A stretch of DNA of 64,000 bases, from contig JABCYQ010000001.1 in NCBI GenBank assembly GCA_013290125.1, forward strand, positions 124,001 through 188,000. The letters run 5' to 3'. Within the stretch, counting starts at the first letter, position 1, and the number at the start of each line of letters is the position of its first letter. This DNA is from Vulcanimicrobiota bacterium (GTDB lineage: Bacteria > Vulcanimicrobiota > Vulcanimicrobiia > Eremiobacterales > Eremiobacteraceae). The notes under the pieces are model-generated. The model did not search any database. It was not told the DNA's origin and saw only the letters and a list, made by a program, of their open reading frames with translations. This document shows, piece after piece, positions 1 through 64,000 of the stretch. A program made the position numbers and the translations under genes.

Positions 1-102
1 CTGTTCGAAGCTCCTTATCATCGGTCGGCGCGTGCATCCGCCGTGGGGCGCCGTTAGGCACGCGCGACGAGTGTCATCGTCGCTGATACAACGGCCGCGG
101 TT

Positions 103-894
103 TCAGCGTGGAGCTAGGACCTCGGCTTCGATGAACACCTTGTCGGATTCGATCAACATGTGACGATCGCTCGCCGCTTCTATCCAACCTCTCGAGACGA
201 GCGACGCACTATCTCCGTCAAGCCGAAAGATGACGCCCGGGACATCCATCGTCGCGTAGTTCTTGCCATTGAAGTGATCGCAAGAGACCTCGACGGCCTG
301 TGAGAGCGCACCGTCGGTCGCGCGTGACATCGCCGCTTCCGACAGGATGCTGACCCGACGGTGCAGGCGGATGTCGTCGAGCGCACTGCCGCTTCCCGCC
401 ACGCCGGCGGCGCACGTGTCGCCATCGGCGAGCACGTGGTGTGGAATCCCATACATCGGCGAAGCCGGTCTTGAGATCGCGATGGCTCGATCGCCTCGGA
501 TAAGGTACCAGTCGATTATCGTGCCGGAATTGCCTGCGGCAATCACGCGATTGTCGTTTCTGAACGATAGAGCCCAAGAATCTTGACCAAGTACGATCGG
601 GTGTAGCACGCCCCTGGAGAGAACCGCGATTTGCTGACGATCGGAATTCTGCGGGTAGTACGTCACATAAAGAGTTTCGTCGACGATACGCGCCTCGCTG
701 AACAGCCAAGGCTGACGTAGAGTGCTCACCTTAACGCGTGGGCCGAAGGATGATTTCTCGATCACCGGCGCAAGCGCAATGAGCTTTGCTTCGACAGGCG
801 ACGGAAGCGGTGATCGCGGCGAGGTTTCAGTACATCCGGCGATGGCTGCGCAAGCGATCAGCGTGGACGCGATGAGAGCGCCGGCGCGCGCCAC
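103..894 (-). CDS. hypothetical secreted lipoprotein
   Basis: Not recognised as a known family. The reading frame is open from an ATG at 990, but that start would overlap the peroxiredoxin gene by 86 bases. I prefer the GTG at 892-894, 10 bases after the peroxiredoxin stop, giving 263 residues. From this start the protein begins with a short hydrophobic segment ending in a lipobox-like IAGC, so it is probably a lipoprotein. The mature part has short alternating strands (for example LYVTYYPQN, VLSRGVLHPIVLG) that resemble a beta-propeller or other all-beta fold. That fold is an inference. It is probably co-transcribed with the upstream peroxiredoxin. There is no strong ribosome binding site, so the start is uncertain. 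Confidence 0.6.
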   Translation of the reverse strand: MARAGALIASTLIACAAIAGCTETSPRSPLPSPVEAKLIALAPVIEKSSFGPRVKVSTLRQPWLFSEARIVDETLYVTYYPQNSDRQQIAVLSRGVLHPIVLGQDSWALSFRNDNRVIAAGNSGTIIDWYLIRGDRAIAISRPASPMYGIPHHVLADGDTCAAGVAGSGSALDDIRLHRRVSILSEAAMSRATDGALSQAVEVSCDHFNGKNYATMDVPGVIFRLDGDSASLVSRGWIEAASDRHMLIESDKVFIEAEVLAPR

Positions 895-904
895 GAGACC
901 GCGG

Positions 905-1570
905 CTACGACTTTCCGGGTTGCGGCACGATTCGGATGTACGGTTTCGGAGACTCCCAACCGTTCGGATACGTTTGTTTCGCTTCCTCATTGGAAACGGA
1001 GCCGGCGATGATGACCTTTTCGCCGTTCTTCCAGTTGACCGGCGTCGCGACCTTATGCTTGGCCGTCAATTGCAACGAATCAAGCACGCGCAACACTTCG
1101 TCGAAGTTGCGGCCCGTCGTCATCGGATAGACGAGGATCAGTTTGATCTTCTTATCCGGCCCGACGATGAAGACGTTGCGAACCGTGGAGTTGTCCGCGG
1201 CAGTGCGCCCTGACGCGTCACCCTCAACGTCCGCGGGGAGCATCCCCCACGCCTTCGCGATCTTGAGATCGGTGTCGCCGATCATCGGGTAGTTGGGGGC
1301 GTGGCCTTGCGTCTCTTTGATGTCGTTGGCCCAGCGCGCGTGATCCGTCACGGGATCGACACTCAAGCCGATGATTTTGGTGTTGCGTTTATCGAACTCG
1401 GGTTTGATCTTCGCCATGTAGCCGAGCTCGGTCGTGCAGACGGGTGTGAAATCTTTTGGATGCGAGAACAGCACCGCCCATCCGTCGCCGATCCATTCGT
1501 GAAAGCGGATCTTGCCTTCCGTCGTATCGGCTTCGAAGTCGGGTGCCGTGCTGCCAATCGTTAGCGCCAT
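905..1570 (-). CDS. 1-Cys peroxiredoxin (Prx6 type)
   Basis: Thiol peroxidase of 221 residues that reduces hydrogen peroxide and organic hydroperoxides in the cytoplasm. The peroxidatic cysteine is Cys45 in the motif DFTPVCTTE. The long C-terminal extension with the YPMTTGRNFDEVLRVLDSLQ region is typical of the Prx6 subfamily rather than 2-Cys AhpC. Full length for the family (about 210-225). The start has a clear AAGGAG ribosome binding site. It sits between yceI upstream and a lipoprotein gene 10 bases downstream on the same strand, so the three may form one transcript. Confidence 0.95.
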   Translation of the reverse strand: MALTIGSTAPDFEADTTEGKIRFHEWIGDGWAVLFSHPKDFTPVCTTELGYMAKIKPEFDKRNTKIIGLSVDPVTDHARWANDIKETQGHAPNYPMIGDTDLKIAKAWGMLPADVEGDASGRTAADNSTVRNVFIVGPDKKIKLILVYPMTTGRNFDEVLRVLDSLQLTAKHKVATPVNWKNGEKVIIAGSVSNEEAKQTYPNGWESPKPYIRIVPQPGKS

Positions 1571-1649
1571 CTATGAGTCTCCTTCATCGGTCGAGCGGCC
1601 ACTGTATTCTTCGGGAACGCTCAAATCCTTCGCGAGACTCAGACGGCAC

Positions 1650-2255
1650 TCACAACGCGATCTCGAACTCCACCTTGACGTCGTCTTTGACCCGGACGGT
1701 TCCGCCCGCAATGCGAATCGGCGAAATGCCGAACGCGGACTGTCGAACCATCGTGGTGCCGTGGAAATGCGTCGCGTCGACGCGCGTCACGGCAAACGTG
1801 ATCGGATGCGTCTGGCCGTGCAGCGTCAGCTCGCCCGTTACTTTCCAGTTGTTTCCATCTGTCGTCGCAATCGCCGTCGACCGGAACTCGATCAGCGTGT
1901 AGTGCACTGCGTCGAGCACTTGCGGACCGATCATGTTGGCCTGAACTTGTGCGCGCCGGCCCGACGGCATTTTCGGATCGAGCACCTGCATCTTGGTAGC
2001 ATCGACCCTCACGTCGACGGCCTTCGACTCGTCGTTGAACCAGCCGGAAACTATCGGCGCGTTGACTTCGTGGTTGTCCGCCGCGAAAGCGAAGATGCCT
2101 TCCTTATACACCGAGACCGTCATTTTAGAATGTGCGACATCGATGGCATGCACGTGCTTATCCGATGCTTGGCCAGCCGCCATCGTCAGGGCGGAGAGGA
2201 TGATGATCACGAGAACCAGTGGGATTGGATTTTTTGAAGTAATCAACTCGTTCAA
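1650..2255 (-). CDS. YceI family periplasmic protein
   Basis: YceI-like lipocalin-fold protein, likely secreted, that binds a hydrophobic (polyisoprenoid-type) ligand. The evidence is the order typical of the family: HAIDVAHSKMTVSVYKEG near the N terminus, then WFNDESKAVDVRVDATKM, and the C-terminal LTLHGQTHPITFAV. An N-terminal hydrophobic stretch (LVLVIIILSALTMAAG) acts as signal peptide. I chose a TTG start at 2255 because it has a GGAGA ribosome binding site and avoids overlap with the small lipoprotein gene upstream. The product is 201 residues. The ATG at 2342 would overlap that gene. It lies upstream of the peroxiredoxin gene, which fits a stress-related role (inference). Confidence 0.85.
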   Translation of the reverse strand: MNELITSKNPIPLVLVIIILSALTMAAGQASDKHVHAIDVAHSKMTVSVYKEGIFAFAADNHEVNAPIVSGWFNDESKAVDVRVDATKMQVLDPKMPSGRRAQVQANMIGPQVLDAVHYTLIEFRSTAIATTDGNNWKVTGELTLHGQTHPITFAVTRVDATHFHGTTMVRQSAFGISPIRIAGGTVRVKDDVKVEFEIAL

Positions 2256-2286
2256 GACTCTCCGCCGACGCGTAGGGCGAAAGTGA

Positions 2287-2427
2287 CTACATTGAGTGTC
2301 GCGGTGAGGGTTTGGGGTAAGCTCCGCCCCCGCCTCCGCCATATCCGCCGCCGCACGCAGTTACCATCGAGACAAGGAACGCTGCCAAAACCGCCGCTGC
2401 AATCGTCTTTGATACAAGTGTGCGCAT
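2287..2427 (-). CDS. small Gly-rich lipoprotein (46 aa)
   Basis: A 46-residue open frame with an ideal GGAGG ribosome binding site 7 bases before its ATG. The N terminus is a hydrophobic signal (AAAVLAAFLVSMVTAC) ending in a lipobox cysteine. A Gly/Tyr-rich run (CGGGYGGGGGG) and a short PKPSPRHS tail follow. This looks like a tiny lipoprotein anchored by the lipidated Cys. Its function is unknown. It precedes yceI by 31 bases on the same strand. Confidence 0.65.
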   Translation of the reverse strand: MRTLVSKTIAAAVLAAFLVSMVTACGGGYGGGGGGAYPKPSPRHSM

Positions 2428-2647
2428 GGTTTGCCTCCATTCCCGGCGCCCTCCCGGTTGCCGTATTATGCCCCGTAGGAATGAAGACTCGCTGAAGGCC
2501 GCCCAAACTGCGTGAGCGCGAAATTCTCTCGACGACCTAAACGAACGGTATTGTATACCCTAAAATGGAACGCGGATTTCGGGAGAATAAGGCACAAGAA
2601 AGCGCTCACGAACACCTGAATCTCGACCCTCTTTGAAGGAGACAAGC

Positions 2648-3817
2648 ATGGCGCTCGCGCCACCAGTCGACGGACTCAACTTCGAGCTTCCCGAAGACCT
2701 GAAACTGCTCAAGCGGTCGATCCGCGAGTTCGTGGAAAAAGAGCTCTGGCCGCTCACCGATCACCTCGAGCAGCACGATGAGATCCCGAAGTCCGCGCTC
2801 GATAAGATGAGGGCCATGGGACTCTTCGGATTGCCCTTCAGCGAAGAATTCGGCGGCGCGGGAATCGGAGAGCTCGGTTACTGCGTGGCGCTCGAAGAAC
2901 TTGGTCGCGCAAACTCTGCGTTTTCCAACGTGCTCGGCGCGCATTGCAGCATCGGCGTGATGGCGCTTTACCTCGACGGCGGCGACGCGCTCAAGAAGCG
3001 CTACATGCCCGTTCTATGCACGGGAGAAAAGCTCGGCTGCTTCGCTCTCTCGGAGCCGGCCGCCGGATCGGACGCAGCAAACATCCAGACTGCTGCGCGG
3101 CTCGGTGGCGAATCGTATGTGCTCAACGGCGTCAAGCATTTCATCACGAGCGGCGATCTGGCGGACTACGCGACGGTCTTCGCGGTGACCGACAAGAGCC
3201 TCGGCGCGCGCGGCGGGATCACGGCGTTCTGGGTCGATCTCAATCAGCCAGGCGTCACGCGCGGCAAGAACGACGCGAAGATGGGATTGTACGGCAGCCA
3301 TACGTGCGAACTGATCTTCCAAGACGCCAAAGTTCCGGTCGATCATGTCATCGGCAAAGTCGGCATGGGCTTCATCACCGCGATGAAGACCCTCGACATG
3401 GGCAGGCTCTCGCTCGGCGCCGGTTGCGTCGGTGGGTCGCAGATACTCTTGGAAAAAGCGATCGCCCACGCCAAAGAACGCGTGCAGTTCGGCAAACCGA
3501 TCGCGAAGCAGCAAGCTGTTCAGTTCATGCTCGCCGACATCGCGACGGAGATCCATGCGGCGCGCAACATGGTCTATCACGGCGCGTGGAAGGCGGACCG
3601 AGGCGAGCGTTTCTCTTTGGAGGCAGCGATGGTCAAGCGCTACTGCTCCGACATGGCTATCTTCGTCGTCGACCGCGTGTTGCAGATCCACGGCGGCATG
3701 GGGTTCATGAAAGAGACTGGGATCGAGCGCGCGTATCGCGACGCGCGCATCCTCGCCATCTACGAGGGCACGAACGAAATCCAGCGCATGATCATCGCGG
3801 AAGAACTGCTCAAGTAA
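2648..3817 (+). CDS. acyl-CoA dehydrogenase
   Basis: FAD-dependent acyl-CoA dehydrogenase of 389 residues that introduces the alpha-beta double bond into acyl-CoA in beta-oxidation or branched-chain amino-acid breakdown. All three domains are present. The N-terminal helical domain comes first (LKLLKRSIREFVEKEL). The middle beta domain has the flavin/substrate signature CFALSEPAAGSDAAN. The C-terminal helical domain has RVQFGKPIAKQQAVQFMLAD and the ending IYEGTNEIQRMIIAEELL, whose Glu is the usual catalytic base. The ATG at 2648 is preceded by GAAGGAG. A TTG 15 bases upstream overlaps that ribosome site and is unlikely. Substrate chain length cannot be read from sequence. Monocistronic, followed by a palindromic repeat. 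Confidence 0.95.
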   Translation: MALAPPVDGLNFELPEDLKLLKRSIREFVEKELWPLTDHLEQHDEIPKSALDKMRAMGLFGLPFSEEFGGAGIGELGYCVALEELGRANSAFSNVLGAHCSIGVMALYLDGGDALKKRYMPVLCTGEKLGCFALSEPAAGSDAANIQTAARLGGESYVLNGVKHFITSGDLADYATVFAVTDKSLGARGGITAFWVDLNQPGVTRGKNDAKMGLYGSHTCELIFQDAKVPVDHVIGKVGMGFITAMKTLDMGRLSLGAGCVGGSQILLEKAIAHAKERVQFGKPIAKQQAVQFMLADIATEIHAARNMVYHGAWKADRGERFSLEAAMVKRYCSDMAIFVVDRVLQIHGGMGFMKETGIERAYRDARILAIYEGTNEIQRMIIAEELLK

Positions 3818-3829
3818 CGCACGCACTTT

Positions 3830-3894
3830 TGAAGGGGCCGACGCCAGTCGGCCCGAGCAAACGTAACGTGGGCCGACTAGCGTCGGCCCCTTCA
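3830..3894. repeat. double-palindrome intergenic repeat, copy A
   Basis: A 65-bp element whose ends TGAAGGGGCCGAC and GTCGGCCCCTTCA are perfect inverted repeats. Each half also folds on itself (GGCCGACgccaGTCGGCC and GGCCGACtagcGTCGGCC). The centre reads GAGCAAACGTAACGTG, the reverse orientation relative to the copies at 22.9, 37.1 and 58.7 kb. It lies 12 bases after the acyl-CoA dehydrogenase stop, between convergent genes. Confidence 0.95.
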
Positions 3895-3930
3895 GTAAAA
3901 TATGGTCAATCGAGAATGTGGCCGATCGAA

Positions 3931-3977
3931 GATAGAGCGCGGATGCCGGTGACGGGCCCGCTATCCGCGCTCATATC
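3931..3977. terminator. hairpin between convergent genes
   Basis: Inverted repeat GAGCGCGGAT (3935-3944) and ATCCGCGCTC (3963-3972), extended by GATA/TATC across a one-base bulge, with an 18-nt loop. It lies 33 bases beyond the end of the minus-strand rsfS operon and could end transcription from that side. There is no long T run, so a factor-independent terminator is not certain. Confidence 0.4.
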
Positions 3978-4009
3978 CTTCATATCAAAAATGTTTGCGA
4001 AAAGTTCCG

Positions 4010-4168
4010 TCAGGGTGTCGATGATGTGATCGGCGTCTGGGTCGACGGCGATTTCGTAAGGATAAAGATGAATCCGCCGGCGATCGCCAACACGAAGACG
4101 ATCAAGAAAAAGATTGTGAAGGTACGATTAACTCTGTCGCGGAGTTTCTTGCTTCTTAAGAACGGCAC
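4010..4168 (-). CDS. small single-pass membrane protein (52 aa)
   Basis: Last gene of the tsaE-rsfS cluster, starting 5 bases after the rsfS stop. I chose the GTG at 4168 because GAGGAG lies 8 bases upstream. A longer frame from 4204 would overlap rsfS. The product has a basic N terminus (RSKKLRDRVNR), one strong membrane helix (FTIFFLIVFVLAIAGGFIFI) and a short Thr/Ser/Pro tail outside. No family recognised. The orientation (positive inside) suggests a cytoplasmic N terminus. Confidence 0.6.
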   Translation of the reverse strand: MPFLRSKKLRDRVNRTFTIFFLIVFVLAIAGGFIFILTKSPSTQTPITSSTP

Positions 4169-4173
4169 TCGGC

Positions 4174-4635
4174 TTATCTCCTCGCGGCGGCGGGTTTGCC
4201 CCACAGCCGTTCAAGATTGTAGAATTCGCGCGCCTGCGGTGTGAAGACGTGCACGATCACCGCTCCGTAGTCCACCAATATCCACGTTCCGTCCTTATAA
4301 CCCTCGACGCGGACCGGAGAACCGAACTTTGTCTCCGACGCTTCCACGACCGCATCGGCCACGGCGCGCGCCTGGATGATCGAGCGGCCGGTCGCTACGA
4401 CGAAATAGTCCGCAAACGCGGCTTTCTTCCGGATATCCAGCACGAGGACCGCTTCCGCCTTCTTCTCGATGGCCGCCGCGCGACAATCCTCGGCGAGTCG
4501 CCTGACCTCGGCGTCGCTGAGCGTCTTCACCGTAGCACTGACCGACGCGATCCCATCGCGTTTCGGCGCCAGCGACTCTCGCTGTTTCGCCGTGATCCGT
4601 GCCTTCGCGACCTTTTTCTTAGGCCGTCCTGTCAT
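4174..4635 (-). CDS. rsfS: ribosomal silencing factor RsfS
   Basis: RsfS (DUF143/Iojap) binds ribosomal protein uL14 and blocks subunit joining when nutrients are scarce. The domain occupies about residues 38-150 of 153: DYFVVATGRSIIQARAVADAV, then EGYKDGTWILVDYGAVIVHVF and EFYNLERLWG, all family hallmarks. The N terminus carries an extra 35 or so basic residues (RPKKKVAKARITAKQR) not usual in the family. The true start may therefore be further in. The ATG overlaps the end of yqeK by 17 bases. The yqeK-rsfS order is conserved across many bacteria and supports the call. Confidence 0.93.
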   Translation of the reverse strand: MTGRPKKKVAKARITAKQRESLAPKRDGIASVSATVKTLSDAEVRRLAEDCRAAAIEKKAEAVLVLDIRKKAAFADYFVVATGRSIIQARAVADAVVEASETKFGSPVRVEGYKDGTWILVDYGAVIVHVFTPQAREFYNLERLWGKPAAARR

Positions 4636-5167
4636 GCGATTTCACCAACTCATCGTAGAGCGCGAGTGTTTCGGCGGCCAACGGGATTTGCCGTCCGTTC
4701 AGGTATTGGATGGAAGACGTGATGCACGCGAGCAGTCCTGCGTCGAGCGACGTGTACGCGAGCATCTCGAGCCGTTCGCGGTCGGCAAATGTTCGGCACG
4801 GCTCGAACGTGTCCGCTTCGTACACGACCTTTTCGAGCTGGCTCATGCCGGGAACAGCAACCGTGTGCCGCGCGATCGCACCGAGTATATCTTGATCGTC
4901 GATGCCGAACTCAATTCGCGCTATATCGGCGCCGACGGCCGCGTGCAGCAAGACAGGATACGTTCGTTCGGCCGCGCTCACCGGCAGCCCGTGGCTATCC
5001 GCGTACGCGAGCAATTCTGCGGGTATCCACTGCCGGGCGACATCGTGCACCAGACCGGCGACGCGCGCCTTGAGCGGAGGAGCGCCGTGATGCGCCGCAA
5101 GTTTCTCTGCGGCCCTTGCAACGCTGACGCAATGCCGGTAGCGCTCGCGCGTAAGGCGAGAGCCCAT
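4619..5167 (-). CDS. yqeK: HD-domain diadenosine tetraphosphatase YqeK
   Basis: HD-superfamily hydrolase that splits Ap4A symmetrically to ADP. Visible motifs are RYRHCVSVARAAEKLA, the HD motif in GLVHDVAR, LLHAAVGADIA, IARHTV and the metal-site segment VYEADTFEPCR. With the ATG at 5167 the protein has 182 residues, matching the family. The longer frame to 5284 would run into rimI. It lies between rimI and rsfS in a tight minus-strand cluster. Bacterial YqeK often neighbours nadD and rsfS, but nadD is not here. Confidence 0.9.
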   Translation of the reverse strand: MGSRLTRERYRHCVSVARAAEKLAAHHGAPPLKARVAGLVHDVARQWIPAELLAYADSHGLPVSAAERTYPVLLHAAVGADIARIEFGIDDQDILGAIARHTVAVPGMSQLEKVVYEADTFEPCRTFADRERLEMLAYTSLDAGLLACITSSIQYLNGRQIPLAAETLALYDELVKSHDRTA

Positions 5168-5214
5168 GGCCTTGCAGAGTTCAAGGAAGTCGGCGGCGCC
5201 GAACGAGGAAAGGT

Positions 5215-5727
5215 TCAGTCCAAGCCCGCTTTCATGACCGCGAGCCGGTTTCGGAAGATCTCGCCTTTGAGATTGCCGGCCCACATCACGAGCGCGTTCT
5301 CGTCGTTGTCGGAGTAGTATCCGCGGCGCGTGTTGACGATCGTGAATCCGTACTTCTTATAGAGGTTCTGCGCGCCGATATTGGACTCGCGCACTTCGAG
5401 CGTCACCCAGCACGCACCGCGCTCGATTGATTCTTCCAGAAGCGCGACGAGAAGCCGTTCGCCGAAGTGGTTGCGCTGATGGCGCGGGTGCACGGCGATC
5501 GTGGTGATGTGCGCGTCTTCGAGGATTACCCAGAGCCCGCCGTATGCCACGACTTCGTCGCCGCATCTGCCGACGAAGTAGTGCGCGAGACGATTATCGG
5601 TCAGCTCGTTCTGGAATGCGTTGCGCGGCCACGGCGTGGGAAAGCAGAGCGATTCGACCTCGAGGACGACCGGTATGTCCTCAACGCGCATCGGTTCGAT
5701 TTCGAGACTTCGCGGCGGCGATTTCAT
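5215..5727 (-). CDS. rimI: ribosomal protein S18 alanine N-acetyltransferase RimI
   Basis: GNAT acetyltransferase of 170 residues that acetylates the N-terminal Ala of ribosomal protein S18. Motifs: CFPTPWPRNAFQNEL near the N terminus (typical RimI), ITTIAVHPRHQRNHFGERLL (acetyl-CoA loop) and LEVRESNIGAQNLYKKYGF. The start is either the ATG at 5727, preceded by GTGAG, or a GTG four codons upstream at 5739. It follows tsaB by 40 bases. The tsaE-tsaB-rimI order is widely conserved. Confidence 0.93.
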   Translation of the reverse strand: MKSPPRSLEIEPMRVEDIPVVLEVESLCFPTPWPRNAFQNELTDNRLAHYFVGRCGDEVVAYGGLWVILEDAHITTIAVHPRHQRNHFGERLLVALLEESIERGACWVTLEVRESNIGAQNLYKKYGFTIVNTRRGYYSDNDENALVMWAGNLKGEIFRNRLAVMKAGLD

Positions 5728-5767
5728 GTGTGAACTCACAATTCGCGGGACGCAAAGCGCGACCCCT

Positions 5768-6433
5768 TTAGGTTCTGCCGTGTCGCCGCTCCCAATTCAC
5801 GACCGCGTTCGGCCGCTGACCATAGTCGATTGAAAGGCTGCGCCAATCGGCGGGTGCGCCTGCCCCGATAGCCGCCGTGCCAAGGTCAGCGACCGCGAGC
5901 GCGCGGGCTCCGTCTGCGCTGGCCGAACCACGAAATGCTTGCGCCGCTTCGGCCTCACCTTCATCATCGCCCAACGCTTCGCGCGCTGCGGCGACGACTT
6001 CGTCGCGCGTGCCCGCGACACTGAGAAAGTCAGTGCGCTCCGCTCGGCTATAGATCCGCGCATAGTAGAAATCGCGCTTCCCTTCCACCGCGACAACCTT
6101 AGGTGCCGAACTTTCTATCGTTTCGCGCAACGATGATTCGACGTCAAACGCAGAGACGCCGATCGCGGGTACGCCGAGCGCCTGGGCAAGACTTTTCGCG
6201 AACGCGACGCCGATCCGCAATCCGGTGAACGATCCGGGTCCGCTGCAAACGGCCACCGTTTCGATGCGCGCAACATCCGTCTGCACATCCGCAAGACAGC
6301 TGCGCACGAGCGGCAACAATCCTTCGAGCGCTTGCCGATCCGTGCTCGCAGAAGCGATTGCGTCGCCATGCCGGACCGCGGCTTCAACGCGGCCGCCCGT
6401 GTGCAGGCCGACGACCGTTCCAAAACTCGTCAC
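5768..6433 (-). CDS. tsaB: tRNA t6A-forming complex subunit TsaB
   Basis: Non-catalytic ASKHA-fold partner of TsaD in making N6-threonylcarbamoyl-adenosine at tRNA position 37. The signature SGPGSFTGLRIGVAFAKS and the following AIGVSAFDV are clear. The GTG start at 6433 overlaps the tsaE stop as GTGA, giving 221 residues. Odd point: the usual first strand (LAxDTS) is missing and the protein begins directly at TSFGTVVGLH. No better in-frame start restores it. The assignment itself is secure from motifs and from tsaE next to it. Confidence 0.92.
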   Translation of the reverse strand: MTSFGTVVGLHTGGRVEAAVRHGDAIASASTDRQALEGLLPLVRSCLADVQTDVARIETVAVCSGPGSFTGLRIGVAFAKSLAQALGVPAIGVSAFDVESSLRETIESSAPKVVAVEGKRDFYYARIYSRAERTDFLSVAGTRDEVVAAAREALGDDEGEAEAAQAFRGSASADGARALAVADLGTAAIGAGAPADWRSLSIDYGQRPNAVVNWERRHGRT

Positions 6434-6870
6434 GCGAGTACGCCGGCACACCGGCCGAACGTTTCTACGGCGGCACTGCGCTGATCGCCATCCAACGAAA
6501 TCGACACCTCGATGCGATCCGCGGGCCAGACCGCTTCGTCCGCGCGTTCCGGCCACTCCACGAGCGCGATCCCGTCGGCCGGCAGGTACTGCGCAAGGTC
6601 GAGTTCTTCGACCTCCGATGCACCGTCGAGTCGGAAGAGGTCGAGGTGCCAGATGAGCAGACCAGTGCCGTCGTGGCGGTGAGCGATGGTGAACGTCGGA
6701 CTCGTCGCGTGACCGCCGCCGAGCGCGGCGATGAAGCCGTCGGCGAAGGTCGTCTTGCCCGCGCCGAGCGGTCCGCGCAAGAGCACGACGGCGCCAGGCG
6801 GACAGACTTTTGCGAGCTCCGCGCCGAACGCGCGCATGTCTTTTTCGGTCGCTATGCGCCTCACGAACAT
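6430..6870 (-). CDS. tsaE: tRNA t6A-forming complex ATPase TsaE
   Basis: P-loop ATPase that drives turnover of the TsaBD threonylcarbamoyl transferase. Walker A is GPLGAGKTT. The downstream TSPTFTIAHRHDG and the LLIWHLDLFRLDGASEVEELDL segment are TsaE hallmarks, as is ALVEWPERAD. The ATG at 6870 gives 146 residues, normal for the family. The open frame extends to 7017 but the extra N terminus has no homologous features. First gene of the minus-strand cluster tsaE-tsaB-rimI-yqeK-rsfS, divergent from gyrA with about 165 bases between. Confidence 0.95.
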   Translation of the reverse strand: MFVRRIATEKDMRAFGAELAKVCPPGAVVLLRGPLGAGKTTFADGFIAALGGGHATSPTFTIAHRHDGTGLLIWHLDLFRLDGASEVEELDLAQYLPADGIALVEWPERADEAVWPADRIEVSISLDGDQRSAAVETFGRCAGVLA

Positions 6871-7034
6871 CGCGTCGCGCTTACCAAACCCGACACGGCG
6901 TTCCTTCTGCGCACCCTCGACTGCGACGCGAAAAGCGGGGATACTATGGACAGCAATCGAACCTTTGGATACACCAGCAGCGCATTCGCCGAGCTTCGCT
7001 CGGCGCGCTACGTTCATGAGGTAAACCGCGAGAT

Positions 7035-9572
7035 TTGACGCCTAAAGACGACGATCGTCCGCGCGACGGACGCGACAGCGACAAGAAGAAAAAACCCGAG
7101 ATAAGCTTCGAGGAATACCGCCACACCAGCCCCTCGGATCGGGTCATCGGCGTCAACGTCGAAGACGAGATGCGCCGGTCGTATCTCGACTACGCCATGA
7201 GCGTCATCGTCGCGCGGGCCCTGCCCGACGTGCGCGACGGCCTGAAGCCCGTCCACCGCCGCATCCTGTTCGCCATGTCGCAGCTCGGGCTCAATCCGGA
7301 CAAAGCGCATCGCAAATGCGCCGGCACCGTCGGCGAGGTGCTCAAGAACTACCATCCGCACGGCGACGTCTCGGTCTACGACGCCCTCGTGCGCATGGCC
7401 CAGAATTTTAGCCTGCGCTACCCGCTCATCGACGGCCACGGCAACTTCGGTTCGGTCGACGGTGATCCGCCGGCGGCCATGCGCTACACGGAATCGCGGC
7501 TCGCATCGATCTCGCTCGAGATGCTCGCCGACATCGACAAAGAGACGGTCGATTTCGTTCCCAACTACGATTCGTCCACGCGTGAACCGTCGTTGCTGCC
7601 GGCGCGCGTTCCAAATCTCTTGGTCAACGGATCTTCCGGCATCGCCGTGGGCATGGCCACGAACATCCCGCCGCACAACATGACCGAGATCAGCGACGCA
7701 CTCGTCGCGCTGATCGACGATCGCGATCTCAGCGACGATGCGCTGCTGAAGATCGTGACCGGCCCCGACTTCCCGACTGCCGGCCTCATCTTAGGGCGCG
7801 AAGGCATCCGTCAGAGCTACCTCACCGGCCGCGGCTCGATCATCATGCGCGGCAAGCACGAATTCGAGGAATTGCGCGGCGGCAAACAGGCCATCGTCAT
7901 CACGGAGATCCCATTCCAGGTCAATAAAGCGCGGCTCATCGAGACCATGGCGCAGCTCGTCACCGACAAGAAAGTGGCGGGCGTCTCCGACCTTCGCGAT
8001 GAGAGCGACCGCAAAGGCATGCGCATCGTCATCGAGCTCAAACGCGACGCGCAGCCGCAGCTTCTGCTGAACCAGCTCTACAAGCACACGCCGCTGCAGA
8101 CGAGCTTCGGCGTGAACAACGTCGCACTCGTGAATGGCGCGCCGCGCACGCTCACGCTGCGACAGATGCTCGATGAGTACATCGAACACCGCAAAGTCGT
8201 CGTCACGCGGCGTTCGCAATACGAGTTGCGCAAGGCTAAAGAGCGGGCGCACATCCTCGAGGGTTATCGCATCGCCCTCGATCACATCGATGCGATCATC
8301 AAGCTCATCCGCGCATCGCAGACCACCGACGAAGCGCGCGCCGGCTTGATGAAGAAATTTAAACTCTCGGAGATCCAGGCCAACGCGATCCTCGACCTCC
8401 GCCTGCAACGGCTCGTAGCACTTGAACGCCAGAAGATCGAGGACGAATACGTCGAGCTGCTCAAGACGATCGCAAACCTCGAAGACATCCTGCGCAGCGA
8501 GCGGCGAGTCTACGCGATCGTCAAAGAAGAGACGCTCGCCGCCAAAAAGAAATACGGCGACAAGCGCCGCACCCAGATCATGGAAGCCGAAGGCGAGTTC
8601 GAGATCGAGGATCTCATCCCCGACACCGAAGTCGTCATCACCGTCACCGATGTCGGCTATATCAAGCGCCAGCCGGTCGACGCGTTTCGCGCGCAGAACC
8701 GCGGCGGCCGCGGGATCACGGGCGTCAACCTCAAGAAGGAAGACGTGCCGCGCTATCTCTTCGCTGCTACCACGCATCAGCACATCATGTTCTTCACCAA
8801 CCGCGGGCGCGTGTATCAGATGCCCGCGCACCACGTTCCGGACGCGTCTCGTCAGGCGCGCGGCACAGCGCTCATCAATTTGCTCACGCTGCCGCCGGGC
8901 GAGATCGTCACCGCTGTGCTGCCGGTGAAGCGCGGCGATATGGCCGGTTACTTGGTGATGGCCACGAAGAAGGGCTACATCAAGAAATCGCTCCGCTCTG
9001 ATTTCCAAAACGTGCGGCGCAACGGGCTCATCGCGATCAACCTCATGGAAGGCGATGAACTGCTGCACGTCGTCCAGACCGACGGCAAGGCGGAACTCAT
9101 TCTGGCCACCACCGGCGGCTACGCGGTGCGTTTCGACGAGAAGCGCGTCCGCTCCATGGGCCGCGCAAGCCGCGGCGTGCGCGCGGTGCGGCTGGGCACG
9201 CGCGACCGAGTGCAGGCGCTCGACGTGGTCACAAAAGACCGGCGCGAAGTTCTCGTGCTCACGAGCAAGGGCTACGGCAAGCGCACCGACATCGACATGT
9301 ATCGCAAGACCAACCGCGGCGGCAAGGGCATCAAGACGTTCAACAAAACCGAGAAGAACGGCGAGATCGTGGAGCAGATGCTCGTCAAGCCGGACGACGA
9401 CATCATGTGCGTGGACAGCTCGGGCGTCGTCATCCGCGTGCGGGCGTTTGAGATCCGCGAAACGGGCCGCTCGGCACAAGGTGTGCGTGTCAAACGTCTC
9501 GACGAAGGCGTGGAGCTCATCGCCGCCACGAACATCGGCAAACACGAAGAGAGCGCCGAAAAACTCGTTTAG
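7035..9572 (+). CDS. gyrA: DNA gyrase subunit A
   Basis: Breakage-reunion subunit of DNA gyrase, 845 residues. An unusual charged N-terminal extension (residues 1-30, KKKKPE) precedes the core. The active tyrosine is Tyr151 in AAMRYTE. The C-terminal beta-pinwheel carries the GyrA box variant QNRGGRGI, which separates it from ParC. The quinolone-determining loop reads [10 protein letters not shown]: Val112 occupies the place of E. coli Ser83, while Asp116 matches Asp87. Start is TTG at 7035 behind GAGGTAA. gyrB is not adjacent. The C terminus (HEESAEKLV) lacks a long acidic tail. Confidence 0.97.
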
Positions 9573-9609
9573 ACGAATCGATTCGTTTATACGAAACGAT
9601 CCGTCATAC

Positions 9610-9676
9610 TGAAGGGGCCGACTTTATGTCGGCCCAGCCAACAAAAAAGTGGGCCGATATAAAATCGGCCCCTTCA
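9610..9676. repeat. double-palindrome intergenic repeat, copy B
   Basis: A 67-bp copy starting 37 bases after the gyrA stop. Outer ends TGAAGGGGCCGA/TCGGCCCCTTCA pair perfectly. The arm loops differ (ACTTTATGT and ATATAAAAT), and the centre is AGCCAACAAAAAAGTG, a diverged version in the same orientation as copy C. It would be read through into the next gene if both are co-transcribed. Confidence 0.95.
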
Positions 9677-9688
9677 GGTCGAGGCGGA

Positions 9689-9994
9689 ATGAGAATTCGG
9701 CCCATTATCATCGTCGGTCTTGTCTTGATCGCCATCGCCGCGCTCTTCGTCGGAAGCGGTGTACCCTTCAGATTCGTGATGACCTATCCCGAGTGCGTCG
9801 CGACCAGAGCCGAGAACTGCACGCAACTCAGCGCGATCGACGTGCACTGCAACCACATCGGGGTCGTCTGCACGAAGTATCGGCCACACATCTCGCCGTG
9901 GGTCGTCGCCTGGCTCATCGAGAGCGGCGCCGTATTAGTCGTCGCCGCAGCGTTCGGAATAGCGTACGTCAGGCGCAAACCCGCGACCGACTAA
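9689..9994 (+). CDS. two-helix membrane protein with four cysteines
   Basis: Hypothetical protein of 101 residues. The open frame extends upstream through the palindromic repeat, but ATG 9689 has GAGGCGGA just before it and is the likely start. Two membrane helices (IIIVGLVLIAIAALFVG and WVVAWLIESGAVLVVAAAFGIAYV) flank an outside loop of about 45 residues with four Cys (YPECVA, ENCTQ, VHCNH, VVCTK) that could form two disulfides. Family not recognised. The gene is bracketed by repeat copies B and C in the same orientation. Confidence 0.6.
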   Translation: MRIRPIIIVGLVLIAIAALFVGSGVPFRFVMTYPECVATRAENCTQLSAIDVHCNHIGVVCTKYRPHISPWVVAWLIESGAVLVVAAAFGIAYVRRKPATD

Positions 9995-10008
9995 TCGCTC
10001 GACTTCAC

Positions 10009-10073
10009 TGAAGGGGCCGACGCTAGTCGGCCCAAGCTAACATAACGCGGGCCGACTAGCGTCGGCCCCTTCA
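10009..10073. repeat. double-palindrome intergenic repeat, copy C
   Basis: A 65-bp copy with perfect outer arms (TGAAGGGGCCGACGCTAGTCGG and its complement at the right end) and centre AAGCTAACATAACGCG. It lies 14 bases after the stop of the four-Cys membrane protein and 74 bases before the sugar nucleotidyltransferase gene. Same orientation as copies A and B. Confidence 0.95.
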
Positions 10074-10147
10074 ATCGGTCTGAGTCTTCAGCCAGGCGAG
10101 ACATCATACGGCAGGCGCAAACGCACGACCATGTAAATTCCTGACGC

Positions 10148-12643
10148 ATGAAGGCAGTCGTGATGGCCGGCGGCGAGGGCTCGCGCCTTCGCCCGCTCAC
10201 GCAGAGCCGACCGAAGCCGCTCGCTCCCGTGGCCAACAAGCCGGTCATGGAGCATATCGTCGACTTGCTCAAGCGGCATGGGGTCAGCGCGATAGTCGCC
10301 ACCGTTCACTATCTCGCCGACGAGATCGAAGCATATTTCGGAGACGGCGCAGATTTCGGTGTCTCGATGTCGTACGTCGTGGAAGACACGCCGCTCGGAA
10401 CAGCCGGCGCGGTCAAGATGGCGGAGGACCAACTCAGCGACACGTTTGTCGTCATCTCCGGCGATGCGCTCACCGACGTGGATCTCACCGCGATCATCGC
10501 GGCACATCGCGAGAAACACGCAGCTGCGACGATCGTCCTCAAACGCGTCGAGAACCCGTTAGAGTTCGGCGTCGTCATCATGGACGACGACGGATTCGTG
10601 CGACGCTTTCTCGAGAAGCCGTCGTGGTCCGAGGTCTTCTCCGACACGATCAACACGGGCATCTACGTGCTGGAGCCGGAGATCTTCGGATTGATGGACG
10701 CAGGCCGGATGTACGATTTTTCCAAAGACATCTTTCCGCGATTGCTCGAACAGGGCCGGCCGATCTTAGGAGTCGTGACCGGCGACTACTGGACCGACAT
10801 CGGCAACTTGCAGCAATATCGCGAAGCCAACTACGACGCGCTAGCCGGCCGCTGCCGTCTCGAACTGCCTGGCCACGCGCACGAGCGCGGCGTGCACGTG
10901 GGCGCCGGTGCGCAAATAGCGCCCACCGCGCATATCAGCGGACCCGTCGTCATCGGAAAAAACGCCGACATCCGCGACGGCGCGGTCATCGAAGCGAACA
11001 CGTGCGTCGGCGACGGCTGCATCATCGATGGACAGGCGCTGCTCGCGAACGCTGTCGTCTGGAACGACGTCTACGTCGGCAAGCGCAGCCGGCTCTCGGC
11101 GTGCACGGTCGCCGAGCACGCGATCATCAAAGATGACGTCACGATCGGTGAAGGCGCCGTCATCGGAAGCCGGTGCACGCTCGACGCCGGCGCGAACGTC
11201 AAACCGCACGTCAAGCTTTGGCCAGACAAGTTCGTCACGGCCGGCAGCGTCGTCTCCATGTCGCTCGTCTGGGGTACGAAATGGCCTGGCTCGCTCTTCG
11301 GCGGCGAGGGCGTCAAAGGTATCGCGAACATCGAGGTCACGCCGGAGTTCGCGCTCAAGCTCGGACAGGCGTACGGATCGTTCTTCGATCCGCACCGCGT
11401 CGTCATGACGAGCCGCGACACGCATCACGCCTCGCGGATGATCAATCGCTGCTTGATCTCGGGCCTCATGTCCGTCGGCTGCGACGTGCACGATCTGCGC
11501 ACGTCGCCCATTCCGCTCGCGCGCTACGAAGCGCGCAGCGAAGGCGACGGCGGCATCCATGTCCGCGTGCATCCCGACGACCCGAATTGCTTCCTGATCG
11601 AACTCTTCGGTTCGAGCGGCATCAACATCGACAAGCACAGCGAGCGCAAGATCGAGAATCTCTTCTTCCGCGGCGACTTCCGCCGCACGTCCATGGACGA
11701 GGTCGGCTACCTCTCGTTCCCAGAGCGCGCGTTGGAACGCTATAACGCGGGTTTCTTGAGGTCGCTTTCGATCGGCCCCATCCGCGAGCGCCATTTCAAA
11801 GTCGTCGTCGACTATGCGTACGGCAACGCCGCGACGACGCTTCCATACCTACTGGGTAAATTGAACATCGAAATGGTCGCGCTCAACGCGTACCTCGACG
11901 ACACCAAAGTGCGGCACTTCGCGGACGACCGGCAACGCTATCTGCATCAGCTCTCCACGATCGTGCCCACGCTCGAGGCGGATATCGGCATCATGGTAGA
12001 ACCCGGCGCCGAAAATGTCTCGATCGTGGACGATCGCGGCCGCATCGCCGAATTCGATCTGCTGCTCTCGCTCGTCGCCGAACTGGTCTTCCAGCGCACG
12101 CCCGGTGCGCGCGTCGCGGTTCCCGTCACCGCGTCGTCGCGCCTCGACGCGATCGCAGCCGAGCACGGCGGCGAGATCATCCGCACCAAAGCCGATAGGC
12201 GCTCTATGATGCAGCTGTGCGCCGGCAGCGACGCGCCGGCGTTCGCCGGCGGAGCGCACGAAGGGCTCATCTTCCCGGAATTCTCGCCGGCATTCGACGC
12301 GCTCTACGCTTCGGCGAAGATCCTTGAGCTCGTCGCGCAAAGCGGCCGCAAAGTTTCGGAACTCGTCGAACGCGTGCCCGCGCTGCACATGGTGCGGCGC
12401 ACGGTCGCGTGTCCGTGGGAGCGCAAAGGCGTGATCATGCGCGAGTTGATCTCGCAGCTGCGACATCGCAAACTCGATCTTTCCGACGGCGTCAAGATCT
12501 TCGGCGACGCGGATTGGGTGCTCGTGCTGCCCGATCCGTCGGATCCTTTGTTCACGGTCGTCGCAGAAGCCGGAGACGACGAAGCAGCCGCACAGCTCGC
12601 GGGCGAATACGCCGGCCGCATCGGCGAACTCGTCGGCAGCTGA
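10148..12643 (+). CDS. sugar-1-phosphate nucleotidyltransferase fused to degenerate phosphomannomutase (CugP-like)
   Basis: A three-part protein of 831 residues. Residues 1-235 are a nucleotidyltransferase with the signature [28 protein letters not shown] and the metal motif SGDALTDVD. It should form an NDP-sugar (GDP-mannose or UDP-glucose) from a sugar-1-phosphate. Residues 250-370 are left-handed beta-helix hexapeptides ([19 protein letters not shown]). Residues 375-831 are phosphohexomutase-like. In that part the phosphoserine loop TASHNP is replaced by VRVHPDDP (His475 where Ser is expected), and the DxDxDR metal loop is replaced by EPGAEN, so mutase activity is unlikely. The layout matches cyanobacterial CugP, a UDP-glucose pyrophosphorylase. 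Which sugar is used here is unknown. Start ATG 10148 has no strong ribosome site. Confidence 0.88.
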
Positions 12644-12724
12644 CGGGCAAAAGGCGCGCGCGCGGAGCTCCTCGAATATGGGGAGTTCGCACGATGCGAA
12701 ACCCATTCTCGAAGGAGCAGTCCC

Positions 12725-13060
12725 GTGAGCGATGCCATGAATGTCGGAGAAGCCGACTTCGCCGCCCAAGTCTTACAATCTCAAACGCCTGTCCTCGTGG
12801 ATTTTTGGGCGCCGTGGTGCGGACCGTGCCGCATGGTCGCTCCCATCGTCGACAAGATCGCAAAAGATATGAAAGGGCGGCTCAAAGTCGTCAAACTCAA
12901 CACCGACGAAGCCCCGAGCATCGCGGGCAAGTACGAAGTGTCGAGCATTCCAAGCCTTATCATCTTCAAGGGCGGCGAGCCGGTCGATCGCATCGTCGGC
13001 TACGTTCCGGAGCGCCAAGTCCTCGCCACCGTCGAGAAGTACTTAAGCCCCGTCGCCTGA
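12725..13060 (+). CDS. trxA: thioredoxin
   Basis: Cytoplasmic disulfide reductase of 111 residues with the standard active site WAPWCGPCRMVAP and cis-proline region SSIPSLIIFKGGEPVDRIVG. GTG start with AAGGAG 8 bases upstream. It ends 4 bases before selA, so trxA-selA-selB look like one operon. That arrangement links thiol reduction to selenocysteine synthesis, because selenite reduction can use thioredoxin (inference). Confidence 0.95.
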   Translation: MSDAMNVGEADFAAQVLQSQTPVLVDFWAPWCGPCRMVAPIVDKIAKDMKGRLKVVKLNTDEAPSIAGKYEVSSIPSLIIFKGGEPVDRIVGYVPERQVLATVEKYLSPVA

Positions 13061-13064
13061 TCCA

Positions 13065-14462
13065 ATGCCGGATCGCTCGCTCAAGGACGTTATTCCGGCA
13101 GTCCATCGGTTCACGACCGATCCGGATATCAGCGCATTCCATGGCGTGCTGGGGCGCGCCGGCGTGCGCGCGTGCATCCAACGGATCCTTGACGATGCGC
13201 GGTCGGATATACGCGCTGGAAGCCCCGCGCCCGACGAAACCTCGCTGAGGGCGCGCGTGCTTGCGCTCTTGGCCGCGCAACGTGCCACCGGTCTCGTCCG
13301 CGTCATCAACGGCACCGGCGTCATCTTGCACACGAATCTCGGCCGTGCTCCGCTCGCGCGCGCTGCGCTCGACGCGATCTCGCACCTCGGTGCCGGATAC
13401 ACGAACCTTGAGTTCGACTTGGAAAATGGAGAGCGCGGCGATCGCTATGAACGCGTCGGGCACCTGCTGCACGATCTAACCGGCGCGCAGGCTTCGCTTG
13501 TGGTCAACAACTGCGCGGCCGCGGTGCTTCTCGTGCTCGACACGTTCGCGCGCGGCCGCGAAGTCGTCGTCAGCCGCGGCCAGCTCATCGAGATCGGCGG
13601 CGGCTTCCGATTGCCCGATGTCTTGCGCAAGAGCGGCGCGCAGCTCATCGAAGTCGGCACGACGAACAAGACGTATGCCGCCGACTTCCGTAACGCGTGG
13701 GGCGCGAACACCGCTATGTTCATGCGCGCGCATCCGAGCAATTACCGCGTGGAAGGCTTCACGTCCGACGTCGATTCGAAATCGCTGGCCGCGCTTGCGA
13801 AAGAACTCGACGTCCTGGCGTTCGAGGATCTGGGTTCGGGTGCGCTCCTGGATCTGCGTGAATTCGGGGCCCCCGGCGAACCGACGGTGGCGGAAGAATT
13901 GGCGGCGGGGATGGATCTCGTCGCGTTCTCGGGCGACAAATTGCTGGGAGGGCCGCAGTGCGGCATCATCTGCGGGCGCGCCGACCTCGTCGCGCAGATG
14001 CGGCGCAATCCGCTGCTGCGCGCCCTTCGCACCGACAAGGCGACCATCGCAGCGCTCGCGGCCACACTCTCTCTCTACGCCACACCCGAACGGCTGCGTG
14101 AGATCCCGCTCTACGCCATGCTTTCGCAGACAGCAGACGAACTGTTCGCGCGCGCGACGCGCCTATGCGAATCGATCGAGGCGGCATGTGCGCCGCGCAG
14201 CGCTCGCTTCACCGCAGTTCGCACCAGTGCGGCCGCCGGCGGCGGTACGTTGCCGCTTGTGGATCTGCCCTCGGCAGGCATCGCGGTGGAACCGCTCGAC
14301 CGAACGCCGGACGGATTGGCGGCCGAGCTGCGCCGCGTCGAACCGCCGGTCGTCGGGCGCATCGAGCGCGAGCGCCTCGTCATCGATCTACGCACCGTGC
14401 GCGACGACGAGGACGCAGACCTCACCCGCGCGTTCGCGCACGTACTGCGCGCGCCGCGCTGA
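13065..14462 (+). CDS. selA: L-seryl-tRNA(Sec) selenium transferase SelA
   Basis: PLP enzyme of 465 residues that converts Ser-tRNA(Sec) to Sec-tRNA(Sec) using selenophosphate. Hallmarks: RVINGTGVILHTNLGRAPL, NLEFDLENGERGDRY, VVNNCAAAVLLVL, RGQLIEIGGGFRLPDV, and the PLP lysine Lys292 in FSGDKLLGGPQCG. Full length for bacterial SelA. Directly follows trxA and precedes selB. A tRNA-Sec gene is present at 55.8 kb, so the pathway is plausibly functional. selD is not in the window. Confidence 0.97.
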   Translation: MPDRSLKDVIPAVHRFTTDPDISAFHGVLGRAGVRACIQRILDDARSDIRAGSPAPDETSLRARVLALLAAQRATGLVRVINGTGVILHTNLGRAPLARAALDAISHLGAGYTNLEFDLENGERGDRYERVGHLLHDLTGAQASLVVNNCAAAVLLVLDTFARGREVVVSRGQLIEIGGGFRLPDVLRKSGAQLIEVGTTNKTYAADFRNAWGANTAMFMRAHPSNYRVEGFTSDVDSKSLAALAKELDVLAFEDLGSGALLDLREFGAPGEPTVAEELAAGMDLVAFSGDKLLGGPQCGIICGRADLVAQMRRNPLLRALRTDKATIAALAATLSLYATPERLREIPLYAMLSQTADELFARATRLCESIEAACAPRSARFTAVRTSAAAGGGTLPLVDLPSAGIAVEPLDRTPDGLAAELRRVEPPVVGRIERERLVIDLRTVRDDEDADLTRAFAHVLRAPR

Positions 14463-14514
14463 CCGGCAGCCGCAGGAAAGACGCGCGCTTCGCGGCGCGC
14501 GTGCACAGCGTTCC

Positions 14515-16398
14515 ATGCATACGATAGGCACTGCAGGGCACGTCGACCATGGCAAGAGCGCGCTCGTCATCGCCCTCACCGGTCACGATCCGGATCGTCT
14601 GATCGAAGAACGCCGCCGCGGCATGACGCTCGATCTGGGCTTCGCGCCGCTCTACTTCGACGATGGCGTCAGCGCCGGAATCGTCGACGTGCCCGGTCAC
14701 GAGCGGTTCTTGCACAATATGTTGGCCGGCGCCGCGGGGATGGAACTGCTGCTCTTGGTCGTCGCGGTGACCGAAGGCCCGCGCGAGCAGACGCGCGAGC
14801 ATCTGCAAATCCTGGGCTTCCTCAACGTGCGCAAGACGCTGATCGTGCTCACGAAATCGGATCTCGTGGAAGCCGCGGCGCGCGATGAGGTGGTCGCCCG
14901 CACTCGCAACGCGTGTGCGGGCACTATCGCCGATGGAGCGCCGGCGTACTTCGTCTCGAACCTGACGCGCGAGGGCATCCCGGAATTGCGCGCCGCAATT
15001 CATGACGCGCTCGCCGACCTGCCGCCGCGCGCGCCTGATTCTCCCGCGTATCTCCCGATAGACCGTGTCTTCTCGCTAGCTGGTCACGGCACGATCGTCA
15101 CCGGAACGCTCATGCAGGGAACTATCTCCACCGGCGACGCGCTGCGGCTGCAGCCGTCGGGCATCGACGCGCGCGTCCGCGGACTTCACGTTTTCGGAAA
15201 AGCCGCGCCGCACGTCCGTGGTGGATCGCGCGTGGCCGTCAATCTAGCCGGCGTCGATGCGGCTGATCTGAAACGCGGTGAGACGCTCACCTCTCCGCGC
15301 GAATTCACGCCTACGCGAGAAGTAGGGCTGACATTCACCCCGCTCGCATCCGCGTTGCCGCTGCTGCGAAGGCGGACGCCGGTACGCGCACACATCGGCT
15401 CCGCCGAAATACCGGGAACGCTCGTGTTCGACGGGCAACCGCCTGCAGATGTGAAGGCCGTGCGGGCGCGGCTCGTGCTGCAGACGCCGGTCGCCGTCTG
15501 TCTCGGAAGCCGGCTCGTGCTCCGGCGGACGTCGCCGAAGGATCTGCTTGGCGGCGCGGTCGCCGAGCAGAGTGTCTCGACGAACGGCGCTCGCGCGGAA
15601 ATCCTAGATGCGCCCGCGCCTCTCGCGGCCGCGATTCTCGACCTGCTCGAGCGCTCCGGTCTCACGCCCCGCGATACAGGCGCGATCGCCGCTTCGCTCA
15701 ACGTACGCGCGAATGACGCGGAAGAGGTGCTGCGCGTGCTCGTGGAGCGCGAACAGGCAGTCGCGCTGAGCAAACCGACCGAATATCTGTCGACGAATGC
15801 CGCAGCCGAAGCTCTCGCCCACGTCGACGCATTCTTGCGTGCTCAGCACGAGCGTGCTCCGTGGATGGCCGGCTCCACGAGCGCTGAGATCGCCAAAATT
15901 CTCGGATCAGCTGACCCGCTCGTCGCGCGCCTGCTCGCCCGGTGGCACGCCGCGGAGTCGCTCGCGCGATCGGGTAAATATTGGCACGTACCGGATCATC
16001 AGCCGGCGCTGAGCCGCGAGCAGCGCGGTGCGCTTGATGAGATGCTGCGCTCCGCTGATCCGAATCCGCTCGTTCCGATCGCGTTTGAGGGATTCCGCAC
16101 CGCTGTCGCAAGGTCGAAGGTCCCAGGACTTGCCGACGCCGTCGACGGGTTGTTCGCTTGCGGCGAGCTGATCCGCATCGCCGACGACGTCTACCGGCGC
16201 GAACAACTAAAGGAAGCGCGAGAGATTCTCGTGCAGCTGCTTCGCTCCACCGGCGGGGCCACGCTTGCGCTCGTGCGGAACGCCTTCGGAACGTCGCGGC
16301 GCTACACGTTGCCGCTCGTCGAACATTTCGACGGACTCGGTCTCACCCTACGCGACGGCGATGTGCGCCGTTTGCGCGCTTCCCAACCCCTCGTTTAG
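14515..16398 (+). CDS. selB: selenocysteine-specific elongation factor SelB
   Basis: GTPase of 627 residues that carries Sec-tRNA(Sec) to the ribosome at UGA codons next to a SECIS hairpin. G1 is GTAGHVDHGKSALV, G3 is DVPGHERF and G4 is TKSD. The switch segment ERRRGMTLDLGF is SelB-type. EF-Tu-like domains 2-3 follow (GHGTIVTGTLMQG). The C-terminal third contains the winged-helix repeats that read the SECIS. The open frame runs far upstream inside selA; the ATG at 14515 is the real start from the alignment of the N-terminal beta strand (MHTIGTAGHVDHGK). It begins 52 bases after selA. Confidence 0.97.
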   Translation: MHTIGTAGHVDHGKSALVIALTGHDPDRLIEERRRGMTLDLGFAPLYFDDGVSAGIVDVPGHERFLHNMLAGAAGMELLLLVVAVTEGPREQTREHLQILGFLNVRKTLIVLTKSDLVEAAARDEVVARTRNACAGTIADGAPAYFVSNLTREGIPELRAAIHDALADLPPRAPDSPAYLPIDRVFSLAGHGTIVTGTLMQGTISTGDALRLQPSGIDARVRGLHVFGKAAPHVRGGSRVAVNLAGVDAADLKRGETLTSPREFTPTREVGLTFTPLASALPLLRRRTPVRAHIGSAEIPGTLVFDGQPPADVKAVRARLVLQTPVAVCLGSRLVLRRTSPKDLLGGAVAEQSVSTNGARAEILDAPAPLAAAILDLLERSGLTPRDTGAIAASLNVRANDAEEVLRVLVEREQAVALSKPTEYLSTNAAAEALAHVDAFLRAQHERAPWMAGSTSAEIAKILGSADPLVARLLARWHAAESLARSGKYWHVPDHQPALSREQRGALDEMLRSADPNPLVPIAFEGFRTAVARSKVPGLADAVDGLFACGELIRIADDVYRREQLKEAREILVQLLRSTGGATLALVRNAFGTSRRYTLPLVEHFDGLGLTLRDGDVRRLRASQPLV

Positions 16399-16434
16399 TC
16401 CTTAGAACCAATAAAGTTAGGCCGCTCGGGCACC

Positions 16435-16487
16435 TTGACCTGACGGCCGTTTTCCGGCATTCTATACCAAGTTAATAGACTTACTTG
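16435..16487 (+). promoter_or_regulatory. promoter and dyad operator of the sulfate operon
   Basis: TTGACC at 16435-16440 is a candidate -35. A TATA-like TTCTATACC at 16460-16468 is a candidate -10 with a long spacer. Overlapping its 3' side is the dyad CAAGT (16468-16472) / ACTTG (16483-16487), in CAAGTTAATAGACTTACTTG, just upstream of sbp. The last gene of the operon is an Rrf2 regulator, which is the obvious candidate to bind the dyad. All of this is sequence inspection only. Confidence 0.4.
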
Positions 16488-16504
16488 CCTTAGGGAGTGT
16501 TTTC

Positions 16505-17506
16505 ATGAGAATCGCGTTGCGGGCATTGCCCGCGGCCACTGTTGCCCTCGCCCTCTTGCTGTGCGCCGAGCAGACCAAAGCCATCGCCGATGGCTCGGTG
16601 CAACTCACGCTCGTCGCGTATTCAACGCCGCGCGAAGCCTATCAGGACTTGATCAAAGCCTTTCAGGCGACACCGGCAGGCCGCGACGTCTCGTTTGCGC
16701 AGTCGTACGGCGCGTCCGGGGAACAGAGCCGCGCGGTCGCCGCAGGCCTTCCGGCTGACGTGGTCGCGTTCTCGCTCGAGCCCGACATCAGCAAGCTCGT
16801 CGCAGCCGGTCTCGTCGCGCCTGACTGGAATGCGAATCGCACACACGGCATGGTGACCGACTCGGTCGTCGTGTTCGTCGTCCGCAAAGGCAATCCGAAG
16901 AACATCCGGGCGTGGGCAGATCTCATCAAGCCCGGCGTCGATGTGATCACGCCGAATCCATTCACCTCCGGCGGCGCGCGTTGGAACATCATGGCGGCTT
17001 ACGGCGCGATGCTCAAACGCGGCGCCTCCCCGAACTACGCGATCGCCTACTTGAGCAAACTCTTCGATCACATCTCGGTGCAGGACAAGAGTGGGCGCGA
17101 ATCGCTGCAGACGTTTATCGCCGGAAAGGGCGACGCGATGCTCGCGTATGAAAACGAAGCGATCCTGGCGCAGCGCAACGGAGCGGATGTGGACTACGTC
17201 GTTCCAGATCAGACGATCTTGATCGAGAATCCGGTGGCGGTCGTCAAGACGTCGCAGCACCCGGAACAGGCGCGCGCGTTCGTCTCGTTTCTCCTCTCGC
17301 CGCAGGCGCAGGTGATCTTCGCAGCACATGGCTATCGGCCGGTTGAGAAAGCCGCGCAGACAGCTGCGCGTTTTCCGCAGCCGCGCACGCTGTTCGACAT
17401 CGGGTTTTTGGGCGGATGGGATGCGGTGCAGAAGCGCTTCTTCGATCCGCAGAACGGCCTCGTTGCGCAGATCGAAAGTTCGTTGGGAGCCGCTGGTGGC
17501 CATTAG
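16505..17506 (+). CDS. sbp: sulfate/thiosulfate-binding periplasmic protein
   Basis: Solute-binding protein of 333 residues for the sulfate ABC transporter. It has a signal peptide (AATVALALLLCAEQTKA). The family features follow in order: LTLVAYSTPREAYQDLIKAF, SYGASGEQSRAVAAGLPADV, VVVFVVRKGNPKNIRAWADL and VITPNPFTSGGARWN, all typical of Sbp/CysP. Ribosome site TTAGGGAG upstream. First gene of sbp-cysT-cysW-cysA-rrf2; its end overlaps the cysT start by 11 bases. Confidence 0.96.
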   Translation: MRIALRALPAATVALALLLCAEQTKAIADGSVQLTLVAYSTPREAYQDLIKAFQATPAGRDVSFAQSYGASGEQSRAVAAGLPADVVAFSLEPDISKLVAAGLVAPDWNANRTHGMVTDSVVVFVVRKGNPKNIRAWADLIKPGVDVITPNPFTSGGARWNIMAAYGAMLKRGASPNYAIAYLSKLFDHISVQDKSGRESLQTFIAGKGDAMLAYENEAILAQRNGADVDYVVPDQTILIENPVAVVKTSQHPEQARAFVSFLLSPQAQVIFAAHGYRPVEKAAQTAARFPQPRTLFDIGFLGGWDAVQKRFFDPQNGLVAQIESSLGAAGGH

Positions 17507-18332
17507 CGCCGTCGCGCCCACAGTTCCGACGAAGGTGCGGTCGCATCTTCGCAGCACCACTCATGAGTCGTTTCTGCCTGTCGGCATAGTCACGACGTTC
17601 CTCAGCGTCGTCGTGCTGCTACCGCTGGCCGCGATCGTCGCGCACGCGTCGCCCGGCCGATCATTCTGGGCCGCGGTCTTTCAGCCGGCCGCGCTGGCGA
17701 GCCTCGAGTTCAGTCTCGTCGCCTCGCTAGCCGTGGCAGTGGTCAACGCGGTCGCCGGCACCCTGATCGCATGGGTTCTCGTCCGCGACAAATTCCGGGG
17801 CAAGCCGCTCGTCAACGCGGTGGTCGATTTGCCTTTTGCGCTGCCGACGATCGTGGCCGGCCTGACGTTGATCTCACTGTATGGCCCGAGGAGTCCGTTC
17901 GGCATCAACGTCGCATATGCTCGATCCGGCGTCATCCTCGCGCTTCTATTCGTCACTTTGCCGTTCGTCGTGCGATCGGTGCAGCCAGTGCTCACGGAAC
18001 TTGACCGTGAGATGGAAGAGGCCGCCGCGGCGCTCGGCGCTGGCATCCTGCAGACCTATTCGCGCATCATCTTCCCGTCGATCCTCCCCGCGCTGATATC
18101 CGGCACCGCGCTCGGCTTTGCGCGATCCGTCGGCGAGTTCGGTTCGGTCGTGCTCATCTCGGGCAACATCCCGTTCAAGACGGAGTTGGCCGCGGTGCAT
18201 ATCTTCGGACAGATCGAGAGCGGCGACATGGGCGGCGCGGCGGCAGTCTCGATCGTCTTGCTCGTCCTCTCCGCTGCAGTGCTTGTCGCACTCGAAACGC
18301 TTGGACGTCGGATCGTCCGCTACGATGGCTAA
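17496..18332 (+). CDS. cysT: sulfate ABC transporter permease CysT
   Basis: Inner-membrane permease of 278 residues with six or so helices. The EAA-loop region is EMEEAAAALGAGILQTYSRIIFP, and LPFALPTIVAGLTLISLYGP is characteristic of CysT (CysU). I chose the GTG at 17496, inside the sbp tail, because GGGAG lies 6 bases upstream. The longer frame upstream is antiphase sbp sequence. Stop overlaps the cysW start by 8 bases, indicating translational coupling. Confidence 0.94.
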   Translation: MAISAVAPTVPTKVRSHLRSTTHESFLPVGIVTTFLSVVVLLPLAAIVAHASPGRSFWAAVFQPAALASLEFSLVASLAVAVVNAVAGTLIAWVLVRDKFRGKPLVNAVVDLPFALPTIVAGLTLISLYGPRSPFGINVAYARSGVILALLFVTLPFVVRSVQPVLTELDREMEEAAAALGAGILQTYSRIIFPSILPALISGTALGFARSVGEFGSVVLISGNIPFKTELAAVHIFGQIESGDMGGAAAVSIVLLVLSAAVLVALETLGRRIVRYDG

Positions 18333-19110
18333 GATCGCGCTGCGGCTTGCGGCCTTCGGCTACTTGGCGGCCTTGCTCGCGCTGCCCGTTGCCAGCATCT
18401 TCTATCGCGCCTTCGAGCACGGCGTTATCGGGTTTTGGCAAGCGGTCGCGCAACCCGACGCGATCCATGCGCTCTGGCTCACGCTGCTCATCGCGGGAAT
18501 CGCGGTACCGCTCAATGCAGTTTTCGGCGTGATCTGCGCGCACGTGCTCGTCCGGTCGCACCTGCGCTGGAAGCGCATTCTCGGGCTCCTCGTGGATCTG
18601 CCGTTCGCCGTGTCGCCTGTGGTCGTCGGTCTTGCACTCGTGCTGCTGTACGGCAACCAAGGCTGGTTCGGCCCGTGGCTTGCAGCGCACGGCATCCGCG
18701 TGATCTTCGCGCTTCCGGGTATGGTGCTCGCGACAATGTTCGTCTCGCTTCCGTTCGTCGTGCGCGAAGTGGTCCCGGTCATGCGCGAAACCGGCGACGA
18801 GCAGGAGCAGGCCGCTGCAACGCTCGGCGCGTCGCCATGGCAGACGTTCTGGAAAGTCACGCTGCCGTCCATTCGCTGGGGCGTCGCATACGGCGTCGTA
18901 CTGTCGGCGGCTCGAGCGTTCGGCGAATACGGCGCGGTCAGCGTCGTCGCCGGAAGACTCGCCGGCATAACGCAGACGCTCCCGCTTTACGTGGACGAAC
19001 GCTTCGAAAGTTTCGATCTCACCGGGGCGTACGCCGCGTCGGTCGTGCTGGCGCTCCTCGCGCTGGCCACGCTCTTCTCCATGAACGCGCTCGCGCGCAA
19101 GGAGGCTTGA
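18325..19110 (+). CDS. cysW: sulfate ABC transporter permease CysW
   Basis: Second permease half, 261 residues. It has LLVDLPFAVSPVVVGLALVLLYG, FVVREVVPVMRETGDEQEQAAATLGA (EAA loop) and FGEYGAVSVVAGRLAGITQTLPLYV, all typical of CysW. The ATG at 18325 sits inside the last codons of cysT. The end of the gene carries AAGGAGG, which serves as ribosome site for cysA 6 bases downstream of its stop. Confidence 0.95.
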   Translation: MAKIALRLAAFGYLAALLALPVASIFYRAFEHGVIGFWQAVAQPDAIHALWLTLLIAGIAVPLNAVFGVICAHVLVRSHLRWKRILGLLVDLPFAVSPVVVGLALVLLYGNQGWFGPWLAAHGIRVIFALPGMVLATMFVSLPFVVREVVPVMRETGDEQEQAAATLGASPWQTFWKVTLPSIRWGVAYGVVLSAARAFGEYGAVSVVAGRLAGITQTLPLYVDERFESFDLTGAYAASVVLALLALATLFSMNALARKEA

Positions 19111-19116
19111 CTCGCA

Positions 19117-20109
19117 ATGAGCATCGCACTTCGCGGCGTCACGAAGCGGTTCGACCGCCACGTCGCACTGAAAGACGTCAGCGTGGACATCGAGAGCGGA
19201 TCGCTCACCGCACTCGTCGGTCCAAGCGGCGGCGGGAAATCTACTTTGCTTCGCGTCATCGCCGGACTGGAGCGTCCGGATTCGGGCGACGTGCTGATCG
19301 ACGGACAGACAGCAGTGGACGTGCCCGTGCAGGACCGCGGTATCGGCTTCGTCTTCCAGCACTACGCGGCGTTCAAGCACATGACTGTTTGGGAGAACGT
19401 GGCGTTCGGGCTTCGCGTAAGGAAAATGCGCCGCGATGCGATTCGCGAGCGCGTCGACCACCTGCTGCACCTGGTGCAGTTGGAGGGTCTCGGCGGCCGC
19501 TATCCCAGCCAGTTGTCCGGCGGGCAACGCCAGCGCATGGCGCTCGCGCGCGCGCTTGCGATCAAGCCCGAAGTGCTTTTGCTGGACGAGCCATTCGGCG
19601 CACTCGACGCTGCGGTGCGCGCGGAGCTGCGCGCATGGCTGCGAGCGCTGCACAGGGATGTGCACGTCACGACGATCTTCGTCACGCACGACCAAGGCGA
19701 AGCCATGGAGATCGCGGATCGGATCGTCTTGATCAACCGCGGGCATGTCGAGCAGACGGGAACGCCGCGCGAGCTCTACGAGCGGCCGGCGAATCCGTTC
19801 GTGATGTCGTTCATCGGACCGATCACGCAATTGGGCGACGCGTTTGTGCGGCCCCACGACATCGACGTGCGCAACATTCCGGCAGAATCGTCGCTTGAGG
19901 CGATGGTTCAGCGCATCGTACACCTGGGATTCGAAGTGCGCGTCGACTTGATGCTCGCCGACGGTCGCGGCGCCTGGGCGCAAATGACTCGCGATGAAGT
20001 CGATCAACTCGAACTGCGGCTCGGGCAGATCGTCTATGTCCGCTCCAGCCGCGAGACGCGCTTTCATTCTGATCTTCCGTCACACGCGGTGCTCGGCAAT
20101 GCTGGCTAG
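19117..20109 (+). CDS. cysA: sulfate ABC transporter ATP-binding protein CysA
   Basis: ATPase of 330 residues powering sulfate uptake. Walker [15 protein letters not shown]-loop region [18 protein letters not shown] (the CysA-type FQHYA), ABC signature [15 protein letters not shown], Walker [12 protein letters not shown], and switch His in [14 protein letters not shown]. The C-terminal extension (residues 245-330) contains the regulatory TOBE-like domain with FVRPHDIDV. Start ATG 19117 after the AAGGAGG in the cysW tail. Confidence 0.96.
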
Positions 20110-20146
20110 TGGGAACCGGGCCCACACGCGGACAAGCATAGGCGCA

Positions 20147-20602
20147 ATGCACGTCACAGCACGGGTCGACTACGCTTTGCGCGCCATGGTCGAGCTCGCG
20201 GTCGGAGCGCCGCAACTCGTGAAAGGCGCACGCATCGCGACGTCGCAGTCAATTCCGTTGAAGCTGCTCGAGAATATACTTCTCGATCTGAAGTATGGCG
20301 GCTTGGTACGTGCGCAGCGCGGGTTCGAAGGAGGCTATGGCCTCGCCAAACCTGCGGCTGAGATCACTCTTGCAGACGTCATCCGCGTCGTCGAGGGACC
20401 ACTGGCGAATGTTCGCGGCGAGCGTCCCGAGACGATCGGTTACAAGGGGAAGGCAGAGCCGCTACGCGATGTGTGGATCGCGGTGCGAGCGGCGCTGCGC
20501 AACGTGCTCGAAGCGGTGACGATCGCGGACATCGCCGCGGGCGAACTTCCAAGCACGATCAAACGGATGCTGGCCAAGCCCGGGGCCTGGCTGCCGCACT
20601 AA
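20147..20602 (+). CDS. Rrf2 family transcriptional regulator
   Basis: Winged-helix regulator of 151 residues, N terminus MHVTARVDYALRAMVELAV and wing RAQRGFEGGYGLAKPA, both standard for Rrf2. It contains no cysteine at all, so it is not an Fe-S sensor like IscR or NsrR. It resembles CymR, which represses sulfur uptake with O-acetylserine sulfhydrylase as partner. Being last in the sulfate operon, it probably autoregulates it through the dyad before sbp (inference). Its TAA shares the bases CTAA with the stop of the convergent formyltransferase gene. Confidence 0.9.
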   Translation: MHVTARVDYALRAMVELAVGAPQLVKGARIATSQSIPLKLLENILLDLKYGGLVRAQRGFEGGYGLAKPAAEITLADVIRVVEGPLANVRGERPETIGYKGKAEPLRDVWIAVRAALRNVLEAVTIADIAAGELPSTIKRMLAKPGAWLPH

Positions 20603-21273
20603 GTGCGGTCGGCGAAGGTCCGGTAGTCGACTTTCGTTTTGTAGACAGACGCGGCATCGATCACGCGCGTCGCAAACGGTTCGCCGGTGCGCAGATGGTC
20701 CAAATAGCGCACGAACGCAGGGCCTGCCGATTCGGCGATGCGCATCATCAGCAATTTCGGCTCGACGATTCCGTCAACGGGAACGGTCTCTTGGTAGAGG
20801 ATATTCCCGGCGTCGATCTGCTCCGACACATCGTGAATGGTGAACCCGGTGGTTTGCTCGCCGTTTTGCAAGCACCAATGCGCGGGCGTGGGTCCGCGAT
20901 AGTACGGCAACAGCGATGCATGAAAATTCACCAGCGAGCCAAACTTGGCGATCGCGGCAGGTGAGAAAATTTGGTTAAAGCCGGTGATGATCCCAGCGTC
21001 GCCGAGTTGGATCCTGTCCAGAAAGGCGGGCGCGTTGACGTCCGCTACCGCGATCTCTTCCAGCGCGCCTATGCGATCGACGTTGGCCATAGGCGTGGGA
21101 GCGCCGTCTATCGCCCGTCTCATCGAGCGCAGCAAGTGCACGATGCCGTTCGGCTTGCCGGTTTTCTTCGTCGACCTGACGGTGACTATGGCTACGTCGT
21201 GCGCGCCGCTATAGGCGGTCGCGAGCGCCCGGAACGGTATGCCATATGAACCGTTGTAGAAGTGATAGATCAT
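20599..21273 (-). CDS. formyltransferase family protein
   Basis: Formyl-transfer enzyme fold of about 224 residues, using a formyl-tetrahydrofolate-type donor on an unknown amine. The core motif is GSLVNFHASLLPYYRGPTPA, with the catalytic Asn/His region and the later HDVSEQIDAGNILYQE (Asp-containing loop), as in Met-tRNA formyltransferase and sugar formyltransferases. It lacks the C-terminal OB-fold domain of Fmt, so an amino-sugar or other small-molecule substrate is more likely than Met-tRNA. Start is uncertain: ATG 21273 fits the fold; a TTG at 21294 is also open. Convergent with and overlapping the Rrf2 gene by 4 bases. Confidence 0.82.
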   Translation of the reverse strand: MIYHFYNGSYGIPFRALATAYSGAHDVAIVTVRSTKKTGKPNGIVHLLRSMRRAIDGAPTPMANVDRIGALEEIAVADVNAPAFLDRIQLGDAGIITGFNQIFSPAAIAKFGSLVNFHASLLPYYRGPTPAHWCLQNGEQTTGFTIHDVSEQIDAGNILYQETVPVDGIVEPKLLMMRIAESAGPAFVRYLDHLRTGEPFATRVIDAASVYKTKVDYRTFADRT

Positions 21274-21448
21274 CCTTTTACAGACAATCGGCAATGTCTC
21301 GGGCCCGTCGTACCCGGCAAAGGCGCATGCCGAATTGGGACTTTCGAACCGAGGCCGTCGGGCTCGCCGTCCGGTACAATCTCCGTGCTACCGCTTTGCG
21401 CAGCACACGAATTGCCATAACTCGCGTCGAAAGGCTAAAGAAACCACG

Positions 21449-22150
21449 ATGAAGCGCACCCTCGCCTATGCTTTGCTAATCCCCGCTGCGCTCACGCTCG
21501 GCTTAGTCGCATGCGGCGGTGGCGGTGGAGGCTCATCGCTTGTACCCGGTACCGGCGGATCCCAGCCGATCGTCGACCCTGAGATCAATCCACTCGACGC
21601 CGGATCGCCTTCGCCCGTGCCCAGCATGACGCCGGCGCCGATCCAACTTGTGATCGGCACCACTATTGGCACCGAGTTTTTCCCCGAAGCGAACTCAGCT
21701 GGAAAAGCGGTCGACGGTTTCAATTGCCTGCTGCATGTCGGCGGGCCGGGTCATCACCACGTTCATCTGAGCCTCTTCAACAATGGCGTGCAGATCGCGA
21801 TCCCGCGCGGCATCGGCATGAAGAACCCGGACCACAACAACTTCATCTATCATCAATCGTGCCTGTACTTCTTGCACACGCACGATGAGACCGGCCTCAT
21901 CCACATGGAGCCGAAAGTCGGCAACGGATCGTTCACGCTGGGCAACGTGTTCGACATCTGGGGTCAGCCGCTCAACGTGACGAACGTCGCCGGCTTCACC
22001 GGACCGCAGCTGATCATCGTGAACGGGCAGACGTACACGGGCGATCCTTCGCAGATCGCACTCGCGCCGTTCATGCAGATCACAATAGAAGTCGGAACGC
22101 CGCTGCCCGGCCCGCCGCCGAACTATCTGTTCCCGGTCGGCTATCCCTAA
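21449..22150 (+). CDS. His-rich secreted lipoprotein
   Basis: Lipoprotein of 233 residues. The signal ends in LGLVACGGGGGG, then a Pro/Ser-rich linker to about residue 70. The folded part has a striking set of histidines and cysteines: NCLLHVGGPGHHHVHLSLF, an IPRGIGM turn, SCLYFLHTHDETGLIHMEP. The GHHHVHL and HTHDxTGxIH elements look like a metal site, and two Cys could pair. I do not recognise a named family with certainty. Its stop shares CTAA with the convergent acyltransferase gene. Divergent from the formyltransferase gene across about 175 bases. Confidence 0.75.
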   Translation: MKRTLAYALLIPAALTLGLVACGGGGGGSSLVPGTGGSQPIVDPEINPLDAGSPSPVPSMTPAPIQLVIGTTIGTEFFPEANSAGKAVDGFNCLLHVGGPGHHHVHLSLFNNGVQIAIPRGIGMKNPDHNNFIYHQSCLYFLHTHDETGLIHMEPKVGNGSFTLGNVFDIWGQPLNVTNVAGFTGPQLIIVNGQTYTGDPSQIALAPFMQITIEVGTPLPGPPPNYLFPVGYP

Positions 22151-22779
22151 GCCGTAATCGCGCTCGTCGCCGGGGCCACGCTCGAGCGTATCACGCGCGC
22201 GGGCGCTCCTGCTGCGACTGAATAGGGCGGAATATCTTTCACCACGGCTGAGCCGCAGCCGATGATCGAGTGATGGCCGATCCGCACGCCTGGTGCGATC
22301 GACGTCCCCGAACAGACGAGCACGTGATCTTCGATCACGACCGGCGCGAATTCAAAATCGAGCGGCTTCCAGATGTCGACGTCTTCGGGTTTCACCTGAC
22401 GGCCTTCGTGCGCGCTGATGCTCACGTGCGAACCGAGGTGCACGTTATTGCCGATCGTGATTCCGCCGGCGCCCCAGAGCGCACAGTACGGTCCGATCTC
22501 GCTGTTGTCGCCGATCGTCACGTAACCGCCGCGCTTGTTCCATGCGCCGCCGCGACAATTGATATAGGCGCGGTGGTCGAGGATGAGGCCTTTGCCGACG
22601 GTCAAGCGATCGATGCCGCGGACGACGACACCCTCGCCGATGCTGGCATCGGGCAGCCGGTCGCGAAGCTCGCCGTCGCGTATGCCGATGCGCAGCTGGC
22701 GAAGCGCAGCGCGAAGCACCCGGCCGCCCGGAAGCCCGTACCACCATTTGCGAGCGCGCGACGGCGCATTCGTCGACAT
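22147..22779 (-). CDS. hexapeptide-repeat acyltransferase
   Basis: Left-handed beta-helix acyltransferase of 210 residues, similar in layout to WcaF/NodL/VatD-type O-acetyltransferases. Repeats run from about residue 45 to 195: SIGEGVVVRGIDRLTVGKG, GYVTIGDNSEIGPYC, GGITIGNNVHLGSHVSI, VLVCSGTSIAPGVRIGHHSIIG, SAVVKDIPPYSVAAGAPARVI. SAHEGR probably supplies the catalytic His. Expected to acetylate a sugar of a surface polysaccharide (inference). Neighbouring genes give no clear sugar pathway. Confidence 0.85.
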   Translation of the reverse strand: MSTNAPSRARKWWYGLPGGRVLRAALRQLRIGIRDGELRDRLPDASIGEGVVVRGIDRLTVGKGLILDHRAYINCRGGAWNKRGGYVTIGDNSEIGPYCALWGAGGITIGNNVHLGSHVSISAHEGRQVKPEDVDIWKPLDFEFAPVVIEDHVLVCSGTSIAPGVRIGHHSIIGCGSAVVKDIPPYSVAAGAPARVIRSSVAPATSAITA

Positions 22780-22847
22780 GCTGACCTGCTACGCGGGCTA
22801 ACACCGCTTGCCCTACTACCAACGTACCCGAATCCGACGGACTGAAG

Positions 22848-22887
22848 GGGACTTACTTAACGGGACTTACTGACGGGACTTACTGAA
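22848..22887. repeat. 13-bp tandem repeat, three units
   Basis: Three head-to-tail units of GGGACTTACTGAC with small changes (the first is 14 bases and ends TTAAC; the third runs into the palindrome as GAA). They abut the left arm of palindrome copy D. Their TACTGA edge matches the left end of that palindrome, so they may be slippage products of the palindrome edge. Confidence 0.8.
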
Positions 22888-22949
22888 GGGGCCGACGCTA
22901 GTCAGCCCACGTTACGTTCGCCAGGGCCGACTTAAAGTCGGCCCCTTCA
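22884..22949. repeat. double-palindrome intergenic repeat, copy D
   Basis: 66-bp copy with left arm TGAAGGGGCCGACGCTAGTC and right arm GACTTAAAGTCGGCCCCTTC. The centre CACGTTACGTTCGCCAG is in the opposite orientation to copies A-C. It lies 3' of the first A2M gene and 5' of the acyltransferase gene, both on the minus strand. It is flanked on both sides by derived tandem repeats. Confidence 0.93.
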
Positions 22950-23025
22950 GATCGCGTCAGCCCCTTCAGATTGCGTCGGCGCCTTCAGATTGCGTCGGCC
23001 CATTCAGATCGCGTCGGCGCCTTCA
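22950..23025. repeat. 19-bp tandem repeat, four units
   Basis: Four exact-length 19-bp units (22950, 22969, 22988, 23007) of consensus GATTGCGTCGGCGCCTTCA. The part CGTCGGCCCCTTCA is the right end of the palindromic repeat, so the array looks like amplification of one palindrome end joined to GATTG/GATCG. It stops 6 bases before the stop codon of the first A2M gene. Confidence 0.93.
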
Positions 23026-23031
23026 GATTTT

Positions 23032-26000
23032 TCACGGCGTGACCGTCAGCGACGACGACGACGAGCGCCCGAATTCGTCAGGCGCATATTCTAAGAAGGC
23101 CTGAGTCCCTGGCCATTCATATGAACCTGGCGTGACCGTTCGCGCGAGATAGTGCATCGTGTAGACGCCCGGCGCGAGATAGTTGGCAAACGCGACCACG
23201 CGATCCGCATGGATCTGCTGATAGTCGATCTGCCACGACGAAGCCATCGCTGTCTGGGCTTGCGGCGTCGTGACAAATGAAGTGTCCACGGCTTCCATGC
23301 CCGCGGGCAACGGATCCACGATCACGACTTGATTCACGGGATGATCGGCGACGATCGTCAAGCCGATGTCGTAGACATGCGCGGCCGGCAGCGATAGGGC
23401 GTTCGCCGGCTTCATCAAACCCATATGCGCCACGACTGAATTGTTGCCCGCGGCGCGCACGTCGCGCGTCACGAGCAGACCTTCCTCGATGCCCGGCTGC
23501 GCACCGCTCAGCCGGTACGAATACGAGACGATGTAGTGCAGCGTGCCGGTGCCGTCTTTATGCAGCAGCAGCACGCTCGGACCGCGCGGCATCTGATCGA
23601 TCGGAACAAAACTGTCCTGCACCGAATTCATGTAGCCTTGGAACGACGCGTTCGCGACTTGCTTGTCGGCGAGCGTCGCGGTCGCTGAGAACGCTGGCGG
23701 CTCTGGCTCAAGCGCGGCATAATCGATGAGCGCGTTCAACGCTTGCGCGTCGTCGTAGGTATTCGCCCACGATCCCTTGCGACGAAGCGCGAGGAGGCTA
23801 CGCACCATGCGATCGATGATAGCGGGATCGTAGCGCTCCGCGACGTACAGGCGAACCGTCTCGGCCTGACCCTTTGTGATGGAGTCGAACCACCACATAT
23901 CGTCGGGAACGTTGAGCACCGCGTACCGCCCCGTCTCGTAGACGAGTTCCTGGATCTTGGCGGCCATCGCGTCCGCTTTCGGTTTCCACGCCGGCAGCGC
24001 GGTCATGTAGCGCGCGAGTTCGATCTGCGTCACGAGATCGAACGAATCGCGTGCGGCATAAACGCCATCGAGATGTTTGTCCGACGTCTCACCCAACTGC
24101 GCGAGTCCGAGCATGGCCTCCAGGCGCATGCGTTCTCGGCAGGCGTCGTCGCCGCCGCAGAAGTCGCGCGGATCCGGATCATCGAGCCGCGCTTCGAGGT
24201 AGCTGCGCGCGCTCGCCGCCATACCCGCGTCGACCGCGATCCCAGCCTGCTGCGCCCGGCCGAGCGCCTGCGCAGCATAACCGGTCAGCAGAGGATCGGA
24301 TTCGCCGTCGCCCGGCCACCAGGCAAATCCCCCATCCATGCGCTGCAGCTTCTGGAGCGCGACCAGATCTGCGGCGGATTCTGTGATCGGGTCGATGCCG
24401 ACCGCGGTCTGGCCGTATTTCTTGCCGAGCAGCTGCAAGTCGGCTGCCACCATCAGCCTGCTGGAGAGCGGTTCGGCGAATGGGAGATATTCGAAGAGGA
24501 ACGTGCTCTTCGCCGGCACGATGATCTCCGGGAGCAGCGTGCTCGCCATCGTGATCTGCAGGCCGCCTGCGTCCGGATTGACGGCCGGATCCACGTCGAG
24601 ACCGATCGCCGCCTCGGCCGCGGTGACACCAGTTTCGACCACCGACTCTGTGATGTCGAGCGGCCGAACGGTGAACGGCACGCGGAACGCATCGTTGTTA
24701 GGACCAAGCGCGATCTGGAATTCTACGGTCGCCGACCCGATCGCGCCCGCGAGCATCGGATAGCGCACCGATTGCGTACCCGCGGCGGCCGGGATTTGCG
24801 CGCTGACGACTTGAGTCGTCTGGCCGTTCTGCTGGAACGAGAGATCGCCCGTCAGCGTTCCGTTTACGACCATCGTGCCGACTGTTCCGGTCGTATTGTT
24901 CGTGGCGATGCCGCCCGCGAACACGTCACCTGGTCGCGCGAATTGCGGCAGCAGCGGGTTGGCGAGCAGCGCCTTCGTGACGATGAATGTAGCGTCGCCA
25001 TTTCCGAAGCGGAAGTTCTGTCGATCATCTTCCGGCGGCGCGGCGGCGGCCACGACAAGCACGCGCCACGTCGTGAGATTGTCGGGAACTTTGAACGAGA
25101 CTTGCGCGTGGCCGCTCGCATCGGTCTGCACGGCGCCGTTGAAGTAGGCGAGCTGTTGGAAATTTAGGCGCACGGGCGCTGCGGGTCCGGGCGTCCCAGC
25201 GGCGTTCGCAGGCGTGACTCTCCCAAGCGCCTTTTCCATCGGCGGCGCAAACTCATCGCTCGTGACGCCGCCGGACGCGTACGGCCGAATCGGAGGATTG
25301 GCCTGATCGAGTTTGGCCGCTTCCGGCTGGACCAGATCCGTCACCAACCGGTTGTCGCCCGTGACCGCACTCGCCGGCCACCCGCTGTACACCGCCTGCA
25401 CGAGGTCGGGAAGCCGGTAACCGGTGAGTTGTATGACCGATTCGTCAGCCACCACAACCGTGAATCGGCCTGGCGCGGGCTTGCCAGAGAAATCGTTCGA
25501 TTGCAAATCGATCGTCTGCATGCTGTTAGGCAATAGCCGGTCGAGCTGCGGCTTGATCGAAACTTTGAGATAGCGTCGATCCAATTTGACGTTGAGCGCC
25601 GCGCTGCCGAACCGCACGGCACTCGTCACACTGCCCGGCTTTTCCGACTCGATCGGTTTGCCGCGGCGGACCAAGACCGCTTCGATCTGCGCGCCGGGCA
25701 CCATCCCAGAGTCGACGATGAATGATACCGTCGGAGCGCTGCCGCTCACGCGCGCGAACGTTCGCCAGAGCGTTCCATGGCGGATGACGGCAAGGTACAG
25801 ATCGGCTTCAGCGTAGGGCGACTTGACGAGCACGGTCGCGCGATCCCCAGGTTCGTATTCCTTTTGATCCAGCTGCAGCTGCACGCCGCGAATATCCGTG
25901 GGATTGCCCCAGTCTACTTCTCCGGGGCCATACACCCAGACATCGCGATCCGTCGCGCCGGCGTGCGACGTCGCGCCGTCGAAATTCGCGGAGATGCGAT

Positions 26001-28911
26001 ACCAGCCCGGCGATTTGGGGATGAGCTGGGCCTGCGCAGGCTGGCTCGCGGGCGATGTGATCCGTGTGTCGGGCCCTGAAACCAGATACGGGTGCTCGTT
26101 CTTATCCCAGGCGATTTTTGATAGCGTCACGCGGATGTTGTGGCCCGTGACCTGGGTGCCGGCAGTATCCGTCGCGACGACGGCGATGTGTATCGGTTTC
26201 CCGGCCGGCACGAGGTAGTCGGCGTTCAATCCGATCTGGATCGGCGTGGGCAGCGCGACAAACGATGTAGACGAGGCGACCGCGAGATTCGACGCGTCGC
26301 TGACCGTCAGCTCCGCATTGTACGACATCGGAAACGGCAGGTCGCTCGCGACGCGGATCGTCTGCAGCATCGCGCCGTGTGCGTTCGTCGTGCCGGTCGC
26401 GCTCAATACTCCATACGATGGAGTTGGCGCCTGCATCGGGTAATATTGCGGCCCCCACGAATATGGAGTGTCCTCCCAGCCGTGCGGCACGAATTGCGTC
26501 TGCGAACGGTTCACGTTGACGCTCGTCCGCGCACCGTCGACCGGCTGACCGAAGAGATAGTCGCTCTGTCCTTCGGCCGTGACGCTATCGCCCGCGACGA
26601 CGATCGGCCTATCCACCGTCAACTGAACTTTGAAATTCGGCGCCTTGAATTCGGCGACTTGGATATTGCAACTGAACGTCACACCCGCGACGCTGGCCGC
26701 GGTCAGCGTATAGTTTCCGACATCGGCGTTCGCCGGCACGACCGTGTCCAAAGAGAACATGCCGAAGTCGTCCGTCGTGCGGCTGCCGAGATCGTGCGTG
26801 GTGCCGTCCGGATACTGCAGCGTGAGCGCGTAACGCGAACCCTCGTCGCGATGCAATACGCCGTCCTGCAGATAAAACGCGTAGCCTTCGAACGACGCTT
26901 TCTCGCCAGGTTGATACAAGCCGCGATCCGAGAATAGAGTCCCGAGCGAGTGGATCGATTGCGAATCCCAGCCGAAATTGAATGGATCCGGTCCGTACTC
27001 GCCCGTTCCGAGATCGGCGACGGTCCAGTCGGCGCCGGCGCGCGCGATCGCGAGCATCGCCGGACCTGAGGCGCTGTCACCCGTCTGCTTGTCGTGCCAC
27101 GGCGCGCAGCGCCGGATGAGGCGGGCGCTTAGGCGGCCAACGCCGTCGCCATCCGTTATCACCGTTGCGCACGGCGCCGATGGCGTCGCCGGCATGTTCG
27201 TGCGCCGGATGTAGAAATCGACGCGCGCGCCCGGCACGGCCGCGCCGTCGCTCAACCGATGAACGAGCGCAACTGCATCGACGGGCGTGATCTGGACGAA
27301 CAAGCCGAGGTTCGTGACGTTGATCCGGCCATAGCTGACCACGAGCGAATCCGGCATGTCGTAGAGCGTGCCTGGAATCTTTGCGGACATGCCGTACGCG
27401 AGCACGCCATATTGCGAGCCGAGGTGACGAAGCAGGCCCAGGTCCACTGCCGTTTGCGTATTGCGCGTGCCTGGCACGGTGAGATTCGGCCAGGCCAGCA
27501 CCCCCGCGAGGCCGCGCGGAGAGACTCCCGGATTGTTCCAGTTGTAGACTGGCATGCCGTCGTACATCGAATAGACGAGCGTCGTCGCCGCGAGCGGGCT
27601 GAACGCCGCCTGATACGCATCGCCCGGCAGACCGATGACGTTCGCCGGAAGCTTGAAGCCGAGCGTCGCCGGATAGACGCGCCACCCTGAGAGCGTCGAG
27701 AAATCGGTGGCGATGTCGCTCGTGGTGAACGGTAGTGCGATTCGCTTGCCGAGCGATTGACCCCAGGTGTCTTTCAGGCTTGCGCCGACGGTGACAGTAT
27801 ACTTCGTCGACGGATTGAGCGCCCACGGATTGAGCGTCACCGATGCGCCGTCGATCTGCAGCGCCTCGGGCGCACCGCGCCGTTTTGGCAGCGTCGGCGA
27901 AATCCGAATCGCGCGCAGCGCCGAGCTTACGTCGAGTGTGTTATTGAAGCGCAGCGACGGTGTGCCGGCTGCGAACCGTTCGGTCGCACGATCGCGCTGG
28001 TCGGCGCCGCCGGTTTCACCTGACCACTCCAGCGCGAGCGGGCTGTACGTCCGCAATTCCGCGACATAGCGATCCCGCGTCGGGAGGTTGCCGTACGCGG
28101 GCGCGACGCCGGACGCGATGATCAGTCGATATCCGGAATTCTTGGTCAGGCCTCGCTGCGGCTTGACCTGATACAATCCCGCTTCGTCCGTGGATTGGAA
28201 TTGCTCTTGCGGTTGGATGATGCGGCTGAGGTATGGCCGCGGGAGAGTCGGGGTGCTGGAGGGCAGAGGATCGACGACGATCGGAACCGTCGCACCGCTG
28301 CGCTCGTCCACCATACGCGTGTGCCGGCGCAAAGAAGCGACATCCGCAAGCGCACTCGTGCCGAGATACAATGTCGGGTGCAGATCGTACGGTCCGGGAT
28401 CGGGCGTGGTGATAGACATGGGCACGGTGTTGAACGTCCACGACAGATCGTGCGCGAGCCGATCGCCGTCCAAGTCCGAAAGCCCAGCGGTCAGCGTGAC
28501 CCGGACGCGCGTCGCGAGCGGCAGCGCGCGGTTCGCTTCGAAGATCGCCATGCGCGGCGTGACGAAGCGCCATGTGCCCGGCAACGCCGGTACGATCGTG
28601 AAGTGACTCAGCGCTTCTTGTGTCTGCGCGCTCTCGATCTCTTCGAGCGGAATCACCGGAGCGTTGAAGCGCACGCGGAGCTGGGCGAGCGGATCCACTT
28701 GCTGCACCGGGCTCACTTGCACGATCCACGGCGGCAATGACGGTGCCGGAAGTGCGCCTACCGCAGGATACGGATGCGGACCGCCGGTCTCGCCAGAAGT
28801 CTGCGAGCCGGCAGCGCCGGAACTCTGCAGGCCGGCAGCTCCGTAGAGCGCGAGCGCCGCAACGATCGCAACGACAGAATGCAGTACAAAGCGTTGCGCT
28901 CTACTCTTCAT
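23032..28911 (-). CDS. alpha-2-macroglobulin family protein, thioester-less (paralogue 1)
   Basis: Giant secreted protein of 1959 residues. It has an N-terminal signal segment (VVAIVAALALYGAAG) and then Ig-like macroglobulin domains, beginning PPWIVQVSPVQQVDPLAQLRV. An A2M core includes AYFNGAVQTDASGHAQVSF and LTTWRVLVVAAAA. A helical thioester-type domain includes GGFAWWPGDGESDPLLTGYA. The C-terminal domain includes VYDIGLTIVADHPVNQVVI. Where thioester A2Ms have the CxEQ motif, this one reads YLPFAEPLSSRL, so it cannot form the Cys-Gln thioester. Bacterial A2Ms trap attacking proteases in the periplasm and often partner with PBP1C, which is encoded nearby. The ATG overlaps the stop of paralogue 2 (ATGA), so the two are coupled. 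Confidence 0.92.
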   Translation of the reverse strand: MKSRAQRFVLHSVVAIVAALALYGAAGLQSSGAAGSQTSGETGGPHPYPAVGALPAPSLPPWIVQVSPVQQVDPLAQLRVRFNAPVIPLEEIESAQTQEALSHFTIVPALPGTWRFVTPRMAIFEANRALPLATRVRVTLTAGLSDLDGDRLAHDLSWTFNTVPMSITTPDPGPYDLHPTLYLGTSALADVASLRRHTRMVDERSGATVPIVVDPLPSSTPTLPRPYLSRIIQPQEQFQSTDEAGLYQVKPQRGLTKNSGYRLIIASGVAPAYGNLPTRDRYVAELRTYSPLALEWSGETGGADQRDRATERFAAGTPSLRFNNTLDVSSALRAIRISPTLPKRRGAPEALQIDGASVTLNPWALNPSTKYTVTVGASLKDTWGQSLGKRIALPFTTSDIATDFSTLSGWRVYPATLGFKLPANVIGLPGDAYQAAFSPLAATTLVYSMYDGMPVYNWNNPGVSPRGLAGVLAWPNLTVPGTRNTQTAVDLGLLRHLGSQYGVLAYGMSAKIPGTLYDMPDSLVVSYGRINVTNLGLFVQITPVDAVALVHRLSDGAAVPGARVDFYIRRTNMPATPSAPCATVITDGDGVGRLSARLIRRCAPWHDKQTGDSASGPAMLAIARAGADWTVADLGTGEYGPDPFNFGWDSQSIHSLGTLFSDRGLYQPGEKASFEGYAFYLQDGVLHRDEGSRYALTLQYPDGTTHDLGSRTTDDFGMFSLDTVVPANADVGNYTLTAASVAGVTFSCNIQVAEFKAPNFKVQLTVDRPIVVAGDSVTAEGQSDYLFGQPVDGARTSVNVNRSQTQFVPHGWEDTPYSWGPQYYPMQAPTPSYGVLSATGTTNAHGAMLQTIRVASDLPFPMSYNAELTVSDASNLAVASSTSFVALPTPIQIGLNADYLVPAGKPIHIAVVATDTAGTQVTGHNIRVTLSKIAWDKNEHPYLVSGPDTRITSPASQPAQAQLIPKSPGWYRISANFDGATSHAGATDRDVWVYGPGEVDWGNPTDIRGVQLQLDQKEYEPGDRATVLVKSPYAEADLYLAVIRHGTLWRTFARVSGSAPTVSFIVDSGMVPGAQIEAVLVRRGKPIESEKPGSVTSAVRFGSAALNVKLDRRYLKVSIKPQLDRLLPNSMQTIDLQSNDFSGKPAPGRFTVVVADESVIQLTGYRLPDLVQAVYSGWPASAVTGDNRLVTDLVQPEAAKLDQANPPIRPYASGGVTSDEFAPPMEKALGRVTPANAAGTPGPAAPVRLNFQQLAYFNGAVQTDASGHAQVSFKVPDNLTTWRVLVVAAAAPPEDDRQNFRFGNGDATFIVTKALLANPLLPQFARPGDVFAGGIATNNTTGTVGTMVVNGTLTGDLSFQQNGQTTQVVSAQIPAAAGTQSVRYPMLAGAIGSATVEFQIALGPNNDAFRVPFTVRPLDITESVVETGVTAAEAAIGLDVDPAVNPDAGGLQITMASTLLPEIIVPAKSTFLFEYLPFAEPLSSRLMVAADLQLLGKKYGQTAVGIDPITESAADLVALQKLQRMDGGFAWWPGDGESDPLLTGYAAQALGRAQQAGIAVDAGMAASARSYLEARLDDPDPRDFCGGDDACRERMRLEAMLGLAQLGETSDKHLDGVYAARDSFDLVTQIELARYMTALPAWKPKADAMAAKIQELVYETGRYAVLNVPDDMWWFDSITKGQAETVRLYVAERYDPAIIDRMVRSLLALRRKGSWANTYDDAQALNALIDYAALEPEPPAFSATATLADKQVANASFQGYMNSVQDSFVPIDQMPRGPSVLLLHKDGTGTLHYIVSYSYRLSGAQPGIEEGLLVTRDVRAAGNNSVVAHMGLMKPANALSLPAAHVYDIGLTIVADHPVNQVVIVDPLPAGMEAVDTSFVTTPQAQTAMASSWQIDYQQIHADRVVAFANYLAPGVYTMHYLARTVTPGSYEWPGTQAFLEYAPDEFGRSSSSSLTVTP

Positions 28912-31900
28912 TGCGCCGTCACGACGAGCTGCGCCGAGGCCGTTCGTCCGAATTCCTCAGGCGCGTAGAGCAGATACGCGCGGGCACCCGGCCAGACGAA
29001 CGTACCCGGCGTGACGGATCGCACGAGATAGTGGATGTCGTAGATGCCCGGCGGCAGCGTGGTGGCGAACGCGCGGATCTTGTCGCGATCGATCACCTGG
29101 TAGTCGATCTGCCACGCATCGCCTTTCGCTTGGAAGTACGGTGTTGAAGTGGCGAACGCCGCGTCGACCGCTTCGAACCCCGCGGGCAGCGGATCTTCGA
29201 TCACGACGTGATCCACGAAGTGGTCGGTGATGATCTGTAGGCCGATGTCGTAGACGCTGGCGGCCGGTAGGGAGATCGGTTGCGCAGGCACGCTGAGTCC
29301 GATCGACGCGAGCACTTGGTCCTGGTTGGCAGCGCGCACTTCGCGGATCACGCGCAAGCCGGCGAGGACGCCGGGTTGGCCCGCGTTGGGCCGGTACTGA
29401 TAAGCGATGGTGTAGTGCAGCGTTCCGGAGCCCGTCATGCTCAGGACGAGATCCGACTTGCCCGAGGGCATCGACGCCATCGGAACATGTGCGTTGCGCA
29501 GCGGCCGGGCATAGCCATTGAACGTTTCGCTGGCGATGCTCGAGCCGCCGAGCGCAGCCGCGGCGGTGAATGCGGGTGCCGGACCTTGCGCGGCGCCGTA
29601 GTCCACGACCGCGTCCAGCGCCTCGGCATCGTTGAACGTGTCGCCCCACGAACCGTTGCGCCGGATTCCCAACAGACTGCGCAGCGCGTTGTCTTGCAGA
29701 TCGGTCGACGCGGAACGTGCGACAAGCAATCGAAGCATCAGCGCTTGCACCGATGTCTGCGAATCGTACCACTGCGACTCGGGCGCGAGTCCGATGGCAG
29801 CGCCGCGAGCAGTGATGTAGACGTTTCGCTCAAACACATCGCTCATCGCCTTGGCCTGCGATTCCCAGCCGGGCGTCTGCGAGAGATAGCGCGCGAGCGC
29901 GAGGCGCGTCGCATCGCTCAACTGATCGCGGTTGGCATAGATCATCGGTAGAAAATCCGTCCGCCGATCGCCCAGCGCCGCCAGCGCCTGCAGGTCCGCG
30001 AAGCGCAGTTCGGCCGCGCACACGTCCGACTTACAGTTGTCGTCGTACGGATTCGCGAGGTTCAATTGCAGATAGCCGGCCAAACCGTGCACAAGCGTGG
30101 CATCCACGGCAAAGCCGGCATCTCGCGCGCGCCCGAGCGCGGACGCCGCATATGCGCTGACGATGGGCCATGCTTTACCTCCACAGGGGCATTCCGCGAT
30201 GCCGCCATTGCTCTGTTGGAGCGCTTTGAGATCGCTGACAGCTTTGGTCGCTTCAGCATTCACATCGACACCTTGAATCGACTGGCCGAATTTCTTTTCG
30301 ATGATCGTGATGTCGGCGACGATGCGCAATCGGCTCGCCGCAGGTTCGGCGAACGGCAATTGATCGTCGAAGTCTCCCGCGTCGGCGGCCGTGCTCGCGA
30401 CCAGTGGCACGAGCGAGCTCGCGAGCGTCACGTCCAGTCCGCCGGCATCGCGCGCCACGTCATTGCCGACTTCGATCGGCACGGTTGCCCGCGACTGCGT
30501 CGAGCCGGTGTCGGCGGTCGACTCCATCACGGCATTCCCGATCACGTCGAGCGGAACGGAGAACGCATCGGTCAGCGCGCCGAGCCTTGTGTCGTAGCGC
30601 ACCGCAGATGTTCCCAAGCCCGTGACGCGCATCTCCGATCGGAATGCGCTCGTGCCAGTCGGCACACTCACGGTCTGCGTCGCGGTCGAGCCGGCGAGCG
30701 CGAGTGGTCCGGTCAAAGCGAGCGTTGTGGTCGCTTGCGCGGTCGCGCCCGTGGAATTCGTGATGCTCACGCCGCCCTGGAAGTCGTCGCCCGGCCGCGC
30801 GAACTGCGGCAGCAGAGCGTTCGTGACGAGCGGCTTGTTCGCTATGAAGGTCGTGTCGCCCGATCCGAACGTCAGCGGATCCGCGGCGCCGCCCGATCTG
30901 GGCGCGCCGATCGCCACAGCCATCACGCGCCACGTCGTGAGGTCGTCGGGCAGCGTGAACGAGACGCTCGCTTTTCCGGCTGCGTCGGTGCGCACGGCTC
31001 CATTGAAGTACGCGATCGGCTGGAAATTCGTGCGCACGCGCGTGCCGGCTGCGCCGGCGCTCAAGCCGCCGCCATATCCCCAGCCTTTCTCTCCGGCAAG
31101 CTTCTGTTTGCTCAAGACGACGTCGGTGCGGTTGTCCGAGAAGCGCGTGGAGATCGGTTGGTCGGCGAAGACGGTCTTCAACAGATCCGGCGGACGGTAG
31201 CCCGTCAACTGCAGGATCGCTTCGTTCACGACCATGACTGCGAGTTCGCCGCTCGCCGGTTTGCCATTTGCATCGAGCAGCGTCAGAGCGACGCTTTGCG
31301 TCTGACCAGGCTGAATGGTGCCTGAGCCCACACGAATGCCTAGTTTGAGATGATGCGCGCTCACGTCGGTCTCGAACGGCGCGAAGCCCGCGCGCGCAAG
31401 GCTGTCGAGGCTTCCCGATGCCAAGCTCGAGAGCGGCGCGCCCTGGCGGATGAGAACCGCCTCGACCGCCGCGTTCGGCAGCATATCCGGCGTCACGCGG
31501 AACGAGACGCGCGGCGCGCTCCCGGTCACTTGCAGTATCTGCGACGTGATGACGTCGCGCCGCACGACCGCGAAATAGAGCTGCCCGCGGGGATACGGCG
31601 ACTCGATGAGCGCGGTCGCGGTGTCGCCGATCTTGTACGTCTTCTTGTCGAGTTTGACGTCGAGGCCGGACTGATTCTGATTGGCCCACGCGTACGGCTC
31701 GTCGCCTGCGACGTAGATGATGCTGTCGGAGGTGGTCGCGTCCGACGTCGCGCCGCCGAGATTGGCGCGAATGCGATACGATCCCGATGCCGGCGCCGTC
31801 AACGAGACGGTCTGATCCGCGTCGGCCGACGTCACGTCCGTCGAAGCGACAGTCGAGTAGATCACGCGGTCTTGCGGCGCTTCACCGCCTTCGACGATCT

Positions 31901-34682
31901 GACCGGCCCAGATGTATTTCATGGATTGCAGATCGAGATGCACCGCCTTGCCCGCGATCGGCCTGCCATCCGGATCCACGACGACCACGTGCACCGAAAA
32001 CGGCTTGGCTGCCGTCGCGACCCAGTCGTTGCGCAATCCGATGAGCGAAAGCGACGGCAGGGCGGTGAACGACTGCGAATCTGCGACCGAGAGATTGGAG
32101 ATGTCGGTGGTCTGCAGGTCGACGCGATACGACATCGGGTACGGAAGGTCAGCGGCCACGCTCACCGCTTGTGCGCTCGCACCGCTTTGATCCACCGTAC
32201 CGGTTGCCTGCAGTACGTCGCTCGTCACGGTCGGCGGCTGGTCGGGCCAGAACCACTGCGGCCCGAAGCTGTAATCATCCCAGCCTTTTGGCGCCGGCTG
32301 CGTCTGCGCGCGCGTGACGAACACTTGGGTCTTGCCACCTTGCACGGGCGCACCGAAGAGATAAGTACTCATCCCCGACGCGTTTACGGTCGATCCGGCC
32401 TGTGCGTACGTCTTGTCCAGCGTCAGCGCCACTTTGAAGTTCGGCGCGCGGAAGCGAGCGACGCGGAAGCCGCCAGTGATCTTGACGCCGTCGTCTCCGG
32501 TGGCGGTGAGCACGTAGTATCCAAGCGCCTGGTTCTGCGCGAGCGCAAGCATTTGGCTGAAGCTGCCGAACGAGTCGGCGGTCGCGGTACCGACGAGCGA
32601 ATGATTGCCGTTCGGATCGTCAAGCGCCACGCGGAACTGCGCGCCGCTCTCTCGTTTGAGCTCGCCGCCGGCGAGCGCGAACGCCGCCGTCGCGATCTTG
32701 ACGGTCTCTCCCGGCTGATAGAGCTGACGGTCCGTGTAGATCGCGCCGCGCGATTGCGGGTAACCTTGGCCCCAATCCCCGTCGATGCCGTCCTGCCACG
32801 CACCGTCGTACGAGAGCGTACGCACGAACGACCAATCGGAGCTCGTGCGCACGACGGTCAGAAGATCGGGCGCTTGATCGGTGTCGGTGTTCGTCGAGAC
32901 GTAGCCTTTCATGCACGGCGCGATCGCGGCGCTGTCGAATTGCGCGGCGCCGGTCGCATCGGTCGAGCCAATCGCGCACGGATTCGTCAGGCCGCCGATC
33001 ACGCTGTCGTACGACGAATACGAGCGGTAGATCTGCACCGACGCGCCGCTGGCCGGAGCGCCGTCGGAGAGATGGTTGACGCGTACCATCGCCTGCGTCG
33101 GGAAGAACTGAGCGAACACGCCGAGGTCGGTGAGTTGGACGACGCCGAACATCTGACGCGTCCGCCACTTCGTTCCCGAGTACTGATTCGTCTCGGCCTC
33201 GATGCCATACGCGAGCACGCCGCTCTTCGCACCCAATTGAGCTTCGATCGGAACTGATGTCGTGACAAGTTGGTTGCGCGGTCCGGTCGCTGGATAGTGC
33301 GTCCAAGCGCCATTGACTTGCACGATGCTCGCCGGGTTGCTGCTCGACGGGTCGAACCAGACGAGATCGGACGGCTTGAGTGCGCTATATACCGCCCGGA
33401 ACGACCCGTTCGGCAAATTCACCGTCGCGATGTCCAGCCGCAAGCCTGTGCCGATCGGGAAGATGTGGAAATCCTGTGCGGCCCAGATGTCGCCGGCGAG
33501 ATCGCCGGAACGATAGCGAACCGTCACATCCTTGCCCAGGGTCTGTCCATATTGATCCTTCAGACCGGCATGAATCGTGATCGCATAGTTCGTGTCGGGG
33601 CTCAGCACCGCTGGATTGAGCCCGACCGTATTGTCGCCATCGTACGCGAAGACAAGGCTTTTCGGGTCCGAGGGCGCCGGCTGCACCGTGACGTTCGCAC
33701 CCGCCGATGCGGCATCGAGCGGATTGTTGAAATCGAGTTGGATGATCCCGTTGACGAACCGGCCGGCAGGCCCATCCACGTTTGGCGTGCCCGTGATCTC
33801 GGTCTTTTGCATCGCGAGCGGCGAATAGGTGACGACTTGGCCGATGAACTTGTCGGTGCTCGGCAGGTTGCCGTTCGCCGGTGCGATGCCGGGCGAGAAC
33901 GTCAGCGCGTAGTTCGTGCCCTTATCGAGATCGGAACGCGGCGTGATCGTATATATCCACGAGTTTTGCGATGCGTCAAATGCAGTCGTCGCGTTTCCCG
34001 AATCTCCGCCGTCGCCGGAATCTGGCGCGGGCGTTGACGTATCGCGCGCCACGTCGATCGCAACGGACGATCCAGCTTTTGACGACAGCGTCGTGTGGTT
34101 GCGCAGCGAGTCGAGATCGAGTTCGGTGTTCGCCCGCACTGTGAGCACCGGCTTCAACACGCCGGGAGTCGGCTCGTCTTGCAGCGAGCCGTCGTCTGCG
34201 GTTCCGGGAAGGTTGGTCAGCGTGACCGGCGTCGTGTTGAGCGTCCACGAAAGGTCGGATGTCAGGGTGTGCCCCGAGAGATCCGCAAGCCCGGCGGCCA
34301 ATGTGACTTTGACGCGCGTCGCCATCGGTATCGCTGCGTCCGCCTGGAAGCCGACCATGCGCGGCGTAAGCAATCGGAAGTGACCGGCTAGCGCGGGTTC
34401 GACCGAGAACTTCGCGAGCACGTTCTGCGTGGCCGGACTTTCGATGCTCGTGACGGGGACGATCGGCGATTTGAAGATGATGCGGATCTGCGAGAGCGGA
34501 TCTGCTTGCCCGAGCGGGCTTATCTGCTCGATCCATGGCGCGACCGATGGCGGCGGCAGCGGCGCAACCGCCGCTAAGGGGACCGCGTGATGCGCACATC
34601 CGGCAAACGCGATGGTAAGCGCAGCAAATACGCCGGTGCAAAGGCGTCGTCCGGGCAATTGAGCGACGCCGATCGTCTGCAT
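28908..34682 (-). CDS. alpha-2-macroglobulin family lipoprotein, thioester-less (paralogue 2)
   Basis: About 1924 residues, paralogous to the downstream gene over its whole length (shared AYFNGAVRTDAAGKASVSF, LTTWRVMAVAIG, YDIGLQIITDHFVDHVVI, WPGARAYLLYAPEEFGR). It begins with a lipoprotein signal ending ALTIAFAGC, so it is membrane-anchored, unlike paralogue 1 whose signal lacks a lipobox. The thioester position again reads QLPFAEPAASRL with no Cys or Gln. I used the ATG at 34682; ATGs further upstream run toward pbpC. Divergent from pbpC with only 53 bases between, so both promoters must lie there. The lipidated/soluble pair may form one trap on two sides of the periplasm (inference). Confidence 0.92.
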   Translation of the reverse strand: MQTIGVAQLPGRRLCTGVFAALTIAFAGCAHHAVPLAAVAPLPPPSVAPWIEQISPLGQADPLSQIRIIFKSPIVPVTSIESPATQNVLAKFSVEPALAGHFRLLTPRMVGFQADAAIPMATRVKVTLAAGLADLSGHTLTSDLSWTLNTTPVTLTNLPGTADDGSLQDEPTPGVLKPVLTVRANTELDLDSLRNHTTLSSKAGSSVAIDVARDTSTPAPDSGDGGDSGNATTAFDASQNSWIYTITPRSDLDKGTNYALTFSPGIAPANGNLPSTDKFIGQVVTYSPLAMQKTEITGTPNVDGPAGRFVNGIIQLDFNNPLDAASAGANVTVQPAPSDPKSLVFAYDGDNTVGLNPAVLSPDTNYAITIHAGLKDQYGQTLGKDVTVRYRSGDLAGDIWAAQDFHIFPIGTGLRLDIATVNLPNGSFRAVYSALKPSDLVWFDPSSSNPASIVQVNGAWTHYPATGPRNQLVTTSVPIEAQLGAKSGVLAYGIEAETNQYSGTKWRTRQMFGVVQLTDLGVFAQFFPTQAMVRVNHLSDGAPASGASVQIYRSYSSYDSVIGGLTNPCAIGSTDATGAAQFDSAAIAPCMKGYVSTNTDTDQAPDLLTVVRTSSDWSFVRTLSYDGAWQDGIDGDWGQGYPQSRGAIYTDRQLYQPGETVKIATAAFALAGGELKRESGAQFRVALDDPNGNHSLVGTATADSFGSFSQMLALAQNQALGYYVLTATGDDGVKITGGFRVARFRAPNFKVALTLDKTYAQAGSTVNASGMSTYLFGAPVQGGKTQVFVTRAQTQPAPKGWDDYSFGPQWFWPDQPPTVTSDVLQATGTVDQSGASAQAVSVAADLPYPMSYRVDLQTTDISNLSVADSQSFTALPSLSLIGLRNDWVATAAKPFSVHVVVVDPDGRPIAGKAVHLDLQSMKYIWAGQIVEGGEAPQDRVIYSTVASTDVTSADADQTVSLTAPASGSYRIRANLGGATSDATTSDSIIYVAGDEPYAWANQNQSGLDVKLDKKTYKIGDTATALIESPYPRGQLYFAVVRRDVITSQILQVTGSAPRVSFRVTPDMLPNAAVEAVLIRQGAPLSSLASGSLDSLARAGFAPFETDVSAHHLKLGIRVGSGTIQPGQTQSVALTLLDANGKPASGELAVMVVNEAILQLTGYRPPDLLKTVFADQPISTRFSDNRTDVVLSKQKLAGEKGWGYGGGLSAGAAGTRVRTNFQPIAYFNGAVRTDAAGKASVSFTLPDDLTTWRVMAVAIGAPRSGGAADPLTFGSGDTTFIANKPLVTNALLPQFARPGDDFQGGVSITNSTGATAQATTTLALTGPLALAGSTATQTVSVPTGTSAFRSEMRVTGLGTSAVRYDTRLGALTDAFSVPLDVIGNAVMESTADTGSTQSRATVPIEVGNDVARDAGGLDVTLASSLVPLVASTAADAGDFDDQLPFAEPAASRLRIVADITIIEKKFGQSIQGVDVNAEATKAVSDLKALQQSNGGIAECPCGGKAWPIVSAYAASALGRARDAGFAVDATLVHGLAGYLQLNLANPYDDNCKSDVCAAELRFADLQALAALGDRRTDFLPMIYANRDQLSDATRLALARYLSQTPGWESQAKAMSDVFERNVYITARGAAIGLAPESQWYDSQTSVQALMLRLLVARSASTDLQDNALRSLLGIRRNGSWGDTFNDAEALDAVVDYGAAQGPAPAFTAAAALGGSSIASETFNGYARPLRNAHVPMASMPSGKSDLVLSMTGSGTLHYTIAYQYRPNAGQPGVLAGLRVIREVRAANQDQVLASIGLSVPAQPISLPAASVYDIGLQIITDHFVDHVVIEDPLPAGFEAVDAAFATSTPYFQAKGDAWQIDYQVIDRDKIRAFATTLPPGIYDIHYLVRSVTPGTFVWPGARAYLLYAPEEFGRTASAQLVVTAQ

Positions 34683-34735
34683 GACTAACCGTCCGTCCAT
34701 GCGAAGCCGTCGCGACATCCGCGCGTACCTTTGAG

Positions 34736-37045
34736 ATGCTTGAGCACGTGCGCACATTCCTCGTTCATCTTTCCGCGACGGCGCGTCACCCGGGCATCCG
34801 CATCGCGTTCTTTGCCGTTCTCGCGTGTGCTGTTCTGCGGCTCATCCCGTACATCGCTCCGATCCGCGCGGCGACGCTCACGGCCGATACGCCGGCCGTG
34901 GACATCTTCGATCGCAATGGCTTGCCGCTCGGCACGGTGCTCTCGCGCGATCAGGAGCACACGGCGTACGTACCGCTGAGTCAGGTCGCGCCTGACTTCA
35001 TCCATGCGATCGTCGCCGCCGAAGACGGCCGGTTCTGGCAGCATGGTCCGCTCGACGCGGCGGCTGCTGTTCGCGCCGCGTGGCAATTGCTACGAGAGCA
35101 CAAGGTCATCAGCGGCGCGTCGACGATCACGATGCAGCTCGCGCGTATGGTCGCCCCGAGCGGCGGAGGCATGGTGGGCAAGGTCGAGCAGATCTGGGGC
35201 GCGTGGCGGATCGCTGCCGGGTCGGACCGTGCCCAGATCCTGGAGGCCTACGTCAACCGGCTGCCGATGGGAGGCAACGTCTACGGCGTCGAGGCCGCCT
35301 CGCGCATCTATTTCGGCACGACAGCCGGGCGGCTCGACCTCGCGCAGGCCAGCCTCCTTGCGTCGTTGCCGAACGACCCGACTGGGCTGGATCCGTACGA
35401 CAAGTTCGCGGCGCTCCGCGCGCGTCAGTCGTACGTGCTCGAACGCATGGTGGCCGACGGATACGTCACGCTATCGCAAGCGGCCTCGGCGCGAGCAGAG
35501 GACATCTCGCTACGTCCGCGCGGCGGCGGGATCGTCGCCGCGCCTCATTTCCTCTTCTATATAGCTTCATCGCTGCCGCCCGGTACGTCGCGAATTCGGA
35601 CCACGCTCGACCGGCCGCTGCAAGAGTTCGTCGAAGCGCAAGTGCGACAAACTGTCGGGTACTTGGCCGGACACGACGCCCACCAAGCCGCCGCGCTGGT
35701 CGTTGACAACCGGACAGGCGATGTCCTCGCATACGCCGGATCGGCGGATTATTTCGACGCGAAGGCACTCGGCAGCAACGACGGCGTTCAAAGTCTTCGC
35801 CAGCCGGGCTCGACGCTAAAACCCTTCCTTTACCAGTTCGCTTTGCAGGAGCGGTCCATCCATCCGAACACGATCCTCGAGGACGTCCCCTCGTACTACG
35901 CTATCCCCGGCGGCGAGCTGTACAGTCCGAGCGATTATTCCGGCGATTATCTCGGCCCGGTGCGCGTGCGCGTCGCGCTCGCCGACTCGCTTAATGTGCC
36001 GGCAGTGCGCGTGCTCTCATCTATAGGGGTGTCGTCATTCCTCGACCGCCTTCACGCGCTCGGCTTTGCGCATCTCACCCATCCTCCAGAGTACTACGGT
36101 CTCGGACTGACGCTCGGGTCGGGTGAAGTGAGCCTCTGGGAGCTGACGCACGCATATCTCACTGCTGCTCGCGGCGGTGCTGCGATTTCGCTGCGGACGA
36201 TATATCACGGGGCAGCGGCTCCAACCGAAGAGCGCCCGGTCGGCGACACGCCGAGTTGGGCGCTCGTCACCGACATGTTGGCCGACGCCCACGCGCGCGC
36301 CGCGTCGTTCGGCGTCGACTCGATGTTGGCTCCGCCCTTTCCGGCCGCTGTGAAGACGGGTACTTCCTCTGACTACCGCGACACGTGGACGGTCGGCTAC
36401 ACGACCGAGTACACCGTGGGCGTCTGGGTCGGAAATTTCGACGGCAGGCCGATGCGCAACGTCTCGGGCGTGACCGGTGCCGCACCGCTCTGGAATCGGA
36501 TCATGCTGCATCTGCACGAGGGACGCGATCCAGAGCCGTTCGTTCCTCCGGCTGGACTCATCCGGGAGCCGATCTGCGCGACGACCGGAGGAATCGCCGG
36601 CCCCGCGTGCCCCGCAACCGTTTTGGAATACCTATATCCGCAGGACCTCGCCGCGTACTACGCGTCGCGTCCTTCTCGTTGTTGCGGGCCCGGCGGGCGC
36701 GCTAACGCTTCGGCGTCTTCAGCGCCGATCGTCACCGGCGTGCACATCGTCTTTCCGCGCGACGGCGACACGTTTGTATTGCACGTCGCGGACTCCACGA
36801 CCGAAACGACTGGAACCCAGGCGCTCGAATTTCAAGCAGCGGCGACAAAGGGAGCGACCGTTCGTTGGCGTTTGGACGGCGCACCGCTTACGTCGAACGG
36901 CGTCGCAAGCACGATCTGGCGCTTGCATCCTGGGCACTTCTCGTTAGTGGCAGCGGCGGGTGGCGCGCACGATCGCATAGAGTTCAGCGTGCGCCGCACG
37001 GTACCTCAGTCGCTCCCGACCGGCTTCTCCACCACCCCACCGTGA
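34736..37045 (+). CDS. pbpC: penicillin-binding protein 1C (class A)
   Basis: Bifunctional peptidoglycan glycosyltransferase/transpeptidase of 769 residues. One N-terminal membrane helix, GT51 domain with AAEDGRFWQHGPLD and GASTITMQLAR, then transpeptidase motifs Ser359-xx-Lys362 (PGSTLKPF), Ser418-Leu-Asn420 and Lys540-Thr-Gly (KTGTS). The C-terminal region after residue 600 carries the BiPBP_C-type beta domain (IVFPRDGDTFVLHV) typical of PbpC. Divergent from the A2M pair, which matches the known pbpC-A2M association. Start ATG 34736 has only a weak TTTGAG ribosome site. Confidence 0.94.
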   Translation: MLEHVRTFLVHLSATARHPGIRIAFFAVLACAVLRLIPYIAPIRAATLTADTPAVDIFDRNGLPLGTVLSRDQEHTAYVPLSQVAPDFIHAIVAAEDGRFWQHGPLDAAAAVRAAWQLLREHKVISGASTITMQLARMVAPSGGGMVGKVEQIWGAWRIAAGSDRAQILEAYVNRLPMGGNVYGVEAASRIYFGTTAGRLDLAQASLLASLPNDPTGLDPYDKFAALRARQSYVLERMVADGYVTLSQAASARAEDISLRPRGGGIVAAPHFLFYIASSLPPGTSRIRTTLDRPLQEFVEAQVRQTVGYLAGHDAHQAAALVVDNRTGDVLAYAGSADYFDAKALGSNDGVQSLRQPGSTLKPFLYQFALQERSIHPNTILEDVPSYYAIPGGELYSPSDYSGDYLGPVRVRVALADSLNVPAVRVLSSIGVSSFLDRLHALGFAHLTHPPEYYGLGLTLGSGEVSLWELTHAYLTAARGGAAISLRTIYHGAAAPTEERPVGDTPSWALVTDMLADAHARAASFGVDSMLAPPFPAAVKTGTSSDYRDTWTVGYTTEYTVGVWVGNFDGRPMRNVSGVTGAAPLWNRIMLHLHEGRDPEPFVPPAGLIREPICATTGGIAGPACPATVLEYLYPQDLAAYYASRPSRCCGPGGRANASASSAPIVTGVHIVFPRDGDTFVLHVADSTTETTGTQALEFQAAATKGATVRWRLDGAPLTSNGVASTIWRLHPGHFSLVAAAGGAHDRIEFSVRRTVPQSLPTGFSTTPP

Positions 37046-37086
37046 TACTACGCGATCGTAATCCGAACCGAAGGGGCCGACTTTAC

Positions 37087-37153
37087 TGAAGGGGCCGACT
37101 TTATGTCGGCCCACGTTACGTTCGCTAGGGCCGACCTAAAGTCGGCCCCTTCA
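37087..37153. repeat. double-palindrome intergenic repeat, copy E
   Basis: 67-bp full copy with centre CACGTTACGTTCGCTAG (same orientation as D and F). It is preceded at 37070-37086 by a partial left arm (CGAAGGGGCCGACTTTA), so the left end has been duplicated. Lies between the convergent 3' ends of pbpC and the metalloprotease gene. Confidence 0.95.
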
Positions 37154-37184
37154 GACAGCCCTTCGGTCCGTTGCGGTCGGAGCG

Positions 37185-39785
37185 CTACTTCAACGCCGTC
37201 GCGACGATCGAGCGCAACAATTCGAGGTGCGCGCGCGTGTCGCTGCCGAGCGACGTCGAATGCAACGCCGTCGCAACCGAAGACGACAGCGACTCCAGCC
37301 TGACGCGTGCCGCGGCTTGCGCCGTAAACGGCGTACCCTCTGCCGGCGCGTTGGCGATCGAGATCAGCAGACGTGCATATCGCGCCTGCAGTTCGCGCTG
37401 GAGCAACGGGATGTCATGCGCACCCCTCGCGTTCAAGTCGCCGAAGATCGTCGCTTGCATGTGATCGAACAAGTCGTCAACCGTCAGGGTCCGACCGCCG
37501 GGTGATTCCAGCGGATTGCGCACGAGCCGATTGAGCACCGCCGGCTTGAACATCGCGTCCAATGCTCGCTGTTGGAAATCGCCGATCGCATCGACGATCG
37601 AGTAGTCGTGCTGCGCCGGCGGATTGTACGCCCAGAACGGCAAGTTGCCGTAACCGGTCCAACTCACGTAGCCGTAGCCGGCCCACTCCGAATAGCCGAG
37701 ATGGCTCAGCGTGGCCGGCGAGATGTTCCAGGCATCGCTTGCGAACACGTATTTGTCGAGCAGCGCGAGGGCACGTTCTTGTTCGGTTCGCGGCACGGGC
37801 ACGATCGGCGGCTGCGCGCCCGGATCGCCGCGATGTGCGCGCGACAAGTACTGGCCCCCGATATAATTCTCGCCGATGCGCGCAAGCGATTGTTCCTTGT
37901 TGAACAGTACGCTGAACGCTTTCCGTTCGAACTCGTACGGCTCGCCCAACCGCGGCTCGCGTGAATCGAGGGAGCGGATAAGCCCGCGCGTGAGATCGAA
38001 CTGCACCGCGGCCCACGCGAGGTTATCGTTCGTCAGATCGCCGGTTTGTACGCGGGGATCCACCGCGTGGCCGTCGCCCCACGAGACATCTTCGTCCGAA
38101 CCGTAGCGATATCGCGGATCGGACCACGCTTGCGCCCAGCGCTCGAGGGTCGGCCATTCCTGGTCGGGCGTCGACGCACCGGGAATGCGCGCGTATCCCC
38201 ACTTGATCGCATAGTAGTCGTACGGCCCAAGCGTATCCATGAAATAGGTGCCTTGACTCGTGCCCTTCGGCCAGATGTTGATCGGATCGTATTCCATGAC
38301 CGACGACACGGTGCCGTACTTCGTCGTGAACGTTTTGCTCTGCAGATCTTTGGCCGTGTACGCCTCCGACCCGATGAAGTTGTGCTGCAGCCCCATATTG
38401 TGGCCCATCTCGTGCAGCACGGTCGAGCGCATCGCGTCATTGGTATACCAATCCGGCAGGCGATCGCCCCACTGCGGGTTCATCAGGTCGAGCGCGACCG
38501 CGCCGAACATCCGATCCCGCGCGTAGAATGCGTCTTCAGCAGACGAAACGGTAGGATCCCCTTGCGATCCGTTGTCGTTGGGCTGGATGAAGTAACGCCA
38601 ACTATTCAGGCCGGCAGCGTCGGCGCTGAGCAGGATGCCGGTTCGGAACTCTTGGCCCGTGCGCGGATCGTACAAGGTCTGCGAATCGGCGCCGAAAGAC
38701 GGCTGCCATTCCGTCACCCAACGGATGACGCTGTAGCGGATGTCATCTGCATCCCACGACGGATCATCGGGCTGATCGCGCACTTGCACAGCGTCGCTGA
38801 TGCCGATGCGCTCGAACGCCGCGTTCCACTCCAGCACTGCGCCGCGGATGGCCGGTCGATATTTTTCGGGCACCGTGTTGCTGATGTAGATGATCATCGG
38901 ATGCTTCGCCGGCGAGATCGACTTCGACGGATCCGACGGCTGCATGTTCCAGCGGATCAAGTAGCGGAGCTGACGCTCGACTTGATGATCGTGGTCGAAC
39001 TGCAGATAGATGTCGTCGTAGATCCCGAGCCGATCGTCGGCGTAGCGCGGCACGTAGTCCGCGTCGCCGAGCGACTCAGCGAAATTATATTCGACACGCA
39101 TCTGCACGCTACGAGCGTCGGGCGCTGTGTCGATGACGTGCGGCGTGGAGATCGCCCACGTCTGATCCGCCTCGATGAGCACGTTCTTCGGAAACGCTTT
39201 CGTCGGGCCGAAGAAAGTCCGGCTGTCGTCAAGTTTGTATTGATCGCCGCGTTGCAGATTCAACGAGGGATTGATGATGTCGGCCAAGTCGAGTTCATCG
39301 TCGAGCAGCGGTGACGCGTCGAAAATCACGTCTCCAGATACGGGATCGGTGGCTACAATCGAGCCGATACCCTCGACCGACTGCGGAAAGTTGCGATCGA
39401 TCGCGCGTGCAGGCGGCGTGCCGGGCGTGGCGACGAAACTCGTGTTCGGCCAGACGATCGCCACCTTGTCGCCGATCCGCTGAAACCGGACCAGCATCGC
39501 CGGAAGATGATCCGTGTTGCCCCACACGATGAACCAGCCGCCGGCGCCGTTGCCGGGCACGATCGTCTCGATGTAGTCACGGTCGAACTGATCGGGCTTG
39601 AGCTCAAGATAGACTCGGCCATCCTTGCGCCAGACCGTGAAGAGTCCGGGTTGCGATTGCGCTTGCTGCGTGAACGTCGCATAGTCGGATGTCTGACGGC
39701 TCGTGTCTGCTTTTGCGGGCGCCGCCGCCGTGGTCGCTAGTAGCGCCGCGGCGAACGTTGCAAGTGCGATTCCCAGATGTCTCAT
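37185..39785 (-). CDS. secreted zinc metalloprotease (DUF5117/DUF4953 type)
   Basis: Secreted metallopeptidase of about 866 residues. A signal peptide (ATFAAALLATTAAAPAKA) is followed by an N-terminal beta domain (FTVWRKDGRVYLEL, DRDYIETIVPGNGAG). The catalytic domain has the extended zinc motif HEMGHNMGLQHNFIGS at about residue 458. Further family features are YISNTVPEKYRPAIRGAVLEWNAAFERIGI and SSVMEYDPINIW. I chose ATG 39785 (GAGGA upstream) so that the signal peptide is N-terminal; the frame opens at 39833. Convergent with pbpC. Proximity to two A2M protease-trap genes is suggestive but may be chance. Confidence 0.92.
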   Translation of the reverse strand: MRHLGIALATFAAALLATTAAAPAKADTSRQTSDYATFTQQAQSQPGLFTVWRKDGRVYLELKPDQFDRDYIETIVPGNGAGGWFIVWGNTDHLPAMLVRFQRIGDKVAIVWPNTSFVATPGTPPARAIDRNFPQSVEGIGSIVATDPVSGDVIFDASPLLDDELDLADIINPSLNLQRGDQYKLDDSRTFFGPTKAFPKNVLIEADQTWAISTPHVIDTAPDARSVQMRVEYNFAESLGDADYVPRYADDRLGIYDDIYLQFDHDHQVERQLRYLIRWNMQPSDPSKSISPAKHPMIIYISNTVPEKYRPAIRGAVLEWNAAFERIGISDAVQVRDQPDDPSWDADDIRYSVIRWVTEWQPSFGADSQTLYDPRTGQEFRTGILLSADAAGLNSWRYFIQPNDNGSQGDPTVSSAEDAFYARDRMFGAVALDLMNPQWGDRLPDWYTNDAMRSTVLHEMGHNMGLQHNFIGSEAYTAKDLQSKTFTTKYGTVSSVMEYDPINIWPKGTSQGTYFMDTLGPYDYYAIKWGYARIPGASTPDQEWPTLERWAQAWSDPRYRYGSDEDVSWGDGHAVDPRVQTGDLTNDNLAWAAVQFDLTRGLIRSLDSREPRLGEPYEFERKAFSVLFNKEQSLARIGENYIGGQYLSRAHRGDPGAQPPIVPVPRTEQERALALLDKYVFASDAWNISPATLSHLGYSEWAGYGYVSWTGYGNLPFWAYNPPAQHDYSIVDAIGDFQQRALDAMFKPAVLNRLVRNPLESPGGRTLTVDDLFDHMQATIFGDLNARGAHDIPLLQRELQARYARLLISIANAPAEGTPFTAQAAARVRLESLSSSVATALHSTSLGSDTRAHLELLRSIVATALK

Positions 39786-39974
39786 TGTTGATTGGGGATC
39801 CTCAATAGAAAAGTGCGAGCGATGAGATTTCACGCTTGGACGGGTGGCGATTTCTTAATGTGGTCCGTTGCGCCCTGCGAGTCGCGCGAGAGGGCGGACT
39901 AGCCGTCGAACGTAATGGCTTCTAGTTGTCTAAAATCGCAGAACAAGAGACACATTTACGAAAAGCGTGATCCA

Positions 39975-40226
39975 ATGAAAAAGCCAGAGTCGAGGATCGC
40001 GATGGCGGTCGGAGCATTCGCCGTCGGCGCGTTCGCGATCGGCGCCATGGCGATCGGCACGATCGCGATCGGGCGTCTCGTGATCAAGCGCGCATCGGTT
40101 CTCGACGGAAGACTTCGATCGCTGATCATCGGCGAGCTGACCGTTGGGCGGCTGCGCGTCGATCATCTTGAAGTGACGGGCGAAGTAGAGCTGCCCGAAA
40201 TCCAGACGCGGCGCTTACAACCGTAG
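39975..40226 (+). CDS. small pentad-repeat protein (83 aa)
   Basis: The protein is built almost entirely of five-residue units. The first half has AMAVG-AFAVG-AFAIG-AMAIG-TIAIG, and the second half continues RLRSL-IIGEL-TVGRL-RVDHL. The hydrophobic first half could be a membrane helix, but the strict five-residue period is more like a small pentapeptide-type beta-helix. No named family recognised. Weak ribosome site; ATG 39975 is the best start, as the upstream frame has no family-like sequence. Confidence 0.6.
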   Translation: MKKPESRIAMAVGAFAVGAFAIGAMAIGTIAIGRLVIKRASVLDGRLRSLIIGELTVGRLRVDHLEVTGEVELPEIQTRRLQP

Positions 40227-40247
40227 ATCGCGAGAGCTTGAGCGAAG

Positions 40248-40832
40248 TCAGGACGCGTTGGCACGCGCCGTCTTCAACGCTGCGGTCCACCACAGTAGAT
40301 CGTCGATCATCTTCTCGGCGTTTGACTCCAACCCGGCCAGTCCGGCGTCGACATCGCCGCCTTGGAAATGAGCCATCAAGGTGGCGACTGGAATAAGAAC
40401 GGATGTGCGGACTGGAGCTAGCTGCAGCTCGATCAGCATCGCGCGAAGCTGCTGGACGCTCCGCGCGCCCATCGCAGAGCCATAGCTCACGAAGCCGGCC
40501 GCCTTGCGATTCCACTCGGGGTACACCCAGTCGAGAGCATTCTTGAGCACTGCCGGCGGACCGAAGTTGTACTCGGGCGTGATGAACACGAAGCCGTCGG
40601 ACTGCGCGATCGCGGCGGTCCAACGCTTCACGGCTTCGTGCTCGTATGGCGGGCGGCCCGGCATGGCGGGCGTCACCTGCTGATCGAAGAACGGCATTGG
40701 AAAATCGCGAAGGTCGAGGAGGCGGGCGTCGACGTCGGCGCGCCCTTTCAGACGTTGTAATATCCACTTCGCGGGCTTCTCCGAGAAGCGGCCCTCGCGC
40801 GTGCTTCCGATGATGACGGAGATGACGGGCAT
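40248..40832 (-). CDS. NADPH-dependent FMN reductase
   Basis: Flavodoxin-fold NAD(P)H:FMN/quinone reductase of 194 residues, related to ChrR/YieF. The FMN phosphate loop is IIGSTREGRFSEKPA, the flavin-contact loop is ITPEYNFGPPAVLKNALDWVYPEW, and GFVSYGSAMGARSVQQLRAML follows. Perfect AAGGAG ribosome site. Divergent from an HxlR regulator across about 120 bases, an arrangement common for reductases induced by quinones or aldehydes, so HxlR probably controls it (inference). Confidence 0.93.
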   Translation of the reverse strand: MPVISVIIGSTREGRFSEKPAKWILQRLKGRADVDARLLDLRDFPMPFFDQQVTPAMPGRPPYEHEAVKRWTAAIAQSDGFVFITPEYNFGPPAVLKNALDWVYPEWNRKAAGFVSYGSAMGARSVQQLRAMLIELQLAPVRTSVLIPVATLMAHFQGGDVDAGLAGLESNAEKMIDDLLWWTAALKTARANAS

Positions 40833-40953
40833 TGGTTGGGCTCCTTGCGCGCGGCAGAAGGGAAAACCAGTATAAACATGCGACTTGCCCTACTCTATAT
40901 ACTCATGCCTGGATGCGCAAGAAGGCACAGCTCTGATACCAGAGCACACCGAA

Positions 40954-41361
40954 ATGACCGTCGAGCTTCCGGATCCCGCGACCGCAGATTGCCGCGCCCT
41001 CAGCTCGATTTTGGCGCGCGTCGGCGACAAGTGGACCGTCCTCATCGTGGTCTTGCTCGGGGATGGTCCGCGGCGCTTCAACGAGATAAAGCGGATGGTG
41101 GGGAGTATTTCGCAGCGGATGCTGACATTCACCCTGCGCGGTCTGGAGCGCGACGGCCTCGTGACGCGGACGGTCTTCCCAACCACGCCCCAGCGGGTTG
41201 ACTACAAATTAACCGAACTCGGCAGCGCCTTGTGGACAGCCGTGGAACCGCTTAGCACGTGGGCGCGCGCGCACTTGAACGAGATCATGATCTCGCGCGA
41301 GGAATTCGACAAACGGAATAGTAGCGTACGCTCGCACGAGGGCGTGCTATCAGAACGGTGA
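40954..41361 (+). CDS. HxlR family transcriptional regulator
   Basis: Winged-helix regulator of 135 residues with the HxlR signature: [20 protein letters not shown], then [30 protein letters not shown] and VDYKLTELG. One Cys near residue 13 is in the position used for redox or electrophile sensing by relatives such as YodB/HypR. This is a family-based inference. Start chosen at ATG 40954; an earlier in-frame start would add a non-conserved N terminus. Confidence 0.92.
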
Positions 41362-41408
41362 AATCGTCGATTTATTTGGGCGTAAGAGACTTGTAAGGAG
41401 GAGACGAC

Positions 41409-41705
41409 ATGCCACGATTCATGGTCGAGCGTTCTTTCCCAGGCGGCCTCGAGGTGCCGACGAACGACGCCGGCGCGGAGTCCTGTCTGACGATCGTCGG
41501 CAAGAACGCGCACGAAGGCGTGACATGGGTCCATTCGTACGTGTCGGACGATCACACGAAGACATTTTGCATCTATGATGGGCCGAGCGCCGACGCCATT
41601 CGCACGGCTGCGCAGAGCACGGGTCTGCCGGTCGATTCCGTGACGCAGGTATCGGTTCTCGATCCGTACTTCTATCACGAGCGCGTGGCGGCAGCCAAGG
41701 CATAG
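41409..41705 (+). CDS. DUF4242 domain protein
   Basis: 98-residue ferredoxin-like-fold protein: MPRFMVERSFPGG at the start, then EGVTWVHSYVSDDHTKTFCIYDGPSADAIRTAA, all typical of DUF4242. A Streptomyces relative has been described as nickel-binding, but function here is unknown. Strong AAGGAGGAG ribosome site. Ends 6 bases before the sulfurtransferase gene, so the two are co-translated. Confidence 0.9.
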   Translation: MPRFMVERSFPGGLEVPTNDAGAESCLTIVGKNAHEGVTWVHSYVSDDHTKTFCIYDGPSADAIRTAAQSTGLPVDSVTQVSVLDPYFYHERVAAAKA

Positions 41706-41711
41706 TAATCT

Positions 41712-42563
41712 GTGGCCGACGAGCCGCTCGTCTCAACCGATTGGCTCGCGGCCAATCGCGATGATCCGCATGTGCGGATCATCGATGCGTCGTTTGCTAT
41801 GCCCGGGACCGTGCCGCGCCCGATCGACGAGTATGCAAAGAAGCACATCCCTGGGGCTGCGTTCTTCGACGTGGACGCTGTTGCGGACCGCACCAGTTCG
41901 CTTCCGCACATGTATCCCGCTGCCGAGCAGTTCGCGCGCGATGTCTCGGCGCTTGGGATTTCCGATGACGACCTCGTCGTCGCGTACGATTCAGGGAGTT
42001 GGCTCGGCGCGGCGCGCGCGTGGTGGATGTTCTTGAGTTTCGGCCACGCCAACGCGAAAGTGTTGGACGGCGGCTTGAAGAAATGGATTCGCGAAAGCCG
42101 CCCGACCGAAACCGGAATCCTCAGACCTACATCAGGCCATCTCAGTTCATCTCTAGATTCCGCCTACGTTCGCGATAAGCAGCATGTGCTCGAGAATGTC
42201 GCATCGCGCGCAGAACAAGTCGTCGATGCCCGTGCCCGCGACCGCTTCGAAGGCTCGGTCGCCGAGCCGTGGCCGGGCCGTCGTTCGGGGCACGTACCCG
42301 GCAGCCGCAACGTCCCCTACGCCGACTTGATCGATACCGCGACGGGCACGATGAGGTCGACCTCGGAACTTCGTCGCGCTTTCGATGCAGCGGGCGTGGA
42401 CTTGAAGCGCCCGATCGTCACCATGTGCGGCTCCGGCGTGTCGGCGGCAGTTCTAACGCTTGCACTCTATCGGCTCGGTGTGCGCGGTTCTGCGCTCTAC
42501 GACGGCTCGTGGGCGGAGTGGGGATTGCCCGACGGGCCCGCGATCGCCACGGGACCCGCGTAG
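41712..42563 (+). CDS. sseA: thiosulfate/3-mercaptopyruvate sulfurtransferase
   Basis: Tandem-rhodanese enzyme of 283 residues. The N-terminal inactive rhodanese domain has VRIIDASFAMPG, HIPGAAFFDVDAVAD and LVVAYDSGSWLGAARAWW. The C-terminal domain has the catalytic loop MCGSGVSA with Cys239. A CGSGV-type loop is characteristic of mercaptopyruvate sulfurtransferase. GTG start 6 bases after the DUF4242 gene. Transfers sulfane sulfur from mercaptopyruvate to thiols or cyanide. Confidence 0.93.
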   Translation: MADEPLVSTDWLAANRDDPHVRIIDASFAMPGTVPRPIDEYAKKHIPGAAFFDVDAVADRTSSLPHMYPAAEQFARDVSALGISDDDLVVAYDSGSWLGAARAWWMFLSFGHANAKVLDGGLKKWIRESRPTETGILRPTSGHLSSSLDSAYVRDKQHVLENVASRAEQVVDARARDRFEGSVAEPWPGRRSGHVPGSRNVPYADLIDTATGTMRSTSELRRAFDAAGVDLKRPIVTMCGSGVSAAVLTLALYRLGVRGSALYDGSWAEWGLPDGPAIATGPA

Positions 42564-42715
42564 CCAACCTCCGAGCGGCCGCTACCAGCCCCACGTACCG
42601 CGCTTCGGCCATAGGTGTCCCTAAACACGAAAGACGTCACATCTCGACCGGAATGTGGCCGTGCGCGTCGCTTTGGGACGACATTGGCGACAGCTCACGC
42701 GGGTATAAGAAGGCT

Positions 42716-42901
42716 ATGAAGAACGCAAATCGTTGTAGTTGCCACGGTTGCAGATCGGGTACGCACAGCGTCGATCCGCACGCTAGTTTCGAGCCGTGCG
42801 TCGCTCGATTCTCTGAGGTCTTGTTTCGAATCGGCCACGGAATCTGTCCGCCTTGTCTCGCTGCCAAACGCGATCAGGCCCCGATCGTCGTGATGGCGTG
42901 A
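42716..42901 (+). CDS. small Cys-rich protein (61 aa)
   Basis: Short frame with seven cysteines grouped as CSCHGC (residues 7-12), FEPC and CPPC (about 44-47), plus several His, suggesting a zinc or other metal site. AAGG lies close before the ATG. Its TGA overlaps the GTG of the next gene (GTGA), which supports real translation of both. No family recognised. Confidence 0.45.
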   Translation: MKNANRCSCHGCRSGTHSVDPHASFEPCVARFSEVLFRIGHGICPPCLAAKRDQAPIVVMA

Positions 42902-43242
42902 GATGCTCGGGATGCGATCAGATGAATCTGAATCACGCCTTAGGCGATGGCCGCGTGTATTGCGGAGCATGTGATAAGGCGAAACTGATGCGAGCGGCAT
43001 GCGCCCAGCGAGCAACGCCCGTGATGTCCAGAGATTCGCGACCCACCTGCGAAACGTGCCGGGCGGCAGGGCCGCTAGTCCACCGTCACGGTCGACGGAT
43101 CTGTATCAATTGCGCTGACCGATTTGCCCCGCAGACAGGCGGCCTGTCCTCGCCCTTGGACCACGGTTCGCCTGTCGAACGGCAACGGGAACATCGGCAG
43201 CAACCCTATGGAATTCTATTTCGTAAGGCAGCCACGACCTGA
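42898..43242 (+). CDS. double zinc-ribbon-like small protein (114 aa)
   Basis: Two similar modules: CSGCDQMNLNHALGDGRVYCGAC, residues 3-25, and CETCRAAGPLVHRHGRRICINC, residues 51-72. Each has a CxxC pair, a spacer of about 15-17 and a second CxxC, as in zinc ribbons. A low-complexity basic tail follows. GTG start overlaps the stop of the upstream Cys-rich gene. Its stop is directly adjacent to the stop of the opposite-strand metallothionein-like gene. Function unknown; RNA or metal handling are both possible. Confidence 0.5.
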   Translation: MRCSGCDQMNLNHALGDGRVYCGACDKAKLMRAACAQRATPVMSRDSRPTCETCRAAGPLVHRHGRRICINCADRFAPQTGGLSSPLDHGSPVERQREHRQQPYGILFRKAATT

Positions 43243-43383
43243 CTACGCGCAGGCGGGGTGCCCACACTCGCATTTATGTTCTTGTGCGTGCTCGGTGTGC
43301 TTCGCACAATGTCCGCTGCAGAACCGGCCCGATGTCGCCATGCATTTGCAGTGCTCGTGCTCGCATTTCTTTGGGTCAGCCAT
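43243..43383 (-). CDS. bacterial metallothionein-like protein (46 aa)
   Basis: A 46-residue frame with eight Cys and seven His. The order matches bacterial metallothioneins of the SmtA/BmtA type: CEHEHCKC near the N terminus, FCSGHCAKH in the middle and CECGHPAC at the C terminus. In SmtA the same elements (CxxCxC, YCSxxC, GCGHxxCxC) hold a four-zinc cluster. GGAG lies 8 bases before the ATG at 43383. Too short to be found by length-filtered gene calling. Likely sequesters Zn, Cd or Cu. Confidence 0.85.
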   Translation of the reverse strand: MADPKKCEHEHCKCMATSGRFCSGHCAKHTEHAQEHKCECGHPACA

Positions 43384-43493
43384 GTGGTCTTCTCCATCCG
43401 AACTAGCAAGGAATTGGAGTTGCTTCTGCAGCGGCCTAACTGTTTCCCCGACGCATCGCTAGTCGTTGATGCTAGTTGCTCTCAAGCCCGCGA

Positions 43494-44093
43494 TCAGCGC
43501 AACGGCCAATCCTTGAAGTCGTCGGCGTGACCTACGATGACTTCCACTGGACGATCCACGCCTGAACCGATGAACGCGGTCGCGCGCGCGTGGCCTTCGA
43601 CGATCACATACGAATCATCCACAGAAGCGGCGATGAGTCTGGCAAACGTTGTGCCGCTCTCGAACTTTCGGCGGACGTCCAGTATCGCCGCAACCGGAAC
43701 CTTGAGGCTGAGCGCGCGGTCCCTAACGTTTTCGATCTCCAAAGCACCTTCGCTGACAAGCCGATCTTGATCGACTAGGGTCGACCACGGCGGCACCTTT
43801 GCGTACCTGAACGAGCCGACTTCGGCCAGCGTGAATCTGCAAAGAGTCCACGCGACTTTGCGCGGAAATCCGCTGAACTGCGACGATCGGGTGGCGTACC
43901 CTCGGTAGGAGAGCATACCGAGCCGGGCGGCGTTATGTTCGGCGTTCTTCAGGTCGGGGTGGTCGACCAACTCGGCGCGCGTGTACCCGGTTGGGATCTT
44001 GCAGCGGTCGCGATAGATCGGCGATTGGAGTTCGGCTTTCACGAACTCGAGGATCATCTCGTCTTCGGACGATGGACGGACCAATTCCGGCAT
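43494..44093 (-). CDS. hypothetical protein with ParB/Srx-like segment
   Basis: About 199 residues from ATG 44093; a TTG at 44156 would add 21. The segment RLIAASVDDSYVIVEGHARATAFIGSG resembles the substrate loop of ParB/sulfiredoxin-like nuclease domains (xIxEGHHRxxA), where a nucleotide is bound. The N-terminal half (ELVDHPDLKNAEHNAARLGMLSYRGY) is not recognised. I therefore assign no function. No strong ribosome site. Confidence 0.55.
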   Translation of the reverse strand: MPELVRPSSEDEMILEFVKAELQSPIYRDRCKIPTGYTRAELVDHPDLKNAEHNAARLGMLSYRGYATRSSQFSGFPRKVAWTLCRFTLAEVGSFRYAKVPPWSTLVDQDRLVSEGALEIENVRDRALSLKVPVAAILDVRRKFESGTTFARLIAASVDDSYVIVEGHARATAFIGSGVDRPVEVIVGHADDFKDWPLR

Positions 44094-44288
44094 GTCTGGT
44101 GATTGGCCGCATATCGTCGATTTCGCCTTCCATGCGCTTACAACTACGGAGTTCAACAGTTACAGGTCGCGCGAGCTTTGCTACGGTAGCGTAAGCTGGG
44201 TTTGTTCTTGCCCTCAAAACTAGCCCGCGAATCAGAGGAGGGCCCATCGGCGCCTCCTCGAGCTCTAGCTGGTACGGCAGGTTGGTGC

Positions 44289-45644
44289 CTACTGCAAACC
44301 TCTCCGGGCGCGTGCAACCATCTCCGCCTTCAACCGGAAGGCCCGCACTGTTTGCGTCCAGTCCGGCATGCGGCTGGCGAGCGGCGATTGCGCGGAGGTT
44401 TCCAACGGGAGGCGTCGATCATCTGATCCGAACGGCCGCCCGACTATTCTGTATGCAAATGCGACCGACGAGCGTCCACCGCCGCTTTCTCGAACTGAAA
44501 ACCCTACCATCGTGCGCGACACAACGCAGAGCGAGCCTTGGATCATGCCTTCAGGCTGGGCGAACACGATGTAGCCTTTGCGAAGATCCATCGTCGACGC
44601 AAGTGCCGGATCTAACCGGACGTCCGCGGCCCCATTCTGCATCTCGGCTTCACCAACGTCTTCAATCGTAGCCTCCGTGATGATCGGAGAGTATCCGACG
44701 TACGATGCGCCGGTCGATCCACGTTGGACGATGAGCGGATTGCCGTTTGTCGTAATTTTTCCGCGCAGAATCATATTTCCAGAAGCGTCCAGCGACATCG
44801 CCGGTTTGGTCGGGCCGTCGGCGAGTATAAGCGGAACCCCGTTGGGGCTAAACAAACCCAGCACAGCTGTTGAAGTACCGGTGCCCTGAGCCTGGACCTC
44901 AAGTCCGTTCCCATTCTTGGAAACAGCGATGGCTCCGGTGCCGTTTATCGAATCAAAGAACGCTCCGGAGCCGTTGGTAGTGAGCCCGGCCACCCCATCG
45001 TTGAACGTGGAAGTTTGCGCGGTGTCGATACCGATAACGCCCGCTTCCGCATCTGCCGCCACTGGGCCCTCGGATTTTGTACGCCCGAAGACGCCGACGC
45101 CGTTCAACGCAAAACCGACGGTTCCGAAATTGAAGTCGGGCTGAGACGTCGATTGTTCCAATCCAAACACACCGGCGCTCGAATTTGTCAAGGTCGACCC
45201 CGTGCTAGCCGTATATCCAAACACGCCAAACGAGGTGGTCGAGGTCCCGGATGTTCCTATGCCGTTGACGGACGTGCCCAATACGCCCTGTTCGTTGAAG
45301 TCTACGCTCTTGTCATCGCCTTCCACTCCTGACCGACCGAAAAATATTCCGCTCGGGAGCGGGCTCGGGTACACAGCGGTCTCAACACCCACGATGCCGC
45401 TAAAATTCTTCGAGGAACCGGAAACGCCGACGCCGCCAACCGACGTTCCTTTGACTCCGATGCCGGTGCTCGAATTCGCGTACGTCTGACACGGATTCAC
45501 GCCCGAACACTTCACGGTGACGTCGGAGCCGATGGTCGTGCCGCGTGAAACGCTTGACGCTGTCGACCCAACCGCGGCAACGGCGACAATGGCAAGAGTC
45601 GCTGCAACTATGACAACGCGCGTAACCGACCTATAAGCAAACAT
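44289..45644 (-). CDS. secreted repetitive surface protein
   Basis: 451 residues with a signal peptide (VVIVAATLAIVAVAAVGS). The region 60-270 has irregular GV-G-S/T repeats (GIGVKGTSVGGVGVSGSS, GVFGYTAST, GVIGIDTAQ) that suggest a beta-solenoid stalk like phage tail fibres and S-layer-type stalks. A distinct C-terminal domain follows (YSPIITEATIEDVGEAEMQ, GYIVFAQPEGMIQGSLCVVSR). Ribosome site AAGGGG. Probably exported and cell-surface. Function unknown. Confidence 0.75.
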   Translation of the reverse strand: MFAYRSVTRVVIVAATLAIVAVAAVGSTASSVSRGTTIGSDVTVKCSGVNPCQTYANSSTGIGVKGTSVGGVGVSGSSKNFSGIVGVETAVYPSPLPSGIFFGRSGVEGDDKSVDFNEQGVLGTSVNGIGTSGTSTTSFGVFGYTASTGSTLTNSSAGVFGLEQSTSQPDFNFGTVGFALNGVGVFGRTKSEGPVAADAEAGVIGIDTAQTSTFNDGVAGLTTNGSGAFFDSINGTGAIAVSKNGNGLEVQAQGTGTSTAVLGLFSPNGVPLILADGPTKPAMSLDASGNMILRGKITTNGNPLIVQRGSTGASYVGYSPIITEATIEDVGEAEMQNGAADVRLDPALASTMDLRKGYIVFAQPEGMIQGSLCVVSRTMVGFSVRESGGGRSSVAFAYRIVGRPFGSDDRRLPLETSAQSPLASRMPDWTQTVRAFRLKAEMVARARRGLQ

Positions 45645-45905
45645 GGTTTACCCCTTCTCGAAGAGTGCAGGCGAGAGGTGGCCGCACGCCGGCCGGATGA
45701 AGCCGCCGATATTACGCGGCTAGCCCTCAGTTCGTAATCGCTCCCGCGCGATCGCGATATCCAGAGGGCTTCGACCAGATTCTAGCACAGTCGCGATTGG
45801 GTTTGCTAGAAGCGACTCGTATCGCGCTCGCGCTCATTCAGTTGATCATCAGCGACGTGATGGTTGATAGCAGGTGCGATTAGCATCTCGGAGGCAAGAC
45901 CGCTC

Positions 45906-46406
45906 GTGACTGTGAGAAAGAACATGCGCATCAGGTTGCTTCTGTTGCCATTATTGCTTGTGGCAGTCGGATGTGCAAGCCATCAGCGGACCGAGCCGGC
46001 TGCCCCAATAGCGTCCTCCACGATCACGCCTTTGTTGCAGAGACAATTTCGAGCTGGCAGCGTGTCCAACCGCGCGGCCGAATGGCTGTATCGTTGCATC
46101 AATGGCAATTGGGACTGGAATCAGTTCGGCGGCGGACCAAACGATGCGCCTGCGAATCCGGTACTTCGGTATGGCATAGAGCAAGCAGCTCGAAAGATTC
46201 TTGAGCCTTACGGTGTTCCGAAATCGATGCAATTCGTGGATAAGCGATCGTATGTGAGCAACGAAGGACACGGTCGGACGGCGTATAGATATCGTGTTGG
46301 ATTCGAGCACGGGTATCTGATGTATATTTTTGCCGTGGACGCAGACGGAAACGCCGGCGGGGTCTTGATTAGTACGAAGGCCCTCTCGTTTACATTTTGG
46401 CGTTAG
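45906..46406 (+). CDS. hypothetical lipoprotein
   Basis: 166 residues with signal LLLLPLLLVAVGC and lipobox Cys followed by ASHQ. The mature part (WLYRCINGNWDWNQFGGGPN, KRSYVSNEGHGRTAYRYRVGF) is unrecognised. I chose the GTG at 45906 after GGAGG, but ATG 45924 is also plausible. Next to an alpha/beta hydrolase gene 15 bases downstream on the same strand. The 260 bases upstream show no gene or clear site. Confidence 0.6.
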   Translation: MTVRKNMRIRLLLLPLLLVAVGCASHQRTEPAAPIASSTITPLLQRQFRAGSVSNRAAEWLYRCINGNWDWNQFGGGPNDAPANPVLRYGIEQAARKILEPYGVPKSMQFVDKRSYVSNEGHGRTAYRYRVGFEHGYLMYIFAVDADGNAGGVLISTKALSFTFWR

Positions 46407-46421
46407 GGGATCAGGCGCGAC

Positions 46422-47321
46422 ATGCCGCACGTTTCAGCCTTTGGAGCCAGACTTTATTTCGAAGAGACCGGTAAGGGTTATCCGATCGTTTTCGTTCACG
46501 AATTCGGATCGGATCTCCGCGAATGGGAATCTCAGGTCCGCCATTTCTCTGGTGCCTATCGCTGCATCGCCTACAACGCGCGCGGATATCCGCCCAGCGA
46601 CGTTCCCAACGACGTCAATCTCTATGGTTGGGAACTCGCTGTCAACGACATCGATGCCGTTATGCGAGGCCTCGCGATCGAGCGCGCGCACGTCGTAGGG
46701 CTGAGTATGGGCGGCTATGCCGCGCTCCAGTTTGGCCTGAAGTATCCGGAAAAAGTCAGTGCGATCGTCGCCGCCGGAACCGGGTCTGGCTCGGCGCCCT
46801 TCCAGCGCGAAGGTTGGCTGAGGGAGATGTCCGAGCTCGCGCGTGGCTTTGTCGAGCGCGGAATGGACGCGATGTCGAACGAGATGGCGCACAATCCGAC
46901 GCGCATCCAACTCAAGGCAAAGAATCTAGGACGTTGGCATGACTTCGTGGACCATCTTCGTCAGCACTCGGCTCACGGTATGTCGAGCACGATGACCCGC
47001 TTTCAGATTCTGCGTCCCTCGCTCTACGATTTTCAAGAGCCATTCTCGAAGATGAGGATTCCTGTCTTGCTCGCGGTGGGCGATGAGGATGCGCCGTGCC
47101 TCGAAACCAACCTTATGTTAAAAGCCACGATTCCCGAAGCGGGTTTGTGGATCTGCCCCAACACCGGGCACCTGATCAATCTCGAAGAGCCGGCGGCGTT
47201 CAACGATCAGGTCGAAGACTTCCTGAAGTCCGTCGAGCGCGGACACTGGCGTCGGGGATTTCCAAATAATGCTTCGACTACGCCGGCTCGGGTAAGTTCA
47301 GCGGACGAATCAGATCCTTGA
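46422..47321 (+). CDS. alpha/beta hydrolase
   Basis: 299-residue hydrolase. Nucleophile elbow GLSMGGY, acid residue in AVGDEDAPC and His in PNTGHLIN complete the triad. The oxyanion region is VFVHEFGSDLREW. Resembles BioH- or 3-oxoadipate-lactonase-like enzymes. Substrate unknown. Its C terminus overlaps the convergent M48 gene by 44 bases, so one of the two tails is non-conserved. Confidence 0.88.
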   Translation: MPHVSAFGARLYFEETGKGYPIVFVHEFGSDLREWESQVRHFSGAYRCIAYNARGYPPSDVPNDVNLYGWELAVNDIDAVMRGLAIERAHVVGLSMGGYAALQFGLKYPEKVSAIVAAGTGSGSAPFQREGWLREMSELARGFVERGMDAMSNEMAHNPTRIQLKAKNLGRWHDFVDHLRQHSAHGMSSTMTRFQILRPSLYDFQEPFSKMRIPVLLAVGDEDAPCLETNLMLKATIPEAGLWICPNTGHLINLEEPAAFNDQVEDFLKSVERGHWRRGFPNNASTTPARVSSADESDP

Positions 47322-48024
47322 GGTGGTCCCAGTGGTTGCTCGCGATGAGGTCGCGCAATTGCGCGATGCGGCGGTCGAGCGTAAGCGCGCCCGGTCGAGA
47401 CGTCTTGCCGCGAGCCATGTACTGGAAAAGCTCTAAGAGCCGTATGGCGGCGAAAGGCGAGTAGCCCGCCGCAACAGTGAAGATGAGACCGTTTCTATCC
47501 GCCGCCAGCTCTTGTTCGTTTGTATGATCTTTCATGATCGTGTCGACGGAGAGTCCGGCTAAGCGGCTCGGCGCGATGTGCTGTGTCGCTTCGATTTGGG
47601 CTAAGTCCTCATCGATATCGCCGTCTTCTATGTGCGCCATCTCGTGGCTGATGACCATCGCGAGTGCATCTTCGGAATCGACAAGCGCGAGGATGCCAAC
47701 GCCGACTACGACCTGTCCACCCGGCATGGCGACGGCACTCTTAAAGGCCGGGTCGCAATCTAGGTGTGCGTGAAACTGCATCGCGTGAGGCAAGTGCGAC
47801 GCGAGCTTGTCGCATATGCTTTGAAGGTAGCGTTCGACGCGCAGGATTTGCGGTGTCTGGCCGATGCCGCGCTCGGTCTGCCATTTCTGCCACATGACCG
47901 CCCCGAGGTGCTGCATCTGATCGCCGGTCAAACCAGTCGGCACGGACTTCGCCAACGCTCGACTTGCTATGAGCGCGCCCAGAGAAGCAAGCCATGCCGC
48001 TCTCGTGAAGGTACGGTGAAACAT
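47278..48024 (-). CDS. M48-family metalloprotease
   Basis: 248 residues with a signal peptide (AWLASLGALIASRALA). Zinc motif HEMAHIEDGD, third ligand region NEQELAADRNGL. Substrate-side GGQVVVGVGILALVDSEDALAMV is typical of the M48 BepA/Oma1 type. Periplasmic, probably in outer-membrane or envelope quality control (family-based inference). Ribosome site GGGAGA. Confidence 0.9.
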   Translation of the reverse strand: MFHRTFTRAAWLASLGALIASRALAKSVPTGLTGDQMQHLGAVMWQKWQTERGIGQTPQILRVERYLQSICDKLASHLPHAMQFHAHLDCDPAFKSAVAMPGGQVVVGVGILALVDSEDALAMVISHEMAHIEDGDIDEDLAQIEATQHIAPSRLAGLSVDTIMKDHTNEQELAADRNGLIFTVAAGYSPFAAIRLLELFQYMARGKTSRPGALTLDRRIAQLRDLIASNHWDHLKDLIRPLNLPEPA

Positions 48025-48150
48025 ATCAACAGAGTCTCCCGGCGAGCCGCCCGATCACGCAAACGAGGCAGCGTTCACGCTAGCGATTCGGCAACCCCTT
48101 CAAAATCGCGGATACCTTAGCGACCCCTTAAGCGCGCAAACGCGGTGCGC

Positions 48151-48801
48151 TCACGGATTCTTCTTCGCGATCAGGACATGCAACGATGTGGCAGTCGATA
48201 CGTGCGAGATCACCTGATATCCGAGTGCCGGCATATCCAGCCCATTGAAGAGAGATTCACCGGAGCCAAGCAGTACCGGTTCATAGGCCAAATGCATCTC
48301 ATCGACGAGTCCTACGCGTAAATATTGTCGGATCGTCGCGACTCCGCCGCCGAGTCGAATGTCTTTGACTCCGGCTGCCTCACGAGCCCGAGCAAGCGCC
48401 TTCTCGATCCCATCGGTGACGAAGTGAAAAGTCGTGCCGCCCTTCATTTCCAGCGAGCTGCGTGCTTGATTAGTAAGGACGAAGACGGAGGTGTGATACG
48501 GAGGCTCTTCTCCCCACCATCCTTTCCACGTTTCGGCCGGCCAAGGACCCCGCACCGGTCCGAACATATTTCGCCCGAGAATCCACGCGCCGATGTTTTC
48601 GAAACCACGCGCGATGAAGTCGTCATCGACGCCCGTTTCCCCGCCGCCTTCGCCCGTCATGGCGCGGAAGGTGCGCGTCTTAAAAACCCACTCGTGCAGC
48701 GCGAGTCCGCCGACCCCGAGTGGATTCTCAAGGCTCTGCCTTGGTCCAGCGCCGTATCCGTCTATGGACACTCCGAAGGCGTGAACGCGAAGCTTGGACA
48801 C
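48151..48801 (-). CDS. dihydrofolate reductase / RibD C-terminal family protein
   Basis: 216 residues of the RibD_C/YyaP family: LRVHAFGVSIDGYGAGPRQS, GAWILGRNMFGPVRGPW, VFVLTNQARSS, IRLGGGVATIRQYLRVGLVDEMHL. NADPH-dependent reductase fold; the natural substrate of this subfamily is not known. GTG start with GGAGG upstream. Confidence 0.9.
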   Translation of the reverse strand: MSKLRVHAFGVSIDGYGAGPRQSLENPLGVGGLALHEWVFKTRTFRAMTGEGGGETGVDDDFIARGFENIGAWILGRNMFGPVRGPWPAETWKGWWGEEPPYHTSVFVLTNQARSSLEMKGGTTFHFVTDGIEKALARAREAAGVKDIRLGGGVATIRQYLRVGLVDEMHLAYEPVLLGSGESLFNGLDMPALGYQVISHVSTATSLHVLIAKKNP

Positions 48802-48874
48802 TATCTACCTCCATTGTTCTCTCTCACGACAACAGGGTAACCAATCGTGCACTTAGGGCGCCGTCTCCTTTACG

Positions 48875-49189
48875 TCATTTGACACCTCGGAAAAGAAAAG
48901 AACCGGCGAGTTTGTGCGACATGACGGATAGGTCGGACTTCATGCGGATAAGGTTTTGATTTGCGTCGACCGACTGCGCCAACATCTTCGTCAAGCTCGC
49001 GTTGGTCTGCAGCAGCAGCTCATTCGTGACCGACAGCTTGCGATCCATGCTGGCGAGCGTTTCTACACGCACCGACATCTGACTGAGATCGGAAGACATC
49101 GAATGGAGCTGAACTGCCACGAAAATGATGGCGAGGACGAAGAGGGCGGCGATCACCGCAATCCAGCAGCGGGCGCTTGCGTTGCTCAT
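48875..49189 (-). CDS. membrane-anchored coiled-coil protein
   Basis: 104 residues from ATG 49189 (a TTG at 49207 is possible). One membrane helix (CWIAVIAALFVLAIIFVAV) is followed by a heptad-rich segment (MSSDLSQMSVRVETLASMDRKL) predicted as coiled coil, lying outside the membrane. No family recognised. Confidence 0.65.
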   Translation of the reverse strand: MSNASARCWIAVIAALFVLAIIFVAVQLHSMSSDLSQMSVRVETLASMDRKLSVTNELLLQTNASLTKMLAQSVDANQNLIRMKSDLSVMSHKLAGSFLFRGVK

Positions 49190-49313
49190 GCCGTTGATTC
49201 TTCCCAACTCTAGTGAAAAGTTGATGAATCTGCGAAATGACGCTCCGCCGGCGCGCTGCTACCTCTCCCAGTGTCTCGGGGTGATTCCAGAACGACTCGC
49301 CAACGTGTGAGCT

Positions 49314-50303
49314 ATGAGTCGTTGTGGTTTAGGATGGCCGATCGCTGCGGTGATTGCGATAGTTCTGATCGCGAGAGCCGCGGCTGCGACCGACACGACT
49401 GGCTATGAGATCAAAACGATCGACTCCATCACGCTGCACGATACGGCGCGCAATCGTGACGTCCCATTGAAAATCTACTATCCGGTGGGCCAGCACTCTG
49501 AGCCGTTACTCATATTTTCGCATGGGTTTGGCGCTGACAAAGATGGCTATCGATATCTCGCCGAGGGCTGGGCAAAGGCCGGTTATGTCGTAGTTTTGCC
49601 GACGCATCACGGCGGCGATCGATCCGCCTTGCGTGCGTTAGGCCCCGGCGCCATACGCAGCGGCGAGGCGGTCACTGCAACGCAGCTCACCGACAACGCC
49701 CGCGACGACTCGCTGATCATTTCGTCGTTCGATACAGTTGTCAAACAGGCGCCCGAACTCGCGGGCATGGTGGATCTGTCGCGCATCGGCATGGCAGGAC
49801 ACTCTATGGGCGCAGGGACCGCCCTTGTCCTCGACGGCGCAACGGTACCGGGTACTTCCACGTCAGTTGCAGATGATCGCATCAACGCGTTTATCGCGGT
49901 TTCGCCGCAGGGAATGTATTCTCAAAACGATCTTCACCGCTGGGATCACATCGCGCGTCCGACCATGACGATGTACGGATCGAACGATGTGGCTGCGCAA
50001 GGTCAGCCGTCCAGTTGGCGGCGCGATCCATTCGAACGCATGCTCCCGGGCGATAAGTACAACCTTGTCGTGGACGGCGCAAATCACTTCTCGTTTGCAG
50101 ACGAGCCGGCGTCGAGCGCGGTGGCGCAAATCATCGCGCGCGGGCAAACGCGCGACATCAATCAAATCCACGAATACGTCGTTCAGGCGACTCTCGTCTT
50201 TTGGAACGCGTACCTCAAGGGAGACGGCGTTGCCAAGTCGTTGTTACGAAGCGGAAAACCGCTGGTCGCTGACGGCAACATCGGCACACTTGAAGCCAAG
50301 TAG
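49314..50303 (+). CDS. secreted alpha/beta hydrolase (dienelactone hydrolase-like)
   Basis: 329 residues, signal peptide (AAVIAIVLIARAAAA). Hydrolase motifs FSHGFGADKDGYRYLAEGWA, GMAGHSMGAGTAL and DGANHFSFADE. The layout resembles platelet-activating-factor acetylhydrolase/chlorophyllase-like lipases. Substrate unknown. Start ATG 49314 has no strong ribosome site. Confidence 0.85.
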   Translation: MSRCGLGWPIAAVIAIVLIARAAAATDTTGYEIKTIDSITLHDTARNRDVPLKIYYPVGQHSEPLLIFSHGFGADKDGYRYLAEGWAKAGYVVVLPTHHGGDRSALRALGPGAIRSGEAVTATQLTDNARDDSLIISSFDTVVKQAPELAGMVDLSRIGMAGHSMGAGTALVLDGATVPGTSTSVADDRINAFIAVSPQGMYSQNDLHRWDHIARPTMTMYGSNDVAAQGQPSSWRRDPFERMLPGDKYNLVVDGANHFSFADEPASSAVAQIIARGQTRDINQIHEYVVQATLVFWNAYLKGDGVAKSLLRSGKPLVADGNIGTLEAK

Positions 50304-50327
50304 CGGTTCGTTGTCTCGCACGAAATC

Positions 50328-51359
50328 CTAGTGCGGCATTGAGACCTTCAAGATAGAGTTCGTACCGTCGCACCCGATCCACATATTGCCGTCGGAATCA
50401 ATGCTAATCGCCTCGGGGAAACTGGCCGGAGTGGGCAGCTTGTACTCGGTCATCGTCCCCTGCACGCTCACGTGACCGAACTTGTTGCCTTCGGTCTCCG
50501 AAAACCACACGTCACCATTTCTTCCCGCCACTATATCCAACGAGCCGCTTTTCGGGGTTGGAATGGCGTGCTCGGTGATCGTGCCTGAGGCCGACCTTCT
50601 CGAAATCTGATTGCGAAATGGGTCGGTAAACCAAATGCTACCGTCGGTTGCAACCGCAACATACCCGATCGACGGATAGGCTGGGTGCGGGGTAGCGTTT
50701 GAATGGGGAAGATGTCGGGGGTACTCTGTGATCCGACCCTCAGTCGTGATCCGCGCCAACGCGCCACTTTCGCCGTAGTCCTCGACAAACCAAATGTTGC
50801 CATCGCTTGCGGGAGTAAGCCCAGTGGGGTGACGGCCAGGACCTGGCAGCGGGAACTCCGTTACGTGTCCATCCGGAGTCATGCGCCCGATCGCATTTCG
50901 ACCGGTTTCACCGAACCAAATGTTGCCGTCTGAACTAACGGCCAGTCCGTAGATCGCATCGTTGACCGCCGAATACTTCTGCAGCGCACCGGAGACGGTG
51001 GTGTGCCAGATATTTCCGACCGCGAATTCGGAAAACCAAAGTTCGTCGCGTCGGCCAGAGGAGATAAAACCAATACCATTTTTCGTCGGTACTTCAAATT
51101 CGGTGATTGTACCACTGGTGGTGATCCGCCCGATCTTGTCAGCGCCCTCCTCCGCGAACCATATGTTGCCGTCCGGTCCACGCACGATACCGCCACCCGC
51201 ACTGGCAGAGTTCGCCGTCGGTATTTTGTACACGGTGAATTGCGGTACTGCTCGAGCAGCAGGTTCAGATGCCATTACGATGAGACCAGTAGCAAGCGAC
51301 GCTACGCAGCACAAGAACACGGATCTGTTGATGCCGGTGCGACGGGAGTGCTGTGTCAT
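50328..51359 (-). CDS. virginiamycin B lyase-like beta-propeller
   Basis: 343 residues, secreted. Repeats of GPDGNIWFAEEGADKIGRITTSG type recur about seven times (DGNIWFGETGRNAIGRMTPDG, DGSIWFTDPFRNQISR), as in Vgb streptogramin lyases. The ATG at 51359 has AAGGAGAAATA upstream. Proteins like this often act as generic surface propellers, so lyase activity should not be assumed. It starts 20 bases after the transglutaminase-like gene, suggesting one transcript. Confidence 0.85.
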   Translation of the reverse strand: MTQHSRRTGINRSVFLCCVASLATGLIVMASEPAARAVPQFTVYKIPTANSASAGGGIVRGPDGNIWFAEEGADKIGRITTSGTITEFEVPTKNGIGFISSGRRDELWFSEFAVGNIWHTTVSGALQKYSAVNDAIYGLAVSSDGNIWFGETGRNAIGRMTPDGHVTEFPLPGPGRHPTGLTPASDGNIWFVEDYGESGALARITTEGRITEYPRHLPHSNATPHPAYPSIGYVAVATDGSIWFTDPFRNQISRRSASGTITEHAIPTPKSGSLDIVAGRNGDVWFSETEGNKFGHVSVQGTMTEYKLPTPASFPEAISIDSDGNMWIGCDGTNSILKVSMPH

Positions 51360-51379
51360 TATTTCTCCTTGGATCAACT

Positions 51380-54058
51380 TCAAAACCGTAGCCGAAGGCC
51401 TCCCGGTCCCCAGCTCTGGACCGGAGGTGACCACGGCCCGGTGATTGATTCGGTAATGCCGGCCTGCAGCTGCGAAGGCGTCAACGAAGGCGGCAAGTCC
51501 AGCTTGGGCAGATTGACGGGGTTCACCACAGTATTTGCCGTCGGCCCGGCGGGTGACGGAAGGTCGATCTTGGTCTTTGACAAGGCCTTCTGAGTCTGTG
51601 ACAAGGCCTTGGGTACAGGTTTTACGTTTCCCGCAGTCCGCGGGGTGTACACGGTCTTTCCCTTCGGGCCCGCCAGCTTTGGCTTCAGACCTACGGGTTG
51701 GCGCTTGAATGCTTTGATCAGTGGTTGATCCGATTTAAGTTGACCTCCCTCGCAGTACATGCCTGTAAAGACAGCTGTTGTGAAATGCGTCGCCATCCAG
51801 CCAAACATGCTCGAAGCGATAGCGCCACTCGCCATAAACTCCGCAACGTCCGTCAAGCTCGGATTATCGTACCTGCCGCGAAAGAAATTCACGTAGTCCT
51901 TTAGCATCATGCCAGTTCCGATAAGTGTGGCGATCTTCGACAGCGGGCCCAGCTCACAATAGATCCGTCCGATCGTATTCTTTAACCGCGTCGCCGCTGA
52001 AATATTCTCGACGCTGTTTCCCTCGAGAATAGTCTCTTCGGTTGCTGCATCATGAGCGCCATTCGCCATCTCGTCTTGCAAGATTCCGGTCTGCGGCGCC
52101 ACGACCCACCAACCATACGTGGGCACGCCATCGATTGATACGGCTCGATCCGGTGCCAACACGGAGTTTCCGCTAAAGAGCTCACCCAACAGTCGGAGCC
52201 GCGCTTCTGGGGACGCGTCGACGGGAGGGACTTTGTCGGCGTCGCTGGGACGAAGAGCGGCGATCGAAACGCCGGAAGCCTTGGCGAGACTGAATACGGT
52301 TGAGACGTCTTGTCCAATAGTGCTAGAAAAATCAGCCTGACCCGCAGCAAGTTGCACCGATGCAAGCATTACGCAGCGCTCCGCTTCGAGTGACGCGACG
52401 CCCCATACAACGCCCGCCTGCTCAGAACTCGCAGTGCCCCCGACGTTCACTACTGCCACGCTATCATAGATTCGGTCGAAAGCCGCGCCGGAGTCCGTCG
52501 ACGTAAGAACACCGATGCTCGGGCCGGTTGTGGCAACCTTGAGCGTGCCGTCACGCTGCGATTCCTCTGCCAAGGTCTGGCGTAACGCATAGTATGCCCG
52601 GCCGGTAACGCCGAGCAACTGAAAGGCTCCAGCAATCCCGTACGGTTGGCTCGAATTGTCCAAGCCGGCCAATGGGCCATATCGTTCGCCGACCCACGAA
52701 GTAACGCTCCAAAATCGAGCCAGCGCGGCATACTCCCCGCGGTCGACCACCAGCGAACCGAGCGGGGCGTCGTTGGCATGTCCGATCGCGCGTTGCGCGA
52801 ACCCGATGCGATCGAAAATCGGTTCCTCGACAGTCTTGCGATAGCCATTTGGACCGGCGATTTCAAGATTCAACCACACCCCGGTTACCTCGGGGATCTT
52901 GTTGGCGATTGCCGCTGCTGCAGGCGTAGGAGTCGCCGTCGCGCCGATCGCATCGAGCGCGTTTCCCAACGCGCCGAACCCAGTCGCTGTTTCGCCTGAT
53001 ATGCTGCGGTGAGCGCCCAGCGACGCAGTGGGCAAGATGATCGGCTGACCGACGCCGAGTTCGCGGTCGATCGCGACGACAGGCGTGTATGCCTTATATC
53101 CCAACGGGACGGAGGTCGACGGTACGTCGCTCAGTCCAAATGGTTCGGCGAAAGTGAACGTGATTGTCGATCCAACAAGATCGGCCGTGCGCCATCCGGT
53201 TTGCATCGCATATCGACTTTGGAGCGCACCATCGGAACGGGTTTCCACTCTTACGTTGATCGCGACGTGATGGTACCATTCCTCGGGTAGGTCGACCATC
53301 GTCTGCGCCGGAGCGCAGAGCTGTTTTCCTGCTGCGCCAATCGTAGGATCGAAGTCAACCCAACTGCCCTTCTGTTGAAGTTGAAGCCAGACGTGTGTCG
53401 TCGAGGCGGCGATCAGCGCGCCTCGCACGTCGGCTTGCGATCCGAGGCCCGTACTATGGAGCTGCGCCGCCAGCGCCTGGGCCTGGTCATCCGTCGATTG
53501 AATCAGCGCACGCCACGCGGTGAGCGCGTATTTCGTTTGCGCGAGTTGCGTTTGATCGAGGTGAACCGGTGCTAGTTGCGGCACGCGGGTAGGTACCACG
53601 GTACGGCTGCCCAGCCAGCGCTCGACAAGTTGAGCGGCCTGCGCAGGTGAAATCGTGCACGACGCAAAGCGCGCGACAGCGTTTTGGTCCGAAGCTCTAC
53701 GAAGCGCGGCGAGCAGGAGTGATTTGTCAGTTGAGTTTCCGGCCGCGGCCCAAATCGTCCCGAGCGGTCCGCGTAGCGCTCCTTCGTAGGGTTCAAAGGA
53801 TAGGTTGTTAGTTACGTATGCGAGTTGTTTTTCAGGGTCGGTACCGATCGTCTTGAGAAGAGCCGCAATTTGAGGATATTCGCGCGATCGTCCGGTCCAC
53901 GGACTAGCGAAATCTCCGCCGGAAACAGATCGCGACGGTTCAGCACCGCTTGCAGTAGCGGATTTTTGTGACGTCGAGCAGCTTGTGAGCGATAAACAAA
54001 TCGAAACGGCGCAAGAAATAGCCGCAAACCAGGAAAAATCGCGAACCAAGCGTCGCAT
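51380..54058 (-). CDS. transglutaminase-like lipoprotein
   Basis: 892 residues, lipoprotein signal (ISLTSC region, Cys about 30). A transglutaminase-like core spans about residues 70-260, with FEPYEGALRGPLGTIWAAAGNSTDKSLLLAALRRA, then THVWLQLQQKGSWVDFDPTIG, which supplies the His and Asp positions. The catalytic Cys of the core is not present at the GNSTDKS site, so a pseudo-enzyme is likely. The later region (IPEVTGVWLNLEIAG) is a separate beta domain. The C terminus is Pro/Lys-rich. Ribosome site AGGGGTGG before ATG 54058. Confidence 0.8.
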   Translation of the reverse strand: MRRLVRDFSWFAAISCAVSICLSLTSCSTSQKSATASGAEPSRSVSGGDFASPWTGRSREYPQIAALLKTIGTDPEKQLAYVTNNLSFEPYEGALRGPLGTIWAAAGNSTDKSLLLAALRRASDQNAVARFASCTISPAQAAQLVERWLGSRTVVPTRVPQLAPVHLDQTQLAQTKYALTAWRALIQSTDDQAQALAAQLHSTGLGSQADVRGALIAASTTHVWLQLQQKGSWVDFDPTIGAAGKQLCAPAQTMVDLPEEWYHHVAINVRVETRSDGALQSRYAMQTGWRTADLVGSTITFTFAEPFGLSDVPSTSVPLGYKAYTPVVAIDRELGVGQPIILPTASLGAHRSISGETATGFGALGNALDAIGATATPTPAAAAIANKIPEVTGVWLNLEIAGPNGYRKTVEEPIFDRIGFAQRAIGHANDAPLGSLVVDRGEYAALARFWSVTSWVGERYGPLAGLDNSSQPYGIAGAFQLLGVTGRAYYALRQTLAEESQRDGTLKVATTGPSIGVLTSTDSGAAFDRIYDSVAVVNVGGTASSEQAGVVWGVASLEAERCVMLASVQLAAGQADFSSTIGQDVSTVFSLAKASGVSIAALRPSDADKVPPVDASPEARLRLLGELFSGNSVLAPDRAVSIDGVPTYGWWVVAPQTGILQDEMANGAHDAATEETILEGNSVENISAATRLKNTIGRIYCELGPLSKIATLIGTGMMLKDYVNFFRGRYDNPSLTDVAEFMASGAIASSMFGWMATHFTTAVFTGMYCEGGQLKSDQPLIKAFKRQPVGLKPKLAGPKGKTVYTPRTAGNVKPVPKALSQTQKALSKTKIDLPSPAGPTANTVVNPVNLPKLDLPPSLTPSQLQAGITESITGPWSPPVQSWGPGGLRLRF

Positions 54059-54196
54059 AGTCGCCACCCCTAGGTGCGCAAAGCGAGACTTTCTGGCCGG
54101 GCGTTCAATCGACGTTTAAACAGTCCTCTATGATTGCGTCGGCTCGATTCTTTAAATCATTGCCGGAGCTTCAGCGTGATAGCAACGGTTCTTCGA

Positions 54197-54343
54197 TCAT
54201 CGGACCAGCTTCCGGCTCACTCTCTCATTCCATTTTTGGACGTCCACGCCCATCACGATGAGCCAGAGGCAAAACGAGGCTTCTGCAATCAACGCGGGCA
54301 CGATGATCGCGGGGAATAGAGTGGAGGCCAATGTGGGTGTGCG
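54197..54343 (-). pseudogene. remnant of a DUF4386 membrane protein gene
   Basis: A 48-codon frame encoding TLFPAIIVPALIAEASFCLW, then LIVMGVDVQKWN, which matches the last helix and tail of DUF4386 proteins. It is closed upstream by a TAG at 54344-54346 with no start or upstream domain. The rest of the family (about 200 residues) is missing, so this looks like a gene fossil. Flanking intergenic sequence shows nothing else. Confidence 0.55.
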
Positions 54344-54616
54344 CTAAAATTGAGCCATGCGGCGGTCAGTCATCGGTCCGAAAGTCTTTTCGTTTGGCCG
54401 CCTAACCGACGCCAAGTAGTCTCGCCGAATGTACTTGACTCCGTTCGAATAGACGCAAGAGCGTGCCGGCCCGAACATGGCATCGTAACGTCCGCCGCGT
54501 GCGCCCACGTACGACCGGTACGAGGTCGACCAGCTAATGGAAACCGAGGTGGGCCAAGCGGTTCAACAACTGTTGACGCGAAATTTTACCAGAGCGTTTG
54601 ATAAGGATACGGGGTC

Positions 54617-55168
54617 ATGCCAATGATTAGTCGGCAAGATAGTTCGGCGACCGCGCCAATCGTGGCATTTCTGGCCGTGTTTGCCGTCGTTGGTTTCGGG
54701 CTTCTCTCCGCCGAGGTTGCGACGGGTCATTCAGCTACGCCCAATGCCGTCCCAACTCCCAATCCAATTTTTGCGCCGCTTATTTCAACGCTTCACTCAA
54801 AAACATCCGTGCCGCTGTTGTTACCTACCGTGATGCCGCAGAACGATCTCCCAATCTACGCGTCGATTGGAAACGCTACGTCGACGGCATTTCGCGTGAT
54901 TCTCGAACGCTCCACGGATTGTGACGGTGCCTACGCTTGCCAATACGGTAGGTACGCTGGTAAGATCTCAAGCGGCACGCCACCCGGCGTTCCCGTTCAG
55001 CTCGCAAACGGCATCACAGCATACTTTCAAGCGGCAACGTGCGGAGGAGCCGGGTGCACCGCATCAGTCTTGGCGTGGAACGTGAACGGCTATGAGTACA
55101 GCGAGGAGAACAAGGCTGGGCAGCAAGCGGACATGGTTTCGGAAGCGAACTCCGTTGCGAGCTTTTAG
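54617..55168 (+). CDS. hypothetical secreted protein
   Basis: 183 residues with one N-terminal membrane or signal helix (APIVAFLAVFAVVGFGLLSA). The outside part has two Cys pairs (CDGAYAC, CGGAGC) likely forming disulfides, in YGRYAGKISSGTPPGVPV and AYFQAATCGGAGCTASVLAW. No family recognised. GATAAGG upstream of the ATG. Confidence 0.6.
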   Translation: MPMISRQDSSATAPIVAFLAVFAVVGFGLLSAEVATGHSATPNAVPTPNPIFAPLISTLHSKTSVPLLLPTVMPQNDLPIYASIGNATSTAFRVILERSTDCDGAYACQYGRYAGKISSGTPPGVPVQLANGITAYFQAATCGGAGCTASVLAWNVNGYEYSEENKAGQQADMVSEANSVASF

Positions 55169-55281
55169 ACGCGCACGCAAACCAGGGCTTAGTGCGAGCC
55201 GCTCCCTTTCGGAGCTTCTAATTGAATATTGAAAGACGTTAGAGAGAGAGAGTCGGGTGCTTATCTTAGATTTTGGTCGTG

Positions 55282-55316
55282 ACATAACGAGTTCAGTCAA
55301 GCTGAACTCGTTATGT
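55282..55316. repeat. perfect 15-bp inverted repeat
   Basis: ACATAACGAGTTCAG (55282-55296) and its exact complement (55302-55316) separated by TCAAG. The stem is 15 bp with no mismatch. No T run follows on either strand, so it is not a classical intrinsic terminator. It sits 28 bases beyond the stop of the 31-residue frame. Confidence 0.85.
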
Positions 55317-55343
55317 AGGACTGTCCGAAAACGTCTCGTGTGA

Positions 55344-55439
55344 CTAGGGGGGACCGTCGCTCCCGCCGTTCGGGTATATAAACCATTTGGCATGATGGAG
55401 TGCTATCGCTAGCGCCAACATTATCTCGAAGACATTCAT
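55344..55439 (-). CDS. possible 31-residue peptide
   Basis: Frame with strong AAGGAG 10 bases upstream of ATG 55439: MNVFEIMLALAIALHHAK then WFIYPNGGSDGPP. The N-terminal hydrophobic stretch (IMLALAIAL) could be membrane-active. Below usual gene-calling length; real translation is inferred only from the ribosome site. Confidence 0.4.
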   Translation of the reverse strand: MNVFEIMLALAIALHHAKWFIYPNGGSDGPP

Positions 55440-55797
55440 GGGCACAATCTCCTTTCGGCGTTGTTACACGTCAACTATATTGTGCCTCAGGTTCGTCCGT
55501 TGAAACGTCGACCTCTCAGGCTTGGCATTCCTTTGGCACTCGCAAATCGTATCGATTTTGTGGGCAGCGATCCCTGAATTCAAGTAGGCCGGTTTTCAGC
55601 ATGTGAACTTGCCTCGCAATACATGATCGCCATAGGTAATCACTCGCGCACTAGGCGAATCGCTTCGTCAATGCATCTGCGCGAGCCGCCTGAACGAAGC
55701 GAGATTGGCAACGGATTGGCAAAGACCCCAACGCAGGCCGTGTCAAGCCCACCGGGAAGGCGACGAAAGCCCGTCAAATAAGGCGCGGCGTCAGTAC
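55440..55797. other. intergenic region upstream of tRNA-Sec
   Basis: No convincing gene. A 28-codon minus-strand frame starting at 55602 (MLKTGLLEFRDRCPQNRYDL) has a weak GAGG, but nothing else supports it. Weak A+T-rich stretches could hold promoters, for example near 55480-55580, but none matches consensus well. Confidence 0.4.
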
Positions 55798-55892
55798 GGG
55801 AGAAGCATGCGGCTGGTGCCGCTGCCGGTCTTCAAAACCGCGTTGGGCTTCGCAAGGGGCCTGGTAGGTTCGATTCCTATCTTCTCCCGCCA
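55798..55892 (+). tRNA. selC: tRNA-Sec (anticodon UCA)
   Basis: 95-nt gene including encoded CCA. Acceptor stem is 8 bp (GGGAGAAG with CTTCTCCC), the bacterial tRNA-Sec hallmark. D-arm GCGGC/GCCGC with a 4-nt loop. Anticodon loop CTTCAAA carries UCA. The anticodon stem is CGGT/ACCG with a C-C mismatch at its outer end. Long variable arm GGCTTC-GCAA-GGGGCC closes with a GNRA tetraloop. T-loop TTCGATT in a GTAGG/CCTAT stem. Discriminator G, CCA at 55890-55892. Pairs with selA and selB at 13-16 kb. Confidence 0.97.
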
Positions 55893-55904
55893 AAATCTGC
55901 CCCT

Positions 55905-56432
55905 TCATCTAACGTGGGCCATCCAGAGCAAATCGCGCCACGCGCCGTTGTGGTAGATGGAGCTGCGCAGCAACGCCTCGCGAGAAAATCCGCACGCCTC
56001 ATAACACCGGATCGCGGCGTGATTGTCGGGGTACGTGCCAAGTTCGACGCGCCCGGCGTGCAACTCGTCAAATGCGACATCGCACAGTGTGCTCACGGCA
56101 AATCGTCCGACGCCAAGACCACGTGATGCCGCATCGAATATTGCGATCGCTAACTGCACGCCGGCGAACGCCGGGGCGAACAACGAACACACGCCGACGA
56201 CGCTCTTATGACGTAGAATTGTGAAGTTGCGGATCGTCCGATGACGACGGCCGCCCTCGTAACCAGCCGACAGCGCGACGTGTGATCGAGGGAGGTGGTA
56301 CAGCGTCGATTCCGCGACATCGCCGCGGTTGAACGCCGCCGCGATGGCCGGGATATGCGATTGCGCGCGAGCGACCACGCGCACGCCAGCGGGCCGCGAA
56401 ACGCTTCCTAGGTCAATCCTTGCCACGGCCAC
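55905..56432 (-). CDS. GNAT family acetyltransferase
   Basis: 175-residue RimJ/RimL-type GNAT: GVRVVARAQSHIPAIAAAFN, IAIFDAASRGLGVGRFAVSTLCD (acetyl-CoA loop), LGTYPDNHAAIRCYEACGFSREA. Likely N-acetylates a protein or small amine. Target unknown. GTG start; overlaps the end of the next GNAT gene by 20 bases. Ends 12 bases from the tRNA-Sec 3' end. Confidence 0.85.
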   Translation of the reverse strand: MAVARIDLGSVSRPAGVRVVARAQSHIPAIAAAFNRGDVAESTLYHLPRSHVALSAGYEGGRRHRTIRNFTILRHKSVVGVCSLFAPAFAGVQLAIAIFDAASRGLGVGRFAVSTLCDVAFDELHAGRVELGTYPDNHAAIRCYEACGFSREALLRSSIYHNGAWRDLLWMAHVR

Positions 56433-56979
56433 GCCGCCACTCTTCGTGCAAGATGCTCATGATGACGACGTCCTGATATTTGCCGCGGCGATATTCGCGC
56501 GCGCGCAGGACACCCTCTTTTGAGAAGCGGGCCTTCTCGTAGCAGCGAATCGCTCGCACGTTGTCGGGAAAGACGATCAGTTCGATGCGCAGCAACGGGA
56601 GCGCGCGAAATGCGCCGTCGACCAACGTTTGCACTGCGTCCGTTCCATAACCGCCGCTCCAATAGCGAGGCTCGTGCAAGGCGATTCCCAATTCCGCGCG
56701 TGCGCCGTGCAGCGTGAGACCGATAACGCCGATGTCCTTTCCCGTTCGCGTCTGGACGACGAAGGTTGGAGTTGCGGGACTCACCGCCGCGCTCGCGGCC
56801 CACGCCCGTTCATTTTCGCGCGAGAGCGGCAGCCTCGTCATCAGCCAATCCCGCGCGGGCGATTGATTGATCCACTGGTGGAGCATCGGGACATCCTCGG
56901 GCTCGATCGCCCGCAACCGGACTTTCGCCCCAACGAGCCAGGTCGGCGGCAGGGCACGCGATGTTGGGCGGCTTCTCAT
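56413..56979 (-). CDS. GNAT family acetyltransferase (RimJ/RimL-like)
   Basis: 188 residues from ATG 56979. Motifs: WLVGAKVRLRAIEPEDVPMLHQW, IGVIGLTLHGARAELGIAL, YWSGGYGTDAVQTLVDGAF (acetyl-CoA loop), ELIVFPDNVRAIRCYEKARF. Paralogous to the downstream gene in overall design. Divergent from the aspartyl protease gene across about 87 bases. Confidence 0.88.
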   Translation of the reverse strand: MRSRPTSRALPPTWLVGAKVRLRAIEPEDVPMLHQWINQSPARDWLMTRLPLSRENERAWAASAAVSPATPTFVVQTRTGKDIGVIGLTLHGARAELGIALHEPRYWSGGYGTDAVQTLVDGAFRALPLLRIELIVFPDNVRAIRCYEKARFSKEGVLRAREYRRGKYQDVVIMSILHEEWRRGRGKD

Positions 56980-57066
56980 TAGAACGCCGACTTTAGCGAG
57001 CTCGACGCAGGCTACCTGGCGCAAGGCGCGAGGGCAAACTTGCCGCGCGCCGCGAACTTCTAGCAC

Positions 57067-58674
57067 ATGATCGCAGCTCTCGTCGCACTTGCCCTCGCGG
57101 TTGCGACAAGCGCCACCGCTGCTCCGGCGCCGCCCATTCCGTTGCCGACGCCGCCGGTTTTCCTACCGACGGTAGGCACGCTGTTCGTACGCCATTCGCA
57201 AGCATTCGGACTGCTTCCAGTCGGTAGCATTCGATGGACCGGCACAGTCACGTCGGGCGGCACGCAGGCGACATACGACACGATCGCAGACGCGAAGGGA
57301 CACTTTCGGCAAGATTTCACGCTGGCGCTTTCAACCCACGCAGAAGGCGATGACGGGGCGCACTTTTGGCAGCAGGACGAAAACGGCAACGTCACCATCA
57401 CGGACACAGACAACCATCACAACGCGGTCAGCCGGCTTCTCCGCCTTAACGATTACAAATTTGATACGCCGGGCGCGAAGGTCACCGGCATCACGTACCT
57501 CGATGGGCGACGCGCGTACGTCGTGAACACGAGAGTCGGACAAGTCGATGCGACATTATACGTCGATGCCGCAAGCGCACTCGTCGACGGCGGCGACTTC
57601 GCCGACAGGACGATCCGATACAGCGCGTACCGGCGGTTCGAAGGCGTGCCCGTGCCGACGCTCAGCGTCGACACCGACTCGACGGGCACGACAACGACGA
57701 GTGTCGACGACGTCCACTTCGCGGCGCCGGTCTCGAGCACGACGTTCACCGCGCCGTCGCAGCGCGAACCGGATATGCCGGCCGGCAAAGGCGAAGTCAC
57801 CGTTCCGTTCGACACGGATCGCGGATTGATCATCATCGGCTGCGCGATCAACGGCTCGTACGTGCATTTGCTGCTCGACAGCGGTTCGTCCACGAGCGTC
57901 ATCGACGCGCAAGTCGCCACGCGATTGGGCATGCCGACCGGCGGCGTCGCCCACATCAACGCCGCGGGAGAGCTGACCGGAACGGTGACACGCGCCACGA
58001 CGCTTGCGATAGGCGGCGCGGTCTTTCACGACTTCGTGATGGAAGCCGTGCCGCTCCAATTGCCCGAGTCGCTCGCGCACGATCACATCGACGGCATCGC
58101 GGGTTTCGACGTGTTCGCCCAACTCGTCGCTCGGATCTCGTACTTCGACTCCCAAGTCCGCTTCATGCTGCCAAGTGCGTTCACGTATAGTGGCACCGGC
58201 GTGGTGCTGCCGCTCGCGATCGACAACCGCGTTTCGCGCGTCGGCGCCAAACTCGGCCGCGGCGATCCGGTCACGCTCACCCTCGACACTGGAAGCGATG
58301 CCGCGCTCGTGCTCTATCGCGAGTACGCCGATGCGCACCCCAACGACTTCGAGACGCAGAATACCGTGGCAAACAACGAGTTGGGGATCGGCAGCAACCA
58401 GGGGCCGGTCACGCCAGATCTCGCTAACAACCAGCGCGCGATCCAAAGCGCACGTGGCGCGGGCGGCGGCGAGATCCCGGTGCGTATCACGACCGTCTCG
58501 CAGCTAAGCCTCGGCGATTTTTCGCTCGTAAACCTGTTCACGCAAGTCGTGCTGCATGCGACAGGCGCGTTCGCGCCGACTGTGTCGGACGGCATCGTCG
58601 GTGCCGGCGCGCTATCGCAGTTCGGCGCGGTGTTTATCGACTATCCGGGCCTGCGCTTGATCCTCGAGAAATAG
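57067..58674 (+). CDS. secreted retropepsin-like aspartyl protease
   Basis: 535 residues with signal peptide (LVALALAVATSATA). The first 235 residues are a beta domain (SIRWTGTVTSGGTQATYDT). The protease part has two active-site-type motifs, LLLDSGSSTSVID (about residue 272) and LTLDTGSDAALVL (about 405). A single chain with two such lobes resembles a retropepsin pair fused in one protein. The conserved IDGIAGFDVFAQL and SDGIVGAGALSQF segments follow each. Substrate unknown. Confidence 0.87.
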   Translation: MIAALVALALAVATSATAAPAPPIPLPTPPVFLPTVGTLFVRHSQAFGLLPVGSIRWTGTVTSGGTQATYDTIADAKGHFRQDFTLALSTHAEGDDGAHFWQQDENGNVTITDTDNHHNAVSRLLRLNDYKFDTPGAKVTGITYLDGRRAYVVNTRVGQVDATLYVDAASALVDGGDFADRTIRYSAYRRFEGVPVPTLSVDTDSTGTTTTSVDDVHFAAPVSSTTFTAPSQREPDMPAGKGEVTVPFDTDRGLIIIGCAINGSYVHLLLDSGSSTSVIDAQVATRLGMPTGGVAHINAAGELTGTVTRATTLAIGGAVFHDFVMEAVPLQLPESLAHDHIDGIAGFDVFAQLVARISYFDSQVRFMLPSAFTYSGTGVVLPLAIDNRVSRVGAKLGRGDPVTLTLDTGSDAALVLYREYADAHPNDFETQNTVANNELGIGSNQGPVTPDLANNQRAIQSARGAGGGEIPVRITTVSQLSLGDFSLVNLFTQVVLHATGAFAPTVSDGIVGAGALSQFGAVFIDYPGLRLILEK

Positions 58675-58691
58675 CGACCAACTCCGCGAAT

Positions 58692-58792
58692 TGAAGGGGC
58701 CGATTTTATATCGGCCCACGTTATGTTCGCCTGGGCCGACATGAAGTCGGCCCCTTCAGTAGGTCGGCCCCTTCAGTAAGTCGGCCCCTTCA
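58692..58792. repeat. double-palindrome intergenic repeat, copy F, with extra ends
   Basis: Full copy at 58692-58758 (arm loops TTTTATAT and ATGAA; centre CACGTTATGTTCGCCTG, same orientation as D and E). Two additional 17-bp partial right ends follow, GTAGGTCGGCCCCTTCA and GTAAGTCGGCCCCTTCA. Sits between the convergent ends of the aspartyl protease and PilZ genes. Confidence 0.95.
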
Positions 58793-58812
58793 GAAATGTT
58801 TGCCCTTCAGAG

Positions 58813-59154
58813 TTACGAGCGGCCGGCGCGGGCCTCCACGAACGTCGAGATGCGATCCATCTGATCATCATGCAGCTTGATAAACGCAACGCCGAACTCG
58901 CCGACCTCCGCTGTACGCACGATCGTGGCGTGGACATTTATGGTCGCGTCGAGATCGATCGGCAAGTGGATGACGATCTCGGTTCCGTTGTCGAGCTGCT
59001 CGTCTGTCAGCAAGAGAACCCCGCCCATCGAGATATTGTCGACGGTGGCGGCGCAGATGCGCCGCGTGGCCGGGATGCTGAACGTGACCGGCATCGAAAT
59101 ATTGAAGCGCGGAGCGCCGCGCCGATCCGATGGCTTCTGACCCTCGAAGCTCAC
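58813..59154 (-). CDS. PilZ domain protein
   Basis: 113-residue single PilZ domain that binds cyclic di-GMP. RxxxR motif region DRRGAPRFN, then VDNISMGGVLLLT (DxSxxG-like). GTG start overlapping the Tim44-like gene's TGA. A longer frame upstream would run through that gene. The transcript suggests c-di-GMP control of an envelope process (inference). Confidence 0.9.
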   Translation of the reverse strand: MSFEGQKPSDRRGAPRFNISMPVTFSIPATRRICAATVDNISMGGVLLLTDEQLDNGTEIVIHLPIDLDATINVHATIVRTAEVGEFGVAFIKLHDDQMDRISTFVEARAGRS

Positions 59155-60065
59155 CGCGTCTGCTCGATCGTGTCTACGACCCAGTCGGCCGACGTCGTGC
59201 GCGAGTACGCGCCGCAATAATCGCACTTGCCGTTGTTGAGGTGCAGCGGCGCGCCGCAGTTCGGGCACGTGGACGAAAGCGACGTAGAACCGACCACGCT
59301 CTTCGCATCCGATCGCCGGATGAACGTCCAGTACTCGGTGAACGTCTGCTGATAGCGGTCGCCCGAGACGACCTGCTTGGTGCGATCGTCGATCGTGTAG
59401 TCGGTCATGCTCGCGGTCATTGCCACTACAATGGAATCGAACGGCATGCCGGCGCGCACGTCAACGATCCGCGCGCTGCCGATCACGATGTTCTCGAGCA
59501 CGTCGGTCTGGTGCGCGGCGATCAGTTGATCGGTCTGCATCTTGTGGCGCTCGTAGAGAGCATCGCTCATCACGTCACGAGCGATATCCTGGTCGCGCGC
59601 GTTCCAGGCCTGCTGCAATTTGAAGAACGCGGTCTGCGAGCGGTCGAGGAATGCGCGCTCGTCGAAATTGGGATCGCGCTGCTTGATGGCCGCCAGACCT
59701 TCTTCCACCGAGCTGCGATCGAAGGTCTTGGTGGGAATGGGAGTGGCCAGCAGAGTCGACTGCGAGCCCGGGTCCGGCGTGCCGGCTAGAAAGCCCATGT
59801 TGGCCGCGCGGCTTCTGCGGCTGATCGCCCACAATATGATGAGGAAAAAGAAGAGTCCGCCAAAGCCGCTGCCGTGACCCAGGAACAAGAGCGGCCACAG
59901 ACTCCACAGGCCGCCGCCGAAATCGTCACCGCCGAAGCCGCCCCCACCGCCGCCGCCGAATCCTTGACCGCCGCCTGCCCTCGCCAATGCCTCAGTGGGG
60001 CCGGCCAGCGCAAGCGCGATGGCGGCGAAGATGCCCGCGAAGAGGTAAAAGCGAGACGGCTGCAT
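59151..60065 (-). CDS. Tim44-like domain membrane protein with zinc ribbon
   Basis: 304 residues. Signal or membrane segment (LFAGIFAAIALALAG), a Gly-rich low-complexity stretch, a second membrane helix (LFFFLIILWAI), then a Tim44-like domain (KQRDPNFDERAFLDRSQTAF, FTEYWTFIRRSD). The C terminus is a zinc ribbon (CPNCG, CDYCG, about residues 270-290). Bacterial Tim44-like proteins are of unknown role. The ribbon is added in this subtype. Confidence 0.85.
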   Translation of the reverse strand: MQPSRFYLFAGIFAAIALALAGPTEALARAGGGQGFGGGGGGGFGGDDFGGGLWSLWPLLFLGHGSGFGGLFFFLIILWAISRRSRAANMGFLAGTPDPGSQSTLLATPIPTKTFDRSSVEEGLAAIKQRDPNFDERAFLDRSQTAFFKLQQAWNARDQDIARDVMSDALYERHKMQTDQLIAAHQTDVLENIVIGSARIVDVRAGMPFDSIVVAMTASMTDYTIDDRTKQVVSGDRYQQTFTEYWTFIRRSDAKSVVGSTSLSSTCPNCGAPLHLNNGKCDYCGAYSRTTSADWVVDTIEQTR

Positions 60066-60111
60066 GCTGCGTTAGTCTACTGTTAAGCGCGGCCTTTGGT
60101 TTCGGTTTCTT

Positions 60112-60972
60112 CTATTTCTTGCGCGTCCCGGCCTTTGGTCTGCCCGCCAGCCGCTTCACGGTCGCGACGTTCTCGCGGTCGAGCTCGGGCGTTTTCGGCG
60201 TCTCGCAAACGCCCGCGACATGATCGAGCGCCTTCGTGCGGAGCAGGCTCGCAAACCCGGCTTCGCCGATGCGCCCTTTGCCCACATGCCAGTTCCGATC
60301 GCGCCGCCCGCCCAACTCTACTTCCGTGTCGTTGAGATGAAGCGCCCGCACTCGGCCGAAGCCGATGTGCTCATCGACGAGCGTCAAGAATTTCTTCACG
60401 CCGGCCGCATTGGAGATGTCGTAGCCCGACGCCCACGCGTGCGCGGTGTCGAGGCAGACGCCCAATCGCGGACTGTCGACCGCATCGAGGATCTCGCCCA
60501 GTTCTTCCATCGTTCCGCCGCAGTGCGCGCCGGCGCCGGCGGAATTCTCCAGGAGCAGCATTGGACCAGGGCGCGCGCGGCGCACGATCGTCGCGATCTC
60601 TTTGCAGATCCGCTTGAATCCGGCTTTGCGATCCGCCGTGCCGTAACTGCCGAGATGCGTGTTGACGAATTCGATTCCGGCACGCGCCGCCACATCCAAA
60701 TCCCGCGCCACGAGGTCAGCGCCTTTTTTTCGCAACGACGCATCGCTGGTCGCGAGATTGACGAGATACGATGTGTGGATGACGGTCGGCTCGATGTTCG
60801 CCTTGCGGCGGCCCGCCGCAAACGCATCCCATGCGGCCTTATCGTAGTCGCCCAGTTTGAACGCGCGCGGATTTCCAGCGAATATCTGAATGCACTCGCA
60901 GCCCGCTGCTACAGCTTCGTCGATCGTGCCTGCGAATTTGTTCGAAGTGCCGACGTGAACGCCAAATCTCAT
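60112..60972 (-). CDS. nfo: endonuclease IV
   Basis: AP endonuclease of 286 residues that cuts 5' of abasic sites in base-excision repair. Motifs: MRFGVHVGTSNKFAGTIDEA, IQIFAGNPRAF, HTSYLVNLATSD, NTHLGSYGTADR, LLLENSAGAG, VCLDTAHAWASGYD, ALHLNDTEVELGGRRDRN and HVGKGRIG, covering the three-zinc site. Starts 1 base after the methyltransferase stop. Confidence 0.96.
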   Translation of the reverse strand: MRFGVHVGTSNKFAGTIDEAVAAGCECIQIFAGNPRAFKLGDYDKAAWDAFAAGRRKANIEPTVIHTSYLVNLATSDASLRKKGADLVARDLDVAARAGIEFVNTHLGSYGTADRKAGFKRICKEIATIVRRARPGPMLLLENSAGAGAHCGGTMEELGEILDAVDSPRLGVCLDTAHAWASGYDISNAAGVKKFLTLVDEHIGFGRVRALHLNDTEVELGGRRDRNWHVGKGRIGEAGFASLLRTKALDHVAGVCETPKTPELDRENVATVKRLAGRPKAGTRKK

Positions 60973-60973
60973 G

Positions 60974-61756
60974 TCAGCGCCTTCGGCTTACGTAGACGTA
61001 CTGCATTCCGTCGACCGTGAACTTGCCGGTCGGACCGGCGAGCGCGCCGATCCGTTCGCGGAGGTTTGCGAGAAAGAGATCGCGCTTAGTGCCCAAGTGA
61101 AACCGGGCGATCTCGCGCGACGAATGGAATCCGACGAACGAGTCGACGGTGAACGGCAGGCGTATTGGCAAGCGCCATTCCTCGTGCTCGAAGAACGCGC
61201 GCTTGGCAGCCCAGAAGTCGTCGAACCGGCCGGTCTGCGCGCGCGAGATGTTGGCAGGCTCGTCCTTCTCCGAAAGCTCGCGCAGGCAGTCGAAGGCGCA
61301 TCGTTCGAACGGATCGTCCTTGAGTTCGTGCTTCCAGAAGAGCGCCATCAGGCCCCCACGTTCGAGCACGCGGGCGATCTCGGCAAATGCCGGCTGCGGC
61401 ACGAACCAATGGAACGCTTGCCCACAGACCACGAGTCCGAACGCTGCGTCCGCAAACGGGAGCCGCTCGGCGCTCGCTTCGTAGAACGACGCGCGGTCGC
61501 CGAGCGCCGCGCGCGCTTCGTCGAGCATCGGTACCGCGACGTCCACGCCGGTCACGGCAAAACCGCGGTCGAGAAATCCGCGCGTGCTCAAGCCGGTGCC
61601 GCAGCCCAGATCGAGGGCCCGCAGAGCGCTGTGCGCGTGCCGGCGCGCATGCTCGGCGACCAGATCGAAGAGATCGTCGCCGTAGGACGAGCGATAGCGC
61701 GCATACGCGCTCGCAAGCGTCGAAAAATCCGGTTTCTTCGGTCGGCTAAAGGTCAA
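60974..61756 (-). CDS. class I SAM-dependent methyltransferase
   Basis: 260 residues. Motif I is LDLGCGTGLSTRGFLDRG, motif II region VTGVDVAVPMLDEARAAL, then ASFYEASAERLPFADAAF and QAFHWF (Trp motif typical of UbiE/BioC-like type 11 enzymes). Substrate unknown. TTG start overlaps the scpB stop (TTGA). Confidence 0.87.
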   Translation of the reverse strand: MTFSRPKKPDFSTLASAYARYRSSYGDDLFDLVAEHARRHAHSALRALDLGCGTGLSTRGFLDRGFAVTGVDVAVPMLDEARAALGDRASFYEASAERLPFADAAFGLVVCGQAFHWFVPQPAFAEIARVLERGGLMALFWKHELKDDPFERCAFDCLRELSEKDEPANISRAQTGRFDDFWAAKRAFFEHEEWRLPIRLPFTVDSFVGFHSSREIARFHLGTKRDLFLANLRERIGALAGPTGKFTVDGMQYVYVSRRR

Positions 61757-62430
61757 GCGGATTCGGAGAGCGCGCGTTCCAGTTCGAGCGCGACGTTGTC
61801 GCGCAGCGTCGCGTCGCCGATCGCGACTATCTCGTCTTCGTGGCCTTCGACGGAATCGTGGATCTGCTCGAGCGCCTTCTCGCGTCCGTCGGGCAGCGGC
61901 AACTGGATCACCTGTCCGTCGACGCGGACTGGCGCGCCTTCAGGCAGCGGCGGCAGAGCGTCGAGCGATCTAAGATCGAAAGATTCGAGAAACAATTCGG
62001 TGGTGCCGTAGAGGATCGGCCGGCCGACGACGTCTTTGCGACCGAGTTCCTCGATGAAGCCGCGTTGCTCGAGCGTGTCGATCACGCTGTCCGAGACGAC
62101 GCCGCGGAGACTTTCGATCTCGGGGCGCGTCACCGGCTGGAGGTACGCGACGATGGCAAGCGTCTCGAGCGCCGCCGGCGATATGTGCGTCTTCGGCGGA
62201 AGCAAAAAGCGCTCGACATCTTCGCGGAAACTGGGGTTGGCGGTCAGCCGCCATCCGCCGCCGACTTCGCGCAACGTCGTGCCTCGGTCGCGAAGGTCCG
62301 ATGCCAATGCCTTTAACGCGGATTCCACCGCGGCCGGATCGGCGCCGGTGGCCGCGCACAACTCCTTGAGCGTCGCCGGTTCGGCGGCGACGAAGAGCAG
62401 CGCTTCGAGCCGGCTACGCAGATTGGGCAA
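61753..62430 (-). CDS. scpB: chromosome segregation and condensation protein ScpB
   Basis: 225-residue winged-helix partner of ScpA in the SMC complex: LRSRLEALLFVAAEPATLKEL, GGGWRLTANPSFREDVERFL, HISPAALETLAIVAYLQPVTRPEIE, RGFIEELGRKDVVGRPILYGTTELF. C-terminal tail is acidic. Its TTG start overlaps scpA by 17 bases. Confidence 0.95.
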   Translation of the reverse strand: MPNLRSRLEALLFVAAEPATLKELCAATGADPAAVESALKALASDLRDRGTTLREVGGGWRLTANPSFREDVERFLLPPKTHISPAALETLAIVAYLQPVTRPEIESLRGVVSDSVIDTLEQRGFIEELGRKDVVGRPILYGTTELFLESFDLRSLDALPPLPEGAPVRVDGQVIQLPLPDGREKALEQIHDSVEGHEDEIVAIGDATLRDNVALELERALSESA

Positions 62431-63220
62431 GATCGTCGATCGCCCCCTTGGGTTGCGGCGTGAAAACGATATCGTCGAAGAGCGCGGACTGTGCGTACCG
62501 GATCTTGCGCGCGCGGATCAATTCGAGCACCGCAAGAAACGTGACCACGATCTCGAGCGTGCTGCAGCCTCGGATCAACTCGGAAAAGGTCATGGTCGCC
62601 CGTTCGCGGATGAGCCGCAGCGTGTGGTTCATCTTGACGACGACTGAAAAAGTCTCGCGCTTGAGCACGGCCGGACGCGCTTCGGCGTTCTCGAGCGCGC
62701 GTTTGAAGGCTGCCGCGAGGGTGGCGGCATCGAGCGCGAAGCGCTGCACGAGACCGTCTGTGTCGGAATTCTCGGCCGGCCGCGGATAATACGCGGCGGC
62801 GATCTCCATGCGCTCGCGCAAACCAGTGGCGGCGTCTTTGAAGTGCCGGTACGCGATAAGGCGCCGGCGCAATTCTTCTTCTGCGAGTGCGGCGTCGTCC
62901 GGCATGTCTTGATCGAACGGCGGCGGCGGCGGCGGCAGAAGTTTCTTTGACTTGATGAAGATCAGCGTGGCCGCGATCACCAAGTAGTCGCTCGCGATCT
63001 CGATGTCGAGCGCGTCCATGAGCGAGAGATAGGCGAGATACTGCTCGCAGACCGAAGCCAGGCTGACGTGTGTGATGTCCACGTCTTGCTGGAGGACGAG
63101 CTGGAGCAGGAGGTCGAGCGGACCGTCGAAGACGTCGAGTTTGACCAGTAAAGCAGGCTGTTTGGGCGCGACGGATTCGGACGCCTGAGCCTCTATGTCG
63201 GTGCGCTCCTGTATAGCAAT
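62414..63220 (-). CDS. scpA: chromosome segregation and condensation protein ScpA
   Basis: SMC kleisin subunit: VKLDVFDGPLDLLLQLVLQQ, ITHVSLASVCEQYLAYL, SDYLVIAATLIFIKSKKLLP and the C-terminal winged helix (TMTFSELIRGCSTLEIVVTFLAVLELI). About 268 residues. The start is unusual: there is no ATG, GTG or TTG in frame between the upstream stop and the VKLDVF core. An ATT overlapping the upstream stop (63220) or an ATA at 63196, with CAGGAG upstream, are the candidates. I list the longest. Confidence 0.9.
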   Translation of the reverse strand: MAIQERTDIEAQASESVAPKQPALLVKLDVFDGPLDLLLQLVLQQDVDITHVSLASVCEQYLAYLSLMDALDIEIASDYLVIAATLIFIKSKKLLPPPPPPFDQDMPDDAALAEEELRRRLIAYRHFKDAATGLRERMEIAAAYYPRPAENSDTDGLVQRFALDAATLAAAFKRALENAEARPAVLKRETFSVVVKMNHTLRLIRERATMTFSELIRGCSTLEIVVTFLAVLELIRARKIRYAQSALFDDIVFTPQPKGAIDDLAQSA

Positions 63221-64000
63221 TAGTAGCTGATATGAAGTTTCCCGACGTCGAGCCGACCGCCCTGCGGCAGATACTCGATGTAGATCTGCCCGGGAATCAA
63301 TGCGATCGACTGTCCGGACGCATCGGAGAGATATGGCAGATCCTTTGGCCCGGGTGCTTCCCAACGCGCTTGCGTCACGCCGTCCGTCCGGACGACGGCG
63401 GCGGGAAAATCGCCGTAGACATCCATGGCCAGATCGCCGAGCGAGTCGAGAACGCGGGCTGGAACCCAGACGACGATGACGTCTGCGACGCGATATGGCC
63501 GAGGGTCGTCGCGATCGTGCTGTACGACCCCCTTGATTGTCCGCTCGAACGCGTCGCCTTCACGTTGGAATTCGACGGAGTAGTTGAGCCAGAACCCGAG
63601 GCGGAAAGAATCCACGGTGTTGGGGGTTGCGGTGGCGACAGTCTCCACGACGGGAGTCGTTGTGGCGACGGGTTGCGGCGGGTCGTCGAATCGCAGCGCT
63701 GTAGCCGTGAACGGCGTATCCGGCCAGCCGTGATCGGGGGCCGATTTGCGCAGCCGAGCGATGGATGTGTAGAGGTTATGCGGCATGTCGCGCGTGTCGT
63801 CGCGCCAGAACGCCTCTGGGGTGCCCACGATCTCTTCCATGTCCGCGAATCCGCCGGCGCGCAATTCTTTAAGCGGCTCCCAGACGTTATCGTTCTCGCC
63901 GGCGTGCGCGAAGAGCGGTTCGTAGGGTTGCGCAAGATCGACGAAATACGTGCGCGTGGATCGCACCGGACCGATCTTCTCAGGACTAGCCGCGAGATAA
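63220..64000 (-). CDS. DUF3048 domain protein (N terminus outside window)
   Basis: At least 259 residues; the reading frame continues to the window edge. IGPVRSTRTYFVDLA and EPLFAHAGEN, then RKSAPDHGWPDTPF and ATALRFDD, match DUF3048 (YerB) proteins, which are usually lipoproteins with an N-terminal signal. The C-terminal DUF3048 part is AMDVYGDFPAAVVRTDGVTQARWEAPGP. Its stop is adjacent to scpA. Confidence 0.85.
   Translation of the reverse strand, partial: YLAASPEKIGPVRSTRTYFVDLAQPYEPLFAHAGENDNVWEPLKELRAGGFADMEEIVGTPEAFWRDDTRDMPHNLYTSIARLRKSAPDHGWPDTPFTATALRFDDPPQPVATTTPVVETVATATPNTVDSFRLGFWLNYSVEFQREGDAFERTIKGVVQHDRDDPRPYRVADVIVVWVPARVLDSLGDLAMDVYGDFPAAVVRTDGVTQARWEAPGPKDLPYLSDASGQSIALIPGQIYIEYLPQGGRLDVGKLHISY

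Follow-up and report, generated by a model that had tools for sequence, protein, structure and literature searches.

The 64,000-nucleotide stretch of DNA analysed here (the window) carries on its minus strand, at 43243-43383, a real and conserved gene for a 46-residue protein with eight cysteines and seven histidines. By profile comparison, the gene is a divergent bacterial metallothionein that is homologous to the Pfam family PF02069 while failing several of the features that define it. The proteins to which it belongs are most aptly seen as a sister subfamily of the bacterial metallothioneins that has not been catalogued. The gene, its ribosome-binding region and its three blocks of candidate metal ligands lie as follows:

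43243-43383, minus strand: metallothionein-like gene, 46 aa; ATG at 43383-43381, TAG stop at 43245-43243
43384-43399, minus strand: ribosome-binding region, GGATGGAGAAGACCAC and then the ATG; GGAG at 43392-43395, 8 nt ahead of the start codon
43342-43365, minus strand: first ligand block, C7-x4-C12-x-C14, equivalent to SmtA C9, C14 and C16; invariant in the alignments
43306-43323, minus strand: second ligand block, F21-C22-S-x2-C26, equivalent to SmtA C32 and C36; starts the predicted helix 24-32
43249-43272, minus strand: third ligand block, C38-x-C40-G-H42-x2-C45, in which C40, H42 and C45 are equivalent to SmtA C47, H49 and C52

The 46-codon open reading frame (43243-43383, minus strand, stop included) translates as MADPKKCEHEHCKCMATSGRFCSGHCAKHTEHAQEHKCECGHPACA. 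A preliminary description of this DNA had proposed a gene at this position, with the motifs CEHEHCKC, FCSGHCAKH and CECGHPAC and a good ribosome site. The reading frame is borne out, on the minus strand (the strand had been left unstated), all three motifs are found in its translation, and the GGAG stands 8 nt before the ATG. SD-like sites precede 58 of 99 homologues, compared with 14 in an upstream control interval. A six-frame translation of the window contains a single match to the Cys/His pattern of the protein, and 60 order-2 Markov windows contain none.

The closest homologue, which shares 78% protein identity, is found in another genus of the same taxonomic family (genome G006). DNA similarity between the window and G006 spans the metallothionein reading frame and nothing outside it. 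The two copies have no flanking genes in common, and because the flanks differ, the conserved unit is the reading frame itself. Differences between the two genes number 7, 7 and 16 at the first, second and third codon positions, so third-position changes dominate, and dN was lower than dS by three methods, for what is a short sequence. One may ask whether this is instead a chance reading frame antisense to another gene, as it is overlapped on the plus strand by a frame (43258-43530) that stays open for 90 aa, and spurious calls are common among short reading frames. However, the protein is conserved in dozens of genomes with every ligand invariant, and the DNA similarity stops at the ends of the reading frame and shows the third-position bias. 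A chance origin, to which we assign almost no probability, was therefore rejected as refuted by conservation.

To delimit the family, we used both single-sequence and profile searches. With the single sequence, 36 of 148 related genomes yielded a homologue, and a profile of 24 sequences found the family in 92 of 149 genomes of the phylum, 90 of them in the window's class. In this class (Eremiobacterota/WPS-2, sampled as 117 genomes) the family is thus carried by 90 of about 117 genomes, about three quarters, with 1-7 copies each; the genome of the window has a single copy. Where named records of close relatives stated a phylum, it was always Eremiobacterota (WPS-2, Vulcanimicrobiota), with the exception of one false hit, a Mesorhizobium match (L113) that we rejected because its frame is unrelated. 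The family set that we extracted comprises 107 distinct proteins of 39-71 aa, and 106 of them fit the signature C-x4-C-x-C-(7-18)-C-x3-C-(8-14)-C-x-C-x-H-x2-C. The Cys/His spacing of the gene is thus conserved in more than 100 homologues, as the preliminary description would lead one to expect. A Gly directly precedes the signature His in 103 of the 106 proteins, and exactly 8 Cys are present in 101 family proteins. The number of His varies, with a median of two and a maximum of seven, reached by the window copy and its G006 homologue.

One of 299 sampled Pseudomonadota genomes (G362) carries the family, and within the order of G362 it is present in 10 of 150 genomes with an identical signature. 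These copies suggest either transfer or a wider ancestral range. The copies of G362 (L182, L183) and of its relatives in the order (L184-L194) are metallothioneins of the CxCGHxxC type, and a G362 copy on contig C9 lies near a KGG stress gene. Plasmids searched for the family yielded a single match (E 0.6), too weak to convince, and viral contigs yielded none.

The preliminary description had anticipated an HMM match to the bacterial metallothionein family. This was not obtained: the 46-aa protein matched no Pfam or NCBIfam model, PF02069 included. At the Pfam gathering cut-off of PF02069 (33 bits), 0 of the 117 class genomes passed, and NCBIfam gave no relevant match, though about three quarters of them carry the gene. 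A profile built from the family set would recover the class members together with the relatives in other phyla. Below the cut-off, PF02069 matched 11 of 42 family members weakly (E up to 0.1, best 3.6e-6), and individual relatives gave E 2.7e-5 and 6.3e-5. When the family profile was compared with the PDB, the best four hits were SmtA (1jjd) and the Pseudomonas metallothioneins 6gv7, 6gv6 and 6grv. We also aligned it by hhalign with a canonical metallothionein profile of eight sequences (SmtA and seven from Pseudomonadota genomes), and obtained a probability of 96% and a score of 43.9. The best of 60 column-permuted controls scored 17.4 and the reversed control 13.8. The score is far above these controls and reflects homology, not merely a common richness in Cys.

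The metallothionein-like gene is therefore genuine, with homology of the SmtA type by profile, but its Cys/His order is not the one reproduced from SmtA/BmtA that had been proposed. That order is partly kept: of the nine Cys of SmtA the protein lacks two, and it has gained one Cys of its own. In a joint alignment, SmtA C9, C14, C16, C32, C36, C47 and C52 are retained in the family, as is H49. The position of SmtA C11, the second Cys of CxCxxCxC, is a Cys in 0 of 116 homologues and is mostly His (His9 in the 46-aa protein). The N-terminal C-x-C-x2-C-x-C of PF02069, in which this second Cys is invariant in the canonical set, is thus absent; the [YF]-C-x3-C block is present as FCSGHC, with both Cys invariant. 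At the position of SmtA His40, four residues past C36, the protein has Thr30, with His29 one residue earlier; the His at this spacing is invariant in the canonical set and not conserved in the family. Instead of the C-terminal C-x-C of PF02069, the protein ends with CxCGHxxC and lacks SmtA C54, and C38, two residues before CGHxxC, is an extra Cys without an SmtA counterpart. In all, three ligands that are invariant in canonical metallothioneins (C11, His40 and C54) are absent from the family. The predicted ligand set is a distinct one, of 8 Cys and one conserved His.

Site A of SmtA, which we take to consist of C9, C14, C32 and C36, keeps all of its Cys in the family, and we therefore infer a two-part change in which the tight zinc-finger site stays intact while the more labile cluster is rebuilt. 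The zinc-finger fold of SmtA forms once site A is filled, and site A is the last to be emptied by EDTA (PMC10612145). The SmtA core is reported as Zn4Cys9His2 (PMC10119931). The rebuilt cluster would have fewer sulphurs, and the protein would probably hold two to three zinc ions. The natural loss of C11, His40 and C54, together with the new Cys, offers a ready-made test of which ligands serve the zinc finger and which serve the labile cluster sites.

Among known systems, SmtA/BmtA (PF02069; 1jjd) resembles the family in size, in the elements C-x4-C-x-C, [YF]CSxxC and CGHxxC, and as the source of the best PDB profile hits. The family differs from it in the three lost ligands, the Cys added before CGH, shorter linkers, scores below the Pfam cut-off and the lack of an adjacent SmtB-type repressor. 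The Pseudomonas metallothioneins (PflQ2 MT; 6gv6, 6gv7 and 6grv) have homologous fold-forming Cys blocks, are His-rich, and likewise have no metalloregulator at the locus; a stationary-phase role has been described for them (PMC7387436). They differ in that they keep CxCxxCxC and have a core reported as Zn3Cys9His (PMC7387436), compared with only 8 Cys here.

An AlphaFold2 model computed with 42 homologues (pLDDT 83) contains a helix at residues 24-32 that begins in the CSxxC block. Foldseek with this model returned no significant hit and did not return SmtA; because the model is that of a 46-residue metal-dependent protein, this outcome is uninformative both ways. The weak best Foldseek hit was an FCS zinc finger (E 3.5, TM about 0.5), and the weak best VIA hits had Z of 2.2-2.5. 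The FCS zinc finger and PNUTS-TOX4 were the best hits of Foldseek/VIA, all of them insignificant.

We searched around 106 family loci for a metal-responsive regulator, in most cases over 1.5 kb to either side, and found no ArsR/SmtB-type reading frame, whereas positive controls were detected. At annotated plasmid loci of canonical metallothioneins, an SmtB/ArsR-type repressor adjoins the gene in 2 of 2 cases. The genome of the window has ten matches to ArsR/SmtB-type regulators, none of them on the contig of the metallothionein. Because the Pseudomonas metallothioneins are also without an SmtB/ArsR repressor (PMC7387436), such a repressor is not a defining feature of PF02069 as a whole. Searches for sigma-70 promoters and Rfam elements at the metallothionein locus returned nothing.

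A GGGTAY element is present upstream of 39 of 107 family copies in sense orientation, compared with 5 in antisense, and 18 of these 39 elements begin 15 or 16 nt ahead of the start codon. The same element is found ahead of KGG stress genes at some loci and ahead of a 61-aa Cys-rich reading frame in the window; the window metallothionein gene has no GGGTAY element upstream. A SigB/F/G-type sigma factor scored over the model cut-off in 4 of 4 class genomes tested, and no consistent sigma-B-type -35 box was found ahead of the GGGTAY elements. With no -35 partner in evidence, we treat regulation by a general-stress sigma factor as a hypothesis. We propose only tentatively, as a possibility with the odds somewhat against it, that a separate Cys8His subfamily may be the standard metal store of the Eremiobacterota, replacing canonical metallothioneins class-wide under a GGGTAY general-stress (sigma-B/F-like) promoter and not a metal-sensing repressor.

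The metal binding, stoichiometry and physiological role of the family are what we infer from its sequences. We consider it likely that the gene encodes a divergent metallothionein whose most probable function would be zinc buffering or sequestration. The cytosolic 46-residue protein would fold around zinc, or possibly Cd or Cu, using eight cysteines and one conserved histidine, with extra histidines in the window copy. It would keep the high-affinity zinc-finger half of SmtA (C-x4-C-x-C and [YF]C-S-x2-C on a short helix), with the C-terminal half rewired to C-x-C-G-H-x2-C. Two to three zinc ions may be buffered or stored in this way, and toxic thiophilic metals sequestered. The gene is a trait of the Eremiobacteria as a class, has no SmtB-type repressor beside it, and is more likely to be expressed constitutively or under stress control than under a local metal sensor. 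Most Eremiobacterota are soil bacteria without cultured representatives, and we found no description of a metallothionein from them in the literature searched.

The main rival reading is that the protein is a small treble-clef or FCS-like zinc finger for contact with protein or nucleic acid, with a second structural zinc in CxCGHxxC. The four invariant Cys that resemble site A, the [FY]CS-x2-C motif, placed as in FCS/treble-clef fingers (FCS-x2-C) at the start of a helix, and the identity of the best structural hits fit this reading, and the lack of a metalloregulator next door means that a role in the metal response is not demanded. However, the structural similarity to these fingers is weak and not significant, they have no sequence-profile link to the family, and the profile homology is specifically to metallothioneins. 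Moreover, FCS/treble-clef fingers have four ligands, and the nine conserved here exceed the need of one finger. In the alignments neither a basic nor a hydrophobic binding surface is conserved, the non-ligand positions vary freely, and the loops range over 7-18 and 8-14 residues. We thus regard a purely structural finger as unlikely. Less probable still, and by a good way, is a small metallochaperone that passes zinc or copper to a client, or a thiol-based redox buffer that scavenges oxidants, in place of a metal store. Many family copies adjoin envelope-biogenesis genes; in the larger family f2, many occupy a conserved place, with an LptD-like/LptF-like cluster on one side and an Lnt-like gene on the other, and both orientations occur (these names come from sequence reading, not family matches). 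In some copies GGGTAY stands at -15, as it does before KGG stress genes, which suggests a stress context. However, the window copy has neither envelope-biogenesis neighbours nor GGGTAY, and because genomic context varies across the family, no fixed client is indicated.

Returning to the metallothionein locus, no metal-related genes were recognised around it. On one side the gene borders two Cys-rich reading frames:

42716-42901, plus strand: Cys-rich reading frame, 61 aa, with GGGTATAAG 15 nt before its ATG; outside the metallothionein unit
42898-43242, plus strand: Cys-rich reading frame, 114 aa; its GTG start overlaps the previous stop (GTGA) and its stop abuts the metallothionein stop

Because the two stops abut, the metallothionein gene and the 114-aa frame are convergent. 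The back-to-back arrangement with a Cys-rich pair that had been pointed out earlier is thus real in the sense that the genes meet tail to tail, but it is not conserved in relatives. Among 117 genomes the 114-aa frame has one match besides itself, a weak one (E 3.4e-4). An operon or a function common to the metallothionein and the pair was rejected, as the 114-aa frame is nearly without homologues and is absent beside the G006 copy. The overlapping pair (42716-43242, plus strand; 61 and 114 aa) is an orphan pair, and the 114-aa frame has a weak resemblance to zinc ribbons, below cut-offs. The GGGTAY element ahead of the pair (42701-42716, plus strand, 15-16 nt before the ATG), like those at the 18 family loci with this spacing, is in a near-leaderless promoter position and resembles a sigma-B -10 box. 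On the other side, a 220-aa reading frame (43494-44156, minus strand) lies 110 nt upstream of the metallothionein gene on the same strand and has no Pfam or NCBIfam match. Elsewhere in the family, copies of f1, which includes the window copy, are found on several contigs per genome. At f2 loci (L071, L103 and others), the placement between LptD-like and Lnt-like genes occurs in both orientations across genera, as if the gene had been inverted in place.
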